NCBI GenBank assembly: GCA_026390695.1
Contig: JAPLFL010000118.1
Span: 62,001-126,000 of the forward strand
DNA: 64,000 bases
Reading direction: 5' to 3'
DNA from: Candidatus Kapaibacterium sp.
GTDB lineage: Bacteria; Bacteroidota; Ignavibacteria; Kapaibacteriales; UBA2268
The translations under genes and the position numbers were made by a program. Under the pieces are notes generated by a model. That model saw nothing but the letters and a program-made list of their open reading frames with translations. It did no database searches and was not told where the DNA came from. Of this stretch, positions 1 to 64,000 are shown piece after piece. How positions within the stretch are numbered: position 1 is the stretch's first letter; each line of letters begins with the position of its first letter.

Positions 1-1020
1 GGCTGCTTTTTTAACATCACCTACTGAACGGCCAATACCGGCAATCAAACTTTTACGCATTTTAAACAAAGTAAAACCTGCACCCATCAACATACCGCCA
101 ATAGCGATTGGTTTTACGATGTACTTCCATATCGAAACGGCAGTACTAATCCAGGCTTTGTTATATGCGTCTTGCATAGACAAACCGGGATTTGATTGCA
201 TAAAACCATTTGCCATTCCTGAAATATCAAGATTCGGTCCTAAAAAATAGAGGATAATCGGTACGAGTAATCCCCATGCAATAAGCCCACCACTGAAGTT
301 TAATGCACCGAGTTTTGGACCGATAATATAGCCAACACCCATATAAGCTGGACTAATTTCAGGTGAACTGAGTAATAATCCGCCCTGGCCGCTGAATTTA
401 GTAGCCGTAATTGTTTGTTTTGAGAAATAAAGAAAATCTCTCCAGCTTTCAGCAAAAAATTTAAATTCTGCTAATAATTTTATAAATGCACCTGCAGCCA
501 TGGCACTGAATAAATAAACAGAACCGGTTCCACCGGTACGACCAGTTTTATGAATTTCTGCTGCTGCAACTGATTCCGGAAAAGGAAGCTCTGCATCTTC
601 AACCATTACACGGCGCAATAGAGCGACAAACATAATTCCCAAAATACCACCGACTATTAAAATCAATGATGCTGTGATATAATGACCAGATGAACTGAAA
701 TCATCTTTCCACAAACCTGAAATAAAAAATGCAGGTAATGTAAATATAGCTCCTGCAGCTACAGATTCGCCTATCGAACCTACTGTACGTGCAAAATTTT
801 CCTCTAATATAGAGCCTTTCAATACTTTCAATAATGCCATACCTATAACGGCTGCCGGATAAGTGGCTGCAATTGTCATTCCTGCGCGTAATCCCAAATA
901 GGCATTAGCCGCACCAAGAATAACCGACATGACAAGACCGATTAGTAAAGCTCTTAAAGTGAATTCAGCCATAGTCGATTCATTAGAGACAAATGGTACA
1001 AATTTCTTTGCTTCTGACAT
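1..1020 (-). CDS. OPT family oligopeptide transporter, N-terminal half (runs off window)
   Basis: The frame is open from an ATG at 1020 to the left edge, giving 340 codons without a stop; the C-terminal half lies outside the window. The product is a polytopic inner-membrane protein. Near the N terminus it carries the stretch NAYLGLRAGMTIAATYPAA, followed by SIGESVAAGAIFTLPAF, both typical of the bacterial OPT family of proton-driven oligopeptide or metal-chelate symporters. Full-length members have about 650 residues, so the cut is due to the window. A GGGAGA ribosome-binding site lies six bases upstream. Substrate cannot be told from sequence. The TPR gene on the same strand lies immediately upstream, 89 bases away, and may be co-transcribed. 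Family assignment is strong. Confidence 0.9.
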   Translation of the reverse strand, partial: MSEAKKFVPFVSNESTMAEFTLRALLIGLVMSVILGAANAYLGLRAGMTIAATYPAAVIGMALLKVLKGSILEENFARTVGSIGESVAAGAIFTLPAFFISGLWKDDFSSSGHYITASLILIVGGILGIMFVALLRRVMVEDAELPFPESVAAAEIHKTGRTGGTGSVYLFSAMAAGAFIKLLAEFKFFAESWRDFLYFSKQTITATKFSGQGGLLLSSPEISPAYMGVGYIIGPKLGALNFSGGLIAWGLLVPIILYFLGPNLDISGMANGFMQSNPGLSMQDAYNKAWISTAVSIWKYIVKPIAIGGMLMGAGFTLFKMRKSLIAGIGRSVGDVKKAA

Positions 1021-1109
1021 ATATTCTCCCATTATAAAAAAATGATTTATTAATTATACAAATGAACTATATTTTCAATAAAATTTAACCCTCAACTTTA
1101 TAAACTTAT

Positions 1110-2012
1110 TTAAAGTCCGGCTAACATTTTCCTGTATTTATCTGCTTCTGAAATATTCCCTGCTAATTGTTGAGCATTTATCATAATCCCGATAGCATTT
1201 TTATTCTTAGGATTTAGTGCCAATGAACGAGATAATGCGTTTATTGCTTCTTTGAACTGATGACGGTTCAGATAAATCAATCCAAGATTGCTGAACAAAT
1301 CCGGATTACTATAATTAGGATTATATTTCAAAGCCTGCTGATAGTGAACAAAAGCCGAATCCTGCTGATTGAGCTGATGATAAATAACGCCAAATCTATA
1401 CTCAAATTCAGGATCATTAAACATAGCACTTTTTAAAGAATCCATTAATTTGATAATATCCTGAAAATGGTTCGACGCAGCAAATTCGTTTGTTTTATTT
1501 TGAATGACTACACTCAAATGTTGCTGTGCCTGTGGCCAGACTGAGTTTATTGTTGAACCGCTGTCCATCTTGATAGCCTGACGATATTCCGGAATTGCAG
1601 AATCCCATTTGGCAGAGTTTAAGTAATAAAAGCCGAGAAGAAAATGAACCCTTGCGTGAGAGGGAAAGTCTTTTGCTAAAACACGTAACTTGTCTCCGCC
1701 TTCTTCTAATAAGCTGGCTTTGAGGGCAGGATCTGTAACTTTTCGAGATGAGTCAACCAATAGAGCTGCTGCATACCAGGGATCAACGACTTTTACTCCC
1801 CAGTCAACAAGCAGTAATGAATAAATAATGACTGCTAATGCTAATATTGAAATCCAGATGATTTTCTTTGGATTAACTGCCGCTTTAACAGACTTTGAAT
1901 TTTGTATTGTACTTATATTAATGTCTGATTCAGAGCCAACTTTAGAGCTTGATTTTTGAATTATTTTTTTTGAATTTTCCTGACTTGATTTCTTGTAATG
2001 TTTTTGAGCCAT
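1110..2012 (-). CDS. Membrane-anchored TPR repeat protein
   Basis: 300 residues. A basic, Ser/Lys-rich cytoplasmic N terminus (residues 1-50) is followed by one membrane segment at about 51-69. The rest is a helical domain with tetratricopeptide repeats starting near 118, 200, 238 and 271, recognisable from patterns such as LGFYYLNSAKWDSAI and LGLIYLNRHQFKEAI ending in alternating A/L-N-P. TPR arrays bind other proteins, so this is probably an inner-membrane scaffold with its repeats in the periplasm. There is no clear Shine-Dalgarno sequence. It is divergent from the M15 peptidase gene and lies upstream of the OPT transporter on the same strand. No specific function can be assigned. Confidence 0.85.
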   Translation of the reverse strand: MAQKHYKKSSQENSKKIIQKSSSKVGSESDINISTIQNSKSVKAAVNPKKIIWISILALAVIIYSLLLVDWGVKVVDPWYAAALLVDSSRKVTDPALKASLLEEGGDKLRVLAKDFPSHARVHFLLGFYYLNSAKWDSAIPEYRQAIKMDSGSTINSVWPQAQQHLSVVIQNKTNEFAASNHFQDIIKLMDSLKSAMFNDPEFEYRFGVIYHQLNQQDSAFVHYQQALKYNPNYSNPDLFSNLGLIYLNRHQFKEAINALSRSLALNPKNKNAIGIMINAQQLAGNISEADKYRKMLAGL

Positions 2013-2167
2013 TATTTTTTTAACTTTGTTAAACTTGTTCCGGTAACTTTAATAAATTATGAATAAAACTCGAATTTTCAATAAATAGTTACAAAAGAAC
2101 TTATAATTTATTAATTATTTTGGTTTTAACAAGCTGTTTTTTTTATTATTCTTTTAAATGTGTATTT

Positions 2168-2803
2168 ATGAACCAGATATTTCGACAATCACAACTTTTT
2201 GCCTTCTTATTAATTTTCTTTTTCATTTCACCGATTATTGCAGAGCAAGGGGCTTCAAAAAAAATTGTTATTGATAGCGCTATGACCTTTACAGAAGCTA
2301 CAGCAGGCACTAAAGCACCTAAAAAAGTTCTTGATTCCCTCATTCTATTAACCGTTGATTATTATTCTTACGACGGAAAGCTGCACAGGGGACAGCTTTT
2401 AATAAATAAAGCCGTTGAAAAAGATATACGTTCGGTTTTTAATTTAATTTGTGAAATTCGTTTCCCTGTCAAGAAAGTTATTCCTATTGTAAAATATAAC
2501 TGGGATGATGACGCTTCTATGGCTGACAATAATACTTCTGCTTTCAATTACCGCAATATTGCAGGTACAGACAGATTATCTAATCATTCATTTGGGCGGG
2601 CAGTGGATTTGAATCCATTTTCTAATCCCGTTATTCATCTTGATGGGTCAGTTAATCCGAAAGGGGCAAAATATAATAAGAATTTCCCAGGAACATTGCG
2701 CGAGTCTGATCAGATTGTTAAAAAATTTGAAGGTCTTGGCTGGCGCTGGGGTGGAAAATTCAAACAATATAAGGACAATCATCATTTTGATAAGGAAGGG
2801 TAA
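2168..2803 (+). CDS. M15-family D-alanyl-D-alanine carboxypeptidase-like protein, exported
   Basis: The reading frame opens at 2120, but the ATG at 2168 is preferred because it places a signal peptide (residues 1-26, hydrophobic FAFLLIFFFISPIIA) directly at the N terminus. That gives 211 residues. The zinc-binding signature of M15 peptidases is present: SNHSFGRAVDLN supplies His140 and Asp147, and the C-terminal HHFD supplies the third ligand (His205 or His206). Members cleave peptidoglycan stem peptides in the periplasm (VanY or L-Ala-D-Glu type). It ends seven bases from the convergent J-domain gene. The acidic residue after HHF is Asp; many relatives have Glu or Asp nearby. Family assignment is firm, exact bond specificity unknown. 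Confidence 0.85.
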   Translation: MNQIFRQSQLFAFLLIFFFISPIIAEQGASKKIVIDSAMTFTEATAGTKAPKKVLDSLILLTVDYYSYDGKLHRGQLLINKAVEKDIRSVFNLICEIRFPVKKVIPIVKYNWDDDASMADNNTSAFNYRNIAGTDRLSNHSFGRAVDLNPFSNPVIHLDGSVNPKGAKYNKNFPGTLRESDQIVKKFEGLGWRWGGKFKQYKDNHHFDKEG

Positions 2804-2810
2804 ATTATCC

Positions 2811-3692
2811 TCAATAGGCTCCCTTGTACTTTGACTGATTATAATTTGTTCTTGTTATTTCAATTTCGACTGCAGGACTCTTGTCACTCATCATTGTCGA
2901 TAATAATTTCTTATTGTATTGAATATGCTTTTCTATTTGTAAAATGCGTTCTTGTAGCTTACGCTTTCGGCGTGCTACCCAAAATCTGTCATTTAACTTA
3001 TCTTCAAATATAAATGGCTCCTGCTCTTTCATTTGCTGGATTCTCAATTTTTCGGATGCTATATTTATTTCAAGATCATGAATCTCAGATCTCAACCGAG
3101 CCTCTTCTAATCTAATATCTTCCAGTTCCTCATTTTCATCATAACAAAGTGTTTGATGGAAGAGCTTCAGCCTGTGCAGATTTTCACTCCTATATGCTTC
3201 CTGAATATTATCCCAGAATTTATGAAAATCATCTGTATATCCATTTATATCAGGATGAAGGCGCTTTACGATCTTTCTGTAAATCAAAGGCAATTCATTC
3301 TTTTCTTTAAACTCTGCATTTACAACATCATTGCAATATCGGTTATGAATAAAAGTTGCTGCACTGCGGTCTGGGCGGTGAAATTCGCTCTGAACCATAG
3401 TATTGACGAACCGGATTGTATGCTCGGTGAGCTTTTCGCCTTTATTTATTCTGATTGACAGCAGCTCAACTCGCCTGTCTAACTCTGCGGCATTGCGGTT
3501 TTTTTCCTGATATTCAATTTCCAGATCACCGAATAAACTATCATAAGCGAACATTATCTGCGGGTGTACTATATTCTGCAAATAATGCCAATTATCTAAT
3601 AATTTCAGTAATTCTTTCCGGCATTCACTTATTCTTGACCTAAGTTCAGTTATTATCGGATTTTCAATATCTGTATTTTTTATATTATCCAT
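2811..3692 (-). CDS. Coiled-coil protein with an internal J-domain-like segment
   Basis: 293 residues, soluble and charged. Residues about 15-85 and 185-275 are predicted by eye to be coiled coils (heptads rich in E, K, R and L). Between them, residues 133-180 read LPLIYRKIVKRLHPDINGY and then FWDNIQEAYRSENLHRLKLF, which matches helices II-III of a DnaJ J domain with the diagnostic HPD loop at 146-148. J domains stimulate the ATPase of DnaK/Hsp70, so the protein may direct DnaK to a partner held by the coiled coils. There are no Gly/Phe or zinc-finger regions as in DnaJ. It lies 13 bases after the AhpD-like gene on the same strand. The partner is unknown. Confidence 0.75.
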   Translation of the reverse strand: MDNIKNTDIENPIITELRSRISECRKELLKLLDNWHYLQNIVHPQIMFAYDSLFGDLEIEYQEKNRNAAELDRRVELLSIRINKGEKLTEHTIRFVNTMVQSEFHRPDRSAATFIHNRYCNDVVNAEFKEKNELPLIYRKIVKRLHPDINGYTDDFHKFWDNIQEAYRSENLHRLKLFHQTLCYDENEELEDIRLEEARLRSEIHDLEINIASEKLRIQQMKEQEPFIFEDKLNDRFWVARRKRKLQERILQIEKHIQYNKKLLSTMMSDKSPAVEIEITRTNYNQSKYKGAY

Positions 3693-3705
3693 ATATCTAA
3701 ATTTA

Positions 3706-4065
3706 TTAGATTAATTCCGAATTTTTACTTTTATCCAGTTCTTCAATCACTTCAAAAGCATGTCTGAGATGTGGTATTACAATTGATCCACCCACAACTA
3801 ATGCAATATTCATGGCTTCGTTCAATTCTCCACGAGTAGCTCCTGCTTCAATACTTTGTTCAATATGATAACTTATGCAGTCATTGCATCTAAGAGCCAT
3901 GGAAGCCACTAATCCCATCAATTCCTTATATTTCCCCGAGATTTCACTTTCTTGATATGCGAGTTTATCAAGGCCATAGAAGCGCTTGAATGGAAGAAAA
4001 TCTTCTTTTAGAATTTTTTCATTCCCTGCAGTCCTTCTTTTATGAAAATCCTCAACATTACTCAT
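3706..4065 (-). CDS. Carboxymuconolactone decarboxylase / AhpD-like family protein
   Basis: 119 residues, all-helical. The signature RCNDCISYHIEQ (Cys60, Cys63, His67) followed by EAGATRGELNEAMNIALVVGG is that of the carboxymuconolactone decarboxylase family, in which a CxxC pair in AhpD-type members acts in thiol-peroxidase recycling. The length is normal for a single-domain member. It is cytoplasmic, with no signal peptide. It lies between the atpC terminator and the J-domain gene, and probably forms a two-gene unit with the latter (13-base gap). Redox activity is inferred from the cysteine pair; the actual substrate is unknown. Confidence 0.85.
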   Translation of the reverse strand: MSNVEDFHKRRTAGNEKILKEDFLPFKRFYGLDKLAYQESEISGKYKELMGLVASMALRCNDCISYHIEQSIEAGATRGELNEAMNIALVVGGSIVIPHLRHAFEVIEELDKSKNSELI

Positions 4066-4180
4066 TAATTCTTAATATCCTAACAAAATTGCAATATAAA
4101 ATATCATTTTCTTTAGCTTCTAATTTAGAGTTTAAATTTTATTTAACAAACATAAAATTATCAACATTTCCCGCAGATAA

Positions 4181-4213
4181 AAAAAGGAATGCTTAATTGA
4201 AGCATTCCTTTTT
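4181..4213 (-). terminator. Rho-independent terminator of atpD-atpC
   Basis: A perfect 14-bp stem (AAAAAGGAATGCTT paired with AAGCATTCCTTTTT) with a five-base loop sits 20 bases after the atpC stop and ends in a T tract when read on the minus strand. The flanking A and T runs make it look bidirectional, although no plus-strand gene ends here. Confidence 0.85.
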
Positions 4214-4232
4214 AAATAAATATAAATCAAAG

Positions 4233-4655
4233 TTATTTCACAGACAATTTGGAAACCGCTTTAATTCGTAATGCAATTGATTTGATTTCGGCTTTTGCAG
4301 CTTCAGCAGCATTTATGTCTAAAGTATTCATATTAATTTTTTCCTCAGCTTTTTTTAAAGCGGCTTCTAAAGTACTTAAATCAAGACTTGCTGCATTATC
4401 TGCTTTTTCGACAAGAACTGATACCTGATTTTTGTTAATTTCTACAAATCCGGTGGTCGATACGAAATATTGCTCAGTGCCGTCTTGCTCAACTATTTTA
4501 ATTATTCCTTCATCAAGTGCAGAAACAATCGGTGCATGATTAACAAGGGCTTGAAAGGGTGACTGCGATCCGGGAACTGATATTGAACTTGCCAGGCCGC
4601 TATAAACCGCTTTCATTGGAGTAACTATTTCTATATTTAAAATATTATCGCTCAT
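4233..4655 (-). CDS. atpC: F1F0 ATP synthase subunit epsilon
   Basis: 140 residues, the usual length for bacterial epsilon. It starts with LNIEIVTPMKAVYSGLASSI, the beta-sandwich entry of the family, followed by the GFVEINKNQVSVLVEKAD segment and the C-terminal helical hairpin with alternating Ala/Glu/Lys. The subunit belongs to the central stalk and can inhibit ATP hydrolysis. It follows atpD on the same strand, separated by 66 bases that contain a palindromic repeat, and is followed by a strong terminator. No other ATP synthase subunit genes are present in the window. Confidence 0.95.
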   Translation of the reverse strand: MSDNILNIEIVTPMKAVYSGLASSISVPGSQSPFQALVNHAPIVSALDEGIIKIVEQDGTEQYFVSTTGFVEINKNQVSVLVEKADNAASLDLSTLEAALKKAEEKINMNTLDINAAEAAKAEIKSIALRIKAVSKLSVK

Positions 4656-4682
4656 TTTTTTCTTTCTTCAAATTCTTAGATT

Positions 4683-4720
4683 CTCCCCTCTCCTTTGGAG
4701 AGGGGTTGGGGGTGAGGTTG
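4683..4720. repeat. REP-like GC-rich hairpin between atpD and atpC
   Basis: The 66-base gap between the two genes holds a perfect 9-bp stem, CCCCTCTCC (4685-4693) and GGAGAGGGG (4697-4705), with a three-base loop, then TTGGGGGTGAGG. The same hairpin with the same GGTGAGG tail occurs at 7531-7616 and a relative at 19021-19038, so this is a dispersed element and not an ATP-synthase-specific structure. It lacks a T run on the minus strand and so is not an obvious terminator. Confidence 0.8.
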
Positions 4721-4721
4721 T

Positions 4722-6176
<1,455 letters not shown>

Positions 6177-6370
6177 CTAAAATATATAAGATAAAATGAA
6201 TATTGTAAATTGTAAAAATCATGAATCACAAATTTATGAAAATTTAAGTTTATGAGCAAAGTATAGACAGCTTTTTTTATAAATGTTGATAACCTTTGTA
6301 ATTATCAATTGATGGAATTGAGTTTATAAAGTTTATCAGATTATTGATCTAATATTATTTCATATTGTCT

Positions 6371-6713
6371 TATGCAATCAAGTCTTGCTGCTGTTGCGAT
6401 TATTGATTCCTCTTGCATAATTGATATTTAATTTTGCATACATTTGCATAGTGGAGTATGCAAGCAAGTCCCGCTGCTGTTCTACATCCCAATGCCATTT
6501 GCATACTTTTGCATAATTTTAACCATAAGCACTAACCATTCACCACTAAAATACTCATATATGCAAGAAAATTGCGCTGCTGTTGCTATCATTGATGCCT
6601 CTTGCATAATTGATATTTAATTTTGCATACATTTGCATAGTGAATTATGCAAGCAAGTATCGCTGCTGTTCTACTTCTCAATGCCATTTGCATACATTTG
6701 CATAATTTTTAAC
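6371..6713. repeat. Direct repeat, two copies of about 153 bp built from TATGCAA/TTGCATA units
   Basis: Copy A is 6371-6523 and copy B 6560-6713, offset by 189 bases and nearly identical over the stretch around CTCTTGCATAATTGATATTT. Each copy contains two sub-units that begin TATGCAA, continue with a GCTGCTGTT core and end with TTGCATA, so each sub-unit is bounded by short inverted repeats. A fifth, single sub-unit start (TATGCAAGAAGCC, then GCGCTGCTGTTG) occurs at about 13448-13480. Confidence 0.8.
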
Positions 6714-6756
6714 TATTTCCATTGACCTTCAACCTTTAACTTTACGAACTTTTAAG

Positions 6757-6826
6757 AACAAGAGCGCAAAATTATTGATTCAGATTTAAATATCAAGAAA
6801 ACCGCTCACAAACGACGCACAAAATA
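6757..6826 (+). repeat. 70-bp dispersed element, copy 1
   Basis: This stretch, starting AACAAGAGCGCAAAA and ending ACGACGCACAAAATA, aligns without gaps to 13544-13613, with about 8 differences in 70 positions by my count. In both places it lies just after the GCTGCTG-containing repeat, so both belong to one larger duplicated module. An ATG follows 12 bases after each copy. Confidence 0.8.
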
Positions 6827-6837
6827 GTTTGTGAAAT

Positions 6838-7038
6838 ATGTGGGATATACTTTTCAGTTTGATTGACAAATATAGGTTAGAAGTCTATAAAGTTTTGAAT
6901 TTTGATATTCTATTGTCTTGGAATTTCATACATTTATCCAATATCAACAAACAAGAAAAAATAAATATTTTTAGCATTTCACAAGGTTATAGGAAGCAAT
7001 TATTACTTTTAAATCATATAGAGGTTATTTATGAATAA
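6838..7038 (+). CDS. Doubtful small ORF upstream of the 61-residue gene
   Basis: 66 codons starting 12 bases after the dispersed 70-bp element and overlapping the following gene by eight bases. The product is rich in Ile, Leu and Asn, and matches no family I know. There is no Shine-Dalgarno sequence. The overlap and shared strand are what one would see in a small two-gene toxin-antitoxin unit, but the sequence itself gives no support and it may be a chance frame in AT-rich DNA. Confidence 0.25.
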   Translation: MWDILFSLIDKYRLEVYKVLNFDILLSWNFIHLSNINKQEKINIFSISQGYRKQLLLLNHIEVIYE

Positions 7039-7216
7039 AACTGATGATGCTCTTCTTAAGGTATGGGAAATGAAGGATTCATTAACTAATGATTTTAAAA
7101 ATAGCAATTTTGATAATTTCATAGATTTCATTGAAAACGAAATGATTGAAATTAGACAAAAGTATCATATTTATTATAATCAAGTTGGGAAAGAAAAACA
7201 AACAACTGCTGCATAA
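7031..7216 (+). CDS. Small acidic antitoxin-like protein (61 aa)
   Basis: 61 residues, helical and acidic. The N-terminal pattern DDALLKVWEMKDSL, followed by an FIDFIENEMIEIRQKYHI segment, resembles the short orphan antitoxin-like proteins (E-x-W-x-x-K-D-x-L) scattered in bacterial accessory regions. A GAGG ribosome-binding site lies about eight bases before the ATG. No standard toxin (PIN, RelE or HEPN) follows; downstream there are only repeats. The functional label is inference; that it is expressed is plausible because of the ribosome-binding site and the normal codon pattern. Confidence 0.5.
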   Translation: MNKTDDALLKVWEMKDSLTNDFKNSNFDNFIDFIENEMIEIRQKYHIYYNQVGKEKQTTAA

Positions 7217-7530
7217 ATTAACATTTTCGCTAAAACCAGAATTGATTACTAACTTTTTCCTGCCCGATCAGATTAAAAATCTGACCGGAAGAAAGATCAT
7301 AAAAAACATTACTATTGATTCATAAAGAATTACTAAATTTGTAGAATTGTTTAATTGATATTAATGGTTAATGAAATTATAAAAATAAGAGATAAAATGG
7401 TGGAAAAGAGCGGCAGAGCCCCTAATAAAGAAGATTAAATTATAAAATAAATTATAAATCCCTTTTTGAAATAAATCATATTTCCTTATTTCACGTAGTT
7501 ATTACATATTTGTAGATTAAAATGAAAAAA

Positions 7531-7658
7531 GAACCTCACCCCATCCCTCTCCTAAGGAGAGGGAGTTGGAACAGGGTTTATTCCCTCTCCTTCGGAGAGG
7601 GTTAGGGTGAGGTTCTTCTGGGTTAGGGTGAGGTTCTTCTGGGTTAGGATGAGGTTTT
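7531..7658. repeat. Nested palindrome with a three-copy 21-bp tail
   Basis: An outer perfect inverted repeat (GAACCTCACCC at 7531-7541, GGGTGAGGTTC at 7605-7615) encloses two hairpins, CCCTCTCC-TAA-GGAGAGGG (7545-7563) and CCCTCTCC-TTC-GGAGAGGG (7583-7601). From 7599 a 21-bp unit beginning GGGTTAGGGTGAGG is repeated three times. A chance open frame on the minus strand across this element encodes a PHPNPEE repeat and is not a gene. Confidence 0.85.
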
Positions 7659-7787
7659 AAGGCATTTTTTGTTCTTTGAAAATAGATATTCATTCCAATA
7701 TCACGCAGTGAATACATATTAGTAGCAATGGAAGCCAGATTAAGGGTGGAAAGTTGAAATATTATCTCATTCTCCCTTGGAAACACA

Positions 7788-7881
7788 CCACCTAATCCCC
7801 TCTTTTTGGAGGGGGAATTGGAAGAAGAGAGAACAAAACTCCAACTTCTTGTTCCACCTCTAAAAAGAGGGGGTTAGGGGG
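7788..7881. repeat. Palindromic element, arms of about 19 bp
   Basis: CACCTAATCCCCTCTTTTT at 7788-7806 is mirrored by AAAAAGAGGGGGTTAGGGG starting at 7862, about 17 of 19 positions matching, around an internal spacer of about 55 bases. Composition (CCCCTC/GAGGGG) links it loosely to the hairpins at 4685 and 7545 and to the element at 22194-22269. Confidence 0.75.
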
Positions 7882-7942
7882 TATGTAGAGAATTAAAGCA
7901 GAATCTTTTTTATTTCACCTCATATATTTCAAATATAATTTT

Positions 7943-8037
7943 TCCTCTTCCGTCCATACTTTTATGGTTTTTATGGTCGGGAATATTAGAAAAAGAGAAA
8001 ATAAAAGCTCAGAAAGATAAAACAAAGAGATATAAAG
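7943..8037 (+). repeat. Diverged direct repeat, left copy
   Basis: The run from TCCTCTTCCGTCCATAC through TTATGGTCGGGAATATT to AAAGCTCAGAAAGATA is recognisably repeated at 8762-8856. The two copies bracket the transposase remnant in direct orientation. In the right copy the final AGAAAGATA motif has expanded into the 21-bp array at 8826-9035. Confidence 0.7.
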
Positions 8038-8129
8038 AGAAAAGTAAATAGTTGAAAATGAGTAGGTGTCGGTTGAAATCATTAATAAAATATATTTCTT
8101 TGGATAAGTTAAAACCTTATTTGTTCAAA

Positions 8130-8691
8130 TTCTTCAACCTTAGTAGAAAAAATAATGCACCTAACACAACAACCTTATTACCTTATTAAAACCTGCCATG
8201 AAAGTATAGTTCAATAATTTACATACACATTTTGTATTTACAACAATGCATCGCGAACCCAGAATATTTGAGGAGAATCGCGAAAGAATCGAAAAATATA
8301 TTACAGGAATTGTAAATAATATTGATTGCAAATTATATGCAATCTATGCCAATCCTGAGCATGTTCATTTTTTGATCTCACGAGCTGCAAATATTGATGA
8401 AGAAAGTTTGGCAAATAAAATTGCTGAGAGTTCATCAAAATTTATAAATGAAAACAGGCTTTGCGGGAATAATTTTCAATGACAACTTTCCTATTCTGCC
8501 TTTTCGGTTTCAAAAGCAGATGTGAATAAAGTATGTAAATATATATTAAATCAGCCGGAACATCACAAAAAACAAACATTTATGGAGGAATATGAGGCAT
8601 TCATCAAGTTTTATAACGATACAATCAAAAATAAATAAGCTAATAAGGTTGGGGGCTGGGTAGCGGGACTTTTTCTACTAAGGTTGAAGAA
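8130..8691. mobile_element. Inverted-repeat-bounded RAYT-type element (inactive)
   Basis: A 22-bp perfect inverted repeat, TTCTTCAACCTTAGTAG (8130-8151 in full) and its complement (8670-8691), bounds the element. A second inner inverted repeat, 8170-8187 against 8634-8651, matches at 17 of 18 positions. The transposase pseudogene fills the interior. True IS200/IS605 elements lack terminal inverted repeats, whereas REP-associated tyrosine transposases are characteristically flanked by REP palindromes in opposite orientation, so the latter reading is favoured. Confidence 0.75.
8198..8638 (+). pseudogene. REP-associated / IS200-like Y1 transposase, two in-frame stops
   Basis: The frame from the ATG at 8198 to the TAA at 8636-8638 is about 146 codons, a normal length for this family. 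It contains NNLHTHFVFTTMHREPRI at the N terminus, HVHFLIS (the HUH metal-binding motif), and YSAFSVSKADVNKVCKYILN with QPEHHKKQTFMEEY at the C terminus. TAG at 8207-8209 (codon 4) and TGA at 8480-8482 (codon 95) interrupt it. The TGA stands where relatives have Trp in an F-x-W-Q-x-G-Y motif, so a TGG to TGA change is likely. Apart from these two stops the frame is intact, so inactivation looks recent. The enzyme would cut and rejoin single-stranded REP hairpins. Confidence 0.85.
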
Positions 8692-8761
8692 GTGAAATAA
8701 GGATTTTAAAAAACGATATAATTAAAATTATTTTTTTATGGATCAATCTAAATAAAACAAA

Positions 8762-8856
8762 TCCTCTTTCATCCTTACTTTTTTTATTATTATGGTCGAG
8801 AAAATTGGATAAATAGAAAATAAAAGCTTAGAAAGATAGTACAAAGAGGCAGAAAG
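8762..8856 (+). repeat. Diverged direct repeat, right copy
   Basis: This is the counterpart of 7943-8037, running from TCCTCTTTCATCCTTAC through TTATGGTCGAGAAAATT to AAAGCTTAGAAAGATA. It runs into the 21-bp array. Confidence 0.7.
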
Positions 8857-9035
8857 ATAGTTCAAAGAGTCAGAAAGATAGTTCAAAGAGTCAGAAAGAT
8901 AGTACAAAGAGTCAGAAAGATAGTTCAAAGAGTCAGAAAGATAGTTCAAAGAGTCAGAAAGATAGTTCAAAGAGGCAGAAAGATAGTTCAAAGAGTCAGA
9001 AAGAATATTCAAAGAGGTAGAAAGATAGTTTTTTG
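8826..9035. repeat. 21-bp tandem array, 10 copies
   Basis: Ten head-to-tail units of exactly 21 bp (consensus begins AGTCAGAAAGATAG and ends CAAAG); the first, ninth and tenth are degenerate and the inner seven are almost identical. Because 21 is a multiple of three, the minus strand stays open and would encode a seven-residue repeat, but there is no ribosome-binding site or non-repeat domain, so I do not call a gene. Confidence 0.9.
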
Positions 9036-9154
9036 ACAATAAGATCGGGTTTTTTAATATTTAATATATTATTTTTATAGTCTTAATTCATTTATTTAAT
9101 AATAATTTAAGAATTATTACAATGGCAACTTAATCTTATACAAGAAATTACAAC

Positions 9155-9469
9155 ATGTCGGACGCTAATTTGTGTATGTTTACGTCCAATCTTTTCTCAG
9201 ATATGACGCGCGATTTGACTAATTTAGCTATTTTTGGTATTACTACTACTATTATTACTAATTTAGAGACTTTTGGGAATACTTTTGAGATTTTTCCTTC
9301 GGATGAAATGCTTCAGGGCGATGTAATGATTGCTACGGCGACGAAGAATGAGAAATCTACGGCTTTGAAAGAGATTATTCCTGCTATGGCTTTTCGTGTG
9401 GAGATTAAATGGGGCACTAATTCGGGTCAATATTCGCGTCTGGGGATTCCTGTATGCGAGCTTGTGTAA
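9155..9469 (+). pseudogene. Truncated gene of an uncharacterised family, 3' end supplied by a repeat
   Basis: 104 codons with an ATG at 9155 but no clear ribosome-binding site. The protein is helical and acidic with no signal peptide; residues 49-93 (PSDEMLQGDVMIATATKN, then KWGTNSGQYSRL) recall an uncharacterised protein family that I remember from related environmental bacteria, in which a KYGTNS-x-x-Y-R-x-F-G motif is followed by more than 50 further residues. Here the frame enters repeat DNA at about 9442: GGGGATTCCTGTATGCG matches 9535-9551 of the neighbouring palindromic element almost exactly, and the last eight residues plus the stop come from it. I read it as a gene fragment cut by repeat insertion. 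Confidence 0.55.
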
Positions 9470-9491
9470 AAACTCACAACTTCTACTGAAT

Positions 9492-9562
9492 TGTCATTCC
9501 TGCGAATGCAGGAATCCCCATCCAGTACCAATCAGGGGATTCCAGTATGCGCAGGAATGACA
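9492..9562. repeat. 71-bp palindromic element, copy 1
   Basis: TGTCATTCCTGCGAATGCAG at 9492 is mirrored by CGCAGGAATGACA ending at 9562, about 26-base imperfect arms. Shoulders related to GAGACTGTGTGAAAAC lie on both sides (near 9457-9475 and 9570-9590, inverted), which suggests a longer MITE-like unit of about 130 bp. Other copies lie at 18565-18635 (same length) and 18807-18868. Confidence 0.85.
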
Positions 9563-9674
9563 GAAAATGATTGTTTTCACACAGTCTCATGCACAGGAAT
9601 GACATCTTCGGTAAATATGAGGCTATATTGAGACAGCCTCTGAAGGCAAAATTATAAAAAAAGTAACCATTACC

Positions 9675-11141
9675 TTAGAACCTGAACACAAGAGATAATC
9701 CAAGATCAATCGGGCTGTTCTTTAGTTGGAAGGAGGATGTATTAATATCGCCGTAATTGATGAATAACTGATTTGTAGAATAGCTGCGTCCGTAGGCATC
9801 AAGCCGTATATTCGGAGCAAGGTATATTCCGATTCCGCCCGCTAATGTAGTTGTGGCGGTAGAATACTTTGAATTTGAATATGGCGTGTCAGTATGAGTG
9901 TAGCTTCCGCGAATAACAATCGGGACAATATCTTTGGGCAAATCATATTCTATACCGAAACTATATACCATCTGACCTGTTAGATTTAATAAAATCCACT
10001 GGTTGCGGGCAAGAATATCGGCTGCGGCATCATTATATTTTAATTCATTTGCATCGGAATATTTGAATCCGCTCGTCACCACAAGGTTGCCGATCGAAGG
10101 CACAATTTTTCCTAAATTTGCTGACAATCCGAAAGAAAAGATAAAAGGTGTTGTAATCGTATAATTACTGATAGTGGTGTCGTATGCAATCGGCGGGTGT
10201 ACAGTTTTATCATCAAAAGTTGCATGATAATCTTTATCGGTTTCCGTGCTAAAATTAAAAACGGTTGGAAAATTAACATTTACGCTTAACCGCATTGACT
10301 GATTTAAAAAATTAGCAACAAAACCGACTGCTCCGCTCAATCCGGTAACGGTTTCATCCATGTTTTCGTTCATTGTAAAAACGTTCAGATCAACATTTGA
10401 ATAATTTGTATCGAAGGTCTCGAAATTATGCTTTGTGTCCGATTCGGTATAAATTTTAGAATATTTGTAATTTCCCCATCTGGAAATCAAGCTGACTCCA
10501 ATACCGAAATTTTTAGAAAGCTCAAGTCCTACAGAACCGATAATATCATGCAAGCCACCGGATTCCTGAACCAAGGCGTCTTGTTGAAGATTTTTTGTTA
10601 AAGGAGTTGTTGCCTTGCCATTTATTCTTTTGCTCAACCATAAAAAATTTGTAAGGTCAAGTGTATCGGGATCGTTTTGAGCACGGTATCCAATATATGA
10701 GCTATTATTATTAAAAGCGCTAATTTTGTAATTATTATTAAAATCCTGTTCAAGGAAATAACCAATTCCGACAGAAGCAATGCCAATACCAGTGTGAAAA
10801 GGAGAAACAAATGACAAATTGGAAAGAAACTGAGAATTTGAGTTCAGACTTGATGTTTGACCAAGGTATGTAGCTTCAGTGCTGTTTCGGTGCAATCCGA
10901 TTCCGAGTCCTATTTCTGTTTTATTAATTAAAGATAAACCGGCAGGATTAAAAATCAGAGCGGAATTATCATTAATGATTCCACTGAATGACAATCCAAG
11001 AGCTGCTGACCGTGGAGAAAAATAACCCGTCGGATTATTATATCGTATTGCATCATTGATTTCCTGAGCTTGCATAATTGAAGTAAAGCAGAAAATATTG
11101 ATAGCCATTAAGCAGATATATTTTAATTTATTTAAGTACAT
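9675..11141 (-). CDS. OmpP1/FadL-like outer-membrane beta-barrel protein
   Basis: 488 residues with a signal peptide (about 1-26, ending IMQAQ). After it comes a run starting RYNNPTGYFSPRSAALG and DNSALIFNPAGLSLI; the NPAGL motif near the N terminus is the hallmark of OMPP1/FadL-type porins. The rest consists of alternating amphipathic strands and the chain ends in Phe (LSLVFRF), as outer-membrane barrels do. FadL proteins move hydrophobic compounds across the outer membrane. A GGGAGAGA ribosome-binding site lies eight bases from the ATG. The lipoprotein gene on the same strand ends 51 bases upstream, so the two are probably co-transcribed. The substrate is unknown. Confidence 0.8.
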   Translation of the reverse strand: MYLNKLKYICLMAINIFCFTSIMQAQEINDAIRYNNPTGYFSPRSAALGLSFSGIINDNSALIFNPAGLSLINKTEIGLGIGLHRNSTEATYLGQTSSLNSNSQFLSNLSFVSPFHTGIGIASVGIGYFLEQDFNNNYKISAFNNNSSYIGYRAQNDPDTLDLTNFLWLSKRINGKATTPLTKNLQQDALVQESGGLHDIIGSVGLELSKNFGIGVSLISRWGNYKYSKIYTESDTKHNFETFDTNYSNVDLNVFTMNENMDETVTGLSGAVGFVANFLNQSMRLSVNVNFPTVFNFSTETDKDYHATFDDKTVHPPIAYDTTISNYTITTPFIFSFGLSANLGKIVPSIGNLVVTSGFKYSDANELKYNDAAADILARNQWILLNLTGQMVYSFGIEYDLPKDIVPIVIRGSYTHTDTPYSNSKYSTATTTLAGGIGIYLAPNIRLDAYGRSYSTNQLFINYGDINTSSFQLKNSPIDLGLSLVFRF

Positions 11142-11192
11142 AGTAATCTCTCCCTTAATTTAATTAAGGTTATTTTTTATGAAATATAAAGT

Positions 11193-12614
11193 TTATTTCC
11201 CGGATTTTGAACCCGAACGACCTGATCCCGAATTTGAATTCGATCCTGACCCTGAACCTGATGGCCTTGATGACGATCCTGAAGATTGCGTGCTGTTACT
11301 TTTATAAACAGGAGCCGATCCTGATCCAGAAGATTGTGATTGGTTACTTTTATAAACAGGAGCCGATCCTGAACCTGAATTTTTATGGGATTGTCCCTGA
11401 TCTGGAGACGAATATGATTTCGGGGAATCATAATATTTATTAGATTTTGAAGAATTGCTGTTTTTACTTGAATTACTGTTGTATGAATCATTATTATAAG
11501 AATTATTCTTATATGAGTTATTATTATAAGAATTTTTTGAATTATTCGATGGGTAATTAGAATTTACATTACTCTTCTTCACCGGTGCAGCACTATTGCC
11601 CGTTCCTAAATTTGGATTAGCATCAATCGAACGTAATGCAGAACGAGAGCCAGTATTAATATTTACATTTGATTTCCGGCTATCGTTGGTAGTTACCGGC
11701 ACTGAATTATTCCGTGAAGTATTATTTGACACCGGCAAAATATTTACCGTATTTTTAAAGTTCGTCCCATTATTAGAATTGCTCAATCTTGAATTTGAGC
11801 CTGATAATGAGCTATTATTTGCTGCAACAACTGTACTTCTTAATGCACCGTATTTCACAGCATTTGATGAACTACCATTTGAACCGCGTGTAGGGCGATT
11901 TCCGGAGCCACCATAGTTAGAACCGTTACTTGCTCTATTTGATCCAGAGCTGCTTGAGCCGAAAGTGCTTTTTCTGCCGCCGTAATTGCTCCCAAAATGA
12001 TCCGGTCTGTGAGAATCTCTTCCATGGCTGTATCCATGACCATAATAATGATTATCATAAACAGGTCCGCCATAATGACGATATGAGTAATATGGTCTGT
12101 AATACCAGCTATCATAGCCATAGCAGGGATAACCTGGCCAGTAATAACCATAATAAGGATGATAATCATACCAAGGTGAATACCAGCTATAGTCCCAGAA
12201 ACCCAGATAGGCAACCGAGCGATAATATCTGTGTTGAGGATAGTACCAGCCCCAGCCATAATAATTATCCCACCATGGAACAATTACTGGAACATAAACA
12301 GCACTGGTATAATAACGATATTGAGTATCTGTTGTCTCTTCTTCAACAACGTTTTCAGTGTTCTGATCCTGAACATTATTATTGTCTTTCTTAGCCAGAG
12401 GATTAACCCACTGTTTGTCAGATTTAAGAGAATTTGCAGAATCTCCGGTTTTGGCAGAATTAGACTGAACAACGCGAGTTTCCTGCACAACCACTCTTGA
12501 TTGTCTCGGAGTGTAGCCGAAATAATCATCATTTGTATCGCGGACGACGATACATGAATTTAAAGCAAAGGTAGCGACCAAAGCCAAGCCAGTTAAAAAT
12601 ATTTTCTTTTTCAT
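11193..12614 (-). CDS. Tyr/Trp-rich and Ser/Asn-rich lipoprotein
   Basis: The frame is open from 12662, but the ATG at 12614 has a GGAGG ribosome-binding site five bases upstream and starts a perfect lipoprotein signal (MKKKIFLTGLALVATFALNSC; Cys is about residue 21). The mature protein has a short polar linker, then a strikingly aromatic block of about 100 residues packed with Tyr, Trp, Pro, Gly and His (YYGYYWPGYPCYGYDSWYY), then about 250 residues of low complexity dominated by Ser, Asn and Gly. The segment APVYKSN occurs twice near the C terminus. No enzyme domain is visible. It is likely a surface or periplasmic matrix lipoprotein; whether it serves adhesion or envelope structure is speculation. 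Confidence 0.75.
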   Translation of the reverse strand: MKKKIFLTGLALVATFALNSCIVVRDTNDDYFGYTPRQSRVVVQETRVVQSNSAKTGDSANSLKSDKQWVNPLAKKDNNNVQDQNTENVVEEETTDTQYRYYTSAVYVPVIVPWWDNYYGWGWYYPQHRYYRSVAYLGFWDYSWYSPWYDYHPYYGYYWPGYPCYGYDSWYYRPYYSYRHYGGPVYDNHYYGHGYSHGRDSHRPDHFGSNYGGRKSTFGSSSSGSNRASNGSNYGGSGNRPTRGSNGSSSNAVKYGALRSTVVAANNSSLSGSNSRLSNSNNGTNFKNTVNILPVSNNTSRNNSVPVTTNDSRKSNVNINTGSRSALRSIDANPNLGTGNSAAPVKKSNVNSNYPSNNSKNSYNNNSYKNNSYNNDSYNSNSSKNSNSSKSNKYYDSPKSYSSPDQGQSHKNSGSGSAPVYKSNQSQSSGSGSAPVYKSNSTQSSGSSSRPSGSGSGSNSNSGSGRSGSKSGK

Positions 12615-12836
12615 AAAAACCTCCATACCGATTAATACGGTTTGCAGTAAATTTTGTTTCAAATAACTATTTCAGTAAATATCAACTTCATCTGATTGAC
12701 GATTTGAATATTAAAAAAGTTTAATGTCAATCATAGATACAAAATTATTTATTCAACATGATAATTAGATGAAAAATGGGATTTAAGAAAAAATTATTTG
12801 CAGGTTTCAGAAAAAAGAGCTAATTTTGTAATTGCT

Positions 12837-12922
12837 GGTCGGATGGCGGAACTGGTAGACGCACAGGACTTAAAATCCTGTGAGATTCACATCTCGTGTG
12901 GGTTCGATTCCCACTTCGACCA
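12837..12922 (+). tRNA. tRNA-Leu (anticodon UAA)
   Basis: The 86-base cloverleaf has acceptor arms GGTCGGA/TTCGACC (one G-T pair) and the D-arm sequence GGAACTGGTAGACGC. The anticodon stem is CAGGA/TCCTG with loop CTTAAAA, which puts TAA at 12871-12873. The long variable arm is of class II type and the T-arm is GTGGGTTCGATTCCCAC. The discriminator is A, as leucine tRNAs need. CCA is not encoded. Confidence 0.97.
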
Positions 12923-12937
12923 CGCGATAAGACTATA

Positions 12938-12974
12938 AACCCTTGTAAATAAAATCCTTGCAAGGGTTTTTTAT
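12938..12974 (+). terminator. Terminator after tRNA-Leu
   Basis: AACCCTTG (12938-12945) pairs with CAAGGGTT (12961-12968) and is followed directly by TTTT-A-TTT. It starts 15 bases after the tRNA 3' end. Confidence 0.85.
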
Positions 12975-13543
12975 TTAAAGGCAGGCATATTGCAAACACT
13001 TTTCATTATTTCCTAAGTAGTAGGAAAAAGTGCATATAATATACTTTATAATCAGACCTAATAGTTTATATTTGCTTAGTTTAAGGGTAAAGTGTAAAAG
13101 TTCTACTATTTTACTTACACTTTACAGAATATTTATACTTCTTTTTCTGCACTGGTACTTGGTTATCAATAAACAATATAGTTTTTTTTAATTATCAAAT
13201 GGTCGCCAAATAGTTTGAAAAAAATAAAATATGAAGGTTTTTGACTTTCATTTCTTTTTATGAGTATGCTGTTGGTTAGTGTTTCGGTTTTAATATCTTG
13301 CCAATTAGCAAAAATATAGTGCTGCTGCTGAATTTGAGCTAATGAATATTTGAACATCTCATCAACAATAAACACGTAAAATCGCTGCTATTCTAATTGT
13401 TCAGTGTGTTATATGCCTTTATCAATAAAATCGAATTAAAGCGCAATTATGCAAGAAGCCCCGAAATGCGCTGCTGTTGCCATTAATAAAGACTTTTCAA
13501 TACTTTTTAAAATTTTTATCAATAACTTTACAAAATATAAATA

Positions 13544-13613
13544 AACAAGAACGCAAAACCATTAGTTCAGATTTAAGTATCAAGAGAACCGCTCTCAAAC
13601 GACGCACCAAATA
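13544..13613 (+). repeat. 70-bp dispersed element, copy 2
   Basis: This is the counterpart of 6757-6826, from AACAAGAACGCAAAACC to GACGCACCAAATA, about 89 percent identical by eye. As in copy 1, an ATG follows 12 bases later, but here the frame stops after a few codons. Confidence 0.8.
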
Positions 13614-13697
13614 TCTGGAAAATTATGAGGAGAAAATTTTTGTGTAGTATTTGGACTCCGGTGAAATGTACACCATAAAAATTAATGGAGGATTAAA

Positions 13698-13730
13698 ATG
13701 AAAGAGGAAATTTTTGATGAATACATGTAG
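13698..13730 (+). pseudogene. Stub of a lost gene with an intact ribosome-binding site
   Basis: TGGAGGATTAAAATG is one of the best ribosome-binding-site/start combinations in the window, yet the frame encodes only MKEEIFDEYM before TAG. Homopolymeric T and then the 89-bp repeats follow. I infer that a gene start survives whose body was lost when the repeats arrived. A genuine ten-residue leader peptide is the alternative. Confidence 0.35.
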
Positions 13731-13754
13731 GTCTTTTTTTTAACAATAAGAACT

Positions 13755-14057
13755 TATCAATGGCCCTCTTAGAAAATCTCCCGTGCCCATCATTTGCAAA
13801 CATGAGATTTTTATTCATCAATTCTACCTTCTACTTTTCTACTTACCAATGGCCCTCTTAGAAAATCTCCCGTGCCCATCATTTGCAAACATGAGATTTT
13901 TATTCATCAATTCTACCTTCTACTTTTCTACTTACCAATGCCCCTCTTAGAAAATTTCCCCTGCCCATCATTTGCAAACATGAGATTTTTATTCATCAAT
14001 TCTACCTTCTACTTTTCTACCTTCTACTTTTCTACCTTCTACTCTTCTACCTTCTAT
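13755..14057. repeat. Three 89-bp tandem units followed by a 15-bp micro-repeat
   Basis: Units begin at 13761, 13850 and 13939 with TGGCCCTCTTAGAAAA (TGCCCC in the third), an exact 89-base period with only a handful of differences. The third unit runs into four tandem copies of a 15-bp TTCTACCTTCTACTT motif from 14000. Confidence 0.9.
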
Positions 14058-14070
14058 AACCGGGGCAGTG

Positions 14071-14140
14071 GGGATTTAAGTAAGTTCATTATTTGCATAT
14101 AATATTTCAAACACGTCAAATCTTTCAGAAAAATCTGGGA
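14071..14140 (+). repeat. 65-70 bp dispersed element, copy 1
   Basis: This run goes from GGGATTTAAGTAAGTTCATT via TTTGCATATAATATTTCAA to AAAAATCTGGGA. Relatives lie at 18908-18978 on the same strand and 22130-22203 on the opposite strand. The stop codon of the DprE1-like gene begins at the next base. Confidence 0.75.
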
Positions 14141-15436
14141 TTATATCACCCTTTTCCAAAAATCTGACGAAAATTTTGGATCAATATATCCAGAGAACTG
14201 CTCCCATTGGGGATAATATAATTTAAAATTGTCGGCACTCATCCTCGAATCCTTGGCTGGATATAGCACTCCTCCTGAATCATTGACCAATTTATCTAAT
14301 GAATTTAGAAATTCTAATGTTTTGGATCCATCATTTCGGAAATCTATTGCCATAGTAACTCCTGGTCTGGGGAATGAAAGCAATCCGGGTGATTTTTTAT
14401 CTCCGAATGTTTTCAGTACCGTTAAAAATGAGGACATACCTGAATTTGCAACCTTATTTAGAATATTTTTAAGATGGAATAATACATTTTCAAATGGTAG
14501 AACAAATTGGTACTGAAAAAAACCATGTTTACCATAAGCAAGATTCCAGTTTGAGACGGCATCCAAGGGATAAAAGAATGGATTATAATCAATTATCTTT
14601 TCAACTTTTTTTTCTGTTTGAATATTATAATATAAAATATTAAAGGCATTAACGGAATAAGGATTAATAAAAGAAAATTCTGGTGGAGCAGGCAGGGTAC
14701 CGGTTTTCACTTTTTTGGGAAGGTTATGATTCGCAGGATCGGCATGATTCCCCCGGCTGAATAAACCTCTGCCCATACTGCTGCCACAATCTAACCATGA
14801 TACAGTGTATTCGAATTCCGTGTCTGATTCTGCACTGATTTCAAAAAATTCTTCTAATGACTCGAATTTAATACTCTCCATGGCAATAAACGGGCTTTTG
14901 CATGGTCTGGTTTTGAATTCAGCCCAAAGAATAAGCCCTGTCAGCCCCAATCCGCCGATTGTTGTGCGGTAAAGTTCAATATTCTCAGTTTCGGAGCAAA
15001 TGTACCTTTTTCCATCTGAACGTAATAATTCAAATTTTATCAGATTTGTACCGAAAGTGCCCATTCGGTGATGATTTTTGCCATGTACATCATTGGCTAT
15101 TGCTCCACCGACCGTTATAAATTTTGTTCCGGGTGTTGATGCAAGAAAAAAGCCGCGTGGAACAAGAAAATCCAGAAGTTGAGCAAGACTAATTCCTGCT
15201 TCACATCGTATTATACCACTTGTTGCATCAAAAGAAATGATTTTATTCATTGCAGTTGTAATAAGCAGGCTACCTTTTGCATTCAGGCAGGAATCGCCAT
15301 AACTTTTGCCATAACCATACGGTAGAAGCGATTCTGAAAATGAATTCAAATCAGGAATTTCATCTCGCCAGAAAAGTTTGACTGCATGTTTTGAGGCCTC
15401 AGATGTTCTGCCCCATGATTGATATTTATTTTCCAT
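14141..15436 (-). CDS. FAD-binding oxidoreductase, DprE1-like
   Basis: 431 residues. The N-terminal half is an FAD-binding PCMH-type domain with YGKSYGDSCLN near residue 43, GGAIANDVHGKNHHRMG near 118-134 and GLGLTGLILWAEF near 175. The VHGKNHH segment and the C-terminal LYPAKDSRMSADNF match mycobacterial decaprenylphosphoryl-ribose oxidase (DprE1), which oxidises the ribose C2 of a lipid-linked sugar. The natural substrate here is probably a polyprenyl-phosphate sugar but is unproven; no DprE2-like reductase is next to it. It is last in a four-gene minus-strand run (DUF1573, LolC/E, PAP2, this gene), 18 bases after the PAP2 gene. No clear Shine-Dalgarno sequence is seen. Confidence 0.85.
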   Translation of the reverse strand: MENKYQSWGRTSEASKHAVKLFWRDEIPDLNSFSESLLPYGYGKSYGDSCLNAKGSLLITTAMNKIISFDATSGIIRCEAGISLAQLLDFLVPRGFFLASTPGTKFITVGGAIANDVHGKNHHRMGTFGTNLIKFELLRSDGKRYICSETENIELYRTTIGGLGLTGLILWAEFKTRPCKSPFIAMESIKFESLEEFFEISAESDTEFEYTVSWLDCGSSMGRGLFSRGNHADPANHNLPKKVKTGTLPAPPEFSFINPYSVNAFNILYYNIQTEKKVEKIIDYNPFFYPLDAVSNWNLAYGKHGFFQYQFVLPFENVLFHLKNILNKVANSGMSSFLTVLKTFGDKKSPGLLSFPRPGVTMAIDFRNDGSKTLEFLNSLDKLVNDSGGVLYPAKDSRMSADNFKLYYPQWEQFSGYIDPKFSSDFWKRVI

Positions 15437-15454
15437 AAAACAACATGAAAAAAT

Positions 15455-16408
15455 TTAGAATTGATAGCTTAGGGAAATTCCGTTTAGTGTTGGATTGATA
15501 TTTAAATTTGAAATACCATACTGAGTTTTCAAATTTGAGGAATTATCGATAAGCCAGCCGTAAAAATAGCCGATACTTGCTCCCAACATTACGTCTGATA
15601 GCCAGTGATAATCCTTGTACATCCGGGAAACCATAGTAGATGCGGCTAAAGGATATATCAGAGCACTAAAATATATATTATTTACTTCATTAGACAGAAC
15701 TGATGCAATCGTAAAGGCAACGGCGGAATGTCCCGAAGGATATGATTCATATTGATCTTTTATATTAAAAGGTGTATAATGGAAAGCGCCAAGATTATTG
15801 AAGGGGCGTGCTCTACCCATGATAAATTTTAATATCATTACAGTTGAACCGGACAGAGCAAGAGCCTCTGCTGTTTTTCTTCCTATTCTCCTGAGTGGTT
15901 CATACTTGAATACAAAACCTGTACCATAAAGCGCGAATGAATAAATTGCAGAGTATTTTATTTCACCAAAATTATTTGTGAAATTCAGGTAGTTAGCCGC
16001 AGTTTGACTGTGGTTCCTTCTGAATATATCCCTAACCGACTCATCTGCACTCATTGCAATTAAACTTGAGGCAGTGGCTCCGGCAAGCTTCAGTCCTGGA
16101 TTCAGAGGGAAATTTAATATGAAACTTCCAAAATTTGAAGCATCTGTCATGGTAGAATCAATATCGTTTTTTAAAATTTGAAAGTATGAATCGCTTGCAT
16201 TAGTATGGTCAGTGAATGAAATTAAAAAAATGATTGTTAAAAATGATCTGACTAATCCGTTCAGATAGCTATAAGAGGCTAATGTCAGCGGTTTTGCCAT
16301 ATTAAATTCCCGACAGCCGCTATTCGCGTCGTATTCTCTTTTTAAATTATCGGGATTGCCTGCAATATCCATATTTGATCTCAATATTGATTCTCTTAAT
16401 TCATTCAT
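15455..16408 (-). CDS. PAP2-superfamily membrane phosphatase
   Basis: 317 residues. All three phosphatase motifs are present in the C-terminal half: KFIMGRARP, YPSGHSAVAF and SRMYKDYHWLSDVMLG. These carry the catalytic His pair, Arg and Asp of the family (PgpB, undecaprenyl-pyrophosphate and lipid-phosphate phosphatases), with membrane helices around them. The ATG at 16408 has a GAGAGGA ribosome-binding site inside the end of the preceding gene, one base from its stop, so translation is coupled. A second candidate start at residue 37 would place a signal-like helix at the very N terminus. Next to a polyprenyl-sugar oxidase, a role in lipid-carrier recycling is plausible but inferred. Confidence 0.88.
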   Translation of the reverse strand: MNELRESILRSNMDIAGNPDNLKREYDANSGCREFNMAKPLTLASYSYLNGLVRSFLTIIFLISFTDHTNASDSYFQILKNDIDSTMTDASNFGSFILNFPLNPGLKLAGATASSLIAMSADESVRDIFRRNHSQTAANYLNFTNNFGEIKYSAIYSFALYGTGFVFKYEPLRRIGRKTAEALALSGSTVMILKFIMGRARPFNNLGAFHYTPFNIKDQYESYPSGHSAVAFTIASVLSNEVNNIYFSALIYPLAASTMVSRMYKDYHWLSDVMLGASIGYFYGWLIDNSSNLKTQYGISNLNINPTLNGISLSYQF

Positions 16409-16409
16409 T

Positions 16410-17642
16410 TTATTCCTCTCTAAGTCCTTGAATTAAGCCAAATGATGCAGCCCTGCGAGAGGGATATATAGTGGCAAGTAAAGATAATATAAATGCAGTA
16501 GCAGCGATTATCACAATATCCGTCGATTTTACAAGGACTGGTATGCTTGCAACAATAAATTTTGTCTCATCCACATGGAACCACCCGAATTTATTTTGCC
16601 CAAAGCATAAAATCAAACCAAGAATTACACCCAAAATAGTACTGATTGCACCGATTATAATCCCTTCAGAAATAAATATTTTTCTTATAAACTTATCATC
16701 TGCTCCTAAAGCCTTGATCAATGAAACATCTCTTCTTTTCTCGAAAACTGTCATTGATAAGGAAGCCAATACATTAAATGCGGAGATGAGAATTATCAGG
16801 CTCAGTACAATGAACGAGACCATTTGCTCAAACTGCAAAACCTTGTATAGATCACTGTTCAGGTCTTTCCATGATTCAAACTTCCAATCGGGTGAAATAA
16901 GCTTCTCAATCTTGGACTGTGCCTCCAAAGCTGCATTTATACTGGGAAAACGAAGATCAATAAAATTTGCAGTATTTTTGGGGATAGCAAATAAATCCGC
17001 TCCTACTGAAAAATTCATAAATATATATGACAGATCATAATCTTTAACATTGGAACGGAAAATACCGGATAAACGTGCACTTTTTCCACCGCTGATATTT
17101 AGTGAACTAATAGCATTTTCAATATGTTTGGGTGTATAAATCTGTAAAGTATCGTTTGAAGTGGCTTCTAATTTATCAGCTAAAGATATTCCAACCACAA
17201 TATTATGATATCCGTTACGCTCTAAAAGATTAAACGTGCCATGGACGATTCTTTTTGGCAAGCCCTTGGTATAATTGAGCTTTTTCGGATCCAGAGCAAG
17301 TAAATTAGCAGGCTGGATGTTCTTCTTATTTGATAAAATTACTCTGCCTTGAATGATAGGATAAACACTTTCGGCTCCACTTGCATCTTTAATTGAATTT
17401 AAAAGAGAGTCATTGAATTTTATTGTCTGACTATTTTTTGTACTTATTCGAAAATGGGGATCAAAGCCAACAATCTGTGATTCGGTAATATCACGAAATC
17501 CGTTTAATATGGACATAACACAGATTAAAGCAGCCACTCCTGCGGTTATTCCGACAATTGACAGAAAAGTTATTATAGATATAAAGTGAAACGAACGAAA
17601 TGAAAAGATGTACCTTCTTGCTATATATAAGTATAATTTCAT
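16410..17642 (-). CDS. LolC/LolE-type lipoprotein-releasing ABC transporter permease
   Basis: 410 residues. Topology is one N-terminal membrane segment (about 18-48, ITFLSIVGITAGVAALICVM), a large periplasmic MacB-type core domain (about 50-265) and three C-terminal helices (about 270-300, 318-345 and 370-395), which is the FtsX/LolCE layout. LolCDE releases lipoproteins from the inner membrane to the carrier LolA. No ATPase gene (LolD) is adjacent, so the ATPase would be supplied in trans. It lies between the DUF1573 gene (12 bases) and the PAP2 gene. MacB-type exporters share the fold, but the length and the short N-terminal segment favour LolC/E. Confidence 0.88.
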   Translation of the reverse strand: MKLYLYIARRYIFSFRSFHFISIITFLSIVGITAGVAALICVMSILNGFRDITESQIVGFDPHFRISTKNSQTIKFNDSLLNSIKDASGAESVYPIIQGRVILSNKKNIQPANLLALDPKKLNYTKGLPKRIVHGTFNLLERNGYHNIVVGISLADKLEATSNDTLQIYTPKHIENAISSLNISGGKSARLSGIFRSNVKDYDLSYIFMNFSVGADLFAIPKNTANFIDLRFPSINAALEAQSKIEKLISPDWKFESWKDLNSDLYKVLQFEQMVSFIVLSLIILISAFNVLASLSMTVFEKRRDVSLIKALGADDKFIRKIFISEGIIIGAISTILGVILGLILCFGQNKFGWFHVDETKFIVASIPVLVKSTDIVIIAATAFILSLLATIYPSRRAASFGLIQGLREE

Positions 17643-17654
17643 TAATTGTAAGGA

Positions 17655-18392
17655 CTACTTTTCTTCGTTAAATATCGGTGCATCCGATACGGTGCCATAG
17701 CCTGTTAAAGTTACTTCGGGATAATCAGCAAGGTTGGTTTTCATCTTGACAGAGCAGTTGTAATAGCCGGTTTTGCTTGGTCTGACTTTGATTTCCAAAT
17801 CATAAGTTTCGTTTGGACGGAGGACTTTTTTTAAGCCTTTGCTTATACGCACTTCTTCGGGTGTAGCGGAAAAATCAGAGAAAGTTATATCTTCGTTTGA
17901 TATATTTTTGATTGTAATCTTAGCCATTGATTCAAAGCCAACCTTCATTTTGTCGAATGAAAAATACTGAGCGGGTTCAAATGTAAACGGCTTCACGACA
18001 TCAGCTTTAAGGCTAAGAATTTTTGTCGTGTTGTTGGGATCATTGCTTGTGATGGTTATCGATTTGGAGAGCATGCCCGGATGATCGCCGATGTTTAACT
18101 TAACGTCTAATGTGGCAGTATCACCAGGCATTAGATCACTTTTGTCAAGTGGGGCAGTAGTACAGCCGCAACCGGGTTTAACATTTTGGATGATAAGTTT
18201 TTCGGTTCCGGTATTTATAATTTTTATTTTAGATTTTAATGGTGAATCTTTTGGTTTGACCTTACCCCAGTCATAAGTATCGCCACCAATGATTTCGAGT
18301 TTTGGCCCTTTTACTTCTATTTTTTGATCTGCATTGCAATCAACAACAAAAAAAGCAATTAAAACAATTAAAGAAATGATTAACTTATTCAT
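17655..18392 (-). CDS. DUF1573 exported protein
   Basis: 245 residues with an N-terminal signal peptide (ISLIVLIAFFVVDC). The mature part has two immunoglobulin-like beta domains. The first contains YDWGKVKP and GCGCTTAPLDKSDLMPGD, the signature of DUF1573 proteins, common in Bacteroidota envelopes. No catalytic residues are known for this family. It starts the four-gene operon with LolC/E, PAP2 and the DprE1-like oxidase. The CNAD sequence at the end of the signal has a Cys but a poor lipobox (VVDC), so lipidation is doubtful. Confidence 0.88.
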   Translation of the reverse strand: MNKLIISLIVLIAFFVVDCNADQKIEVKGPKLEIIGGDTYDWGKVKPKDSPLKSKIKIINTGTEKLIIQNVKPGCGCTTAPLDKSDLMPGDTATLDVKLNIGDHPGMLSKSITITSNDPNNTTKILSLKADVVKPFTFEPAQYFSFDKMKVGFESMAKITIKNISNEDITFSDFSATPEEVRISKGLKKVLRPNETYDLEIKVRPSKTGYYNCSVKMKTNLADYPEVTLTGYGTVSDAPIFNEEK

Positions 18393-18564
18393 AAAGTCCT
18401 CTAAAAATAATATTATTTATAATGGATCTTGTGACGAATAAAAATTATGATTAGTGTAACTTTTTAGTTGAAAGTTGAAAGTTAATAGTTGATGGTAAAT
18501 ATTTTTGTAATAATTGTCATTTCTGTGGATGAAAGTATGTGAAAACGAGGAAATTCCAATGAAA

Positions 18565-18635
18565 TGTCATTCCCGCGCATGCGGGAATCTCCTTCCAGTG
18601 CCAATCATGGGATTCCTGCATTCGCAGGAATGACA
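18565..18635. repeat. 71-bp palindromic element, copy 2
   Basis: TGTCATTCCCGCGCATGCGG at the left is mirrored by CGCAGGAATGACA at the right; the length equals that of copy 1 (9492-9562). The left arm has its own hairpin CCCGC-GCAT-GCGGG. The inverted shoulder GTTTTCACACAAGCTC follows at 18645-18660, matching the GAGCTTGTGTAAAAACTC shoulder of copy 1. Confidence 0.88.
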
Positions 18636-18806
18636 GAAATTGCAGTTTTCACACAAGCTCGGATGAGGGAATCCACTTCGTTTATGATCCAATAATATAT
18701 AAGGATTCAGGAATTCTTTTTTTCCTTGTTCCCAATCTCCCGCTGGGATTATTAATGCGTTCCAAAGCTGGAGAGACTGTATGAAAACACGTAATAATTA
18801 CCTATC

Positions 18807-18868
18807 TGTCATTCACGCGCATGCGGGAATCCACTTCCAGTTCCACTTTTGTGGATTTCTGCACTGAC
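18807..18868. repeat. Palindromic element, degenerate copy 3
   Basis: TGTCATTCACGCGCATGCGG begins at 18807 and a shortened mirror arm ends with ACTGACA at 18868. GAGACTGTATGAAAAC precedes it at 18774-18789, the same shoulder as in the other copies. The spacing is about nine bases shorter. Confidence 0.7.
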
Positions 18869-18907
18869 ATCAATAATAGAAACGAAACTTATGAGATAGT
18901 CTCTATT

Positions 18908-18978
18908 GGAGATTTATATAAGTTCATTATGCATTTAATATTTCAATTGCATTAAAACTTATTGAAAAATCTGGGTTA
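18908..18978 (+). repeat. 65-70 bp dispersed element, copy 2
   Basis: GGAGATTTATATAAGTTCAT is followed by TTTAATATTTCAATTGCAT and ends GAAAAATCTGGGTT. It is clearly related to 14071-14140 and to the complement of 22130-22203. Confidence 0.75.
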
Positions 18979-19284
18979 AAGCGTATTGAAACAATTCCTT
19001 TAAACTAACACCTTCCCTAACCCTTCCTCAAGGAAGGGAATTTTGGAAAATGGTTTATTTGTCTATGTGGATGCAAATATTCATAATACTTTCTATAAAA
19101 GAATTACTCCCTGTTAAAAGAAGCATTATTTGTAAGAAATAGTCGTAGAAATATTAACAAACGAATTGCCAATTTTAAAACTCCTGATCATTAATATTTA
19201 ATAAATATTTTCAAATTAATATTTATTTGCTATTTATTCATAAAAAATTCGTAATTTAGGTATAGCTAAATAGAGAATCTTAAA

Positions 19285-21315
19285 ATGGAAAATACAAATC
19301 AATATACGAACGAACTCATTAATGAGAGTAGCCCTTATTTACTCCAACATGCCCATAATCCCGTAAATTGGCTCCCATGGGGAGATAAAGCACTTAATCT
19401 TGCCAAGCAGACTAATAAACCAATCATTATCAGTATTGGTTATGCCGCCTGCCACTGGTGCCACGTTATGGAAAATGAATCCTTTGAGGACGCTGCTGTT
19501 GCAAAATTCATGAATGCTAATTATATCTGCATTAAAGTTGACCGCGAAGAACGCCCTGATGTTGATCAAATCTATATGAACGCAATTCATCAGTTAGGTG
19601 CTTCGGGTGGTTGGCCGCTTAACGCTCTGGCTCTGCCTGACGGAACACCATTCTATGCCGTTACTTATATGGCTAAGAAAAACTGGCTTCGACTGCTTCA
19701 GTATTTCCATGACCTATATCGCTTTGAAAAGCAGCGCCTACTCAGCCAGGCAGAGCATATTAGTTCAGGATTTTCCCAGAATGAATATGTCGGTTTTGGT
19801 AATGAAATTAAATCCTTTGATAATCTCGCTGTTTATGATATTTCAAAAAAATTCGAAACTCTCGTGGATAACCTCTATGGCGGCATGAGCGGCTCTCCAA
19901 AGTTCCCAATGCCCAATATTTATCAATATTTATTGAGAGATTATTTTTTTAATAAAAATGCTTCCACTCTCGAAGCTGTCGATCTTACTTTGCAGCGAAT
20001 GCTTGAGGGCGGGATTTATGATCAGATTGGCGGCGGATTTTCGCGCTATTCCACAGATAATAAATGGATTGTTCCTCACTTTGAAAAAATGCTTTACGAT
20101 AATGCTCAACTCGTCTCACTCTACTCGGAAGCCTACGAGCAAACTAAAAATGAAAATTATAAACGCATTGTCTATGAAACATCAAATTTTATTCAGACTG
20201 AACTTTCAAATTCCGATGGTGCTTTCTATTCTTCATTAGATGCCGACAGCGAAGGAAAAGAAGGTTCATATTATACTTGGCGCTTTGATGATTTGAAAAA
20301 AATAATTGATGAGGAGAACTTCCCCTTATTTTCTAAAATTTTTAGTATTTCAAAATACGGGAACTGGGAAGGCAAAAATATTCTTACTCTGAATCATAAT
20401 TTAGCTGGAATTGAAAGAGATTTTGATATTTCCAAAGATGATTTATGGATGAAAATTTCCGAATACAAAGACATTTTATTAGCTGAACGAAATAAACGTG
20501 AAAAGCCACGGCTTGATAACAAAATAATCTGTTCATGGAATGCTCTGATGCTTCAAGCATATATTGATGCGTATCGTGCTTTCGGTGATTCTGAATTTTT
20601 AAAAATTGCGATTAAAAATGCTAAGTTTATTCGTACAAAGTTTATTCAAAAAGACCACTCCATTCTGAGAACATCCGAATCCAAAGTACAGGGCTTTTTG
20701 GATGATTATGCTTTCACAATTGAGGCGTTTATTTCTCTTTATGAAATTACTTTTGAAGAAAATTATCTGAACGAAGCATTGAATTTGTGCAAATATGTAA
20801 TCGCTCACTTTCAGTCTTCCGATTCTTCCTTATTCTATTATACATCCGACAATGATAAACAATTGATTGCCCGATTAACCGAAGTAGCCGATAATGTAAT
20901 TCCTTCATCGAATTCAGTATTGGGTAAATCTCTCTTCAAATTAGGAGAATATTTCGCAAAACATGAATATAAAGTAATGGCTGAGAAAATGCTTTCGCGT
21001 GTTTATCAGAATATGAAATCGAATCCAGCTTATTTTTCAAACTGGGCAATATTGAATTTAATGTTTACATATCCGTTATATCAATTTGGGATTATCGGGA
21101 AAAATTCTGCAATCATCCGCGATGAGATTACAAAAACATTTACACCCAATGTTATATTTTTCGGTGGAAGTAAGAACCATAGCAAACTTCCGCTCATGGA
21201 TTCAAAACCAATTGATTCGGAAATTAATATTTATGTCTGTTCAAACGGTACATGTCAACTGCCGGTTCAGACTGCAAAAGAAGCGTTAAGACTTATTGGA
21301 TTGAACGGGCGATAG
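19285..21315 (+). CDS. YyaL/DUF255 thioredoxin-domain protein
   Basis: 676 residues, the usual length of this family (SPATA20-like). The N-terminal thioredoxin-like domain has [19 protein letters not shown], then CHWCHVM with Cys56 and Cys59, [13 protein letters not shown] and [13 protein letters not shown]. The larger C-terminal part is an alpha/alpha six-barrel resembling N-acylglucosamine epimerases and glycosidases ([30 protein letters not shown]). It is cytoplasmic, with no signal peptide. The family is widely conserved but its reaction is not established. It stands alone between two repeat regions. Confidence 0.92.
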
Positions 21316-21365
21316 GAAGTAGAAATTAACTTCGTTAACTAAAAAGTCAATGACAATAATTCCTA

Positions 21366-21509
21366 ATTCATTAAGGAAATGATATTAAAATTCATTAAGG
21401 AAATGATATTAAAATTCATTAAGGAAATGATATTAAAATTCATTAAGAAAATGATATTAAAATTCATTAAGGAAATGATATTAAAATTCATTAAGGAAAT
21501 GATATTAAA
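21366..21509. repeat. 24-bp tandem array, 6 copies
   Basis: Six head-to-tail copies of a 24-base unit beginning ATTCATTAAGGAAATG. Only unit 4 differs, by one base (AAGAAAATG). This near-identity indicates recent expansion. Confidence 0.95.
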
Positions 21510-21604
21510 TAGTATTATAATTCATTTGTATTATGCCTTTGTAATCATCAGAACTGTTCTTGTAAACATCAGCTATGATTACATAATCTTTTTTTGCAAC
21601 ATCA

Positions 21605-21898
21605 TAAATATCGGTTAAAGCAGTGTAAGCTTCTGATATTTCTCAATAATCGTCCGTTAAAGTGTCGTAAGATTCCGTTGCAGTTCCGTAATCGTCCGTT
21701 AAAGTGCCGTAAGATTCCGTTGCAGTTCCGTAAACGTCTGTTAAGGTGTCGTAAGGTTCCGTTACAGTTCCGTAATCGTCCGTTAAGGTGTCGTAAGGTT
21801 CCGTTGCAGTTCCGTAAACGTCTGTTAAGGTGTCGTAAGGTTCCGTAGCAGTTCCGTAAACGTCCGTTAAGGTGTCGTAAGGTTCCGTTGCAGTTCCG
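21605..21898 (+). repeat. 42-bp tandem array (two alternating 21-bp half-units), 7 copies
   Basis: Seven units of exactly 42 bp, the first degenerate. Each is an A half (TAATCGTCCGTTAAAGTG plus TCG) and a B half (TAAGATTCCGTTGCAGTT plus CCG), both 21 bp and distantly related to each other. Variation is mostly C/T and A/G transitions shared between neighbouring units. Confidence 0.95.
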
Positions 21899-21904
21899 TA
21901 AGAC

Positions 21905-22093
21905 TACGAAATAGCAACGGACTCATACGAAATAGCAACGGACTCATACGAAATAGCAACGGACGCATACGAAACAGCAACGGACTCATACGAAATAGCA
22001 ACGGACGCATACGAAACAGCAACGGACTCATACGAAAGTGCAACGAACGCATACGAAAATGCAACGAACGCATACGAAAGTATAATGGACTCT
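21905..22093 (-). repeat. 21-bp tandem array, 9 copies, inverted relative to its neighbour
   Basis: Nine units of exactly 21 bp beginning TACGAAATAGCAACGG. The reverse complement of a unit matches the B half-unit of the adjacent array at about 16 of 21 positions, including TCCGTTGC and CGTA. The arrays meet head to head at 21899-21904. Confidence 0.95.
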
Positions 22094-22129
22094 TATAGAA
22101 ATATTATGAATGTAAACAGAAGTGTATTT

Positions 22130-22203
22130 AACCCAGATATTTCATTAAGATTTAACGTAATTGAAATATTATATGCAAATAAGGAACTTTCTTAAATCTC
22201 CCA
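22130..22203 (-). repeat. 65-70 bp dispersed element, copy 3 (reverse orientation)
   Basis: Read on the minus strand it runs GGGAGATTTAAGAAAGTTCC, TTTGCATATAATATTTCAA and ATGAAATATCTGGGTT, matching 14071-14140 and 18908-18978. It overlaps the left arm of the palindrome at 22194. Confidence 0.75.
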
Positions 22204-22269
22204 ACCCCTCTTTCGCGGGTGAGGGGAATTTAGTTAAATCCCCCTTTGAAAAAGGGGGTAGGGAGATTT
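22194..22269. repeat. Nested palindrome with AAATCTCCC/GGGAGATTT ends
   Basis: Perfect 9-bp outer arms (22194-22202 and 22261-22269) enclose two inner hairpin-forming runs, ACCCCTC...GAGGGG and TCCCCCTTT...AAAGGGGG. The plan is the same as that of the element at 7531-7616: outer arms around two C-rich hairpins. Confidence 0.85.
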
Positions 22270-22381
22270 TCTATTGCCTAATGAAATATTTGGGTTTAAC
22301 TTTTACGAAATCATAAATAATGATTTCAAAATATATTTCAAGCTATTCTTTAAATCAAAGAATGAGTTCTATTACATAAAT

Positions 22382-22505
22382 AATATCATTTCCTATTTGA
22401 AATTAATCGATTGAACAGACGAGGACGTCTGTTCTACTTTGATTTATAGTAGCTTAGACGTCCTCGACTGAGCTTGATTTTATTTTTCAGAAATAGGAAA
22501 TGATA
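22382..22505. repeat. 124-bp MITE-like element with REP-type hairpin
   Basis: Perfect 16-bp terminal inverted repeats, ATATCATTTCCTATTT (22382-22397) and its complement (22490-22505), enclose a perfect 9-bp hairpin GAACAGACG-AGGA-CGTCTGTTC (22412-22433). A second related arm, AGACGTCCTCG, lies at 22455-22465. The hairpin looks like the substrates of REP-associated transposases. Confidence 0.88.
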
Positions 22506-22610
22506 TAAGGGATATATTATAAGAAATATTAGAATTTGAATGAAGATAGAATTAAATTTATTCTAATCCTGTAATAATATAAATCCTAAAAATCAATATT
22601 CAGACATTTC

Positions 22611-23111
22611 TTATAGCTTCTCATTCTTATACAAGTCTCCTTCAATTACGAGGGTTCTTGTTGATATGATTGAAGTAGTTACGAAAGAATAAAGTATTGC
22701 TTTTTCAATATTATAGTGATAACCTATTAAAAAACCAGGCGAGCCAAACAATAAACCTATGAAGAAATCACTGCCAAGAAATCTATCGTTAATTTTTAAG
22801 TTACATATTCCATCGGCACTATTTAAAATAATCTTTTCAGTAAGAATTTTTTCGATATCCGGATCATTTAATTGAACTAAAGTTAATAAAGCATACCAAT
22901 AACCAACACGTTCCTTGAAATGACCTATAATTTTTTTTCCTTCAATATTCTTTGAAAATAAATCTTGTCTTGCTTCGAATTTTTTAACATTAATTGATCC
23001 GCAAGACATTAAAAGAAAGGAAGATAGGAGAAGAAGGATGAATAATTTCTGGAAGGTAGAAGCAAATTTTCTTTTTAACTTATAACTCCTAACTGATAAC
23101 TCATACCTCAT
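22611..23111 (-). CDS. Hypothetical lipoprotein
   Basis: 166 residues in the longest form. A lipoprotein signal is clear (FILLLLSSFLLMSC, Cys at about 37). The first 15 residues (MRYELSVRSYKLKRK) are translated from a low-complexity AACTCATA-type stretch, so the true start may be a non-ATG codon further in. The mature part is small, ends with a hydrophobic segment near residues 115-145 (FIGLLFGSPGFLIGYHY), and matches no family I know. It lies two bases downstream of the DUF4175-type gene on the same strand and is probably co-transcribed with it. Confidence 0.6.
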   Translation of the reverse strand: MRYELSVRSYKLKRKFASTFQKLFILLLLSSFLLMSCGSINVKKFEARQDLFSKNIEGKKIIGHFKERVGYWYALLTLVQLNDPDIEKILTEKIILNSADGICNLKINDRFLGSDFFIGLLFGSPGFLIGYHYNIEKAILYSFVTTSIISTRTLVIEGDLYKNEKL

Positions 23112-23113
23112 AA

Positions 23114-26100
23114 CTACTGAGCCTTTTTCGAGATAGTTTCAAAATATTTCTTAATCAGCGCATCATAATCTTTGGTATAACCCAAACGGATCGAACGAAG
23201 TATATCCTGCATAGAACGAGTTTTACCTTCTTGAGAATTCATATCCAAATTATCCGGCGTGAGATGGAAAATATCTTTACCAGCATTAGATTCACGTTTT
23301 TTTTCAAAATCACGGTCATTCATCGATCGGGTTGCATCAAGCAAGCGGGACAAAATTTTCTCTTGCCTCTTGATAGTCTCCTGAGTAATTTTACCCGATT
23401 GCATATCAGAAATAACTTCTTTCATTTCCTCAGCAATTTTATCGAGATTGCCATTGGCTTCACGCTTACCACCAATTTGTTTTTGCTCTTTTGCAAGCTC
23501 CTCAAGCGATTTTTGTGCCTTGCCTTGATTGCCTGCCATACGCCCGTATTCAGCCTGCTGCTCCTGAGTCATTGATCCGCCTTGACCATTGCCCATCATT
23601 TGTTTCATAGCCTGATTCATAGCTTGCTGTTGCGAAGCTAATTGCTGGAGTTTTTGAGCCATTCCCTGCTGACCTCCGGGGCTATCACCAGATTGTCCCT
23701 CGCCGGTACCACCCGGATTTTCGCACGATCCACTGCCCGGATTTTGGAGTTGCGAAAGTGATTTCTGCATCTGTGATATAGCTTGATTCATGGACCCCAT
23801 TGCACCAGCCATGTTTCCGGCTGCATTTTGAGAATGTCTGTCGGACAATGATTCAACAGAATTTTGCATGGACTGCATGGCATCACCCATATTTTGAGCC
23901 ATTTCGGGTGTAACGGCAAATGATTTCTGAGCTAACATCATCATTCCGTTTGCTATATTAGCCATTGATTCAAGCATATTTGATTGCTGATCGGTGAAAT
24001 CGGGGAGCTGAGTGGAATTCATATCCGTGGCCTCGGTTTTTTGCCGTAAGTCGTTCTGATCTTTAGACAAAGAAAGCATATCATTAATATTCTTTTGCAA
24101 TTGTTTGATAGCTTCTTTCTTTGTTTTTTTGTACATTTCCTTTTTCACATCTTTCATTTTGTCGGCGAACTTCTTCATTTTTTTTGCTGCTTTTTTCTGT
24201 GCTTGTTTAGATTTTTCCATATTTCCGTTCTTGGCTTGTTTTTCAGCTTCGTCCATATCCTGATCGGCAGCATCTTGTTTCATATCTTCTTTAGCCTGAG
24301 CAAGTTCGTCAAGTGGCATATCTTGCTTGATTTCTTTCATTAATTTTTCGAGATCATTGAGATCATCTTTCATTTTATCAAAATCTTCACGCAAAGATTT
24401 TTGCTCGTCGGCTATATCTTTCTTATTCTGTTCGCTGTTCGCTTTGGTGTTATCGGTTTTGTTCTCTAATTCTTCTTGACGTTTCTGTAAATCTTCTGCG
24501 CGCTTGGCAAGAGCATCTAACTTCTGTTCGGCTTTTAATTTTTTTAATAGGCTCAAAGTTCTTTCAATGCTTTTTCGGAATTTTTCTTCATTAAACTGAA
24601 CTTCTTTCATTGCCTTTTGTAATTGTTCGGGAGTTACATTTTGCATGGCTTGTTTCATTTGTTCCTGCATACGTTGAAGTTCAGGGGATTTCACTTCTTG
24701 CATAAGTTTCTGCAATTCGGCGAATTTCTGCATGGTTTCAGGTGAAATTGCTTTATTATCCTGCAAATCCTTGGACATATTGTTAAGATTATCAGCCAAT
24801 TTATTCATTTTATCGGCTAATTCCTGTTGTTTTTTGATAATTTCTTGCGCTTTTTTCTGTTCTTTCCAATCAACTTGTTTATCTGTTTGTTTTTTCAGGA
24901 GTTCTTTATTTAATTCACCCATCTCTTTTTTAAGTTCATCGGTTTGTTTTAGCATTTTTTCCAAATCTTTCTCAACATTTTTCTGAGTCTTCTCGGCAGT
25001 ATTTAGAACTTCATCGAGAGAAGGCATACGGACGGAAAGGGTTTGGGTTTTAGCCGATTTTGGACCGGAAATGACATCATTATCAAAAAGTTCCAAATAA
25101 TATTCATATTTGTCTTCTGGTGAAATCCCTATTTCCTGGAGATTCCAGAGATAAGGCACCTCACGAGTTAATTCACCGACACTTAAAGGAATATTTATTG
25201 ATTGAAATTTAGCATCTGCTTGTGTATAGCGGGATTCCACCAATTTATAATGCAGTTTCAGTGAAGAAAATCCAAAGTCATCACTGATTGCAATGCGCAT
25301 TGGGAGCATAGCATTTTCATTTACTTGAATATCGGTTTGTGGCATCAATAGGGCAATTGTGGGATATGCATCAAGCAAGGCACTAATATTATATTTTATT
25401 GGATCAACATTTTGCTGCCCGTCCATGTCTGTTATTGAAATATAATACGAACCGCTTTGATTAATTCGGAAGTTTCCGGCAGCACGCTGACCATCAATCT
25501 TCATCGGAATACTTAAACTATCGGTCACTGCACGGGAACTCGAATCATTTTCTTTTGGAGCGGAGTATTTTTCGATAATCAGATTTGCAGATTTGATTGG
25601 TTTATTTGATAGCATCTGTATTTCAACCTGCGAGCCGCGCACTGCTGCAATATCGGCTGTCTGCTCGGTAAATTCTTTGCTTGCCAGAGAAGTATAAGCC
25701 GGGAAAATAATTTTTCCACTGAAAGATTTAATTAGAGGTCGTTCAATTACTTTAATTTTACCATTATTCGTTGTTACCGAAGAACCTAACCAATTTGCTT
25801 TGCCAAAGAAAACAAGTGAATTTCTAAGCGATGCAATATGATAGATATAAGTATTATTCTTTTCAAGTTTCAGAGTAAATACGTCATAATTTTCCTGATT
25901 CTCTTCCTTTATTAACAAACTGATTTGATCGGGTGCTGTCCCTTTAGCACGAACAATAATATCCGCTTTTTCACCGTGCAATAAAACTGCATTTTCAGGA
26001 TCAATATTAATAGTAAAAGGTGGCGGAGGTAAATATGACTTATTATAATTTACTATCCTACCGAGGCTTGCGCCCATTGTTGCTGGGAATGCGATAAATG

Positions 26101-26617
26101 AAACAAGTATTAATCCAAGTGGAATAAGGAAAAATATAAAAGATTTTTTGAGTTCATTTTTTTCAATAATTACATTAAAATCTGCATTGGCAATTGGTTT
26201 ACGAACTATATCGTAAGCTGCAAATGTCAGTTCCTGCGAAACGGATTTATCGTCAATATTGGAGAGTAGTTGGATGATATTGCATAATTTATCCTTCAGG
26301 TCTGGATAATAATCACCTATACGCAAAGCTATCTGTTCAAAACTTGGTTTACGGTTATGAGTAAATCTGGCAAAAGCAGGCAGGTTAAAATAAATGAAAG
26401 AGCTTAGGAAACTCAAACCAAGTAATAATGCCAGAATCGAGCGGAAGAATTTATCGCCGTTTGCAATTGCTTCGATTGCGGTGAATAAAAAAAGAATCGT
26501 TACAAAAGCGGCAATGGCTTTGAAAAATCCGGTAAGGAATAAAAAAGATGTTTCTCTGCGCCGGACGGCTTCCAATCTATCTAAAATCACTTTATAAGAA
26601 GATACGTATTCACTCAT
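23114..26617 (-). CDS. DUF4175-type membrane protein with long coiled coil
   Basis: 1167 residues. Two membrane segments lie at about 24-74 and one at about 155-177. They are followed by a periplasmic beta-rich region (180-520) with Ig-like pieces (PPPPFTINIDPENAVLLHGEKADI; SLKLHYKLVESRYTQ). From about 535 to 1050 it is an extraordinarily long Lys/Glu/Gln/Met-rich coiled coil, with a short Gly/Ser-rich interruption near 950-985. The N terminus and layout agree with DUF4175 proteins of FCB bacteria and alphaproteobacteria, which often lie near MoxR ATPase and von Willebrand genes; none is in this window. Function is unknown. It could span the periplasm or bind peptidoglycan. Confidence 0.8.
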   Translation of the reverse strand: MSEYVSSYKVILDRLEAVRRRETSFLFLTGFFKAIAAFVTILFLFTAIEAIANGDKFFRSILALLLGLSFLSSFIYFNLPAFARFTHNRKPSFEQIALRIGDYYPDLKDKLCNIIQLLSNIDDKSVSQELTFAAYDIVRKPIANADFNVIIEKNELKKSFIFFLIPLGLILVSFIAFPATMGASLGRIVNYNKSYLPPPPFTINIDPENAVLLHGEKADIIVRAKGTAPDQISLLIKEENQENYDVFTLKLEKNNTYIYHIASLRNSLVFFGKANWLGSSVTTNNGKIKVIERPLIKSFSGKIIFPAYTSLASKEFTEQTADIAAVRGSQVEIQMLSNKPIKSANLIIEKYSAPKENDSSSRAVTDSLSIPMKIDGQRAAGNFRINQSGSYYISITDMDGQQNVDPIKYNISALLDAYPTIALLMPQTDIQVNENAMLPMRIAISDDFGFSSLKLHYKLVESRYTQADAKFQSINIPLSVGELTREVPYLWNLQEIGISPEDKYEYYLELFDNDVISGPKSAKTQTLSVRMPSLDEVLNTAEKTQKNVEKDLEKMLKQTDELKKEMGELNKELLKKQTDKQVDWKEQKKAQEIIKKQQELADKMNKLADNLNNMSKDLQDNKAISPETMQKFAELQKLMQEVKSPELQRMQEQMKQAMQNVTPEQLQKAMKEVQFNEEKFRKSIERTLSLLKKLKAEQKLDALAKRAEDLQKRQEELENKTDNTKANSEQNKKDIADEQKSLREDFDKMKDDLNDLEKLMKEIKQDMPLDELAQAKEDMKQDAADQDMDEAEKQAKNGNMEKSKQAQKKAAKKMKKFADKMKDVKKEMYKKTKKEAIKQLQKNINDMLSLSKDQNDLRQKTEATDMNSTQLPDFTDQQSNMLESMANIANGMMMLAQKSFAVTPEMAQNMGDAMQSMQNSVESLSDRHSQNAAGNMAGAMGSMNQAISQMQKSLSQLQNPGSGSCENPGGTGEGQSGDSPGGQQGMAQKLQQLASQQQAMNQAMKQMMGNGQGGSMTQEQQAEYGRMAGNQGKAQKSLEELAKEQKQIGGKREANGNLDKIAEEMKEVISDMQSGKITQETIKRQEKILSRLLDATRSMNDRDFEKKRESNAGKDIFHLTPDNLDMNSQEGKTRSMQDILRSIRLGYTKDYDALIKKYFETISKKAQ

Positions 26618-26720
26618 ATTTAAAAATTCAAAAGTTTAAAAACAGTGATATATTGACGAATGAGATAATTGTCAATTGTTAATTATTATTGAGATTTGTG
26701 GGTTTCTGCCGATTAAAGGA

Positions 26721-28127
26721 TTATTTATTTAATAATTTCTTTATTAATCCTTTTTCAAAATTATGACTGGTGAAATCGTCAGCTTTGAACTCTATGCTTT
26801 TATCATAAAATACTGCGGAGTATGGTGCATTCTCCGAACAATCAAAACGTCCATCACCGGATAAAGCAATCCACTCATTATTTTTTAATGAATATAATTG
26901 TAAAATTTTATCTCCATTACTTAAATCTGAAATAACTACCGAACCATCTTTGGAACCACTCAGTAAATACTTATTATCAGGAAAAAATGTAAGACAATTG
27001 ATAAAATTTGAATGGTTTGAAAATGAGGTTTTTAATTCATATTTTTCTGTATTCCAAACAAAGATTCTCTTATCTCTCCCACCTGCAGCTAATAATTTAC
27101 CATCGGCAGAAAATTCAAGAGCCCTGATTCCATCTTGTGAATCATTTAAGGTATGGATAATTTGATTTTTGTCAATATCAATAATTACAATTTTCCCGCT
27201 TTTATCTCCGACTGCTACTGTGTTGTTCACAGGATTAATACCTATTTCAGTAATTTTATTGCTACCTATTTTGATGGTCTTTAAAGAGTCAAGCTGGTTT
27301 AAATTACGAATTCTGAGAACGGAATCACCATTGGAAAAATTGACAAAATGAATACCATCGGAACAAAATTTGACAATTGCTATAGGTTTATCGCAAACTA
27401 TTGTAGCTTTGCACATTGCTTTTTCGACATCCCAAATTTTAATGCTCTTATCGTTACTTGCACTGATAATGAATTTATCGTCTGCAGAAAAGTCTAAAGA
27501 CCCAAGGCTATTTTTATGTCCAGTCAAAACAGTTTCTTCACGAAATACTTTCTCATCCGATGATGATAGCTTTATAAATTGATTAGAACTGCTAATCAGA
27601 GACTTTTCGGCTTGACTGATGTTTTGATTAGTCCCCATCTGACTTGACTTTGAAGCCATCAAATTATAAATTGATAAATCCCAGATAATAAGGGATCGGT
27701 CGTCAGAAGCACTTGCAACAATTTTTCCAGAATGAGCAAACTTTAAATCATTTAATATATTTGTATGTCCCCGAAATACTTTCCTAACGCTTGCACTTTC
27801 CAAATCCCAAAGGATCAGAGTATTATCCCAAGAGCCACTAATCAGGTATTTGGAGAAATTATTGAATGCTATTGTTTTAACTTCAGCAGAGTGGCCTTGT
27901 AAAAATTTACAATTAGATTTATCTGTATCCCAAAGAGCAATAATTTTTTCATAAGACCGGCTGACAATAAAATCGGATGTATTGTTTATTACAATATCTT
28001 CCACAGCTACGACCAGTGAGTCGGCAATGCGAATTTCGATAGAATAGGAAGATTCTGTAAAAATTATAAGAAAGAACAATATCAATATGTTGAAAAATTT
28101 AAGCAATTGTTTATCCGAAAAATACAC
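26721..28127 (-). CDS. Exported WD40-repeat protein
   Basis: 468 residues. A hydrophobic N-terminal segment (about 10-30, ILILFFLIIFTESSYS) is probably a signal peptide. WD40 blades follow, each with a GH about 25 residues before a WD-like end: GHSAEVKTIAF...LILWDLE, GHTNILNDLKF...LIIWDL, GHKNSLGSLDF...IKIWDVE, and RVFVWN-type ends later. Seven or eight blades would close one propeller. WD40 propellers are protein-binding platforms. It lies between the DUF4175-type gene and the GH13 gene, all on the minus strand, but 50-100 base gaps make one operon uncertain. Confidence 0.85.
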   Translation of the reverse strand: MYFSDKQLLKFFNILILFFLIIFTESSYSIEIRIADSLVVAVEDIVINNTSDFIVSRSYEKIIALWDTDKSNCKFLQGHSAEVKTIAFNNFSKYLISGSWDNTLILWDLESASVRKVFRGHTNILNDLKFAHSGKIVASASDDRSLIIWDLSIYNLMASKSSQMGTNQNISQAEKSLISSSNQFIKLSSSDEKVFREETVLTGHKNSLGSLDFSADDKFIISASNDKSIKIWDVEKAMCKATIVCDKPIAIVKFCSDGIHFVNFSNGDSVLRIRNLNQLDSLKTIKIGSNKITEIGINPVNNTVAVGDKSGKIVIIDIDKNQIIHTLNDSQDGIRALEFSADGKLLAAGGRDKRIFVWNTEKYELKTSFSNHSNFINCLTFFPDNKYLLSGSKDGSVVISDLSNGDKILQLYSLKNNEWIALSGDGRFDCSENAPYSAVFYDKSIEFKADDFTSHNFEKGLIKKLLNK

Positions 28128-28180
28128 AAAATATAAAGTAACTTATTAAATTCCAGTTCCAATAAATTAAGTAAAAATAC

Positions 28181-30136
28181 CTAATTTAACTTATGGTTGA
28201 AATCGGAAAAAGATAATACTATAAATGAAAAAGGCTCGCAGTGGAGTTCTATACTGCCATCAGACAAATCAGTATCTGCGCCAAAGTACATATCGCTTGA
28301 GAAATGAATCTCGTGAGGAGATATCTTCATTCCTAAATCAAGATTTAAATGATAAGCATTACTGCTAAGATTAGCTAATATTATTAATTGTTTCTCTGAA
28401 TCTTTGGTTTTTCTAAAAAATACAATGACAGGGCTGTCACCGGTTTCAATTAATTTTACATTAGCATTAGCGAGTGGATATTTAAAATCAAGATTATTTC
28501 TCTTGAAAGAATTGACTTCAGAAATTAAGATCGGAAAATCCCCTGAAGATGTCCAATCAAGAGACGCAGTTGAAAAAAGTGGAAGATTTTCAGCAGGAAA
28601 CTTAGCCAATTCTTCTTGTTCAAAGCCTAAACCTGTATTGACAGGGCTTTTCTCACCTAATTCAAATCCGCTATGTATAAATGTAATAATAGGTAGAAAA
28701 CTATTAATAATAAATGATACTTTTGAGAATTGCAATCCTCCTGCACGAGCTGCTGCACGGCGAGTATTATGATTTTCCGGAGTCCCGAAAAATAAAATTG
28801 GACAATCGCCGTTTTCCAACATCCTAATAATTTCTTTGACTTTATATGGGATATGATTATCAAATGGCATATAACCAACAACCGCACTGAATCCATCTAT
28901 TGCGGATTTTCTATCCAAACTGAAATTCTCTTCAAAGAAAACAAATTCCGGTTTTGAGGCTTTAGCTGTGCTTATAATATTCTCTCTTAATTTATGAGGC
29001 AAAGCATGTCCCATATCAAGCATAATGCCATCAATATCGAATTTCTCAATATAAGTTGGAATAACTTTGCTGAGATAGTCCCAGAGGTCAATTTGATTAT
29101 TCTTTTCATCTAATAATTCCTGATCATACATTCGAACGGTATTATAAGCTATATAATTAAAATCAGGATGATCATGTAATTTAAGATATGTAACATCTGA
29201 CCATGGTGGCTGAGTATCGTCTGGTGGCCAATCTGCAAAAGCCGGTGGAATCTTGCAGGTAGTCCCGTCGCTGCAATGGCCAATCAATTTATTAGTGCAG
29301 TGTTCAACATAAGCAGGAGTTTCTGTGAACATCTGCTGGAATTGATGATTTGGTGCGATTAAATTATTAAAGTCCGAATTATTTATTTTATCTTTAATCT
29401 CAATTAATTCATCAGTTGTAAAAGCCGGAGGCCCGTATTTACTGCTATCATTATCACTATTTTTGCGAATCTCGACATTATCTTTTATCCAGTAAAACCA
29501 TTCAGGATGATCAATAGCCAATTCATTATCAAGACTCGATGTGCGAAAAACAAATTCAAGAACAATCTTCATTCCTAACATTTTAGCTGCTTGGGTGAAA
29601 GCCGCAAATTGCTCATCAGTTGTCAAGTTTAGTCGATCATCACGGAGATTAGAATCAATTCCATAATGATCACGTATAGAATAAGGAGAGCCAAGATTGC
29701 CCTTAGCGGAATATTTACCGATTTCCGTTATAGGAAGAAGATAGATTGTATTACACCCAAGCTTGTGAAGGTAAGGCAAAATAGCAATTGCTGATAAAAA
29801 AGTTCCTGAATGAAAATGTTTTTCAATTCTAGCATCTTGGCTTTTAGTGCGAATATCCAAGGAATGATAAGCAGTTGTAAAACGAATAAGCATGTTATAA
29901 ATTATTGCTTCATCTGTCCAGTTATCTGTTGCAAACAATAAAGGACTACTTTTAGCTAAAATCTCTATATCATTAATTTTTTTTAAATAATAATCTATTG
30001 CCTGAAATTGAATATAACTTTTGCTGTTTTCAGTGAAATCCCACAGTGCAGGCACCTCAATTAATGATTCGCGTATCTGACTATTCTTTTGTAGCTCTAA
30101 ATCATTTTTAAGAAGTTTAAAAAAATCAGGCTTCAT
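28181..30136 (-). CDS. GH13 alpha-amylase-family protein with altered third catalytic motif
   Basis: 651 residues, cytoplasmic. The beta/alpha-barrel landmarks are LGCNTIYLLPITEIG and GSPYSIRDHYGID (region I), KFDIDGIMLDMGHALP (region II, nucleophile Asp374), PEFVFFEENF (region III, acid Glu402 or 403) and FFGTPENHNTRRAAAR (region IV). In most GH13 enzymes region IV reads NHD, with an essential Asp; here it is N455-H456-N457. A C-terminal beta-sandwich domain follows. It may be a glucan-modifying enzyme of unusual specificity or a non-hydrolytic member. It overlaps the end of the TetR gene by 11 bases, so TetR and GH13 are co-transcribed. Confidence 0.85.
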   Translation of the reverse strand: MKPDFFKLLKNDLELQKNSQIRESLIEVPALWDFTENSKSYIQFQAIDYYLKKINDIEILAKSSPLLFATDNWTDEAIIYNMLIRFTTAYHSLDIRTKSQDARIEKHFHSGTFLSAIAILPYLHKLGCNTIYLLPITEIGKYSAKGNLGSPYSIRDHYGIDSNLRDDRLNLTTDEQFAAFTQAAKMLGMKIVLEFVFRTSSLDNELAIDHPEWFYWIKDNVEIRKNSDNDSSKYGPPAFTTDELIEIKDKINNSDFNNLIAPNHQFQQMFTETPAYVEHCTNKLIGHCSDGTTCKIPPAFADWPPDDTQPPWSDVTYLKLHDHPDFNYIAYNTVRMYDQELLDEKNNQIDLWDYLSKVIPTYIEKFDIDGIMLDMGHALPHKLRENIISTAKASKPEFVFFEENFSLDRKSAIDGFSAVVGYMPFDNHIPYKVKEIIRMLENGDCPILFFGTPENHNTRRAAARAGGLQFSKVSFIINSFLPIITFIHSGFELGEKSPVNTGLGFEQEELAKFPAENLPLFSTASLDWTSSGDFPILISEVNSFKRNNLDFKYPLANANVKLIETGDSPVIVFFRKTKDSEKQLIILANLSSNAYHLNLDLGMKISPHEIHFSSDMYFGADTDLSDGSIELHCEPFSFIVLSFSDFNHKLN

Positions 30137-30707
30137 TTTTTAATAATTCTTTTTCAAATTGAATACACCTGGCCATTGAAAGTGCTGTCTTGCTTATCTT
30201 TGCAACAATTTCCTCGTCACTTGGCGGTGGAACTAATTGGTTGCTGATAAGTGCAGCCATTCCACTAATGATATATCTCATCTGCTCCATAGTCATGTTG
30301 ATTTCTTCAGGTGTATAATTTGCAGTCCATGGATTTGCTTTGAACTTTTCAAGAACAATTTGGTCAAATTCATCCGCAAGTTCTTTGTAATTATTACCAG
30401 ACAGGAACATTGATCGGTAAAGCTTGCTGTAGTCGCGGGAAAAACGTATATAGCCAATACCAATATTGAGCATTTCATTCTCGCATGAATTATTACTTGT
30501 GTATTGGATAAGAAGATTTATACCCATTCTCATTACCTCATCTTTCAACTCTTGTAAAGATGAAAAAATACTATAAATTGGAGCAGTAGAAATGTTCAGT
30601 GCTGAAGCAAGGTTCCGGGCAGTTAACATCTCGATACCGGTTTCATTTACAAAAACTAATGCTTTATTTAGCATTGCTTCTTTAGTGTAAATTAATGGAG
30701 GAGGCAT
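30126..30707 (-). CDS. TetR/AcrR-family transcriptional regulator
   Basis: 193 residues. The N-terminal helix-turn-helix spans about 8-55 (MLNKALVFVNETGIEMLTAR, then NISTAPIYSIFSSLQELKDEV). The C-terminal ligand domain has YIRFSRDYSKLYRSMFLSG, resembling the WHG type (TetR_C_33). It overlaps the GH13 gene and so likely controls its own unit; a sugar-related ligand is a guess from context. Its upstream region (30708-30934) lies between divergent genes. I found no clear palindromic operator there. Confidence 0.88.
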   Translation of the reverse strand: MPPPLIYTKEAMLNKALVFVNETGIEMLTARNLASALNISTAPIYSIFSSLQELKDEVMRMGINLLIQYTSNNSCENEMLNIGIGYIRFSRDYSKLYRSMFLSGNNYKELADEFDQIVLEKFKANPWTANYTPEEINMTMEQMRYIISGMAALISNQLVPPPSDEEIVAKISKTALSMARCIQFEKELLKNEA

Positions 30708-30881
30708 ATTTTTTAATTGTTTTGTTTATACTAAATAGTAGTTAAACTAAATTAACATTTTTTTATTTAATTAAATAATAATGAATAATCCTTTCCTAAG
30801 AATATTATTTTTTTGTCATATATATTTCATAAGTGAAAATCCTATTAAACCTTTTTGAGAGAAATTTAGTCTAAAATTTAG

Positions 30882-30900
30882 AATAAGCGATAGGCTTATT
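30882..30900 (+). promoter_or_regulatory. Leader hairpin before the Lys-rich exported protein
   Basis: AATAAGC and GCTTATT form a 7-bp stem with a five-base loop, ending 34 bases before the ATG at 30935. It could be the operator palindrome for the divergent TetR gene or a 5' UTR structure. It is too short and lacks the T run of a terminator. Confidence 0.35.
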
Positions 30901-30934
30901 AAATTTATTAATAAACATTTTAAGGGGTTTTACA

Positions 30935-31246
30935 ATGAAAAAAGCACTGTTTGCAATATTAGCTTCTATTATTCTTGCTGCAAGTATCTCTGCTTATGCA
31001 GATGATCCTAAGCCAAGATCTGAAGTTAAAAAGGAACTTAAACAAGCTAAAAGCGATTTGGTAAAGGGCAAATCTGATATTCAAGCTGGGAAAGAAAAAG
31101 TAAAAGCAGCAAAAGCCGCTAAGGATCCGGTTGCAGCAAAGGAAGGGAAAAAACAAACAAGAGCTGGCAAGAAAGAAATTAAAGAAGGCAAAATGGAAAT
31201 AAAGCAAGCAAAAAAAGATATCAGAGCTGCAAAAAAGAATAAATAA
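30935..31246 (+). CDS. Small, extremely basic exported protein
   Basis: 103 residues. A clean signal peptide (KKALFAILASIILAASISAYA) is followed by about 80 residues containing 25 Lys, 3 Arg and many Ala and Gly, in a loose repeat of the kind K-x-D-I-x-x-G-K (LVKGKSDIQAGKEKVK; GKKEIKEGKMEIKQAK). It is probably one long positively charged helix in the periplasm. It has an AAGGGG ribosome-binding site and its own terminator, so it is a real single-gene unit. No family is known to me. Functional analogy with acid-shock or polyanion-binding proteins is only a possibility. Confidence 0.8.
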   Translation: MKKALFAILASIILAASISAYADDPKPRSEVKKELKQAKSDLVKGKSDIQAGKEKVKAAKAAKDPVAAKEGKKQTRAGKKEIKEGKMEIKQAKKDIRAAKKNK

Positions 31247-31265
31247 GAATTTTGATATATTTTCT

Positions 31266-31302
31266 AAACCACAGTCAACTTGATGTTTACTGTGGTTTTT
31301 TT
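31266..31302 (+). terminator. Rho-independent terminator
   Basis: AAACCACAGT (31266-31275) pairs perfectly with ACTGTGGTTT (31289-31298), followed by more T. It starts 20 bases after the stop of the Lys-rich protein gene. Confidence 0.9.
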
Positions 31303-31385
31303 ATTTATTTTTATTGCAATATTAATAATAGGATTAATAGTTATCTTGATTTTTATTAATTTTTAATAAATCTTTAATTAAAAAA

Positions 31386-32120
31386 ATGAAACATTTTCAT
31401 TATCAATCAGTAAGTTCGACAAATGAAGTTGCTAAAGATTTATTGGAATTTGCACCGATGATTGCCGTTAGTGCCGATTATCAGACACATGGCCGTGGGC
31501 GTAGCTCAAGGGTATGGTCAGGAGAATCAGGTGCTAATTTATATTGCAGTTTCGGAATAAAATACGAAAATGGAAATGAAACCGAAAAAATTCTTCTGCT
31601 TCAGGCAATCGCTGCATTAGCAGTTAAAAAAAGCTTGATTGATTGCTATGGAACAGATATTTTTAAATTAAAATGGCCAAATGATATTTTTGCTTTGAAT
31701 AAACGGAATGACTATAAAAAAATATCTGGCATATTGATAGAAAATGGCTTCCAAGGCGATAATCCTAAGTATTCTATTGTTGGAATTGGTATCAATGTTA
31801 ATCAGATGAATTTTAATCAAGATTTATCCGAAACAGCGGTTTCCTTGGCATTACTTGGCTGCCAGACAGATGTATCGCAATTATTTAATATTGTGAAATA
31901 TCATTTTCTTGAATATTATCAATTGAATAACTCTGAGATTTTCTCGCAATGGGAAATGGCTCTCAGTTTGAAAAATAAGCGTATTAAATTAGTTTCAACC
32001 GGAAAATATTGCAATTTTGTTAAATTATTACAAGATGGAAGATTGCTGCTAACCGATCCGGAAACAAATCATGAACAAATAATTGATGACAACCAATCAA
32101 TCAGATATGAATTTGACTAA
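31386..32120 (+). CDS. birA: Biotin--[acetyl-CoA-carboxylase] ligase
   Basis: 244 residues, a short BirA without the N-terminal DNA-binding domain. Diagnostic stretches are SSTNEVAKDLL at the N terminus, THGRGRSSRVWSGESGANLY (the biotinyl-AMP loop, near residue 37), KLKWPNDIFALN near 98, and KISGILIE with SIVGIGINVNQ. It attaches biotin to the carrier of acetyl-CoA carboxylase. Because the helix-turn-helix is missing it cannot repress biotin genes as E. coli BirA does. It overlaps coaX by 14 bases, so the two are translated together. Confidence 0.93.
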   Translation: MKHFHYQSVSSTNEVAKDLLEFAPMIAVSADYQTHGRGRSSRVWSGESGANLYCSFGIKYENGNETEKILLLQAIAALAVKKSLIDCYGTDIFKLKWPNDIFALNKRNDYKKISGILIENGFQGDNPKYSIVGIGINVNQMNFNQDLSETAVSLALLGCQTDVSQLFNIVKYHFLEYYQLNNSEIFSQWEMALSLKNKRIKLVSTGKYCNFVKLLQDGRLLLTDPETNHEQIIDDNQSIRYEFD

Positions 32121-32886
32121 GGCTACTGGCTTAATTGCCATCGATATTGGAAACAGCAGAATCAAAATACTGACTGAGTCTGATTATTTTAGTAGCGAGT
32201 ATAAAGAGAATTGGTTTGATTCTCTTAGATACTTTTTGTCAAAAATAACCGGTAAACAGATTTTGGGAATATCTCAAGTGAATTCAATTATCTATAATAA
32301 ATTTCTTGATATAATAGATGATAATGCTGATCTACAGCCAGTATCTGTGGATATTTTACTTCAAAATCAAAAAATATTAAAATATAATCATATCAAAGGG
32401 ATTGGTTCAGACAGGCTGATGGGTATGATTGGTGCGTTGTCCATTACTAATCCGCCACTGATCACAATCGATTGTGGTACAGCGACGACTGTGAATTTCA
32501 TTAATTTGGATTCTGTGTGTCTCGGAGGTTTAATTTTTGCAGGTATGAAAACTCAGATAATGGCTTTGACAGAGCATACCGATAGATTGAAAGACACAGA
32601 ATTGTTTTTTAATGAATCAGTTTTAGGTGAAAATAGTGATGATTGCATTAGACTGGGAGTAATTTATTCAACCGTTGGAGCAATTAAGGAAGCTATAAAC
32701 AGAACTATAGCCGCAGAGCTCATACCTAATAACAAATTAACATTGGTTTTTACTGGGGGATTAAGTAAAATTATTCTCAAATATTTTGAAAATACAGCGG
32801 ACAATATTATTTATGATGAAAATCTCGTGCTAAAAGGGATTAATTATTTATTAAAAAGTGATAATTTTGTAAATATTTCAAAATAG
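32107..32886 (+). CDS. coaX: Type III pantothenate kinase
   Basis: 259 residues from the ATG at 32107; in-frame TTG (32083) and ATG (32086) starts would add eight or seven residues. I chose 32107 because family members begin close to the IAIDIGNS phosphate-binding loop. GIGSDRLMGMIGAL and TIDCGTATTVNFI are the other two signature motifs of CoaX. The enzyme makes the first committed step to coenzyme A and is unrelated to CoaA. It overlaps the 3' end of birA; the two genes are fused or adjacent in several bacteria. Confidence 0.92.
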   Translation: MNLTKATGLIAIDIGNSRIKILTESDYFSSEYKENWFDSLRYFLSKITGKQILGISQVNSIIYNKFLDIIDDNADLQPVSVDILLQNQKILKYNHIKGIGSDRLMGMIGALSITNPPLITIDCGTATTVNFINLDSVCLGGLIFAGMKTQIMALTEHTDRLKDTELFFNESVLGENSDDCIRLGVIYSTVGAIKEAINRTIAAELIPNNKLTLVFTGGLSKIILKYFENTADNIIYDENLVLKGINYLLKSDNFVNISK

Positions 32887-32904
32887 AAACGTTCAGGAAA
32901 AAAT

Positions 32905-33654
32905 ATGGTAAAAGGGAAAAAAGTTGTAGTTGTCTTTCCGGCATATAATGCAGAAAAAACACTTGAAAAAACCTATCAGGAAATACCGATGGATTTGGTG
33001 GATGAATTAGTCCTGGTCGATGATTGCAGCAGTGATAAGACCGTTGAAATAGCAACATCCCTTGGCATTCACCATGTATTAAAACACGAAAATAATAAGG
33101 GCTACGGCGGTAATCAGAAGACATGCTATAAAATGGCACTTTCATTAGGAGCTGATATAATAATTATGGTTCATCCAGATTATCAATATACACCCACACT
33201 ACTTCCTTCAATTATATGGCTGATTGCCAATGAAGTTTATCCTGTTGTTCTTGGATCGAGAATATTAGGCAGAGGCGCACTCAAAGGCGGTATGCCAAAA
33301 TATAAATATATCGCAAACCGATTTTTGACATTATTTCAAAATACATTAATCGGTGAAAAATTATCCGAATACCATACAGGTTATCGCGCTTTCAGTGCTG
33401 ATGTTCTAAATTCTATTAATTTTGAGGCAAATTCAGACGATTTTATTTTTGATAATCAAATGCTCTCCCAGATATTTTATGCAGGTTTTGAAATTGCAGA
33501 AATAACCTGTCCTACAAAGTATTTCAAGGAGGCTTCCTCAATAAATTTCAAACGCAGTACGAAATACGGATTAGGTGTAATAGCGACTTCTATAAAACAT
33601 CGTTTACAGCTTTGGGGGATGATTAACGATATTATTTATAAAAAGATGAAATAA
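32905..33654 (+). CDS. Family 2 glycosyltransferase (polyprenyl-phosphate type)
   Basis: 249 residues. The GT-A fold shows VVVFPAYNAEKTLEKT, LVLVDDCSSDKTVEIA, ENNKGYGGNQKTCYK and MVHPDYQYTP (in place of the usual DxD). GLGVIATSIKHRLQLWGM stands at the C terminus. No membrane helices are seen, as in dolichol-phosphate-mannose-synthase-like enzymes. It follows coaX by 18 bases on the same strand and converges on rarA, ending ten bases from it. Donor and acceptor are unknown. Confidence 0.9.
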   Translation: MVKGKKVVVVFPAYNAEKTLEKTYQEIPMDLVDELVLVDDCSSDKTVEIATSLGIHHVLKHENNKGYGGNQKTCYKMALSLGADIIIMVHPDYQYTPTLLPSIIWLIANEVYPVVLGSRILGRGALKGGMPKYKYIANRFLTLFQNTLIGEKLSEYHTGYRAFSADVLNSINFEANSDDFIFDNQMLSQIFYAGFEIAEITCPTKYFKEASSINFKRSTKYGLGVIATSIKHRLQLWGMINDIIYKKMK

Positions 33655-33664
33655 TTATATATCT

Positions 33665-34993
33665 TCAACTCTTTTTGTATCTTCCCTTCCAGAGTAACTC
33701 TAATCGCTCTTTAAAGAGTTTTTCCTTGCCAAAAGACCCGGGCAAATAAAAAATACGAGGTTCAAATCTATCAGGGAAATAATTCTCGTCAATAAAATTT
33801 CCTGCAACATCGTGAGGATACTTATATCCTGAGCCATAGCCCTCACTTTTCATATAATTAGTAACACCATTACGCAAATGAAGTGGTACAATTAACCCTG
33901 CTGCTCGCTTCACGGCTTCCTCAGCATGTTTAATACCCATATACGAAGCATTTGATTTTGGACAGGAAGCAAGGTAAGTCACTCCCTGTGCAAGATTGAT
34001 TCTACATTCAGGTAATCCAATCATCTCAACAGCCTGAAATACTGATATAGCAAGAGTAAGAGCGCCTGGATCGGCATTACCTATATCTTCACTTGCAAAA
34101 ATAACCATACGTCTTGCAATAAAACGCGGCTCCTCGCCTGCATCAAGCATTTTAGCAAGCCATAAAAGCGCTGCATCGGGATCTGAACCACGTATTGACT
34201 TTATAAAAGCGGATATTGTGTCGTAATGCTGCTCCCCATGCTTATCGTAAGCAGCAGTTTTTTGCTGGAGGGCTTTTTCGAGAATATTTCGGTTAATAAC
34301 TAATTCACCATTATCATTTTTATTTGCAATTTTAATTGCAAGTTCAATAGCATTGAGAGCAGTTCTTGCGTCTCCTCCTGCTATAGAATTGAGAAATTCA
34401 AAAGATTCGATTTTAATATTAAATTTAGATAAAAGCAGATCAGTGCTGAGTGCGCGAAGTACAATCGATTTAATTTCTTCATCAGTTAGATTTAAAAGTC
34501 TGTAAATCTGGCATCTACTCAATAAAGCGGAATTTACCTCAAACGATGGATTTTCCGTTGTAGCGCCGATAAGAATGATAATTCCATTCTCTACTGCATG
34601 CAGCAAAGAATCCTGCTGAGTCTTATTAAAACGATGGATTTCGTCAATAAAAAGTAATGTTTTAACGGATCCTTTTCTCAATCTTTCTGCATTTGAAATG
34701 ATCTGCCGCAGTTCTTTTACACCTGAGTCAATAGCAGAAATTTTAATAAAATGATACCCGCTTGATTGTGCTATTATCAGAGCTAATGTTGTTTTACCAA
34801 CACCGGGCGGTCCCCAGAAAATCATAGAAGGGAAATCACCGGTTTCAAAAAAGCTGCGTAGTGGCCCGTCACTACCCAATAGATGGGTCTGCCCGAAAAC
34901 ATCATCAATAGAATTTGGTCGCATCCTGTCTGCAAGCGGTTTCATCAGTGTGTTTTTATTAGATGAATCAAATTGATTGAATAGTTCTGACAT
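33665..34993 (-). CDS. rarA: Replication-associated recombination protein A (RarA/MgsA)
   Basis: 442 residues, the family length. LADRMRPNSIDDVFGQTHLLG opens the AAA+ domain. Walker A is GPPGVGKTT (61-69), Walker B LLFIDEIHRFN (about 110), and sensor 1 GATTENPSFEVN. The C-terminal part includes RGSDPDAALLWLAKMLDAGE and RMVIFASEDIGNADP, typical of RarA. It acts at stalled replication forks. It is the only minus-strand gene between 31.4 and 36.2 kb, and converges with the glycosyltransferase gene. Confidence 0.95.
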   Translation of the reverse strand: MSELFNQFDSSNKNTLMKPLADRMRPNSIDDVFGQTHLLGSDGPLRSFFETGDFPSMIFWGPPGVGKTTLALIIAQSSGYHFIKISAIDSGVKELRQIISNAERLRKGSVKTLLFIDEIHRFNKTQQDSLLHAVENGIIILIGATTENPSFEVNSALLSRCQIYRLLNLTDEEIKSIVLRALSTDLLLSKFNIKIESFEFLNSIAGGDARTALNAIELAIKIANKNDNGELVINRNILEKALQQKTAAYDKHGEQHYDTISAFIKSIRGSDPDAALLWLAKMLDAGEEPRFIARRMVIFASEDIGNADPGALTLAISVFQAVEMIGLPECRINLAQGVTYLASCPKSNASYMGIKHAEEAVKRAAGLIVPLHLRNGVTNYMKSEGYGSGYKYPHDVAGNFIDENYFPDRFEPRIFYLPGSFGKEKLFKERLELLWKGRYKKS

Positions 34994-35065
34994 AATTTAT
35001 CTTTGTTAAAAATGTAATTTCTCCGTATATTGCAATTTAATTAATTAATTCAAAATAGGGGATCA

Positions 35066-35593
35066 ATGGTTTTGAAATATCTGAAAATTATCTTCTGCTC
35101 AGGTTTTTTATATTATTTTATTTTTTTGTCAAATTCCAATCAACTACTATGTCAGAATGCAAGTGTACCTTATTTGAGTTTTGGAATTAGTTATTCTGGT
35201 TTCTGGGGTAAACAGGGTGGCAGCATAGTTGGATTTGAAGCCAGTTTTATATACATTAACAGATTGGATCCTGTGTATAAATATTGGGGAATAAATGCGG
35301 ATTTTGCAATTATTTCAAGAAACAAATTTAAAACCGGTATCTCGTATGAGTACCAGTATGGCGCTATTCCGGGATTTACTTTCGGACCAAGTTTGATTAT
35401 TGATAATGGTAATATTTTGTATGGAGCTTGTGCTGGATCGTATTTGGGTGCTATTTTATACCCATATTATAATTTTTCGATTTATCACGAAGGTACATAT
35501 TTGCACGAATTGGGTGTTCTGTTTAAAGTACCACTTAGAATAGGAGCGGAATCCATGGATTTGAGCCTCAAAAATTGGATTGGTACTAAGTGA
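35066..35593 (+). CDS. Hypothetical exported protein, possible outer-membrane beta-barrel
   Basis: 175 residues. The N-terminal hydrophobic segment (YLKIIFCSGFLYYFIFL) ends at a likely cleavage site before QNASVPY. The mature part alternates aromatic and polar residues (FGISYSGFWGKQGGSIVGFE; TGISYEYQYGAIPGFTFGPS) as expected for a small barrel of eight or so strands. I recognise no family. The next gene starts 75 bases on, across a GAAAGTTATAAAATT-type low-complexity spacer. Confidence 0.65.
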   Translation: MVLKYLKIIFCSGFLYYFIFLSNSNQLLCQNASVPYLSFGISYSGFWGKQGGSIVGFEASFIYINRLDPVYKYWGINADFAIISRNKFKTGISYEYQYGAIPGFTFGPSLIIDNGNILYGACAGSYLGAILYPYYNFSIYHEGTYLHELGVLFKVPLRIGAESMDLSLKNWIGTK

Positions 35594-35668
35594 GTTGAAA
35601 GTTATAAAATTATAAAGTTGTGAAATTAAAGAGAATGAAGCTGAAAGTTATGAAATTGAAGGTTATAG

Positions 35669-36193
35669 GTGAATAAAAATATTGCACTAAAATTTTATTA
35701 TAGTTCAAAAATTAGATTTTGTTATATTTTTATTTTTGGATTTGCATTTTTGATTTCCTGCAACCAAGGTATAGCACCGCCTCCTGCTAAGATTAGAACA
35801 TATTTGTTTGGGACTATAAAATATATTGGAGGTAAATCTTCCTGGCCTGTTGCAGATTCTGTAAAAGATATTCGTGTGGTTGCATTTCGTAATTATCCAC
35901 CTACGGACATACTTTCGGAGGTTTTGGCAAGCAGAGCTTTATACTCAGCTAATTCCTTACCTTTTTTCGTTGATTCATGTAAATATCAAATTGAAATTCC
36001 TAATCCGCCGGATACATTAAAATATATTGTCGTTGCACAAAATTATGGTTCCCTTTTGGAATGGCGTGTGATCGGAGTTTTCACGCGTTCGGGAGATGTT
36101 AGTAAACCATCCGAAATCTACATCAAACCTCAGATTAGTGATACCGCAAATATGAAGGTGGATTTTAACAATCTGCCGCCACAGCCATTTTAA
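35669..36193 (+). CDS. Hypothetical lipoprotein
   Basis: 174 residues from a GTG start at 35669, preceded by a weak GAAGG. A lipoprotein signal ends FAFLISC (Cys at about 31), followed by a Pro-rich linker. The mature part is predicted to be a beta-rich domain (YLFGTIKYIGGKSSWPVAD; LKYIVVAQNYGSLLEWRVIG) with a look of carboxypeptidase-regulatory or Ig-like folds. The function is unknown. It ends ten bases from the convergent DUF362 gene. Confidence 0.65.
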   Translation: MNKNIALKFYYSSKIRFCYIFIFGFAFLISCNQGIAPPPAKIRTYLFGTIKYIGGKSSWPVADSVKDIRVVAFRNYPPTDILSEVLASRALYSANSLPFFVDSCKYQIEIPNPPDTLKYIVVAQNYGSLLEWRVIGVFTRSGDVSKPSEIYIKPQISDTANMKVDFNNLPPQPF

Positions 36194-36202
36194 TCTATTA
36201 TA

Positions 36203-37105
36203 TCAACTTACCTTGATTCTTTTGATATTTAATTTATCAAGATCCATTCTTCCAATTCCAGCCGCAGCCGCTATTTTTATATGATCTACCTTATCTGGTT
36301 CCATACCGAATAACTTTGAAGCAGCAGCATCAGCAGCCACTATATCTCTGGATGCAATTAGTGATTTCATATTTGATACATCATCAACTGATACACCGCG
36401 TGGGCCATTTCTCAAAAGTACGTTATATGCATCGACAACATTCAAATCAGGACATTTCCATGTACAAAAGTCAGCAATGCACTGCTGCAGATCGTTTCGA
36501 TGCCACCATTTCCTATCCCACATTATTCCCATTAGGTTTTTCATAGAAATTGTCAATTTTGCTGATGAATGATTTTTTAAAACAGGAACATTGATGAATA
36601 CGTCCGATTCTACTATCAAATGATGAACCTTTGTGCTTTTGAGGACTTTGCCTTTTGGAATATTAATGTCAATGTAATACTTTTCGTTATCAGCAGGCAT
36701 GATGGCTGCACCTGCATCTAAGGCAGCTCTTTCGATACCGCTATTGGCATAAGATTTTTTCCAGTCATCGCATGTATGATCGAATACATAGACTTTTTTA
36801 GCTCCCGCACTATAGCAATGCTCAATAATTCTTCGCACTAATTGTGGGTTTGTGTTAGCTGCTCGTTCTGGTGGCACATCCCAGCCGATATTCGGCTTTA
36901 CAACTACTGTTTGATTCTTTTTTACGAAAGCACTCATTCCTCCGAGTGCTTCTATAGCTCGATCGAATAAAATATCGGGTGTTGCATTTTTTACGGCAAC
37001 CAAATCAATTGGCGCAGTGGCGCTAATTTCATTAAAGGCTGATGGAATAAAAAATGCTGTTACTGCTGCTCCTACTGAGCCTTTTATAAAATCACGTCTT
37101 TCCAT
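36203..37105 (-). CDS. DUF362 protein with twin-arginine signal
   Basis: 300 residues. MERRDFIKGSVGAAVTAFF is a twin-arginine (Tat) signal, so the protein is exported folded. The mature domain has VVVKPNIGWDVPPERAANT, VRRIIEHCYSAGAKKVYVFD and VPVLKNHSSAKLTISMKNLMG, the DUF362 signature. Relatives are often found with iron-sulfur domains; no ferredoxin Cys motif is present here, and the two Cys in DFCTWKCPD are not a cluster motif by themselves. Tat export suggests a cofactor bound before transport. The reaction is unknown. Confidence 0.88.
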   Translation of the reverse strand: MERRDFIKGSVGAAVTAFFIPSAFNEISATAPIDLVAVKNATPDILFDRAIEALGGMSAFVKKNQTVVVKPNIGWDVPPERAANTNPQLVRRIIEHCYSAGAKKVYVFDHTCDDWKKSYANSGIERAALDAGAAIMPADNEKYYIDINIPKGKVLKSTKVHHLIVESDVFINVPVLKNHSSAKLTISMKNLMGIMWDRKWWHRNDLQQCIADFCTWKCPDLNVVDAYNVLLRNGPRGVSVDDVSNMKSLIASRDIVAADAAASKLFGMEPDKVDHIKIAAAAGIGRMDLDKLNIKRIKVS

Positions 37106-37222
37106 TGAATCACCGAATATAATTTAAATTAGATTTTAAAATTACGAATATAAATAATCTATTTATATATAAATCAATATTTTTCCATTAGTAACGTTAA
37201 ATCGAATTTTAGAAAATCTTTA

Positions 37223-39631
37223 ATGAAGCAGTGCAGTTCTGAAAAATCTTTCTCTAATCATACAATTTCAAAAATAAATATATTGATTTTGACTTTGATA
37301 TTTATTTTTATTTCATATTTTATATACCCCCTAAGCTCAGAAGCTGCTTCCAATCCTAATTATATATTAATTCAACTTGAAAATACTGATGCACTAAGTT
37401 TGAAAAATCTCAATCTATGTGAGATATTCTCTGTGCATGATGCAATTGCCAATAGCAGCAGATACAGGGCAATTTGTAATAATTATGAAATGGATAAAAT
37501 AATAAAATCAGGTATAAAGTACTCTATTGTCGCATCTGATGCAGAGAAATATTTTGCACTCAATTTGAATAATTATTATAAGGCAACTCAACTTCAGGTG
37601 CTTGATAGCAACTTTAAATATGGTTCTATGGCTGGGAATTTCACTTTGGATGAAATTTATCAGACTTTCGATTCATTACTAAATGTTTTTTCCGGTTTTT
37701 CTAAAAAAGAGGAAATCGGCAGTACCTGCGAGAAACGAAAAATGTATGCTTATAATTTCGGAGTAAATAACGGGAAAAACCCTGAAATTTTATTTGTTTC
37801 TCTTCAGCACGCCAGGGAGCCGCTTTCAGTAACTATTTTAATAAATTTCTTTTGTGATCTAGCAAGGAAATATAAAGCTAATGATCCCGAAGCTGTTTAT
37901 CTGATAAACAGACGCTCCATTTCTGTGATCCCCTGCGCCAATCCTGACGGATATTATTTTAACCAGTTCAATTATCCAAACGGTGGCGGATTATGGCGCA
38001 AAAACCGAAAAAAACTCAATGACACTGATTATGGTGTGGATTTAAATAGAAATTATGGGCCGGATGAAAACTGGAATGCTCCTAATCCTGATGGATCGTC
38101 CACTGATCAAAAAAGTGACATCTATCGCGGTCCAAGCCCATTTTCCGAACCGGAGAATCAAGCTCTTCGTGATTTTGTGCTGAAGCATAAGTTCAGAATT
38201 GCGATGAATTATCATACATATCAGAATGTCCTTATCTATCCATATTCGTACAAGCGCAGAGAAACGGCTGATTCTGCAGTTTATCGCTACCTTGCTGCCT
38301 ATTTGACAAACGATACTAAATATTGCTTCGGTGTGGATTCGGCACAAGTCGGTTATGCCGCTCGTGGTGTGCTGAACGACTGGCTGTGCATGCCGGATGT
38401 GAACAAAGAAAAAACAGTGGCAATGACCTTTGAAGCTGGATCATCTACCGATGGCTTCTGGCCGTCGCCTGCAAGGATTAAGCCTATTTGTGATAATTTC
38501 CTGAAAGCTAATTATGAGATAGTATGGAGTGCAGAATCTAACTTCCATCCGTATCAGGTTTACACTAAATATGATCCAATCTCTCGTTCTGCTCTGATTA
38601 TTTGCAAGATGACAAATCTTGGGGTTTATCCAAATGGTGAATTGAGTTCATATTCTATAAATTCACTTACTCCTGAAATTAAAATAATTAATCCAAAGCG
38701 AGTTCTAAAGCCACTTGTCAGCGCAGAATTTCAAATCGATACATTTAAAGTTCCTTTAAACTATGATCTACCTAATGGCGGCAAGTATTTATTTGAAATA
38801 GTTATTAATCAGGAGAATATACTAAGAGCTGATACGGTAGAACTACAGCTATTTAAACCGGATATTGTTCCATTATATACATCTCCTATGGAGTTTAAAA
38901 ATTGGACAGGATCGCCTTGGGGAGTACAAAAAGATAATATCGGTACCGATACAGTGCTTTGCGATAGTCCTGATTCATATTATCAATCATCTGCTAATAA
39001 TTTTACACAATTGGAATTTCCAATTAAAATAGTAAAACCATTTCCTGCAACTCTTGAATTCGAGACTCACTGGAGCATTGAAAGAAATTATGATGTTGTT
39101 TATTTAGAATACAAATCAAGCATCGATAGCAATTGGAAACCTTTAAGGAGTCCACGTATGGCTCTTTTAACCGATGGAGGTAATGGTTCTTCTCAAAAGT
39201 ACGGCACTTATGGTTTTCATGGCAATTATCCGCTATGGCTGAAGCAGGAAATATCATTGGACAGCCTCAATGACGGCGATTACTACATAAGATTCCATTT
39301 GTTAAGTGATAAAAATAACAATTATGATGGAATATTTTTAAAAAATGTCATTTATAAAACTTATTATATCATTGATAAAGTTTCTGATAGTCGCTTGCAA
39401 TGCGGATTTAGAATTATATCGCAAAATGGAAATTATCATATAATATCAGAAAATGATGACCAGATCTCCAATATTGATATTTTTAATAGTTTAGGGGAGA
39501 GGTTGATTTCAACTAATGTTAATAATCAAAATTATGCAGACATTGATTCAGAGCAGATAAATGAGACAATATTCTTCATTAGAATTAAAACAATAAGTGG
39601 ATATTATATTTTAAAATTTATTAAGATTTAA
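37223..39631 (+). CDS. Secreted M14 zinc carboxypeptidase with type IX sorting domain
   Basis: 802 residues. A hydrophobic signal lies at 18-36, then a propeptide-like region. The M14 domain spans about 140-440, with zinc ligands His196 and Glu199 (QHAREP) and His331 (MNYHTY), substrate-binding DLNRN at 273-277, and catalytic Glu404 (TFEAGSS). Beta-rich domains fill 450-720. The last 75 residues (IDIFNSLGERLIS to the end YYILKFIKI) form a type A C-terminal sorting domain, so it should cross the outer membrane by the type IX system. The gene is followed one base later by a barrel-protein gene. Confidence 0.9.
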   Translation: MKQCSSEKSFSNHTISKINILILTLIFIFISYFIYPLSSEAASNPNYILIQLENTDALSLKNLNLCEIFSVHDAIANSSRYRAICNNYEMDKIIKSGIKYSIVASDAEKYFALNLNNYYKATQLQVLDSNFKYGSMAGNFTLDEIYQTFDSLLNVFSGFSKKEEIGSTCEKRKMYAYNFGVNNGKNPEILFVSLQHAREPLSVTILINFFCDLARKYKANDPEAVYLINRRSISVIPCANPDGYYFNQFNYPNGGGLWRKNRKKLNDTDYGVDLNRNYGPDENWNAPNPDGSSTDQKSDIYRGPSPFSEPENQALRDFVLKHKFRIAMNYHTYQNVLIYPYSYKRRETADSAVYRYLAAYLTNDTKYCFGVDSAQVGYAARGVLNDWLCMPDVNKEKTVAMTFEAGSSTDGFWPSPARIKPICDNFLKANYEIVWSAESNFHPYQVYTKYDPISRSALIICKMTNLGVYPNGELSSYSINSLTPEIKIINPKRVLKPLVSAEFQIDTFKVPLNYDLPNGGKYLFEIVINQENILRADTVELQLFKPDIVPLYTSPMEFKNWTGSPWGVQKDNIGTDTVLCDSPDSYYQSSANNFTQLEFPIKIVKPFPATLEFETHWSIERNYDVVYLEYKSSIDSNWKPLRSPRMALLTDGGNGSSQKYGTYGFHGNYPLWLKQEISLDSLNDGDYYIRFHLLSDKNNNYDGIFLKNVIYKTYYIIDKVSDSRLQCGFRIISQNGNYHIISENDDQISNIDIFNSLGERLISTNVNNQNYADIDSEQINETIFFIRIKTISGYYILKFIKI

Positions 39632-39632
39632 A

Positions 39633-40445
39633 ATGCGACTGATAATTCAATTGTTATTTTTTATTACTCTTATTCCACACATGACTTATTCCCAAGAGTC
39701 GCTATTTAAGCCATTGACTGCCAATATTTATGAACCAAAGGTAGGTATGAACTTTTTCAACGATGGGAAATTACGCTTGGATATCGGTAATTCTATTGAT
39801 CTTTTTGAATTTTCTATCACCGATTCTATTAAACCAAGAATAGGAGGTGAATTTTTTATTTTTACATTATTACGCAAGGATGCCAATTTTAAATTTCCGG
39901 TTGAAACCGAAGACTTTTATTTTGGTATTAATTCAACTTCAACAATTGGTTATCTGTCTGCAAATAGAATCAGTGCCCGTTTCAGGTTGGCTCATATTTC
40001 ATCTCATCTTATTGATGGATATACTACCGGCGGTAAGTTCAAAAAGCCGTTTTATGTTTATAGCCGCGAGTTCATTGATTTGTGTTTTGCTATTGAAATA
40101 GGAAATTGTAGAGTATATGCGGGTTCTACGATACTGTATCATTCAATTCCGGACGATTTTTCGACTATTATTCCTGAAATCGGGTTTGATTATAATTTCC
40201 CGCTGACTCGGAATATATTTTTAAAAGCGGCTTCTGATCTGCGATACGCAAGTCTGAATGCAAATATTCTTGATTCATCGAATACATCTTTTAGCTCTAA
40301 TTCCGAGCTTGGAATGTATTTTAAATTTTATAAGGAAAATGGGATTTATCTTTATTTTAATTATTACTACGGCAGAAGTTATTTCGGTGAATTTTTTAAT
40401 GAGGGCAGGAAAAATACTGCAATTGGCTTTAGAGTTATGTTTTAA
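39633..40445 (+). CDS. DUF1207-like exported outer-membrane protein
   Basis: 270 residues with a signal peptide (LIIQLLFFITLIPHMTYSQ). The mature protein is beta-rich and ends in Phe (AIGFRVMF). SARFRLAHISSHLIDGY resembles the R-x-x-H-x-S-S-H-x-x-D motif of DUF1207 proteins, a little-studied barrel family. The start lies one base after the M14 peptidase stop, so the two are translated from one message. The barrel might help anchor or expose the peptidase, but this is inference. Confidence 0.65.
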   Translation: MRLIIQLLFFITLIPHMTYSQESLFKPLTANIYEPKVGMNFFNDGKLRLDIGNSIDLFEFSITDSIKPRIGGEFFIFTLLRKDANFKFPVETEDFYFGINSTSTIGYLSANRISARFRLAHISSHLIDGYTTGGKFKKPFYVYSREFIDLCFAIEIGNCRVYAGSTILYHSIPDDFSTIIPEIGFDYNFPLTRNIFLKAASDLRYASLNANILDSSNTSFSSNSELGMYFKFYKENGIYLYFNYYYGRSYFGEFFNEGRKNTAIGFRVMF

Positions 40446-40513
40446 ATTTGTTATTATTAATAATTAATATTAAATTGTCTTTTTTTAGATCAAAAAATAT
40501 TTAGGAGTATTTC

Positions 40514-40984
40514 ATGTCCAAAAGTTTAAATCGCGCACAATTAATCGGTAATCTCGGGAAAGACCCAGAAATGAGAACTACTCCATCTGGAAGCTCAGTT
40601 TGTTCATTCAGTCTGGCAACAACCGATTCCTACAAAGATAAAAATGGGAGCAATCAGGAATCCACTGAATGGCATAATATAGTTCTATGGGACAAATTGG
40701 CCGAAATCGCTCACCAATATTTAAAAAAAGGTTCGAGGATTTTTATTGAAGGAAAAATAAAGAATAGAAGCTATGAAGGGAAAGATGGCAATACCCGATA
40801 TATTACAGAAGTGCAGGGGAACTCAATGATTATGTTAAGTGCGGCGCAAAGTGGCAGTCAATCTCGCGAATACGGTGATCAGAAGCCAGCTGTTTCATCT
40901 GTTAATGATAATGGGGGACAACGTTTTACGCCAAAAGACGAGCATATTATGCCTGATTTTTCCGATGATGACGTACCGTTTTAA
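40514..40984 (+). CDS. ssb: Single-stranded DNA-binding protein
   Basis: 156 residues. The N-terminal OB fold reads LNRAQLIGNLGKDPEMRTTP and then STEWHNIVLWDKLAEIAHQY and KGSRIFIEGKIKNRSYEGKDG. After a flexible linker it ends in the acidic tail FSDDDVPF, which binds replication and repair partners. An AGGAG ribosome-binding site lies seven bases upstream. It is a single gene, with no rpsF or rpsR next to it. Confidence 0.97.
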   Translation: MSKSLNRAQLIGNLGKDPEMRTTPSGSSVCSFSLATTDSYKDKNGSNQESTEWHNIVLWDKLAEIAHQYLKKGSRIFIEGKIKNRSYEGKDGNTRYITEVQGNSMIMLSAAQSGSQSREYGDQKPAVSSVNDNGGQRFTPKDEHIMPDFSDDDVPF

Positions 40985-41189
40985 TTTTGGATTGATTTTA
41001 GTAATTTTTTTTTGTAGTTATTCAATTAATTATAATTTCTTATCGCAATATTAAAGAAATTATAAAAAAATGTTTGGGAAATAGCGATGGTTCTGGTTTT
41101 CCAAATTATAGAATATTTTCTGAATCCATAAAACCGCTTTGATACCGGATTTTGAATGATTCTAAATTTTAAATAAAATACAGAGGCGC

Positions 41190-42797
41190 ATGGCTGATTT
41201 AAGGAAATTCACAAACTTTGTTAACGAACTCATACTTGGTAAAACCGGTGAATTTGTTCTTGAAGAAAAGCTGTCCATGGCAGCCATTTTCTTTGGATTA
41301 GTGGTTGCAATCATTGGAACAATTAATAATGTTTATTTGGAGATTGGCTTTGGCTCTACAATGGTACCTCTTACCGGTATTGTAGTTTTTTCAATATTTT
41401 ATTTTTATTCAAGAGTTAAAAAAAAGGCTCGTCAATTTATAATTCCTTTTTATATTCTTTGTTATGTCATTTTAACGATCATTTGGTTTTTCAATGCCGG
41501 TTATGATAGCCCCAATCTGTATCTATTCTTTATTACCGCAATAATTTTCACTGCAATATTCAGTAAAAAGGGCAGCTTCATTTCGATAATATTTATGTTT
41601 ATTTTGATTAGCTCCTTATTTTATATTCATAAAACTTATCCTCAATTAATTACTCCTTATCAGAATAGTGATCAAAAATTCTGGGATATTTATTTCACAG
41701 GAACATATTGTCTATTTATTATTTATTTCTTAATCTATAGTGTTGTAAAGAGTTACAAGGATGAACGAGAAAAAGTTGAGAAAGCTAATAATCAGTTAAA
41801 TTTTCAGAAACTTGAACTTGAACTGTTGAATAGCGAATTGTCTGAAAAAATTGAATTGATAAAAGATCAGAATATAGAATTAGAGACGCTTAATAATGCT
41901 TTGACTGAAAAAAATATTGAAATTACTAACCAAAAGATAAAATTAGAGCAATTCAACGATGAACTGTCCACAAAAAATACCAGAATTTCTATGCAAAACA
42001 CAGAGTTGGAGCATCTGAACGAGTACTTATCCGAAAGAAACATTCAGATCAGCGAACAGAAAACTTTGTTGGAGGAGCGAGAAGTTGAATTAAGTAAAGC
42101 TAATGCCACAAAAGATAAATTTTTCTCAATTATTGCCCATGATTTAAAAAATCCTATTCATGGAGTAATGTTTTCATCGGACTTACTTTTAAAATATTTT
42201 GAAAGATTAGATCATAGTTCGCTTGAATCGAATATTAAAAATATTAATAAATTATCTCGAAATTTATCGGATCTTTTAGAAAATCTCCTACAGTGGTCAA
42301 GGGTACAGTCGAACAGAATTGAATTTTATCCTGAGAAATTTAATCTTTATTCCATGATTAATAAAATCACTGATCTGCTCTCGTTTAATGCTGAGATTAA
42401 AAATATTGAAATAAAGGTTGATGTGATCGAAGACACAGAACTTTTTGCTGATTCTAATATGATAAATACAATTATTAGAAATTTGTTGACCAATGCTATC
42501 AAATTTACAAATTCAAAAGGTATAATCAGTATAAAACATGAACAGAATCGAAGTTATCATATAATCAGCGTCACTGATTCAGGGATAGGGATTAGCGAAG
42601 AGACTCTGCCAAAAATGTTTACCAAAGGATTTGCAGTGACAACTTATGGTACAAATAATGAAAAAGGAACAGGTCTGGGGCTTCATTTGTGCAAAGAATT
42701 TGTTGATATGCATCATGGGGATATTAGAGCTGATAGTAAATTGAATAACGGAACTACTATTACATTTTCAATCCCTTTTAAAGAAATAATAAATTAA
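41190..42797 (+). CDS. Membrane sensor histidine kinase with four 21-residue coiled-coil repeats
   Basis: 535 residues. Six predicted membrane helices lie between about 30 and 185. Residues 209-292 contain four consecutive 21-residue repeats (units starting ELELLN, ELETLN, KLEQFN and ELEHLN), three heptads each, a signalling helix. HisKA follows with His317 in FFSIIAHDLKNP, then HATPase with N box NLLTNAIKF, G1 SDSGIGI and G2 GTGLGLHLCKEF. No receiver or response regulator gene is adjacent. The stop overlaps the cmk start by one base (TAATG), so the two are translationally coupled. The signal is unknown; the membrane domain lacks an obvious periplasmic sensor. Confidence 0.92.
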   Translation: MADLRKFTNFVNELILGKTGEFVLEEKLSMAAIFFGLVVAIIGTINNVYLEIGFGSTMVPLTGIVVFSIFYFYSRVKKKARQFIIPFYILCYVILTIIWFFNAGYDSPNLYLFFITAIIFTAIFSKKGSFISIIFMFILISSLFYIHKTYPQLITPYQNSDQKFWDIYFTGTYCLFIIYFLIYSVVKSYKDEREKVEKANNQLNFQKLELELLNSELSEKIELIKDQNIELETLNNALTEKNIEITNQKIKLEQFNDELSTKNTRISMQNTELEHLNEYLSERNIQISEQKTLLEEREVELSKANATKDKFFSIIAHDLKNPIHGVMFSSDLLLKYFERLDHSSLESNIKNINKLSRNLSDLLENLLQWSRVQSNRIEFYPEKFNLYSMINKITDLLSFNAEIKNIEIKVDVIEDTELFADSNMINTIIRNLLTNAIKFTNSKGIISIKHEQNRSYHIISVTDSGIGISEETLPKMFTKGFAVTTYGTNNEKGTGLGLHLCKEFVDMHHGDIRADSKLNNGTTITFSIPFKEIIN

Positions 42798-43468
42798 TGA
42801 AGAATATAATAATTGCGATTGATGGCCCTGCAGGATCGGGAAAATCGTCAAGTGCCCGTGTAGTAGCGGAAACTCTTAAATATATTTATATCGATACAGG
42901 TGCTATGTACAGGGCGGTTACATTAGCGTGGATGCGTGAAGGAACCGAGCTTACAGAAGAAAATGTTTACAAAGTTTTGGATAAATTAAAGGTTGGTTTA
43001 AAGCAATCATCTTCCGGTCAGCGGACTTTTGTAAATGAAGAGGATGTAAGTGATGATATTAGACTACCTGAAGTTACTCGGCTTGTTAGTCCGGTAAGCG
43101 CAATGGAACTTGTGCGAACAAAAATGGTAGAACAGCAGCGTGAAATGGGTGCTAATGGCGGAATTGTTATGGATGGCCGTGATATTGGTACAATCGTTTT
43201 TCCACAGGCTGAGTTGAAAGTATTTCTCATTGCATCTATCGAAGCAAGAGCTGAAAGACGCGGATTAGAACTGAGGAACAAGGGTTTTGAAGTTGATATT
43301 GAAAATTTAAAAACCGAAATCAGCGAGCGTGACCGCTATGATAGCTCACGTGAGATAAGCCCATTGAGGAAGGCAGCAGATGCTTTAGAAATAGACACAT
43401 CAAATCTGACAATTCAGGAGCAAACTCAGATTATTATCAATTTAGCGAAGCAAATTATCGAATCCTGA
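42797..43468 (+). CDS. cmk: Cytidylate kinase
   Basis: 223 residues. The P-loop IDGPAGSGKSSSAR is at 8-21, followed by YIDTGAMYRAVTLA, GGIVMDGRDIGTIVFP, VFLIASIEARAERR and ISERDRYDSSREISPLRKA, all standard for CMP kinases. It phosphorylates CMP and dCMP. The start codon overlaps the kinase stop codon, an unusual partner for this housekeeping gene. No rpsA follows, although the two are neighbours in many bacteria. Confidence 0.96.
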   Translation: MKNIIIAIDGPAGSGKSSSARVVAETLKYIYIDTGAMYRAVTLAWMREGTELTEENVYKVLDKLKVGLKQSSSGQRTFVNEEDVSDDIRLPEVTRLVSPVSAMELVRTKMVEQQREMGANGGIVMDGRDIGTIVFPQAELKVFLIASIEARAERRGLELRNKGFEVDIENLKTEISERDRYDSSREISPLRKAADALEIDTSNLTIQEQTQIIINLAKQIIES

Positions 43469-43559
43469 TAAAGTTTTTCAGTTAAATTATGCTTATTAAG
43501 AACAAAAATTTTATTAATTTTGAAGTTTATTTATTAATTATTTGAATTTAGGATACTAT

Positions 43560-44333
43560 ATGAAAAAAATCTCTTGCCTTGCAATACTTTTTGTTCTGGC
43601 TTTCATGGGTTGTAAAGACCAAGCCAGTATAAAAAACCTTGCTAAACCTTCTAATATTGATGATCAGATGAGTTATATGATCGGTCTTCAAATTGGTAAA
43701 AACTTTGTTCGCGATACACTTTTAAAATTAAATGTTGAATATTTTTATCAAGGTATCAATCAACAATTGCAGAAAGATACAAATAATTTTCTTTTGAAGC
43801 AAGCTGAACAGGATTCCATTCAAAGAGTTTTCCAGGAAAGAATGTCCGAACGCAATAAAGCAAATACTGCTGATCAACAGAAACAAATGAATGAACGTGG
43901 CACTAAGATGAAAGATATTAGCGCTAAGTTAATTGAGCAAAACAGCAAAAGACCAGGCGTGAAAGTCACTTCTACAGGTCTTCAATATGAGGTAATTACC
44001 GCCGGAAAAGGTAAAAGAGCTACTATTAAAGATAATATCAAATTCCATATGATAATTACTCTTGCTGACGGCACAGAGGTTGATAATACTTATAAACGCG
44101 AACCAGTTATTATGCCGCTCGATAAACTTCCTGCAAAAGGTTGGCAAGAAGCATTTACTTTAATGCCTGTTGGTTCCAAATGGAGAGTTGTTGTGCCTTC
44201 AAATCTTGGCTTCGACAATCAACCAAACCCAACAATTCCACAAAATACCGCTTTGATTTGTGATATGGAACTATTATCATTAGAGAAATCTGTGCCAGCT
44301 CCTCCGGGAATGCCACAGCAACCACCACAATAG
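43560..44333 (+). CDS. FKBP-type peptidyl-prolyl isomerase, lipoprotein
   Basis: The frame opens at a TTG at 43542, but the ATG at 43560 has AGGA upstream and starts the lipoprotein signal (KKISCLAILFVLAFMGC, Cys at about 18). 257 residues. The FKBP_N dimerisation domain (MSYMIGLQIGKNFVRD onwards) spans about 35-130. The FKBP_C catalytic domain (TGLQYEVITAGKGKRATIKD to the end) follows; DGTEVDNTYKREPVIMPL and GWQEAFTLMPVGSKWRVVVP are its core. The Pro-rich tail PAPPGMPQQPPQ is odd but harmless. It acts on periplasmic protein folding. A terminator follows. Confidence 0.92.
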   Translation: MKKISCLAILFVLAFMGCKDQASIKNLAKPSNIDDQMSYMIGLQIGKNFVRDTLLKLNVEYFYQGINQQLQKDTNNFLLKQAEQDSIQRVFQERMSERNKANTADQQKQMNERGTKMKDISAKLIEQNSKRPGVKVTSTGLQYEVITAGKGKRATIKDNIKFHMIITLADGTEVDNTYKREPVIMPLDKLPAKGWQEAFTLMPVGSKWRVVVPSNLGFDNQPNPTIPQNTALICDMELLSLEKSVPAPPGMPQQPPQ

Positions 44334-44365
44334 ATTTTGAAATTTTATAATGTTGTGTAAATATT

Positions 44366-44403
44366 TTTGAGTTCGGTTGATTTGATTATTAATCGAACTC
44401 AAA
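44366..44403 (+). terminator. Rho-independent terminator after the FKBP gene
   Basis: TTTGAGTTCG (44366-44375) pairs perfectly with CGAACTCAAA (44394-44403) and is followed by AATTTTT. It starts 33 bases after the stop. Confidence 0.8.
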
Positions 44404-44459
44404 AATTTTTAAAGTAAGTGTGAGAATAAATATATTTAAATTTAATTTGAAAATGAATT

Positions 44460-45875
44460 ATGATAAAGCTTGATACAATAATTTCTCTTGCCAAAAGAAG
44501 GGGATTTGTCTTCCAGTCTTCTGAAATATATGGTGGCCTCAATGGTTGCTGGGATTATGGCCAATTAGGTGTGGAAATGCTCCTTCGTCTAAAAAACCAA
44601 TGGTGGAAAGCTATGACCTACCGTGATGATATTGAAGGTGTTGATGCATCGATTCTGATGCACCCGCGCACATGGGAAGCAAGTGGACATTTGGCTCAGT
44701 TCAGCGATCCAATGATTGATAATAAAACAAGTAAAGCGCGTTTTCGTGCTGATAATCTGATAGAAGAGTTTATTGACAGAATGAAGAAAAAAGGTAAGAG
44801 CCAGCTTGCTACCGAAATAGAAAATCAATTGGTAGAGGCAAAACAGCCTGCCGATTACTTAAAAATAATCCTTGATAATTTAATTCCTGATCCTGTTTCC
44901 GGAACAAATGATTGGACTGAGGTCAGAAATTTTAATCTGATGTTCAAAACTTTCATTGGGCCCGCCGAAGATTCGAGTGCTGTTGTTTATTTAAGACCCG
45001 AATCAGCTCAGGGTATCTTTGTTAATTTTAAAAATATTCTGGAATCCAGTCGCCAGAGAGTTCCATTTGGCATTGCTCAAATTGGTAAAGCTTTTCGTAA
45101 TGAGATAAACACAAAAAATTTCTTGTTCCGTACACGTGAATTTGAACAGATGGAAATGCAGTATTTTATAAAGCCCGGTTCTGAGCTTGATTGGTTTGAA
45201 TACTGGAAGGAACAGCGTGTAAATTGGTACAAGAATCTCGGAATGAAGGAAGAAAATCTTAAATTTCATGTGCATGAGAAGTTAGCTCATTATGCCAATC
45301 ATGCCGTTGATATAGAGTTTTTATTTCCTTTCGGTTGGGGCGAAATTGAAGGAATTCACTCCCGTACTAACTTCGATCTTAGCGCTCACCAGCAGTTTTC
45401 CGGCAAGAAAATGGAATATGTGGATAATATCACAAATGAGCGGTATGTGCCTTATGTAATAGAAACATCCGGCGGAGTTTCGCGTTCATTTATGGCATTC
45501 CTTTGTGCTGCTTATGACGAAGAAGAAATTTCCGAAGACGGAGAAAAATCGGAGAAAAGAACAGTACTTCATCTCAGCCCGAAACTTGCCCCTATGACGG
45601 TTGCGGTTTTTCCGCTTGTAAATAAAGATGGAATGCCAGAGTTCGCTGAGAAGATTTATCAGGATTTACAAACTGAATTCAAAGCAATGTATGACACATC
45701 GGGTGCTATAGGAAGGCGTTATCGCCGTCAGGACGAAATAGGTACACCGTTCTGTGTTACGATTGACGGAACATCAATCGAAGATGATACTGTTACAATT
45801 CGTGACCGTGATTCAATGAAACAGGAAAGAATTTCTGCAGATAGTCTTAAAAATTACATTAAACTGAGAGTTTAG
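44460..45875 (+). CDS. glyS: Glycyl-tRNA synthetase (dimeric, single-chain type)
   Basis: 471 residues. This is the alpha2 class II enzyme of the archaeal and Gram-positive type, not the bacterial alpha/beta type. Landmarks are IISLAKRRGFVFQSSEIYGG, YLRPESAQGIFVNFKNI, GIAQIGKAFRNEI, FRTREFEQMEMQYF and the C-terminal anticodon-binding domain (PKLAPMTVAVFPLVNKDG; GRRYRRQDEIGTPFCVTID). It charges tRNA-Gly. No T-box or other leader structure is seen in the 127-base gap upstream. Confidence 0.97.
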   Translation: MIKLDTIISLAKRRGFVFQSSEIYGGLNGCWDYGQLGVEMLLRLKNQWWKAMTYRDDIEGVDASILMHPRTWEASGHLAQFSDPMIDNKTSKARFRADNLIEEFIDRMKKKGKSQLATEIENQLVEAKQPADYLKIILDNLIPDPVSGTNDWTEVRNFNLMFKTFIGPAEDSSAVVYLRPESAQGIFVNFKNILESSRQRVPFGIAQIGKAFRNEINTKNFLFRTREFEQMEMQYFIKPGSELDWFEYWKEQRVNWYKNLGMKEENLKFHVHEKLAHYANHAVDIEFLFPFGWGEIEGIHSRTNFDLSAHQQFSGKKMEYVDNITNERYVPYVIETSGGVSRSFMAFLCAAYDEEEISEDGEKSEKRTVLHLSPKLAPMTVAVFPLVNKDGMPEFAEKIYQDLQTEFKAMYDTSGAIGRRYRRQDEIGTPFCVTIDGTSIEDDTVTIRDRDSMKQERISADSLKNYIKLRV

Positions 45876-45910
45876 GAAAAGTACGTTCAGTTTATAATAT
45901 TGAGGATACT

Positions 45911-45936
45911 TCCCACACTCCTGAGACTGTGTGGGA
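45911..45936. repeat. Short hairpin between convergent glyS and kinase genes
   Basis: TCCCACAC (45911-45918) pairs with GTGTGGGA (45929-45936). There is no T run on either side. GAGACTGTGTGGGAAC within it resembles the GAGACTGTGTGAAAAC shoulder of the 71-bp palindromic elements, so it may be a remnant of one. Confidence 0.5.
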
Positions 45937-45963
45937 ACAAGAGTCAAAAAACTAATTTACGCT

Positions 45964-48900
45964 TTATAAAGAAAAATAAAATGTGCTTCCTTGGCCTTCC
46001 TGGCTTTCAACCCAAATTTTTCCGCTATGCTTTTCAACAAATTCTTTGCATAAAATTAGCCCTAATCCTGTACTTGGTTCACCTTCTGTGCCAGGGCGGG
46101 ATACTTTTTGATCAAGTTGGAATAAATTTTCTATGATAAATTGATTCATACCAATCCCATTGTCCTTGATAAATATAATATCATGGGATTTTTCTTGGTC
46201 AGTTGCTGATTTACTTACACCAATTTCAATATTACCGGCTGTTGGTGTAAATTTTATTGCATTAGATATTAAATTTCTAAGAATTGTATTTATCATCGGA
46301 ATATCAGCTTTTATTTTGAAATTTGATGGTACATGATTTTGAAGTTTAATCATTTTTTGTTTTGCAAACAAATTATTAACATCAATAATATTATTCACTA
46401 ATAGTGAGAGATTGCAGATTTCGGGATTAAATTGAGTCACACCGCGCTGCATTCTTGACCATTCAAGGAGATTTTCGAGAAGGGCATATAAATTTGAAGC
46501 AGATTCTTGCATATTGGTGCTTATACGTTGCATCTCTGACAAAGTCATATCTTGTATATCTTCTGACATGATTCTGGTTAGGCCTAAAAATCCATTGAAT
46601 GGAGCTTTCAGGTCATGTGCAATTATAGAGAAAAATTTATCTCTTTCGGTGATAGTGGCTTTTAATTCCAATTCGGATAATTTGCGTTTTGTAATGTCAC
46701 TGACCATACATAAAATTTTATCTTGCTCAAACGCAAATATTCTTGTTTCGAAATAATGATCCGTTCCAGCCAAAGGTAATGTGTATTCAAATAATTGTAT
46801 TTGTTTTGATTGAATAGCTGAATTAAATATTTTATTAATATTTAAAGAAATTTCCTGAGGTAAAACATCGGAAATATTCTTACCGATAAATACTTGGGGA
46901 TCAGAATATAGAATTGAATTATCGGGTGAATGGTAATCAAGAAAAATTCCATCTTTATCAAGAATGAACATTAAATCAGGAATTGCATCAAGAATTGCGG
47001 AAATTTTTGAGTTGTTAGCCCGCAGTGCATCTTCAGCTAATTTTTGATCTGTAATATCCCTTGTGATACCCAATAAAGATTCCACTTTTCCGGTACTATC
47101 AAATAATGGAACAGCATGAGTATCAAGCCAGCGAAACGTGCCTTTTGCACCTTGCATTTCAAATACAAGTTTAGCTGATTCACCCCTGAAAACATCTTCG
47201 GTTAATTTTATAAAAGCAGCTCTTTGTTCAGGAGCTACCATCTGGTAAATACATTGCCCTTCAACCTCGGTTAGAGAATCGATTTCAATCATCTTTAAGC
47301 CAGCAGGATTCATATATTTTAAAATGCCACCTGGCCCAAGAATTTTTACACATTCGGGTTCATTTTCGATAATAGATTTTGTGAATTCTTCACTCTCACG
47401 CAGAGCTTCTTCTGTGGCAATTCGTTCCGTTATATCCCGGGCTGCTGCATAAATCAAATTTCCTGATGGTTTAGAGCGCCATTCAAGTATTCTATATGAG
47501 CCGTCTTTTGTTTTATAACGGTTCTTAAAATTCAATATAGGATTTTGGTCTGAAAGTGTTGAGATCGCATCTAATGTGGATTTAATGTCATCAGGGTGTA
47601 CCAAATTTAAGAAATTCGTTCCAACAAGTTCTTCGATTTTATAACCAAGAACATTTTCCCATTGAATATTTAATTTCAGGAATAAACCATCGGTATTGGA
47701 GATACAGAACAAATCAAGGGCATTGTTAAAGTAAGAGTCAAGTTCTTCTGATTTTTTATTAATTTCTTCAATAAATAATCTTTGTTCGCTAATGTCAGTA
47801 AAAAACCCGACGTTGTAAACTGTACTATCAAATTCCAAAGGAAATCCATTGATATTACAGTAAAAAATTGTCCCTTTTTTATTTATACAAGATATATTGG
47901 TTGAAAGACTTTTTTCATTATGAGCGGCAGCTTCGAATTCAAGTAATATCTGTGAAAGATCATCTTTTGGATGAAGATCAGCCATATTTAGACCAATAAA
48001 TTCATCATGAGAATAACCGAATAACTTACATGCTGAAGGATTTGCAAATGCAATATTTTTCGTTATAAAATTAGTGACAATAATTCCCTCAGATGCAGCA
48101 GTAAAAAATGCTCTATATTTTTCTTCTGATTCTCTTAGAGATTTTTCAACTTTCTTTTGATCTGTAATATCGCGAGCTGTGGCATAGGTTACTCCTTCGT
48201 CTTTTACATATATGGCACGCCATGAAAGCCATTTTATTGTCCCATCTTTGCACAGATAACGATTTTCAAAATTTAGAGAATAACCTTTCTGCATTTGTAG
48301 CGCCATCTCATCTATCGTTGCTTGTTTATCTTCAGGGATAATAAAATCAACAAATGGTTTAGAAATCATTTCATTTTCCGAATATCCGAGAAGTTCAGAA
48401 CAAGCTGGATTAATCTTATTAAAAGCACCAAGTGGATTGGCAATCACCATAATATCACCTGATGTAATAAAGAATTTATAAAACTGCTCCCGCTCTAAAT
48501 AGAGTAGTTTTCGCTCACTAATATCGCGGATAATATAAACGATACCGGTTGCTTGACCTTTCTCATTTCGAATCATATCTCTATTTATTTCAGCATGAAA
48601 ATAGGAGCCATCCTTGCGGGTTACACGATATTCTTCAGATCCTAATTCGTAACCCTGGAACATTTTTATAATATTGATTTTTGCTCGATCACGATCGTTA
48701 GGATGAACAAATTCGAGAACGTTTCGATTTAGTATATTGTCTTCATTTTGATAATGAAATAATTTGTAAGTTGCCGATGAAATCATTTTAATGCTGCCCT
48801 CAAGGTCTGTAAGCACAATTGCATCCGGACTTGCATTTAAAATTGATTTATAGAGCGATTCACTTTTTAATAATGTTAATTCGGTATTTATTCGATCAGT

Positions 48901-49236
48901 TATGTCATGAATAATTGAGAATAACAAATGTTTACCTTCCAATTCAATCGGCGATGATTGAACCTCAACTGTTCGTTCTTCTCCGTTTGCCAAGCGATGA
49001 TTAAAAATAAAATGATTCTCTGTACCTTGCAAAATTCGCTGTTGAATATCTGATATCTGGTCGCTTGGGAGCGTATTTAGTTCACTAATCAGCATAGATT
49101 GCAGTTCAGCTCGTGAATATCCATAGAAATCAGAAGCAGCATTATTTGCATCGTTTATTTGAGAAGTCTCCGGGTCGATTAGCAGCATGATTGCCGAAAG
49201 AGACTCGAAAATATATTTAAAGGTAAAATCATTCAT
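45964..49236 (-). CDS. Soluble histidine kinase with seven PAS domains
   Basis: 1090 residues with no membrane segment. Seven PAS units are visible, each about 120-130 residues and often ending in a DITDR-type PAC motif; they start near FKYIFESLSAIMLLI, YKSILNASPDAIVLT, FYKFFITSGDIMVIA, YRAFFTAASEGIIVT, LDSYFNNALDLFCIS, TKSIIENEPECVKIL and ISAILDAIPDLMFIL. HisKA has the His in FFSIIAHDLKAPFNGF (about residue 860). HATPase follows with NLISNAIKF, KDNGIGM and GLGLILCKEFVEKH. The kinase core is close to that of the kinase at 41190. No response regulator is adjacent. Ligands of the PAS domains are unknown. Confidence 0.93.
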   Translation of the reverse strand: MNDFTFKYIFESLSAIMLLIDPETSQINDANNAASDFYGYSRAELQSMLISELNTLPSDQISDIQQRILQGTENHFIFNHRLANGEERTVEVQSSPIELEGKHLLFSIIHDITDRINTELTLLKSESLYKSILNASPDAIVLTDLEGSIKMISSATYKLFHYQNEDNILNRNVLEFVHPNDRDRAKINIIKMFQGYELGSEEYRVTRKDGSYFHAEINRDMIRNEKGQATGIVYIIRDISERKLLYLEREQFYKFFITSGDIMVIANPLGAFNKINPACSELLGYSENEMISKPFVDFIIPEDKQATIDEMALQMQKGYSLNFENRYLCKDGTIKWLSWRAIYVKDEGVTYATARDITDQKKVEKSLRESEEKYRAFFTAASEGIIVTNFITKNIAFANPSACKLFGYSHDEFIGLNMADLHPKDDLSQILLEFEAAAHNEKSLSTNISCINKKGTIFYCNINGFPLEFDSTVYNVGFFTDISEQRLFIEEINKKSEELDSYFNNALDLFCISNTDGLFLKLNIQWENVLGYKIEELVGTNFLNLVHPDDIKSTLDAISTLSDQNPILNFKNRYKTKDGSYRILEWRSKPSGNLIYAAARDITERIATEEALRESEEFTKSIIENEPECVKILGPGGILKYMNPAGLKMIEIDSLTEVEGQCIYQMVAPEQRAAFIKLTEDVFRGESAKLVFEMQGAKGTFRWLDTHAVPLFDSTGKVESLLGITRDITDQKLAEDALRANNSKISAILDAIPDLMFILDKDGIFLDYHSPDNSILYSDPQVFIGKNISDVLPQEISLNINKIFNSAIQSKQIQLFEYTLPLAGTDHYFETRIFAFEQDKILCMVSDITKRKLSELELKATITERDKFFSIIAHDLKAPFNGFLGLTRIMSEDIQDMTLSEMQRISTNMQESASNLYALLENLLEWSRMQRGVTQFNPEICNLSLLVNNIIDVNNLFAKQKMIKLQNHVPSNFKIKADIPMINTILRNLISNAIKFTPTAGNIEIGVSKSATDQEKSHDIIFIKDNGIGMNQFIIENLFQLDQKVSRPGTEGEPSTGLGLILCKEFVEKHSGKIWVESQEGQGSTFYFSL

Positions 49237-49509
49237 GATCTATTTGTCCTCAATCAATAATTCAATTTCAATGAGCAAAAATTGTACCTTAAATCGAATT
49301 ACAAAATTAATTAAATTATATATATTTTGATTCTAATTATTAGAATAAGTGTAACTTTTTATCATTTGATGTGTCTCTGATATGTCTAAGTTGAAAGTTC
49401 AAAAATTTTGTAAAGTTTATGATGAACCTTGAATGAATTTAATTGTGATCTTTCTTATTGGACTGATAATATGATTGAAATCTATTAATTTTTTGATAAA
49501 GGAAATACA

Positions 49510-50973
49510 ATGTCAAATATTAAACTAATTCTTGTAATTGCTCTATCAGCCTTATTTACGGTAAGTTCTTATGCAAATTATTGCATACCTCCTAAGTTTA
49601 AGAGCGGCCCCTATACGGCAATTAAGAGCATCAACTTAGGCAATATTAATTACACATCGAAATTAAATGACGGCTATGGCGATTTTAGTGGTACTGTGCC
49701 GGCTACTAATCTTGTCCCTGGTAGTTCGCAAACAATTTATTTTTCTTTCTACTATGATCCGTCAATGGTATCAATGTTTACAGGAAATCTTAATGTGAGG
49801 GTATGGATTGACTATAATCAGGATTCTACTTTTTCGGAGCCATCGGAAATAGCCGTTTCAATGGTAGTGAACTGCAAAAGCGTGACTTTGGCAAATCCAT
49901 ACATTAATGCTAATGCTATAATTACAGTTCCTGCAAACGCAAAGAACGGCCCTACTCGTATGAGAGTTTATGAGGATATGGACGTGCCGGACGGTCATAT
50001 TCTACCCAATCCTTGTGGTTATCTGAATTCAAATAATTATCTCGGTCAGCACGGTGAGTGCGAGGACTATACTGTTGTAGTGAATCAGTCATCTCATTTC
50101 GCTTATATTAGCTCTGACAGCAGCTCCTTAAATTTCGGAACAGTTAAAATCCAAAACTCAGCTTCAGCAACAATTAATCTAAAAAACACAGGTGATACTC
50201 TTCTTAACTTAAACAGTATAAAATTAAAAGATAGTTCAGACAGCTCATTTACTATTGACAACTCAGTGCCATTGCCAGTTACTCTCAATCCAAATATGAA
50301 TTATCCTGTAAAAATAAAATTCACACCAAAAAACAATTCAGTTTATTCAAACAGCCTGATTATTCTTTCCGATGGAGCAAACAAATCATTTGAAATTCCT
50401 ATGTCCGGCACTGGATCTAATGCCACATCTAATATTTCATTAAATTATACTGACTATGACTATGGCAAAATATTAATTAGTAAAAATTCGACAAAATTAT
50501 TTAAACTTTCTAATAATGGTAATTTCCCTTTAAAGGTAGATTCAATAAAGTTATTAAATAACCTGGATAATGTGTTCCAAATCGGGAACATTGCAACTCC
50601 TTTCACCATAGCTAATGCACAGTTCCAGAATTTTACTATCAGTTTTTTACCAACTTCAAGTAAAGTGTATAATTCGAAAATTCAGGTATTTTCCGATGCG
50701 GATAATATAAAGGTTTTAGAAATGACTTTGAAAGGTGAAGGAACTTTAACAAATGTAAATGATGAGAATAATTTCGATTTATATCCCAATCCTGCTGAAG
50801 ATTTTATTTCCTTGAATATTCCATTAAATCAGGAATTGTCAGTACTAAATTTTGACGGTATTGAAATCCTTAAAACTATTTATACAGGGAAACTCAATGT
50901 CCGAACTATTGCAAAAGGAATATATTTTATAAAAACAAATGGGACAATCTTAAAATTTCAGGTTTGCAGATAA
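49510..50973 (+). CDS. Secreted GEVED-domain protein with type IX sorting domain
   Basis: 487 residues. After a signal peptide (1-22), a GEVED domain covers about 25-195 (VRVWIDYNQDSTFSEPSE, ending GQHGECEDYTVVV). Two choice-of-anchor-D (ASPM/SPD-2-like) beta domains follow (about 200-300 and 308-405), each with a FG-x-V/YGKI start. The last 75 residues (FDLYPNPAEDFISLNIP to FKVQ-like end) are a type A C-terminal sorting domain. It is therefore secreted by type IX and likely cell-surface bound. The GEVED module is common in such adhesion or matrix proteins. Confidence 0.9.
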   Translation: MSNIKLILVIALSALFTVSSYANYCIPPKFKSGPYTAIKSINLGNINYTSKLNDGYGDFSGTVPATNLVPGSSQTIYFSFYYDPSMVSMFTGNLNVRVWIDYNQDSTFSEPSEIAVSMVVNCKSVTLANPYINANAIITVPANAKNGPTRMRVYEDMDVPDGHILPNPCGYLNSNNYLGQHGECEDYTVVVNQSSHFAYISSDSSSLNFGTVKIQNSASATINLKNTGDTLLNLNSIKLKDSSDSSFTIDNSVPLPVTLNPNMNYPVKIKFTPKNNSVYSNSLIILSDGANKSFEIPMSGTGSNATSNISLNYTDYDYGKILISKNSTKLFKLSNNGNFPLKVDSIKLLNNLDNVFQIGNIATPFTIANAQFQNFTISFLPTSSKVYNSKIQVFSDADNIKVLEMTLKGEGTLTNVNDENNFDLYPNPAEDFISLNIPLNQELSVLNFDGIEILKTIYTGKLNVRTIAKGIYFIKTNGTILKFQVCR

Positions 50974-51022
50974 ATTAAAAATACTTAACTTACAGGCTTG
51001 TCAATTGTAAGGAATTTGATTT

Positions 51023-51721
51023 ATGAAGTTGTCTATAGTAATGCCTGTTTATAATGAAGTTGCAACCCTTGATGAAATCATAAAAGTTGTACTCGAAGCA
51101 GCAGATCCAGATGGAATAACTGAGAAAGAGCTAATAATTGTCGATGATTGTTCTTCCGACGGAACTGTAGATTTGCTCAAATCAATTAATAACGACAAAA
51201 TCAAAGTATTTTTTCATTCTGTAAATCAAGGGAAAGGTGCAGCTTTACGCACAGGATTTGAAAAAGTAAGCGGAGATATAGTAATTATTCAGGATGCTGA
51301 TCTGGAATATGACCCCAATGAGTATCCCAGACTACTTAAACCGATAATTATGAATAGGGCTGATGTTGTGTATGGTTCACGTTTTCTTGGTGGAGAAGCA
51401 CACCGCGTAGTTTATTTCTGGCATCGTTTTGGTAATGGATTTTTAACTTTATTTTCAAATATGATGTCCGATTTGAACCTTACAGATATGGAGACCTGCT
51501 ACAAGGTTTTCAGAACCTCAATTTTAAAACAAATTAGAATAGAAGAATCCAGATTTGGCTTTGAACCGGAGATAACAGCAAAAATTTCCAAATTAAAGTG
51601 TCGTATTTATGAAGTTGGCATCAGTTATTATGGCCGTACTTATGAAGAAGGAAAAAAAATTGGCTGGAAAGATGGAATGAGAGCTGTTTGGTGTATTATA
51701 AAATATAACCTCTTCCGATGA
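51023..51721 (+). CDS. Family 2 glycosyltransferase, DPM1-like
   Basis: 232 residues. [48 protein letters not shown] and [18 protein letters not shown] (DAD metal motif) are followed by [10 protein letters not shown] and [12 protein letters not shown]. This is the dolichol/polyprenyl-phosphate-mannose-synthase-like group. There are no membrane helices. It precedes dapF closely on the same strand (the in-frame dapF extension even overlaps it by four bases). Confidence 0.92.
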
Positions 51722-51774
51722 TAATCCGTTCCCAAATTTTTTCTTTAAACATTAATCATTCACCATTAATCATT

Positions 51775-52614
51775 ATGATAACTTATATGTCAGGTGCCGG
51801 AAATTTATTTTCAGTGATTGATAATAGAATAAATAAATATAATTTTGATTTTTATTCCCGAAATTCATCCAAATTTTGTGCTTCGAATGAAATCACAGCT
51901 TGCAGAACCGATGGCTTAATCGTAATGAACAGTTCTGATTCCGAAGATTTTAATGTATGGTTCTTCAATCCTGATGGTTCGGCTGGTATGATGTGCGGCA
52001 ATGGCGGACGTTGCGCTGTTCGATTTGCATTAAATAATAATTTTATAATGAAGAACGATAATAGAGATAAATTTCGGTTCAGTATGGCTAACACTACTTA
52101 TAGCGCTACTGTAAATGAGAATAAAATCGAACTTGAATTTAGTCCTCCGCAAGAAATCAAAAGCGATAATTTGTTAAATTATCAAGATAAAAAAATTAAT
52201 TTTACATACGTCAATAACGGCTCTGATCATATCTGTATAAATTATCTCACAATAAAACAAAATGTCAATATTCGCGATTTTGAATTTATTGAATTTGCAA
52301 AGTTTTTCAGGTGGCATGATTCCTTTCCAAGGGGAGTCAATGTCAATCTGTATGAATTTGATAATGATTTTATTCAGTTGCGTACTTATGAACGTGGAGT
52401 AGAAGCCGAAACCGGAGCCTGCGGAACCGGTGCAATAGCTACTGCCATTTCTTTAATGGATAATAATAAAGAGATAAATAGATTTTCTATTATCCCAACA
52501 AGCGGAGAACAGCTTGAAGTGCGTATCCATAGCAAAGAACATAAGATTGAATCTATCATTCTCAGTGGCCCGGCAAAGGTATTAGGAATGAGAGATGAAG
52601 AAATATTAAAATGA
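51775..52614 (+). CDS. dapF: Diaminopimelate epimerase
   Basis: 280 residues from the ATG at 51775. An earlier in-frame ATG at 51718 would add 19 residues translated from an ATTAATCATTCACC low-complexity spacer and is not favoured. The two catalytic cysteines lie in MMCGNGGRCAVRF and GVEAETGACGTGAIA. The N-terminal motif normally GNDF reads GNLF here. It converts LL- to meso-diaminopimelate for lysine and peptidoglycan. It overlaps the capA gene by four bases (ATGA). Confidence 0.92.
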   Translation: MITYMSGAGNLFSVIDNRINKYNFDFYSRNSSKFCASNEITACRTDGLIVMNSSDSEDFNVWFFNPDGSAGMMCGNGGRCAVRFALNNNFIMKNDNRDKFRFSMANTTYSATVNENKIELEFSPPQEIKSDNLLNYQDKKINFTYVNNGSDHICINYLTIKQNVNIRDFEFIEFAKFFRWHDSFPRGVNVNLYEFDNDFIQLRTYERGVEAETGACGTGAIATAISLMDNNKEINRFSIIPTSGEQLEVRIHSKEHKIESIILSGPAKVLGMRDEEILK

Positions 52615-53723
52615 AAAGAATAACAACTGCATCTATACTCATTATCCTAACATTAGCAGCTTTTTTTTGGTACTTACTTAATATTAGTCAAGATAATTCT
52701 GATCAAAATCCTCAGGATTCTAACAAACAGCAAATTGATTCAATTGTCTCTGTAATCGCTGTAGGTGATATTATGCTTGGTAGTTCATATCCGACTGAGG
52801 AATATCTTCCAAAAGATGGCGGGATCAAACTACTACAAAATATAAAATCATATCTTTTCAATAAAAATTCAAAAATTCCAGGACTGGTGTTCGGAAACCT
52901 CGAAGGAGTACTGACTGATATTGAAGGAATCCGCAAAGAATGCGACGATGAATCCAAATGCTATAATTTCAAAATGCCATCAAAGTCAGTTTCAATTTTA
53001 AAAGATGCCGGTTTTAATCTTCTTAGCATTGCAAATAATCATGTAGGAGATTTCGGTACAGAAGCCATAGAAGACGAAATTAAAACACTGGGTAACAATT
53101 CAATTTACTTTGCCGGAGCAAAGCAGCAGCCATACACAAGTTTCACAATCGCTAATATCAGAATCGGATTCACTGCATTTTCCCCAAACAGCGAAACAAA
53201 TGATTTAAGGGATATAAAAAAGGCTTGTGAACTTATAAAATTTCTGGATTCAACAAATGACATAGTAATAGTTTCCTTTCATGGAGGTGCAGAGGGAGCC
53301 ATAAACAATCATGTTGTAAAAGAAACCGAATATTTTTTGGATGAAAATCGCGGCAATGTTTATCAGTTTGCTCACAGAGCAATAGATGCAGGAGCTGATT
53401 TAGTCTTAGGCCATGGGCCGCATGTACTGCGGGCTATTGAAATTTACCACAAAAGATTGATAGCATACAGTTTGGGAAATTTTGCCACATACCGCCAAAT
53501 CAATATCAGTGGCACGAGTGGAATAGCCTGTATTCTTAATCTGAAGTTAAATCAGAAGGGTGAACTACTAATTTGCAAGATAATCCCGACAATTCAAAAG
53601 CAGCCCGGAACGCCAATTTATGACAATCAAAATAAAGCATTAAAAATTATCCGAGATTTAACCAATGCAGATTTCCCTGAAGGTTCGATTATTCTGAAAG
53701 ATGACGGAAAAATAGATTTCTGA
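52611..53723 (+). CDS. CapA-family metallophosphatase-like protein
   Basis: 370 residues. One N-terminal membrane segment (about 5-22) anchors a large outside domain. Motifs of the CapA/PgsA fold are VIAVGDIMLGSSYP, VFGNLEGVLTD, LLSIANNHVGDFG, VSFHGGAEG, VLGHGPHVLRAIEIY and AYSLGNFATYR. CapA proteins act in poly-gamma-glutamate export or related capsule steps, but most members are uncharacterised calcineurin-like enzymes. It starts four bases inside dapF, so the two are translationally coupled, pointing to envelope work. Confidence 0.88.
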   Translation: MKRITTASILIILTLAAFFWYLLNISQDNSDQNPQDSNKQQIDSIVSVIAVGDIMLGSSYPTEEYLPKDGGIKLLQNIKSYLFNKNSKIPGLVFGNLEGVLTDIEGIRKECDDESKCYNFKMPSKSVSILKDAGFNLLSIANNHVGDFGTEAIEDEIKTLGNNSIYFAGAKQQPYTSFTIANIRIGFTAFSPNSETNDLRDIKKACELIKFLDSTNDIVIVSFHGGAEGAINNHVVKETEYFLDENRGNVYQFAHRAIDAGADLVLGHGPHVLRAIEIYHKRLIAYSLGNFATYRQINISGTSGIACILNLKLNQKGELLICKIIPTIQKQPGTPIYDNQNKALKIIRDLTNADFPEGSIILKDDGKIDF

Positions 53724-53799
53724 TCCTTTTTATAGCTGAAACAGCTTCAATAGCAATAGCACAAAGGTTTATCAATCATTCCTAATTCTTAATTCGTAA

Positions 53800-54105
53800 C
53801 TACTCCTTAAATTCGCCGTCTAATTCAAGATTAATAATCAAACTTCTCATTCTTGAATATCTGAGAACTCCCAAAATTCCTGTTATTACTGCTGCTACAA
53901 TTAGAATAATCCCAAAAATATGCAACCAAAACAAGTCGAATAGCTTGATAAAAGATAATCCGGTAATTACAAAAGTCAGAGCAGACCTTTGATATGAAAG
54001 GAATGTTTGCTCATTTGCCATAATAGAGCGTGCCGCTGATAATTGATCGTTCAAACTCAGCTTTGGGTCGATGAATTTGGAGTAATTTAATTTATATTTA
54101 TTCAT
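53800..54105 (-). CDS. DUF202 small membrane protein
   Basis: 101 residues. SIMANEQTFLSYQRSALTFVITGLSFIKLF is the DUF202 signature (ANE-R/Q-TFL-x-x-x-R-x-x-L) with the first membrane helix; a second follows at about 65-88 (FGIILIVAAVITGILGVLRY). Function is unknown. It lies nine bases after the M1 peptidase gene begins upstream on the same strand; both may share a transcript. Confidence 0.85.
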   Translation of the reverse strand: MNKYKLNYSKFIDPKLSLNDQLSAARSIMANEQTFLSYQRSALTFVITGLSFIKLFDLFWLHIFGIILIVAAVITGILGVLRYSRMRSLIINLELDGEFKE

Positions 54106-54114
54106 AATTATTTT

Positions 54115-56208
54115 TTAATTGAAAACTGAAATTTTTTCTAATTTTGATTTGTATATATAATTTAATCTGACAAAGTAAATCCCGGCATTTGGAAATAGCG
54201 CCGGAGCCAGAATCAGCATGCCTGAATTGACATTATCAGTTGAAAATATTTTTGATCCGAAAGAATCAATAATCTCGACTGATTGCGGCAATTCAGCGGT
54301 ATCGAAGCAAATATATAAATTGGAATTTGATGAAAGCGGACTTGGATAAATCTTAAGAGGGCTGCCTGAGCCATTATCAGTGATACTACTAATAACCTGC
54401 AAAACCTCACATAAAACAAAATCCTGATCAATTAAGGCTGAATCTGGCATGAAGGGAATTTTCAATGCAAAACTCTGGTCTTTTTTATTATTCAAAATTG
54501 TATCGGATCGAGAAATTTTGCCATTTTTATAAAAATCAATTTTAATAGGATTTACAAAAAGTGGAGGAGCATTCATCATGCTCTGAGTCTGCACTAATCG
54601 AATATTAAATAGTGAATCTTTTTGAAAATTATTTGTATTCTGATAAACAATATATTGAGCATGACCAGCTGAATAGAGCCACTGAGTGAAGAAAGTATCC
54701 AAATTCATCAAAGGTGATTTTATTTTGCTTTTCATAAAAGTCTTGAATTGCTCAGTATTTATTGTTGTATAGCGATAAGTTTGGAACAAATCTTTCATTG
54801 CGTTTATAAAAAGCGTATCTCCGCAATAGTGGCGCAACATGTGATATACCCATGCACCTTTTTCATAAATTATAACAGCATAATTTCCAAAAGCATCGTT
54901 TTTATCAACTCCATAAATAGGAGCATTACTAAATGCCTGATAGCTTAAATAATGATTCTTAAAGTTTTGGAAGTCCGCGACACTGGCACTTTTTCCTTTA
55001 TCATACTCATCCCAAAGTGTTGTAACCCAGTCTGCACCACCTTCGTTAAACCAAATATCGTTCCAGGTCTCACATGTGGTTAAATCACCAATCCATTGAT
55101 GAGCAGTCTCATGGACAACCACTCCTTCGTTATAATTCCTTAAATAATCTCTGTAAAGCATTGTAATTGTCTGATTTTCCATCCCACCGTAAAAAAACGG
55201 ACTGATGGCTACCAAACCATACTTCTCAAATGGATATTCTCCGAATTTTGAGGCTAAGAATTCCATATATTTTGTTACATTTTTATAAACATTTCTGGCA
55301 TGATAACCATCGCTATTAGTGCTGCTATCCAGATCATTATGCCAAAAATAATATTGAACTTCTACGGTTTCGCTGGGATTTGTAACTTTGTGGTACCAGT
55401 GAGAATAAGTATCGAATTTCGTAGCCGTTGCATTAATTAAATAAAGACAAATAGGAATATCGGTACGCCACTGGAAAATTGAAGAAGTATCATCGCTGAA
55501 AACTGACTGCCTGAGCCCGTTAGCAATTGCAGTAAATCCCCATGGAACTCTCACATTCATAGTCATGGTTTGTTTTTTATTTGAGGATTGATCGCATGGA
55601 AGCCATGTGAAAGCCATATCAGGTTCGTTCATAGTATAAATCAAATTTTCGGGAGTTACAGCTCCTCTGCCGTCAACATACCCCTTTGGTGCGCTCAGTA
55701 TGCCCGTAAACTTTTTTCTGTTATATTGATACTTGATAGAAATTTTCAAACCTGTTGCTTTTTGATATGTTTTATTAAGTGAAATGGTCATTGAATCTGA
55801 CTTGATGGAGAAAGTAAGAGCTTTATTATCTGGAATTAAGGTAACGGATTTAATTATTAATGAATCGGTATCCGCATCCAGAGTGATTTTGTTAGAATTG
55901 TTAGAATCAATATTTAAGCTTATAATATTCTCTGCATCGAACTTATAATAAGGCTGGTTCAAGTTTGAAAACTTCAGCACATTATACCAATCTAAGAAAA
56001 TATTATAATCGGTGACAGTATAATTCCTCTGATAAGATGGGGTAAACTTTGATTGAAGCTGTGCAGAAGCGTCTTTAGGAATAATATTATTCTGATGTTC
56101 AATTAAAAACATACTTTTATAAGATGGTTCAAATTTAAAGTTATTATATGGCGCTTGCGCAGTCGCTGCCACAGCCAATGTTACAATGAAAAGCATTATC
56201 TTAAACAT
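54115..56208 (-). CDS. Secreted M1-family metallopeptidase with type IX sorting domain
   Basis: 697 residues. A signal peptide (1-18, LFIVTLAVAATAQA) precedes the M1 domains. GGMENQTI (341-348) is the exopeptidase motif. HETAH (366-370) with Glu389 in WFNEGGADW is the zinc site. The last 80 residues (LKIYPSPLSSNSNLYICFD to YKSKLEKISVFN) are a C-terminal sorting domain. It should be an aminopeptidase-like enzyme displayed on or released from the surface, and would complement the M14 carboxypeptidase at 37.2 kb. It lies 10 bases after trmB on the same strand. Confidence 0.92.
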   Translation of the reverse strand: MFKIMLFIVTLAVAATAQAPYNNFKFEPSYKSMFLIEHQNNIIPKDASAQLQSKFTPSYQRNYTVTDYNIFLDWYNVLKFSNLNQPYYKFDAENIISLNIDSNNSNKITLDADTDSLIIKSVTLIPDNKALTFSIKSDSMTISLNKTYQKATGLKISIKYQYNRKKFTGILSAPKGYVDGRGAVTPENLIYTMNEPDMAFTWLPCDQSSNKKQTMTMNVRVPWGFTAIANGLRQSVFSDDTSSIFQWRTDIPICLYLINATATKFDTYSHWYHKVTNPSETVEVQYYFWHNDLDSSTNSDGYHARNVYKNVTKYMEFLASKFGEYPFEKYGLVAISPFFYGGMENQTITMLYRDYLRNYNEGVVVHETAHQWIGDLTTCETWNDIWFNEGGADWVTTLWDEYDKGKSASVADFQNFKNHYLSYQAFSNAPIYGVDKNDAFGNYAVIIYEKGAWVYHMLRHYCGDTLFINAMKDLFQTYRYTTINTEQFKTFMKSKIKSPLMNLDTFFTQWLYSAGHAQYIVYQNTNNFQKDSLFNIRLVQTQSMMNAPPLFVNPIKIDFYKNGKISRSDTILNNKKDQSFALKIPFMPDSALIDQDFVLCEVLQVISSITDNGSGSPLKIYPSPLSSNSNLYICFDTAELPQSVEIIDSFGSKIFSTDNVNSGMLILAPALFPNAGIYFVRLNYIYKSKLEKISVFN

Positions 56209-56218
56209 TATATACCTT

Positions 56219-56893
56219 CTATTTAGTTGCTATTATTCTATATATTGGAATTTTGTTAGCTGAACAAAAATTCTCCTTATTTGTGCTTAGTAGCTTCCAT
56301 TCGGAGTTATCAATAATTATATTAAATTTCAATTTTTGGAATTTCTGCAATGTACTTTTATGATATTCATTAATCTCTTCCACATCAGTTGCCAGATAAA
56401 GCCTGCCATTGGGCTTTAGCACACGATGCACTTCATTTAAAAAATCAAGATCGAATGCCCGTCGCTTAACATGCCTTCTTTTATACCATGGATCCGGAAA
56501 TAAATAAAACGCAGATTCAATAGACTCATCTTGTATAAATTTAATGCCATTCGTTACACTATACCATAACACAGCACAGTTGCCAATATTCTCACCTTTA
56601 ACAATTTCACTTATCCAGTCTGTAAGCCCTTTTCTGATTTCAATTCCAAGGATATTCTTTTCAGAATTGTTTAAAGCAGTATTAAGCAGAAATATTCCAC
56701 GTCCACAGCCAATATCAAGCATATCAGGTGGATTTTTGTTAGAATAGATTTGCTCCCAATTTACAGAATCAAGTGGTAAAGGATAATTTTCAGGCTGATA
56801 TTTAAGTTCTTGAATAGAGAAATATAGATTGGGTGCGGTATGATGACGCAATCTGTGATTAAAAGGATATTTTTTTAAATCTACTTCTTCCAT
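56219..56893 (-). CDS. trmB: tRNA (guanine-N7-)-methyltransferase
   Basis: 224 residues from the ATG at 56893; an upstream in-frame ATG at 56923 would overlap mlaE by 29 bases and adds a segment not typical of the family. The SAM site is MLDIGCGRGIFLLNTA, followed by LGIEIRKGL and the TrmB signature YLFPDPWYKRRHVKRR. It makes m7G46 in tRNA. It starts one base after the mlaE stop. Confidence 0.92.
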   Translation of the reverse strand: MEEVDLKKYPFNHRLRHHTAPNLYFSIQELKYQPENYPLPLDSVNWEQIYSNKNPPDMLDIGCGRGIFLLNTALNNSEKNILGIEIRKGLTDWISEIVKGENIGNCAVLWYSVTNGIKFIQDESIESAFYLFPDPWYKRRHVKRRAFDLDFLNEVHRVLKPNGRLYLATDVEEINEYHKSTLQKFQKLKFNIIIDNSEWKLLSTNKENFCSANKIPIYRIIATK

Positions 56894-56894
56894 A

Positions 56895-57671
56895 TTATAA
56901 TAAATACCCAAAAATGGCATCAATAATTAAAATTGAAGAGGCAGTAATCGTAAAAGCGCGTACAGTACTGTTTCCAACACCTTCTGCCCCACCTGTTGTT
57001 CTAAATCCGATATGACAACCAATTAAAGCAGTAACACCGCCAAAAACAAAGGATTTTGTAAGTCCGATAATTACATCTCTTAAAGTAAAAAATCTTTGTA
57101 CTGAATCAAAAAAAGTAACAGCAGTGAAATCAAATTTTATACTTGTAAGGGCATAGCCACCAATCAAAGCCACAATATTTGAAAAAACAGCTAATACGGG
57201 CATCATAAGTAAAGCCGCCATCAGTCTGGGCATTCCAAGAAATCTGTTCTTATCAATCGCCATCATTTCGAGAGCGTCAATCTGCTCTGAGACTTGCATT
57301 GTCCCAATTTGAGCAGCCATTGCGCCTCCGATTCTTCCGGCAATAACAAGTGCTGTCAAAACCGGCGTCAGTTCAGTAAATACAACAGTTGCAATTGAAG
57401 AACCGATAAAAGGACGTGCAATTTCAACGAGATTAAATTTACTAAAAAGATTTGTAGCTTGTAAAGCAGCAATAGCTCCGGTAAAAGAGCCAATCAAAAT
57501 TACAAGTGGCAGAGAATCCGAACCTATAACTGCCATTTGTTCGAGTATTATTCTTCTGTCTTTAAACACTCTCGGGAAATATCTTAATGTGTTAATTAGC
57601 AGTAAAACAATTTGCCCGAATTCAGCAAAAAAATTATTTACTCCTGTCCCAAAACGTTCAATAGGATTCAT
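56895..57671 (-). CDS. MlaE-family ABC transporter permease
   Basis: 258 residues with five or so membrane helices. The conserved loop GRIGGAMAAQIGTMQVSEQI and then DALEMMAIDKNRFLGMPRL is the MlaE signature. IGSDSLPLVILIGSFTGAIAALQ lies near the N terminus. MlaE is the inner-membrane part of phospholipid transport systems that maintain outer-membrane asymmetry. The ATPase (mlaF) and substrate-binding (mlaD) partners are not in the window. Confidence 0.93.
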   Translation of the reverse strand: MNPIERFGTGVNNFFAEFGQIVLLLINTLRYFPRVFKDRRIILEQMAVIGSDSLPLVILIGSFTGAIAALQATNLFSKFNLVEIARPFIGSSIATVVFTELTPVLTALVIAGRIGGAMAAQIGTMQVSEQIDALEMMAIDKNRFLGMPRLMAALLMMPVLAVFSNIVALIGGYALTSIKFDFTAVTFFDSVQRFFTLRDVIIGLTKSFVFGGVTALIGCHIGFRTTGGAEGVGNSTVRAFTITASSILIIDAIFGYLL

Positions 57672-57751
57672 GTATTTAATAATTATTTAATAATTTACAA
57701 AAATACCAAATATCACAAGCACAGCCAATTATGGCAATCAAATAAATAATT

Positions 57752-58429
57752 TCAAATATCTATATTATTTTGAACATATAGCTTCATTGCGCCTGTATCA
57801 AGAGCTACCAGATTTCCTAAACCAGGTTTAGTGTTATAAACGCAGCCACCATCAAGGTAAATAAGATTATCATTTATTGAGGACGAAATTTGATTTAAAT
57901 ATTTAGGTGTATGCCCAACAATCAAACGTCTGCCACCAATCTTATCAGGTTCACAAAATGTACTTCTTAGCCAGAGCATTGTTGATTTATCTCTAAAAAT
58001 ATCATCTGCCTCAAAATCCAGTCCTGCATGCACTAAAACGAATTTTTCAAGAATAATGTAATAAGACATATTTTTTATGAAATTGTAATATTTACTATCA
58101 ATCTGGCTCAAATTTATCAAATCAAAACTATCTAAAGTTTTAAAACCTCCGTTAGAGAGCCATGCTTCGGCCTTGTAAGGATAATCAATTGCATCAAGAA
58201 GCAATTGTTCATGGTTTCCGATAATTGATTTTACAATTATCCCTTTAGAAATTAACTCAAAAATAGTATCTAACACAGACTTAGAATCAGGGCCGCGATC
58301 AATAAGATCACCTAACAAATAAACATAGTCTCCCGACATAACATGAAGCTGATTAAAAACTAATTCCCTGAATGTCTTTGCACATCCGTGAATATCTCCT
58401 ATAACATAGCTTCTATTGCTGTTGGACAT
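57752..58429 (-). CDS. PPP-family serine/threonine phosphatase (PrpA-like)
   Basis: 225 residues. All metal motifs of the PPP group are present: SYVIGDIHGCAKTF (GDxHG), YLLGDLIDRGPDS (GDxxDRG), SIIGNHEQLLLDAI (GNHE), VLVHAGLDFEA and RRLIVGHTPK. Small bacterial members act on phosphoproteins or diadenosine nucleotides (ApaH-like). It has no signal peptide. It stands alone 80 bases upstream of mlaE on the same strand. Confidence 0.92.
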   Translation of the reverse strand: MSNSNRSYVIGDIHGCAKTFRELVFNQLHVMSGDYVYLLGDLIDRGPDSKSVLDTIFELISKGIIVKSIIGNHEQLLLDAIDYPYKAEAWLSNGGFKTLDSFDLINLSQIDSKYYNFIKNMSYYIILEKFVLVHAGLDFEADDIFRDKSTMLWLRSTFCEPDKIGGRRLIVGHTPKYLNQISSSINDNLIYLDGGCVYNTKPGLGNLVALDTGAMKLYVQNNIDI

Positions 58430-58583
58430 AATTTACTCCATTTAAAATGGAAGTTTTATATTTACCTTGATAACGAAAGTATGAACTTTATTATTGATAT
58501 ATTCGTATTCTAAAATATAATATAACAAGGTTTTAACTGTTTTATTAATTAAATTAATTTTTTTAAACAATATTGAGGGTAAA

Positions 58584-59495
58584 ATGTCAATTTTATTTCT
58601 TGGAATCATAGTTTTCTTAGTTGGATTTATCGTAACTAAGATTCAGAGCCCGCTTATGCAATATAAGTCAATTATTAAGATAATAGGACTGATTCTTATA
58701 ATAGTCGGTGCATTATCAAAGAGTTTAGTTATTGTTGATCCCGGTGAAATAGGTGTGCAAGTGCTTTTCGGGCAAGTTAAGTCAGATTATCTTTCTGAAG
58801 GTATGAATATAATAAATCCATTGATGGATGTGAAGCATTTAAATGTAAAAACCTTAAATTATACTATGAGTGCTACTCATGACGAAGGGCAAAAGCAAGG
58901 GGACGACGCAATCAGGATTTTAAGCCGTGATGGACTTGAAGTCGCTATTGATCTGACTGTTCTTTACAGAATAAATTCAAGCCAAGCTCCGAATATTATG
59001 AAAACAATCGGATTAAATTTTGAGGAAAACGTGATCAGGCCTATAATTAGGACAAGAATACGTGAGAGTGCTGTCAGCTTTAATGCTATTGAACTTTATT
59101 CCACAAAACGTGAAATATTTGAGGGTGGAATTAAACTTAATCTCGAAAAAGACCTGTTGGAGCGGGGATTCATCCTCGAAAGAATTTTAGTACGTAAAAC
59201 TATGCTGCCAAACTCAGTTAAAGAATCAATAGAAAGAAAAATTAATGCCGAGCAAGATGCCGAGAGAATGAAATATGTTTTGCAAAAAGAGACACAGGAA
59301 GCCGAAAGGAAGCGTGTGGAAGCCAAGGGTATAGCTGATGGTCAGAAAATAATGAGTGAAAATCTTAATGATAAAATTTTACAATATGAAATGATCAAAG
59401 CGCAAAAAGAAATTGCTCTATCTAATAACTCAAAAATTATTATTGTTGGCAATTCAAAAGGCTCTACACCGTTTATTATAGGTCATGACAAGTAA
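58584..59495 (+). CDS. SPFH/prohibitin-family membrane protein
   Basis: 303 residues. Two hydrophobic N-terminal segments lie at about 2-17 and 29-48. The SPFH (band 7) domain starts with VDPGEIGVQVLFGQV and runs to about 215 (LTVLYRINSSQAP; RTRIRESAVSFNAIELYSTKR). A charged coiled coil with Glu/Arg/Ala repeats follows (INAEQDAERMKYVLQKETQE). Such proteins form large ring-like membrane assemblies and often hold proteases like FtsH. It precedes the OstA-like gene by 21 bases on the same strand. Confidence 0.9.
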   Translation: MSILFLGIIVFLVGFIVTKIQSPLMQYKSIIKIIGLILIIVGALSKSLVIVDPGEIGVQVLFGQVKSDYLSEGMNIINPLMDVKHLNVKTLNYTMSATHDEGQKQGDDAIRILSRDGLEVAIDLTVLYRINSSQAPNIMKTIGLNFEENVIRPIIRTRIRESAVSFNAIELYSTKREIFEGGIKLNLEKDLLERGFILERILVRKTMLPNSVKESIERKINAEQDAERMKYVLQKETQEAERKRVEAKGIADGQKIMSENLNDKILQYEMIKAQKEIALSNNSKIIIVGNSKGSTPFIIGHDK

Positions 59496-59516
59496 AAAAT
59501 AAAATTATCGTATTAT

Positions 59517-60866
59517 ATGAAGTTTATTCTCAGAATATTTCTGCTATTTTCGTTTACAACTGCTGCACATGCTTTTCAGGTTGATGAGGAAAGTATGAAA
59601 AAAGAGCCTATAATTTTAAAATATGCTGATAGTCTCGTTGGTAGCGAGGCTATCGGTGAAAAAATTAAAAAATATTATGGTCATGTTAAGTTCAGACAAG
59701 GCAGCATGGAGGTTTCATGCGACAAAGCCGTTCAATTTATTGATTTGAATAAAGCCGAACTTATCGGAAACGTTATCGTAACTCAAGATACAATGATTCT
59801 CAAGTCTCCACGTATATTTTATAACGGGAATACAAGAATAGCTGAGGCTTTGGACAGTTTATATCTAATTGACGGAAAAACTAAATTAGCCTCTTCTCGT
59901 GGAATATATAGCACCAGTAGCAAGATAGCAGACTTTTTACAAAATGTAACAGTCGAAGATGACTCATCATTAATTGTTGCAGATAGAATTATTTATCAGC
60001 GGAAAACTCGTGTGAGCAACGCTTATGGCAATGTAAACGTTTTTGGAAAATTCTCTAATTCTATTCTAACAGGTGATACGGTTTATAACGCACCTTCTTC
60101 AAACTACACACGTGCAACGGGTTCTCCAAGGTTATTTCAGATTGATACAAGTTCCCGCAAAGATTCCGTTGTTATGAAAATGGATAAGAAAACGCTGCTG
60201 TTAGACTCTTCGGAGCGTATTTCCAAATTAACTTTTGATACTCTTTTCGTAAAATGCGATACAATGGAACTGATGCGAAGTTATGAGGAAAGTATCTTCA
60301 AATTTATTGGGAATCCTGAGATAGTCCGCAATAGCACATGCACTAAGTCAAAATATGCTGTTTTTAACAAAAGAAAAGAATACTTTGCTTTAAGTGGTGA
60401 TCCAGTGATTTGGTACGATTCAACGCAGCTTTACGCAGATTCTTCTATTATATTTTTGCATAATAATAGATTAAAAGCAATAAGTTCAATTGGGAATGCA
60501 ATCGCCGTATCCTGCAATGACAGCGCCAATCCATCCCGCAAAGATCAATTATCCGGAAAAAAGATATTTCTTTTTTTTGAAAATGACAGTATGCGATATA
60601 TTTCAAGTTCACAGGAAGCAAAAAGTCTTTACTTCATGGATGATGACGGTGAACCGAACGGAGGCTCTAAAATCATGGCTGACTCTATCTTTATCGATTT
60701 TAAAGATAACAAACCTTTTGAAATATCTTGGCTCGGCGGAGCTCAAGGAGATTTTTATCCCGAAAATGTGATTTCATCTTCGCTGAAAACATACTATCTT
60801 CCAAATTTCAGATGGAGTGAAAAAAAACCGCAAAAGAGTCATTTATCCTTACGAAATCACAAATGA
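59517..60866 (+). CDS. OstA/LptA-like protein
   Basis: 449 residues with a signal peptide (RIFLLFSFTTAAHA). Repeating beta strands of the OstA fold are seen: YYGHVKFRQGSMEVSCDKAV, LIGNVIVTQDTMILKSPRI and VADRIIYQRKTRVSNAYGN. They describe a groove-like jellyroll as in LptA and the N-terminal domain of LptD, which carry lipopolysaccharide across the periplasm. It is longer than LptA of E. coli (about 185) and lacks the large barrel of LptD; such extended forms are seen in the FCB group. Function in lipopolysaccharide transport is inferred. Confidence 0.8.
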   Translation: MKFILRIFLLFSFTTAAHAFQVDEESMKKEPIILKYADSLVGSEAIGEKIKKYYGHVKFRQGSMEVSCDKAVQFIDLNKAELIGNVIVTQDTMILKSPRIFYNGNTRIAEALDSLYLIDGKTKLASSRGIYSTSSKIADFLQNVTVEDDSSLIVADRIIYQRKTRVSNAYGNVNVFGKFSNSILTGDTVYNAPSSNYTRATGSPRLFQIDTSSRKDSVVMKMDKKTLLLDSSERISKLTFDTLFVKCDTMELMRSYEESIFKFIGNPEIVRNSTCTKSKYAVFNKRKEYFALSGDPVIWYDSTQLYADSSIIFLHNNRLKAISSIGNAIAVSCNDSANPSRKDQLSGKKIFLFFENDSMRYISSSQEAKSLYFMDDDGEPNGGSKIMADSIFIDFKDNKPFEISWLGGAQGDFYPENVISSSLKTYYLPNFRWSEKKPQKSHLSLRNHK

Positions 60867-61017
60867 TGTGTAAATTATTGTACACATTCGTACATTGAAA
60901 AATAATTATTTCGCATTATTAAGTAATTAAATTGATTTTGTACTGTTATTTCGAAAATGTTACTTTGATAAATGTCAATTTTTTCTGAAATTTGTCAAAA
61001 ATAATCAGGAGTTGTTT

Positions 61018-64000
61018 ATGGCAAAAAGTGTACGTCTTCTTATACTTTCAAATATTTTGCTTTTGTTTTTTAGTAGCGGTTTATTCGCTACTAAAAAATC
61101 ATCATTTGAAGGTGTTCATTTTATGATTGCTTTCATGCAGAATGAAATTTCGATCGATAATTCTGCTGAAACGAAAATCTATGTCACTACTGCTGCCACT
61201 GCTGCTAATTTCACTATCTCTTATCCCGGGACAACACAACAATATTCAATTTATAAAAATCAAGTAATCGAAATTCAATTTGATCCTAATTATTTTCAAA
61301 CAAGCACATCAGAGATAGTCTCATACTATGTTGCAGAGCTTACATCCGATTCTCCTGTAACTGTTTATGCTTTCAACTCACAACAGCAGACTTCCGATTC
61401 ATATTCTATTATTCCGATAGCCTACTGGGGCACTCAATATGTTGCAATGGCAATGCCGAATGATCAGTATAATGCTGGTTCGGATCCATCTTTGGTCTAT
61501 CCGCGCAGAGGTGAATTTTTGTTTATTGCTTCCGAAGATGGCACTGATATTACATTTTCACCAAGAGTACCGACAGCAGCTGGGAAATTGCCCGGAAAAT
61601 TTTATAAAGTGACTTTGAACAAAGGACAATGCTATCAGGTACAAAGTATGGATGGTCCGCGTGGCAGCTATGATCTGACCGGAACAATTGTTAATTCCAA
61701 TAAACCAATCGGATTTTTAAGCGGACATGTTCGAGCCTCTGTAATTTTGAACGGACATGATTCGAAAAATCATCTCGCTGAAATGCTGCTGCCAACTGAT
61801 GCCTGGGGGAATGCGTATATCTCGGTTCCTTTTAATGTGAATACTTGGGGTGATTTTTTTAAAATAACGACTATCAAGGATAGTACTACTATTTCACTAC
61901 AAACTGATAATGGTACACTTGATACAACATTTGTGAAAGCTGGATCCTTTGCCGAATTTGCTTATATTAATTCTGCAGCGGTATGGCGGGCTAACAAACC
62001 ATTCCAAATTTGTCAATTTATGATGCAGGGCCCTGGCTCACTATTCTCGACATCGTTCGATCCTTGTATGGTGAATTTACCAGCTATAGGACAATTTATT
62101 CAGAGTGTAACTTATACAACTCCTGATAATCCTTCTGCATCAGGTATTTCGAATCACTATGTCAGTATCGTAGCCACTGCCGAAGCTGTTTCAAATTTAA
62201 GAATGGACGGTTCACTAATTAGTTTATCAACGAAATTAAGCTCCCAGAATATTTTTGGTAATGGATATTATTTTGTAACGATGAGTTCACCGTTTGGAAC
62301 TCATACAATTAGCTGTGACACCGGTCAATTCTCATGTATCATGTTCGGAAAAGGTAACTATGATGCTTATGCTATGAATATTGGTTCTTCATTGAATAAT
62401 CCATTTAAAAAAGATACTATTGCTCCAAAGTTTGCATGCAGTGTCAATTGCGGGGATTTATCAATTACTATAAGCGAGACTTTGGACTCAATAAATAGTG
62501 GAATTAATTATGTTAATGTCTATCAGGACAGTACTTTTAATTATTCATATAATATCACCAATTTAACTGATTTCACCAATGTTGTGAATGTGTCTGCCAG
62601 TCCTACTGACAAGACAAAACCCGCAAAAATCGTCATCGGATATAGCGATAAGAATGGCAATGGATCGAGGTATTCATATACTTATAATCCTCCGGGTATG
62701 ACTATTATTGATAACTATGATTACGGCTATGTCCGTGGCAAAGACACGGCTTGTACCATCATTTATGTTTATAATAAAGGCAAAGATTCTGTAAAATTCA
62801 ACGCAATGTCCCTTGATTCGGACTCAAGGCTGACAGCGAAATCCACTACTCTTCCAAAATGGATAAGTCCGGGTGATAGCATTCCTGTTACTCTTTGCTT
62901 TATTCCGAATTTTACAAGCAATTCTTTTTCGTATAATCTCAATTTAATGTTTGACTGCAATATCACAAAAGTAGTTAATATCAAAGGCAGAGTATTAAAT
63001 CCTCAGATAATGACTTTAGGACATGATTTTGGTAAATGCAGAATTGGAGATACAATTTGCAGCTATGTAAAATTTTATAATACAGGTAACTCTGTAATCA
63101 CTATCACATCTGTTCAATTTCCGCAACCATCGCAATTTTACTATGATACTACCGGATTATTCCCAATTAAATTCAACCCCGGAGATTCGCTTTACATTTT
63201 AGCTTGTTTTTCAGCACAAACTTTAAATCCTTCTTCTAATTCTATTAAATTTATTAATTCGGAAGGATTGGACGCCACAGCCGATGTAAAAGGCATTGGT
63301 ACTGCACCTAAAATAAGTTCTGTCATGTATGACTGGGACAGGCAGAGAATCGGTACTACAAATGTTAAAACATTATATTTAAAAAATTCAGGTACATGTA
63401 CCGGAAAAATTACTTTAATAAATAAAATCGTGAGGGACTCTGCTGCTTTTAATGATTCTCAATTTATAGATTCAGTCTTTACAATATTACAAAATGATTC
63501 GGTTGGCATCCAGTGCGCATTTTTGCCTCAAGACACAGTAATTTATAATTATTTTGCAAATTATCTGGTTGATTGGAAATTCCATGATACCGTGTCCATA
63601 AAATTCTCAGGACTTGGGACAGTACCAGTTATTAAAACAAAGGATGTAATTTTTGATACCACCGGAATAATGAGAACGACAAATCTCCAAAAAAGGCTTG
63701 TATATTCAACCGGAAACGAAAAGTTGACTATTGATTCGGCTTATTATTTTGCAGGGGATTCTTCAGCCTTTACAGTCGATTATTCGGTATTCAAGAATAA
63801 GGTAGTTCCATTTTATGATTCTCTATTGGTTCCCGTTGGTTTTGTACCAAAAACAATTGGAGCCCATGAAATGATTATAGCGTTGGTTAGTGACCCGAAT
63901 CCGGCTTTCAATCGGTCTTTGTCTTACATTAAACTCCGCGGATTCTGTATTCCGCTTGATACACCGAGAATCGAATTTCAGATTCTTCCACCAAATGAAT
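61018..64000 (+). CDS. Large surface protein: IgGFc-binding-like domain plus choice-of-anchor-D repeats (runs off window)
   Basis: 994 codons to the right edge with no stop, so the gene is partial. The ATG at 61018 has an AGGAG ribosome-binding site. A signal peptide (LILSNILLLFFSSGLFA) is followed by a domain of about 330 residues that resembles the IgGFc-binding N-terminal family (VYAFNSQQQTSDSYSIIP; GTQYVAMAMPND; FLSGHVRASV; HLAEMLLPTDAWGNAYI). From about residue 560 it contains repeated beta domains of about 100 residues with the choice-of-anchor-D pattern (YDYGYVRGKDTACTIIYVYN; HDFGKCRIGDTICSYVKFYN). A type IX sorting domain would be expected at the unseen C terminus. It is likely an adhesin or matrix protein. 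Confidence 0.85.
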   Translation, partial: MAKSVRLLILSNILLLFFSSGLFATKKSSFEGVHFMIAFMQNEISIDNSAETKIYVTTAATAANFTISYPGTTQQYSIYKNQVIEIQFDPNYFQTSTSEIVSYYVAELTSDSPVTVYAFNSQQQTSDSYSIIPIAYWGTQYVAMAMPNDQYNAGSDPSLVYPRRGEFLFIASEDGTDITFSPRVPTAAGKLPGKFYKVTLNKGQCYQVQSMDGPRGSYDLTGTIVNSNKPIGFLSGHVRASVILNGHDSKNHLAEMLLPTDAWGNAYISVPFNVNTWGDFFKITTIKDSTTISLQTDNGTLDTTFVKAGSFAEFAYINSAAVWRANKPFQICQFMMQGPGSLFSTSFDPCMVNLPAIGQFIQSVTYTTPDNPSASGISNHYVSIVATAEAVSNLRMDGSLISLSTKLSSQNIFGNGYYFVTMSSPFGTHTISCDTGQFSCIMFGKGNYDAYAMNIGSSLNNPFKKDTIAPKFACSVNCGDLSITISETLDSINSGINYVNVYQDSTFNYSYNITNLTDFTNVVNVSASPTDKTKPAKIVIGYSDKNGNGSRYSYTYNPPGMTIIDNYDYGYVRGKDTACTIIYVYNKGKDSVKFNAMSLDSDSRLTAKSTTLPKWISPGDSIPVTLCFIPNFTSNSFSYNLNLMFDCNITKVVNIKGRVLNPQIMTLGHDFGKCRIGDTICSYVKFYNTGNSVITITSVQFPQPSQFYYDTTGLFPIKFNPGDSLYILACFSAQTLNPSSNSIKFINSEGLDATADVKGIGTAPKISSVMYDWDRQRIGTTNVKTLYLKNSGTCTGKITLINKIVRDSAAFNDSQFIDSVFTILQNDSVGIQCAFLPQDTVIYNYFANYLVDWKFHDTVSIKFSGLGTVPVIKTKDVIFDTTGIMRTTNLQKRLVYSTGNEKLTIDSAYYFAGDSSAFTVDYSVFKNKVVPFYDSLLVPVGFVPKTIGAHEMIIALVSDPNPAFNRSLSYIKLRGFCIPLDTPRIEFQILPPNE

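Follow-up and report, generated by a model that had tools for sequence, protein, structure and literature searches.

Positions 21605-22093 of the window (the whole stretch of DNA that was analysed, 64,000 nt from an assembly of 4.63 Mb in 129 contigs) contain two minisatellites facing each other. The question raised by this locus is what such an opposed pair of arrays may represent, and whether it stands alone in its genome.

Layout of the opposed arrays

TRF detects both arrays where the original prediction placed them: a left array with 6.1 copies of a 42-bp unit (21647-21901) and a right array with 8.3 copies of a 21-bp unit (21905-22079), meeting at a junction at 21901-21904. The 42-bp unit consists of two 21-bp half-units, A and B, and the basic period is 21 bp in both arms. 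The left arm (21523-21900, minus strand) is made up of eighteen 21-bp units that read TAC... on that strand; the inner 12 (21649-21900) are regular and paired as 42-bp A/B units, and the outer six are degenerate. The turn between the arms (21901-21904) is 4 nt long, AGAC on the plus strand, and lies within the tip CGTA-AGAC-TACG (21897-21908). It is followed by the right arm (21905-22135, plus strand), with 11 units of consensus TACGAAATAGCAACGGACTCA, of which the first eight or nine are regular and the last two degenerate. The region had been described as an inverted repeat of 490 bp; the inverted layout stands, but not the extent, as degenerate units prolong both arms when read in 21-bp phase, such that the arms reach about 21523-22135 and decay outward. 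The right-arm unit had been expected to match the inverted B half-unit at about 16 of 21 positions; the inverted match is real, although alignment gives 15/21 (shuffled-unit P = 0.0005). The corresponding values are 13/21 for reverse-complemented A (P = 0.011) and 8/21 for B on the same strand, and the units therefore align better than shuffled controls. The 489 bases fold mostly as one stepped hairpin on either strand (-176 kcal/mol for plus and -196 kcal/mol for minus; ViennaRNA), so the potential for the giant stepped hairpin initially suggested is genuine. A chimeric fold-back arising during assembly would give identical arms, whereas those of the window differ in both sequence and higher-order period, and comparable junctions exist at other loci; both points argue against an artefact.

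The genes on either side of the arrays (21523-22135) are convergent and unrelated. A CRISPR array was rejected as an identity for this locus, the units being head-to-tail without spacers, and only a tRNA matched Rfam anywhere in the window. Targets in trans were also rejected: 18-mers from the window units, searched with up to three mismatches in about 1 Mb, occurred no more often than their shuffled counterparts, apart from hits in other fold-back arrays and at a few stray sites. Two further repeats were observed in the window: a distinct 24-bp array of six copies (AATTCATTAAGGAAATGATATTAA; 21365-21509), between the left arm and a DUF255/thioredoxin-like gene, and an 89-bp tandem repeat of three copies followed by 15-bp repeats (13752-14056).

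Fold-back relatives and a family of associated genes

A DNA search of the source genome retrieved two more head-to-head arrays, C25 and C81 (E values of 2e-9 and 5e-5), and a search with translated units, left out of the rate estimates for its bias towards its own query, retrieved many 21-bp arrays, several of them as minus/plus pairs. A four-nucleotide turn (N4) occurs at the same unit position in C25, C111, C121, C110, C27, C21, C23, C61 and the window, the turn of C81 being N9, unlike those of the other nine. The similar opposed arrays that the original prediction proposed to look for are, thus, present (about ten fold-back arrays in this genome), and the window locus, with its opposed arms, N4 turn at the shared position and arms matched within the locus, is no singleton. 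Pairing between the arms of one locus was 0.74, against 0.55 for permuted arms; 2 of 720 arm pairings among six lineages reached 0.74, with fold-back axes placed by eye and lineages grouped by our own judgement. An automatic search for inverted axes yielded other axes at some loci, because the arrays are periodic, as well as one artefact from masked sequence. The arms are matched locus by locus, which could be due to RNA pairing or to DNA exchange between arms. Mismatches on the sense strand of fold-back arms include 86 G-U and 59 A-C; this excess may stem from transcription-linked mutation and is not proof of pairing. Several fold-back relatives have in common an outer flank that contains boxA (see below).

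Both C25 and C81 lie directly 5' of homologous genes, members of a family with about 35 representatives in the source genome and detectable in 23 of 395 sampled Bacteroidota genomes. The family protein has a helical domain (AlphaFold2 mean pLDDT of 92.6 for the domain alone), followed in the source genome by a C-terminal FnIII domain; the members from Chryseobacterium are about 230 aa long. No confident match to the fold of the helical domain was found in the PDB or among viral structures, and the family proteins had no match in PADLOC. Weak matches to NCBIfam PQLLE were obtained for 21 of 33 helical domains (best E value 4.6e-8; 21.5 bits for L044), below the curated cut-off of 80 bits, and the family genes are probably distant relatives of PQLLE. 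Of 33 members, 32 have an acidic helical domain (pI 4.5-5.3), making binding of the array by the product of its own gene less likely.

The gene and its array are the only part common to nearly all the loci compared. Loci were selected through the gene, irrespective of any array, and scored within 1 kb by a single TRF criterion (a period that is a multiple of 21, or a period of 20 or 22 with more than four copies). An array was found upstream of 103 of 112 genes and downstream of 18, the downstream side offering slightly less sequence and five genes at contig edges being set aside. No P value is attached to this comparison, because paralogues and related species are not independent. Upstream and downstream counts were, respectively, 27/27 and 8 for family-1 genes of the source genome, 7/7 and 0 for its gene fragments, 3/3 and 2 for type-3 genes, 9/11 and 0 for type-2 genes, 9/10 and 1 for G006 and G014 together, and 48/54 and 7 for other Bacteroidota. 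In a lag profile obtained independently of TRF, the upstream self-match was 0.477 at lag 21 and 0.310 at the adjacent lags of 20 and 22, compared with 0.292 downstream. In a phylum-wide draw with a lower TRF threshold, which included some loci from genomes already sampled and other homologues near the detection limit, a 21- or 42-bp array was present at 19 of 28 loci, 12 of which had 3.5 copies or more. The units are nearly homogeneous within an array and specific to the locus between arrays, with a period of 21 bp throughout. The fold-back arrays are a subset of this larger class, which is widespread across the Bacteroidota.

Could slippage or recombination alone generate such arrays? According to this neutral explanation, intergenic 21-bp minisatellites would simply accumulate and the window pair would be one array that became partly inverted. 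TRF was applied to 864 kb, consisting of the window plus 40 non-randomly chosen stretches from large contigs. Of the 54 arrays with 2.8 or more copies, 38 have a period of 21, 42 or 63 bp, and about half of these 38 adjoin no recognized family gene, as would be expected under neutrality; the window copy, which has neither gene nor boxA, also fits. The explanation nevertheless accounts neither for 103/112 upstream against 18/112 downstream, beside one family in many genera, nor for the sense-only boxA and recurring N4 turn, and we consider it quite unlikely.

Several other observations were made around these genes. A second family (DYIPKPDxNFQDWLxNF..., with an FnIII-like C-terminus) has 16 matches in the source genome and an upstream array in 9 of 11 scored copies (L220:15752-16390, L219 with its array at 18959-19160, and L027:3459-4094). 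In L107 and L110 (Chryseobacterium), a small ORF (about 36 codons; MMIV/MMIY...NNPAL...LKKR*) terminates immediately ahead of the array, some 300-450 bases 5' of the gene start. The window itself has a one-arm 21-bp array of the same class (8811-9040, plus strand), followed at a distance of about 90 bp by a family gene that is broken: it is represented by an N-terminal fragment (9123-9469, plus strand), which has an in-frame TAA close to the start. Beside them lies a gene for a Y1 (IS200-like) transposase (8247-8640), which contains an in-frame TGA. This gene is one of only four Y1 matches in a genome with dozens of arrays, and a RAYT/REP mobile element was rejected on that count. Phage and plasmid origins were likewise rejected, relatives being found neither in viral contigs (queried with one peptide pattern) nor in plasmids (one Chryseobacterium query).

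boxA, coding tests and a proposed leader role

Words from GTTCTTTGA were the standout strand-specific 7-mers 5' of the arrays of the source genome. The same motif is present in the rrn leader and spacers of this genome and was therefore identified as boxA. A published gamma-proteobacterial consensus is GYTCTTTAANA (PMC5725501), and boxA has been described upstream of CRISPR arrays (PMC7862264). In the rrn operon at L241, a boxA-like GTTCTTTG was seen in the leader, in the 16S-tRNA spacer and before the 23S gene. The exact 9-mer GTTCTTTGA lies within 130 nt 5' of the array in 10 of 44 cases in the source genome and 5 of 55 in relatives, and is absent from the other 34 and 50; in the source genome, no exact copy was antisense or between array and gene, for a background of 0.0175 per kb per strand. 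At L045, L046 and L060, a promoter-like TAATTTTG or TATATTTG box is followed by boxA and then by the array, an order also seen in the rrn leader. Among the fold-back relatives, C121, C110, C27, C25, C81 and C61 have an exact inward boxA outside an arm, and C111 has one with a mismatch.

Translation of the arrays would provide another reason for a 21-bp unit, which would encode seven residues of the Y-x-x-x-T-D-x kind, read outward in each arm. The heptad frame is open in the window over 97 aa on the right and up to 149 aa on the left (minus strand), a heptad-like pattern can be read in the degenerate outer units, and both strands of the arrays have more open frames than permuted columns. Sense and antisense are, however, equally open, no bias in codon-position variability was found, 28 of 85 arrays contain indels, no consistent period-3 signal was detected except for C in arrays of the source genome, and in C25, C121, C111 and C27 the 3' arm has an in-frame TAA immediately ahead of its first heptad. 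A translated heptad is therefore highly improbable. As boxA is confined to the sense strand and nothing in the arrays points to coding, at least the boxA-bearing arrays, about a quarter of those in the source genome, are probably transcribed as untranslated leader RNA, judging from sequence. TAnnTTTG boxes between array and gene are also sense-biased (11 versus 1 in the source genome), such that the promoter of some genes may lie 3' of the array; this, and the lack of an exact boxA at most arrays, limits the leader claim to a subset. The hairpin and a protein binding from both sides had been offered as alternatives for the window. Its relatives point towards an RNA leader, given the inward-facing boxA that borders most of them and the matching of their arms within loci; the window copy itself has no boxA.

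The leader reading can be extended to a mechanism. The arrays would be transcribed as long untranslated leader RNA with the aid of Nus antitermination; each 21-bp step corresponds to two turns of DNA, so copy number could change at constant helical phase, and the length of the leader would tune expression of the downstream gene. In one sub-lineage, the array would have folded back at one constant position in the unit, with arms that stayed matched at each locus, and the leader would adopt an extended, stepped hairpin around a 4-nt turn. Both the regulatory role and the explanation of the 21-bp step are our inference, and we assign a probability of about 0.5 to the statement as a whole, that is, a transcribed untranslated leader altered in length by 21-bp steps at constant helical phase. 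The same two turns of B-DNA would place successive units on one face and make bends add in phase, and a curved or protein-coated module upstream of the gene, with transcription through it incidental, would account for a fixed period with free sequence. The arrays are slightly more curved than column-permuted ones (mean z 0.44 ± 0.11, wedge model), but this effect is weak and does not single out 10.5 bp, as harmonics 4 and 6 reach the same height; A+T shows no 10.5-bp phasing in the arrays, and boxA acts in RNA. A purely DNA-level element thus appears unlikely.

On the leader reading, both arms of the window copy were retained, yet they decay outward, and boxA and the gene are both absent. No boxA was found within 150 nt of either array edge, with up to one mismatch allowed, and no family gene within 1 kb 3' of the array, tblastn giving no match; a synteny comparison showed no array downstream of the orthologous DUF255 gene in those flanks of relatives that were examined. 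The period, 21 bp or multiples of it, is that of the leader-array class. Because the family gene is absent and the relationship is one of units and layout alone, the window copy is most likely an orphan of the class, and probably no longer a working leader. We infer that a gene once lay downstream. In C25, C121 and C111, the regular 21-bp arm is the one on the boxA side; by analogy, minus would formerly have been the sense strand of the window copy.

Significance and comparison with known systems

Whereas sequence is the usual target of selection, what seems to be conserved here is a length, with turnover of the sequence, in many genera and beside one gene family. If transcribed, the leaders would represent another use of boxA beyond rRNA and CRISPR arrays. 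The existence of cultured members in Chryseobacterium, Epilithonimonas and Sunxiuqinia makes the class testable. We tentatively propose, at somewhat under even odds, a Bacteroidota class of transcribed leader arrays in which a 21-bp period is kept with sequence free, dedicated to one uncharacterized family and giving a long hairpin RNA in one lineage. The novelty concerns this class rather than the window orphan alone. The class is apparently undescribed: no description was found in the open-access literature searched, and none is known.

Promoter and 5'-UTR VNTRs (contingency loci) are tandem repeats beside a start codon, with a copy number that varies by locus. Known examples differ in period and occur at single loci, whereas here one period extends across a family and a phylum with the sequence free. 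BrickBuilt, a minisatellite within a MITE of Porphyromonas gingivalis with reported promoter activity, also forms intergenic tandem arrays near genes, at about 19 sites of a Bacteroidota genome (PMC4596501). Its 23-nt unit is, however, common to all copies in one species, with a leader and a tail bearing small inverted-repeat ends, whereas the unit here is 21 bp, varies by locus, occurs in many genera and is tied to one gene family; a BrickBuilt-type MITE was rejected given the 21-bp unit, against a conserved 23 nt, and the little sequence shared by arrays of the source genome. Non-coding transcripts led by boxA, namely rRNA leaders and CRISPR arrays (as cited in PMC7862264 and PMC5725501), resemble these arrays in that boxA opens an extended untranslated region that is partly repetitive. 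The arrays considered here differ from those boxA-led transcripts in being free of spacers, cas genes and rRNA, and in having a locus-specific unit followed by a protein-coding gene.
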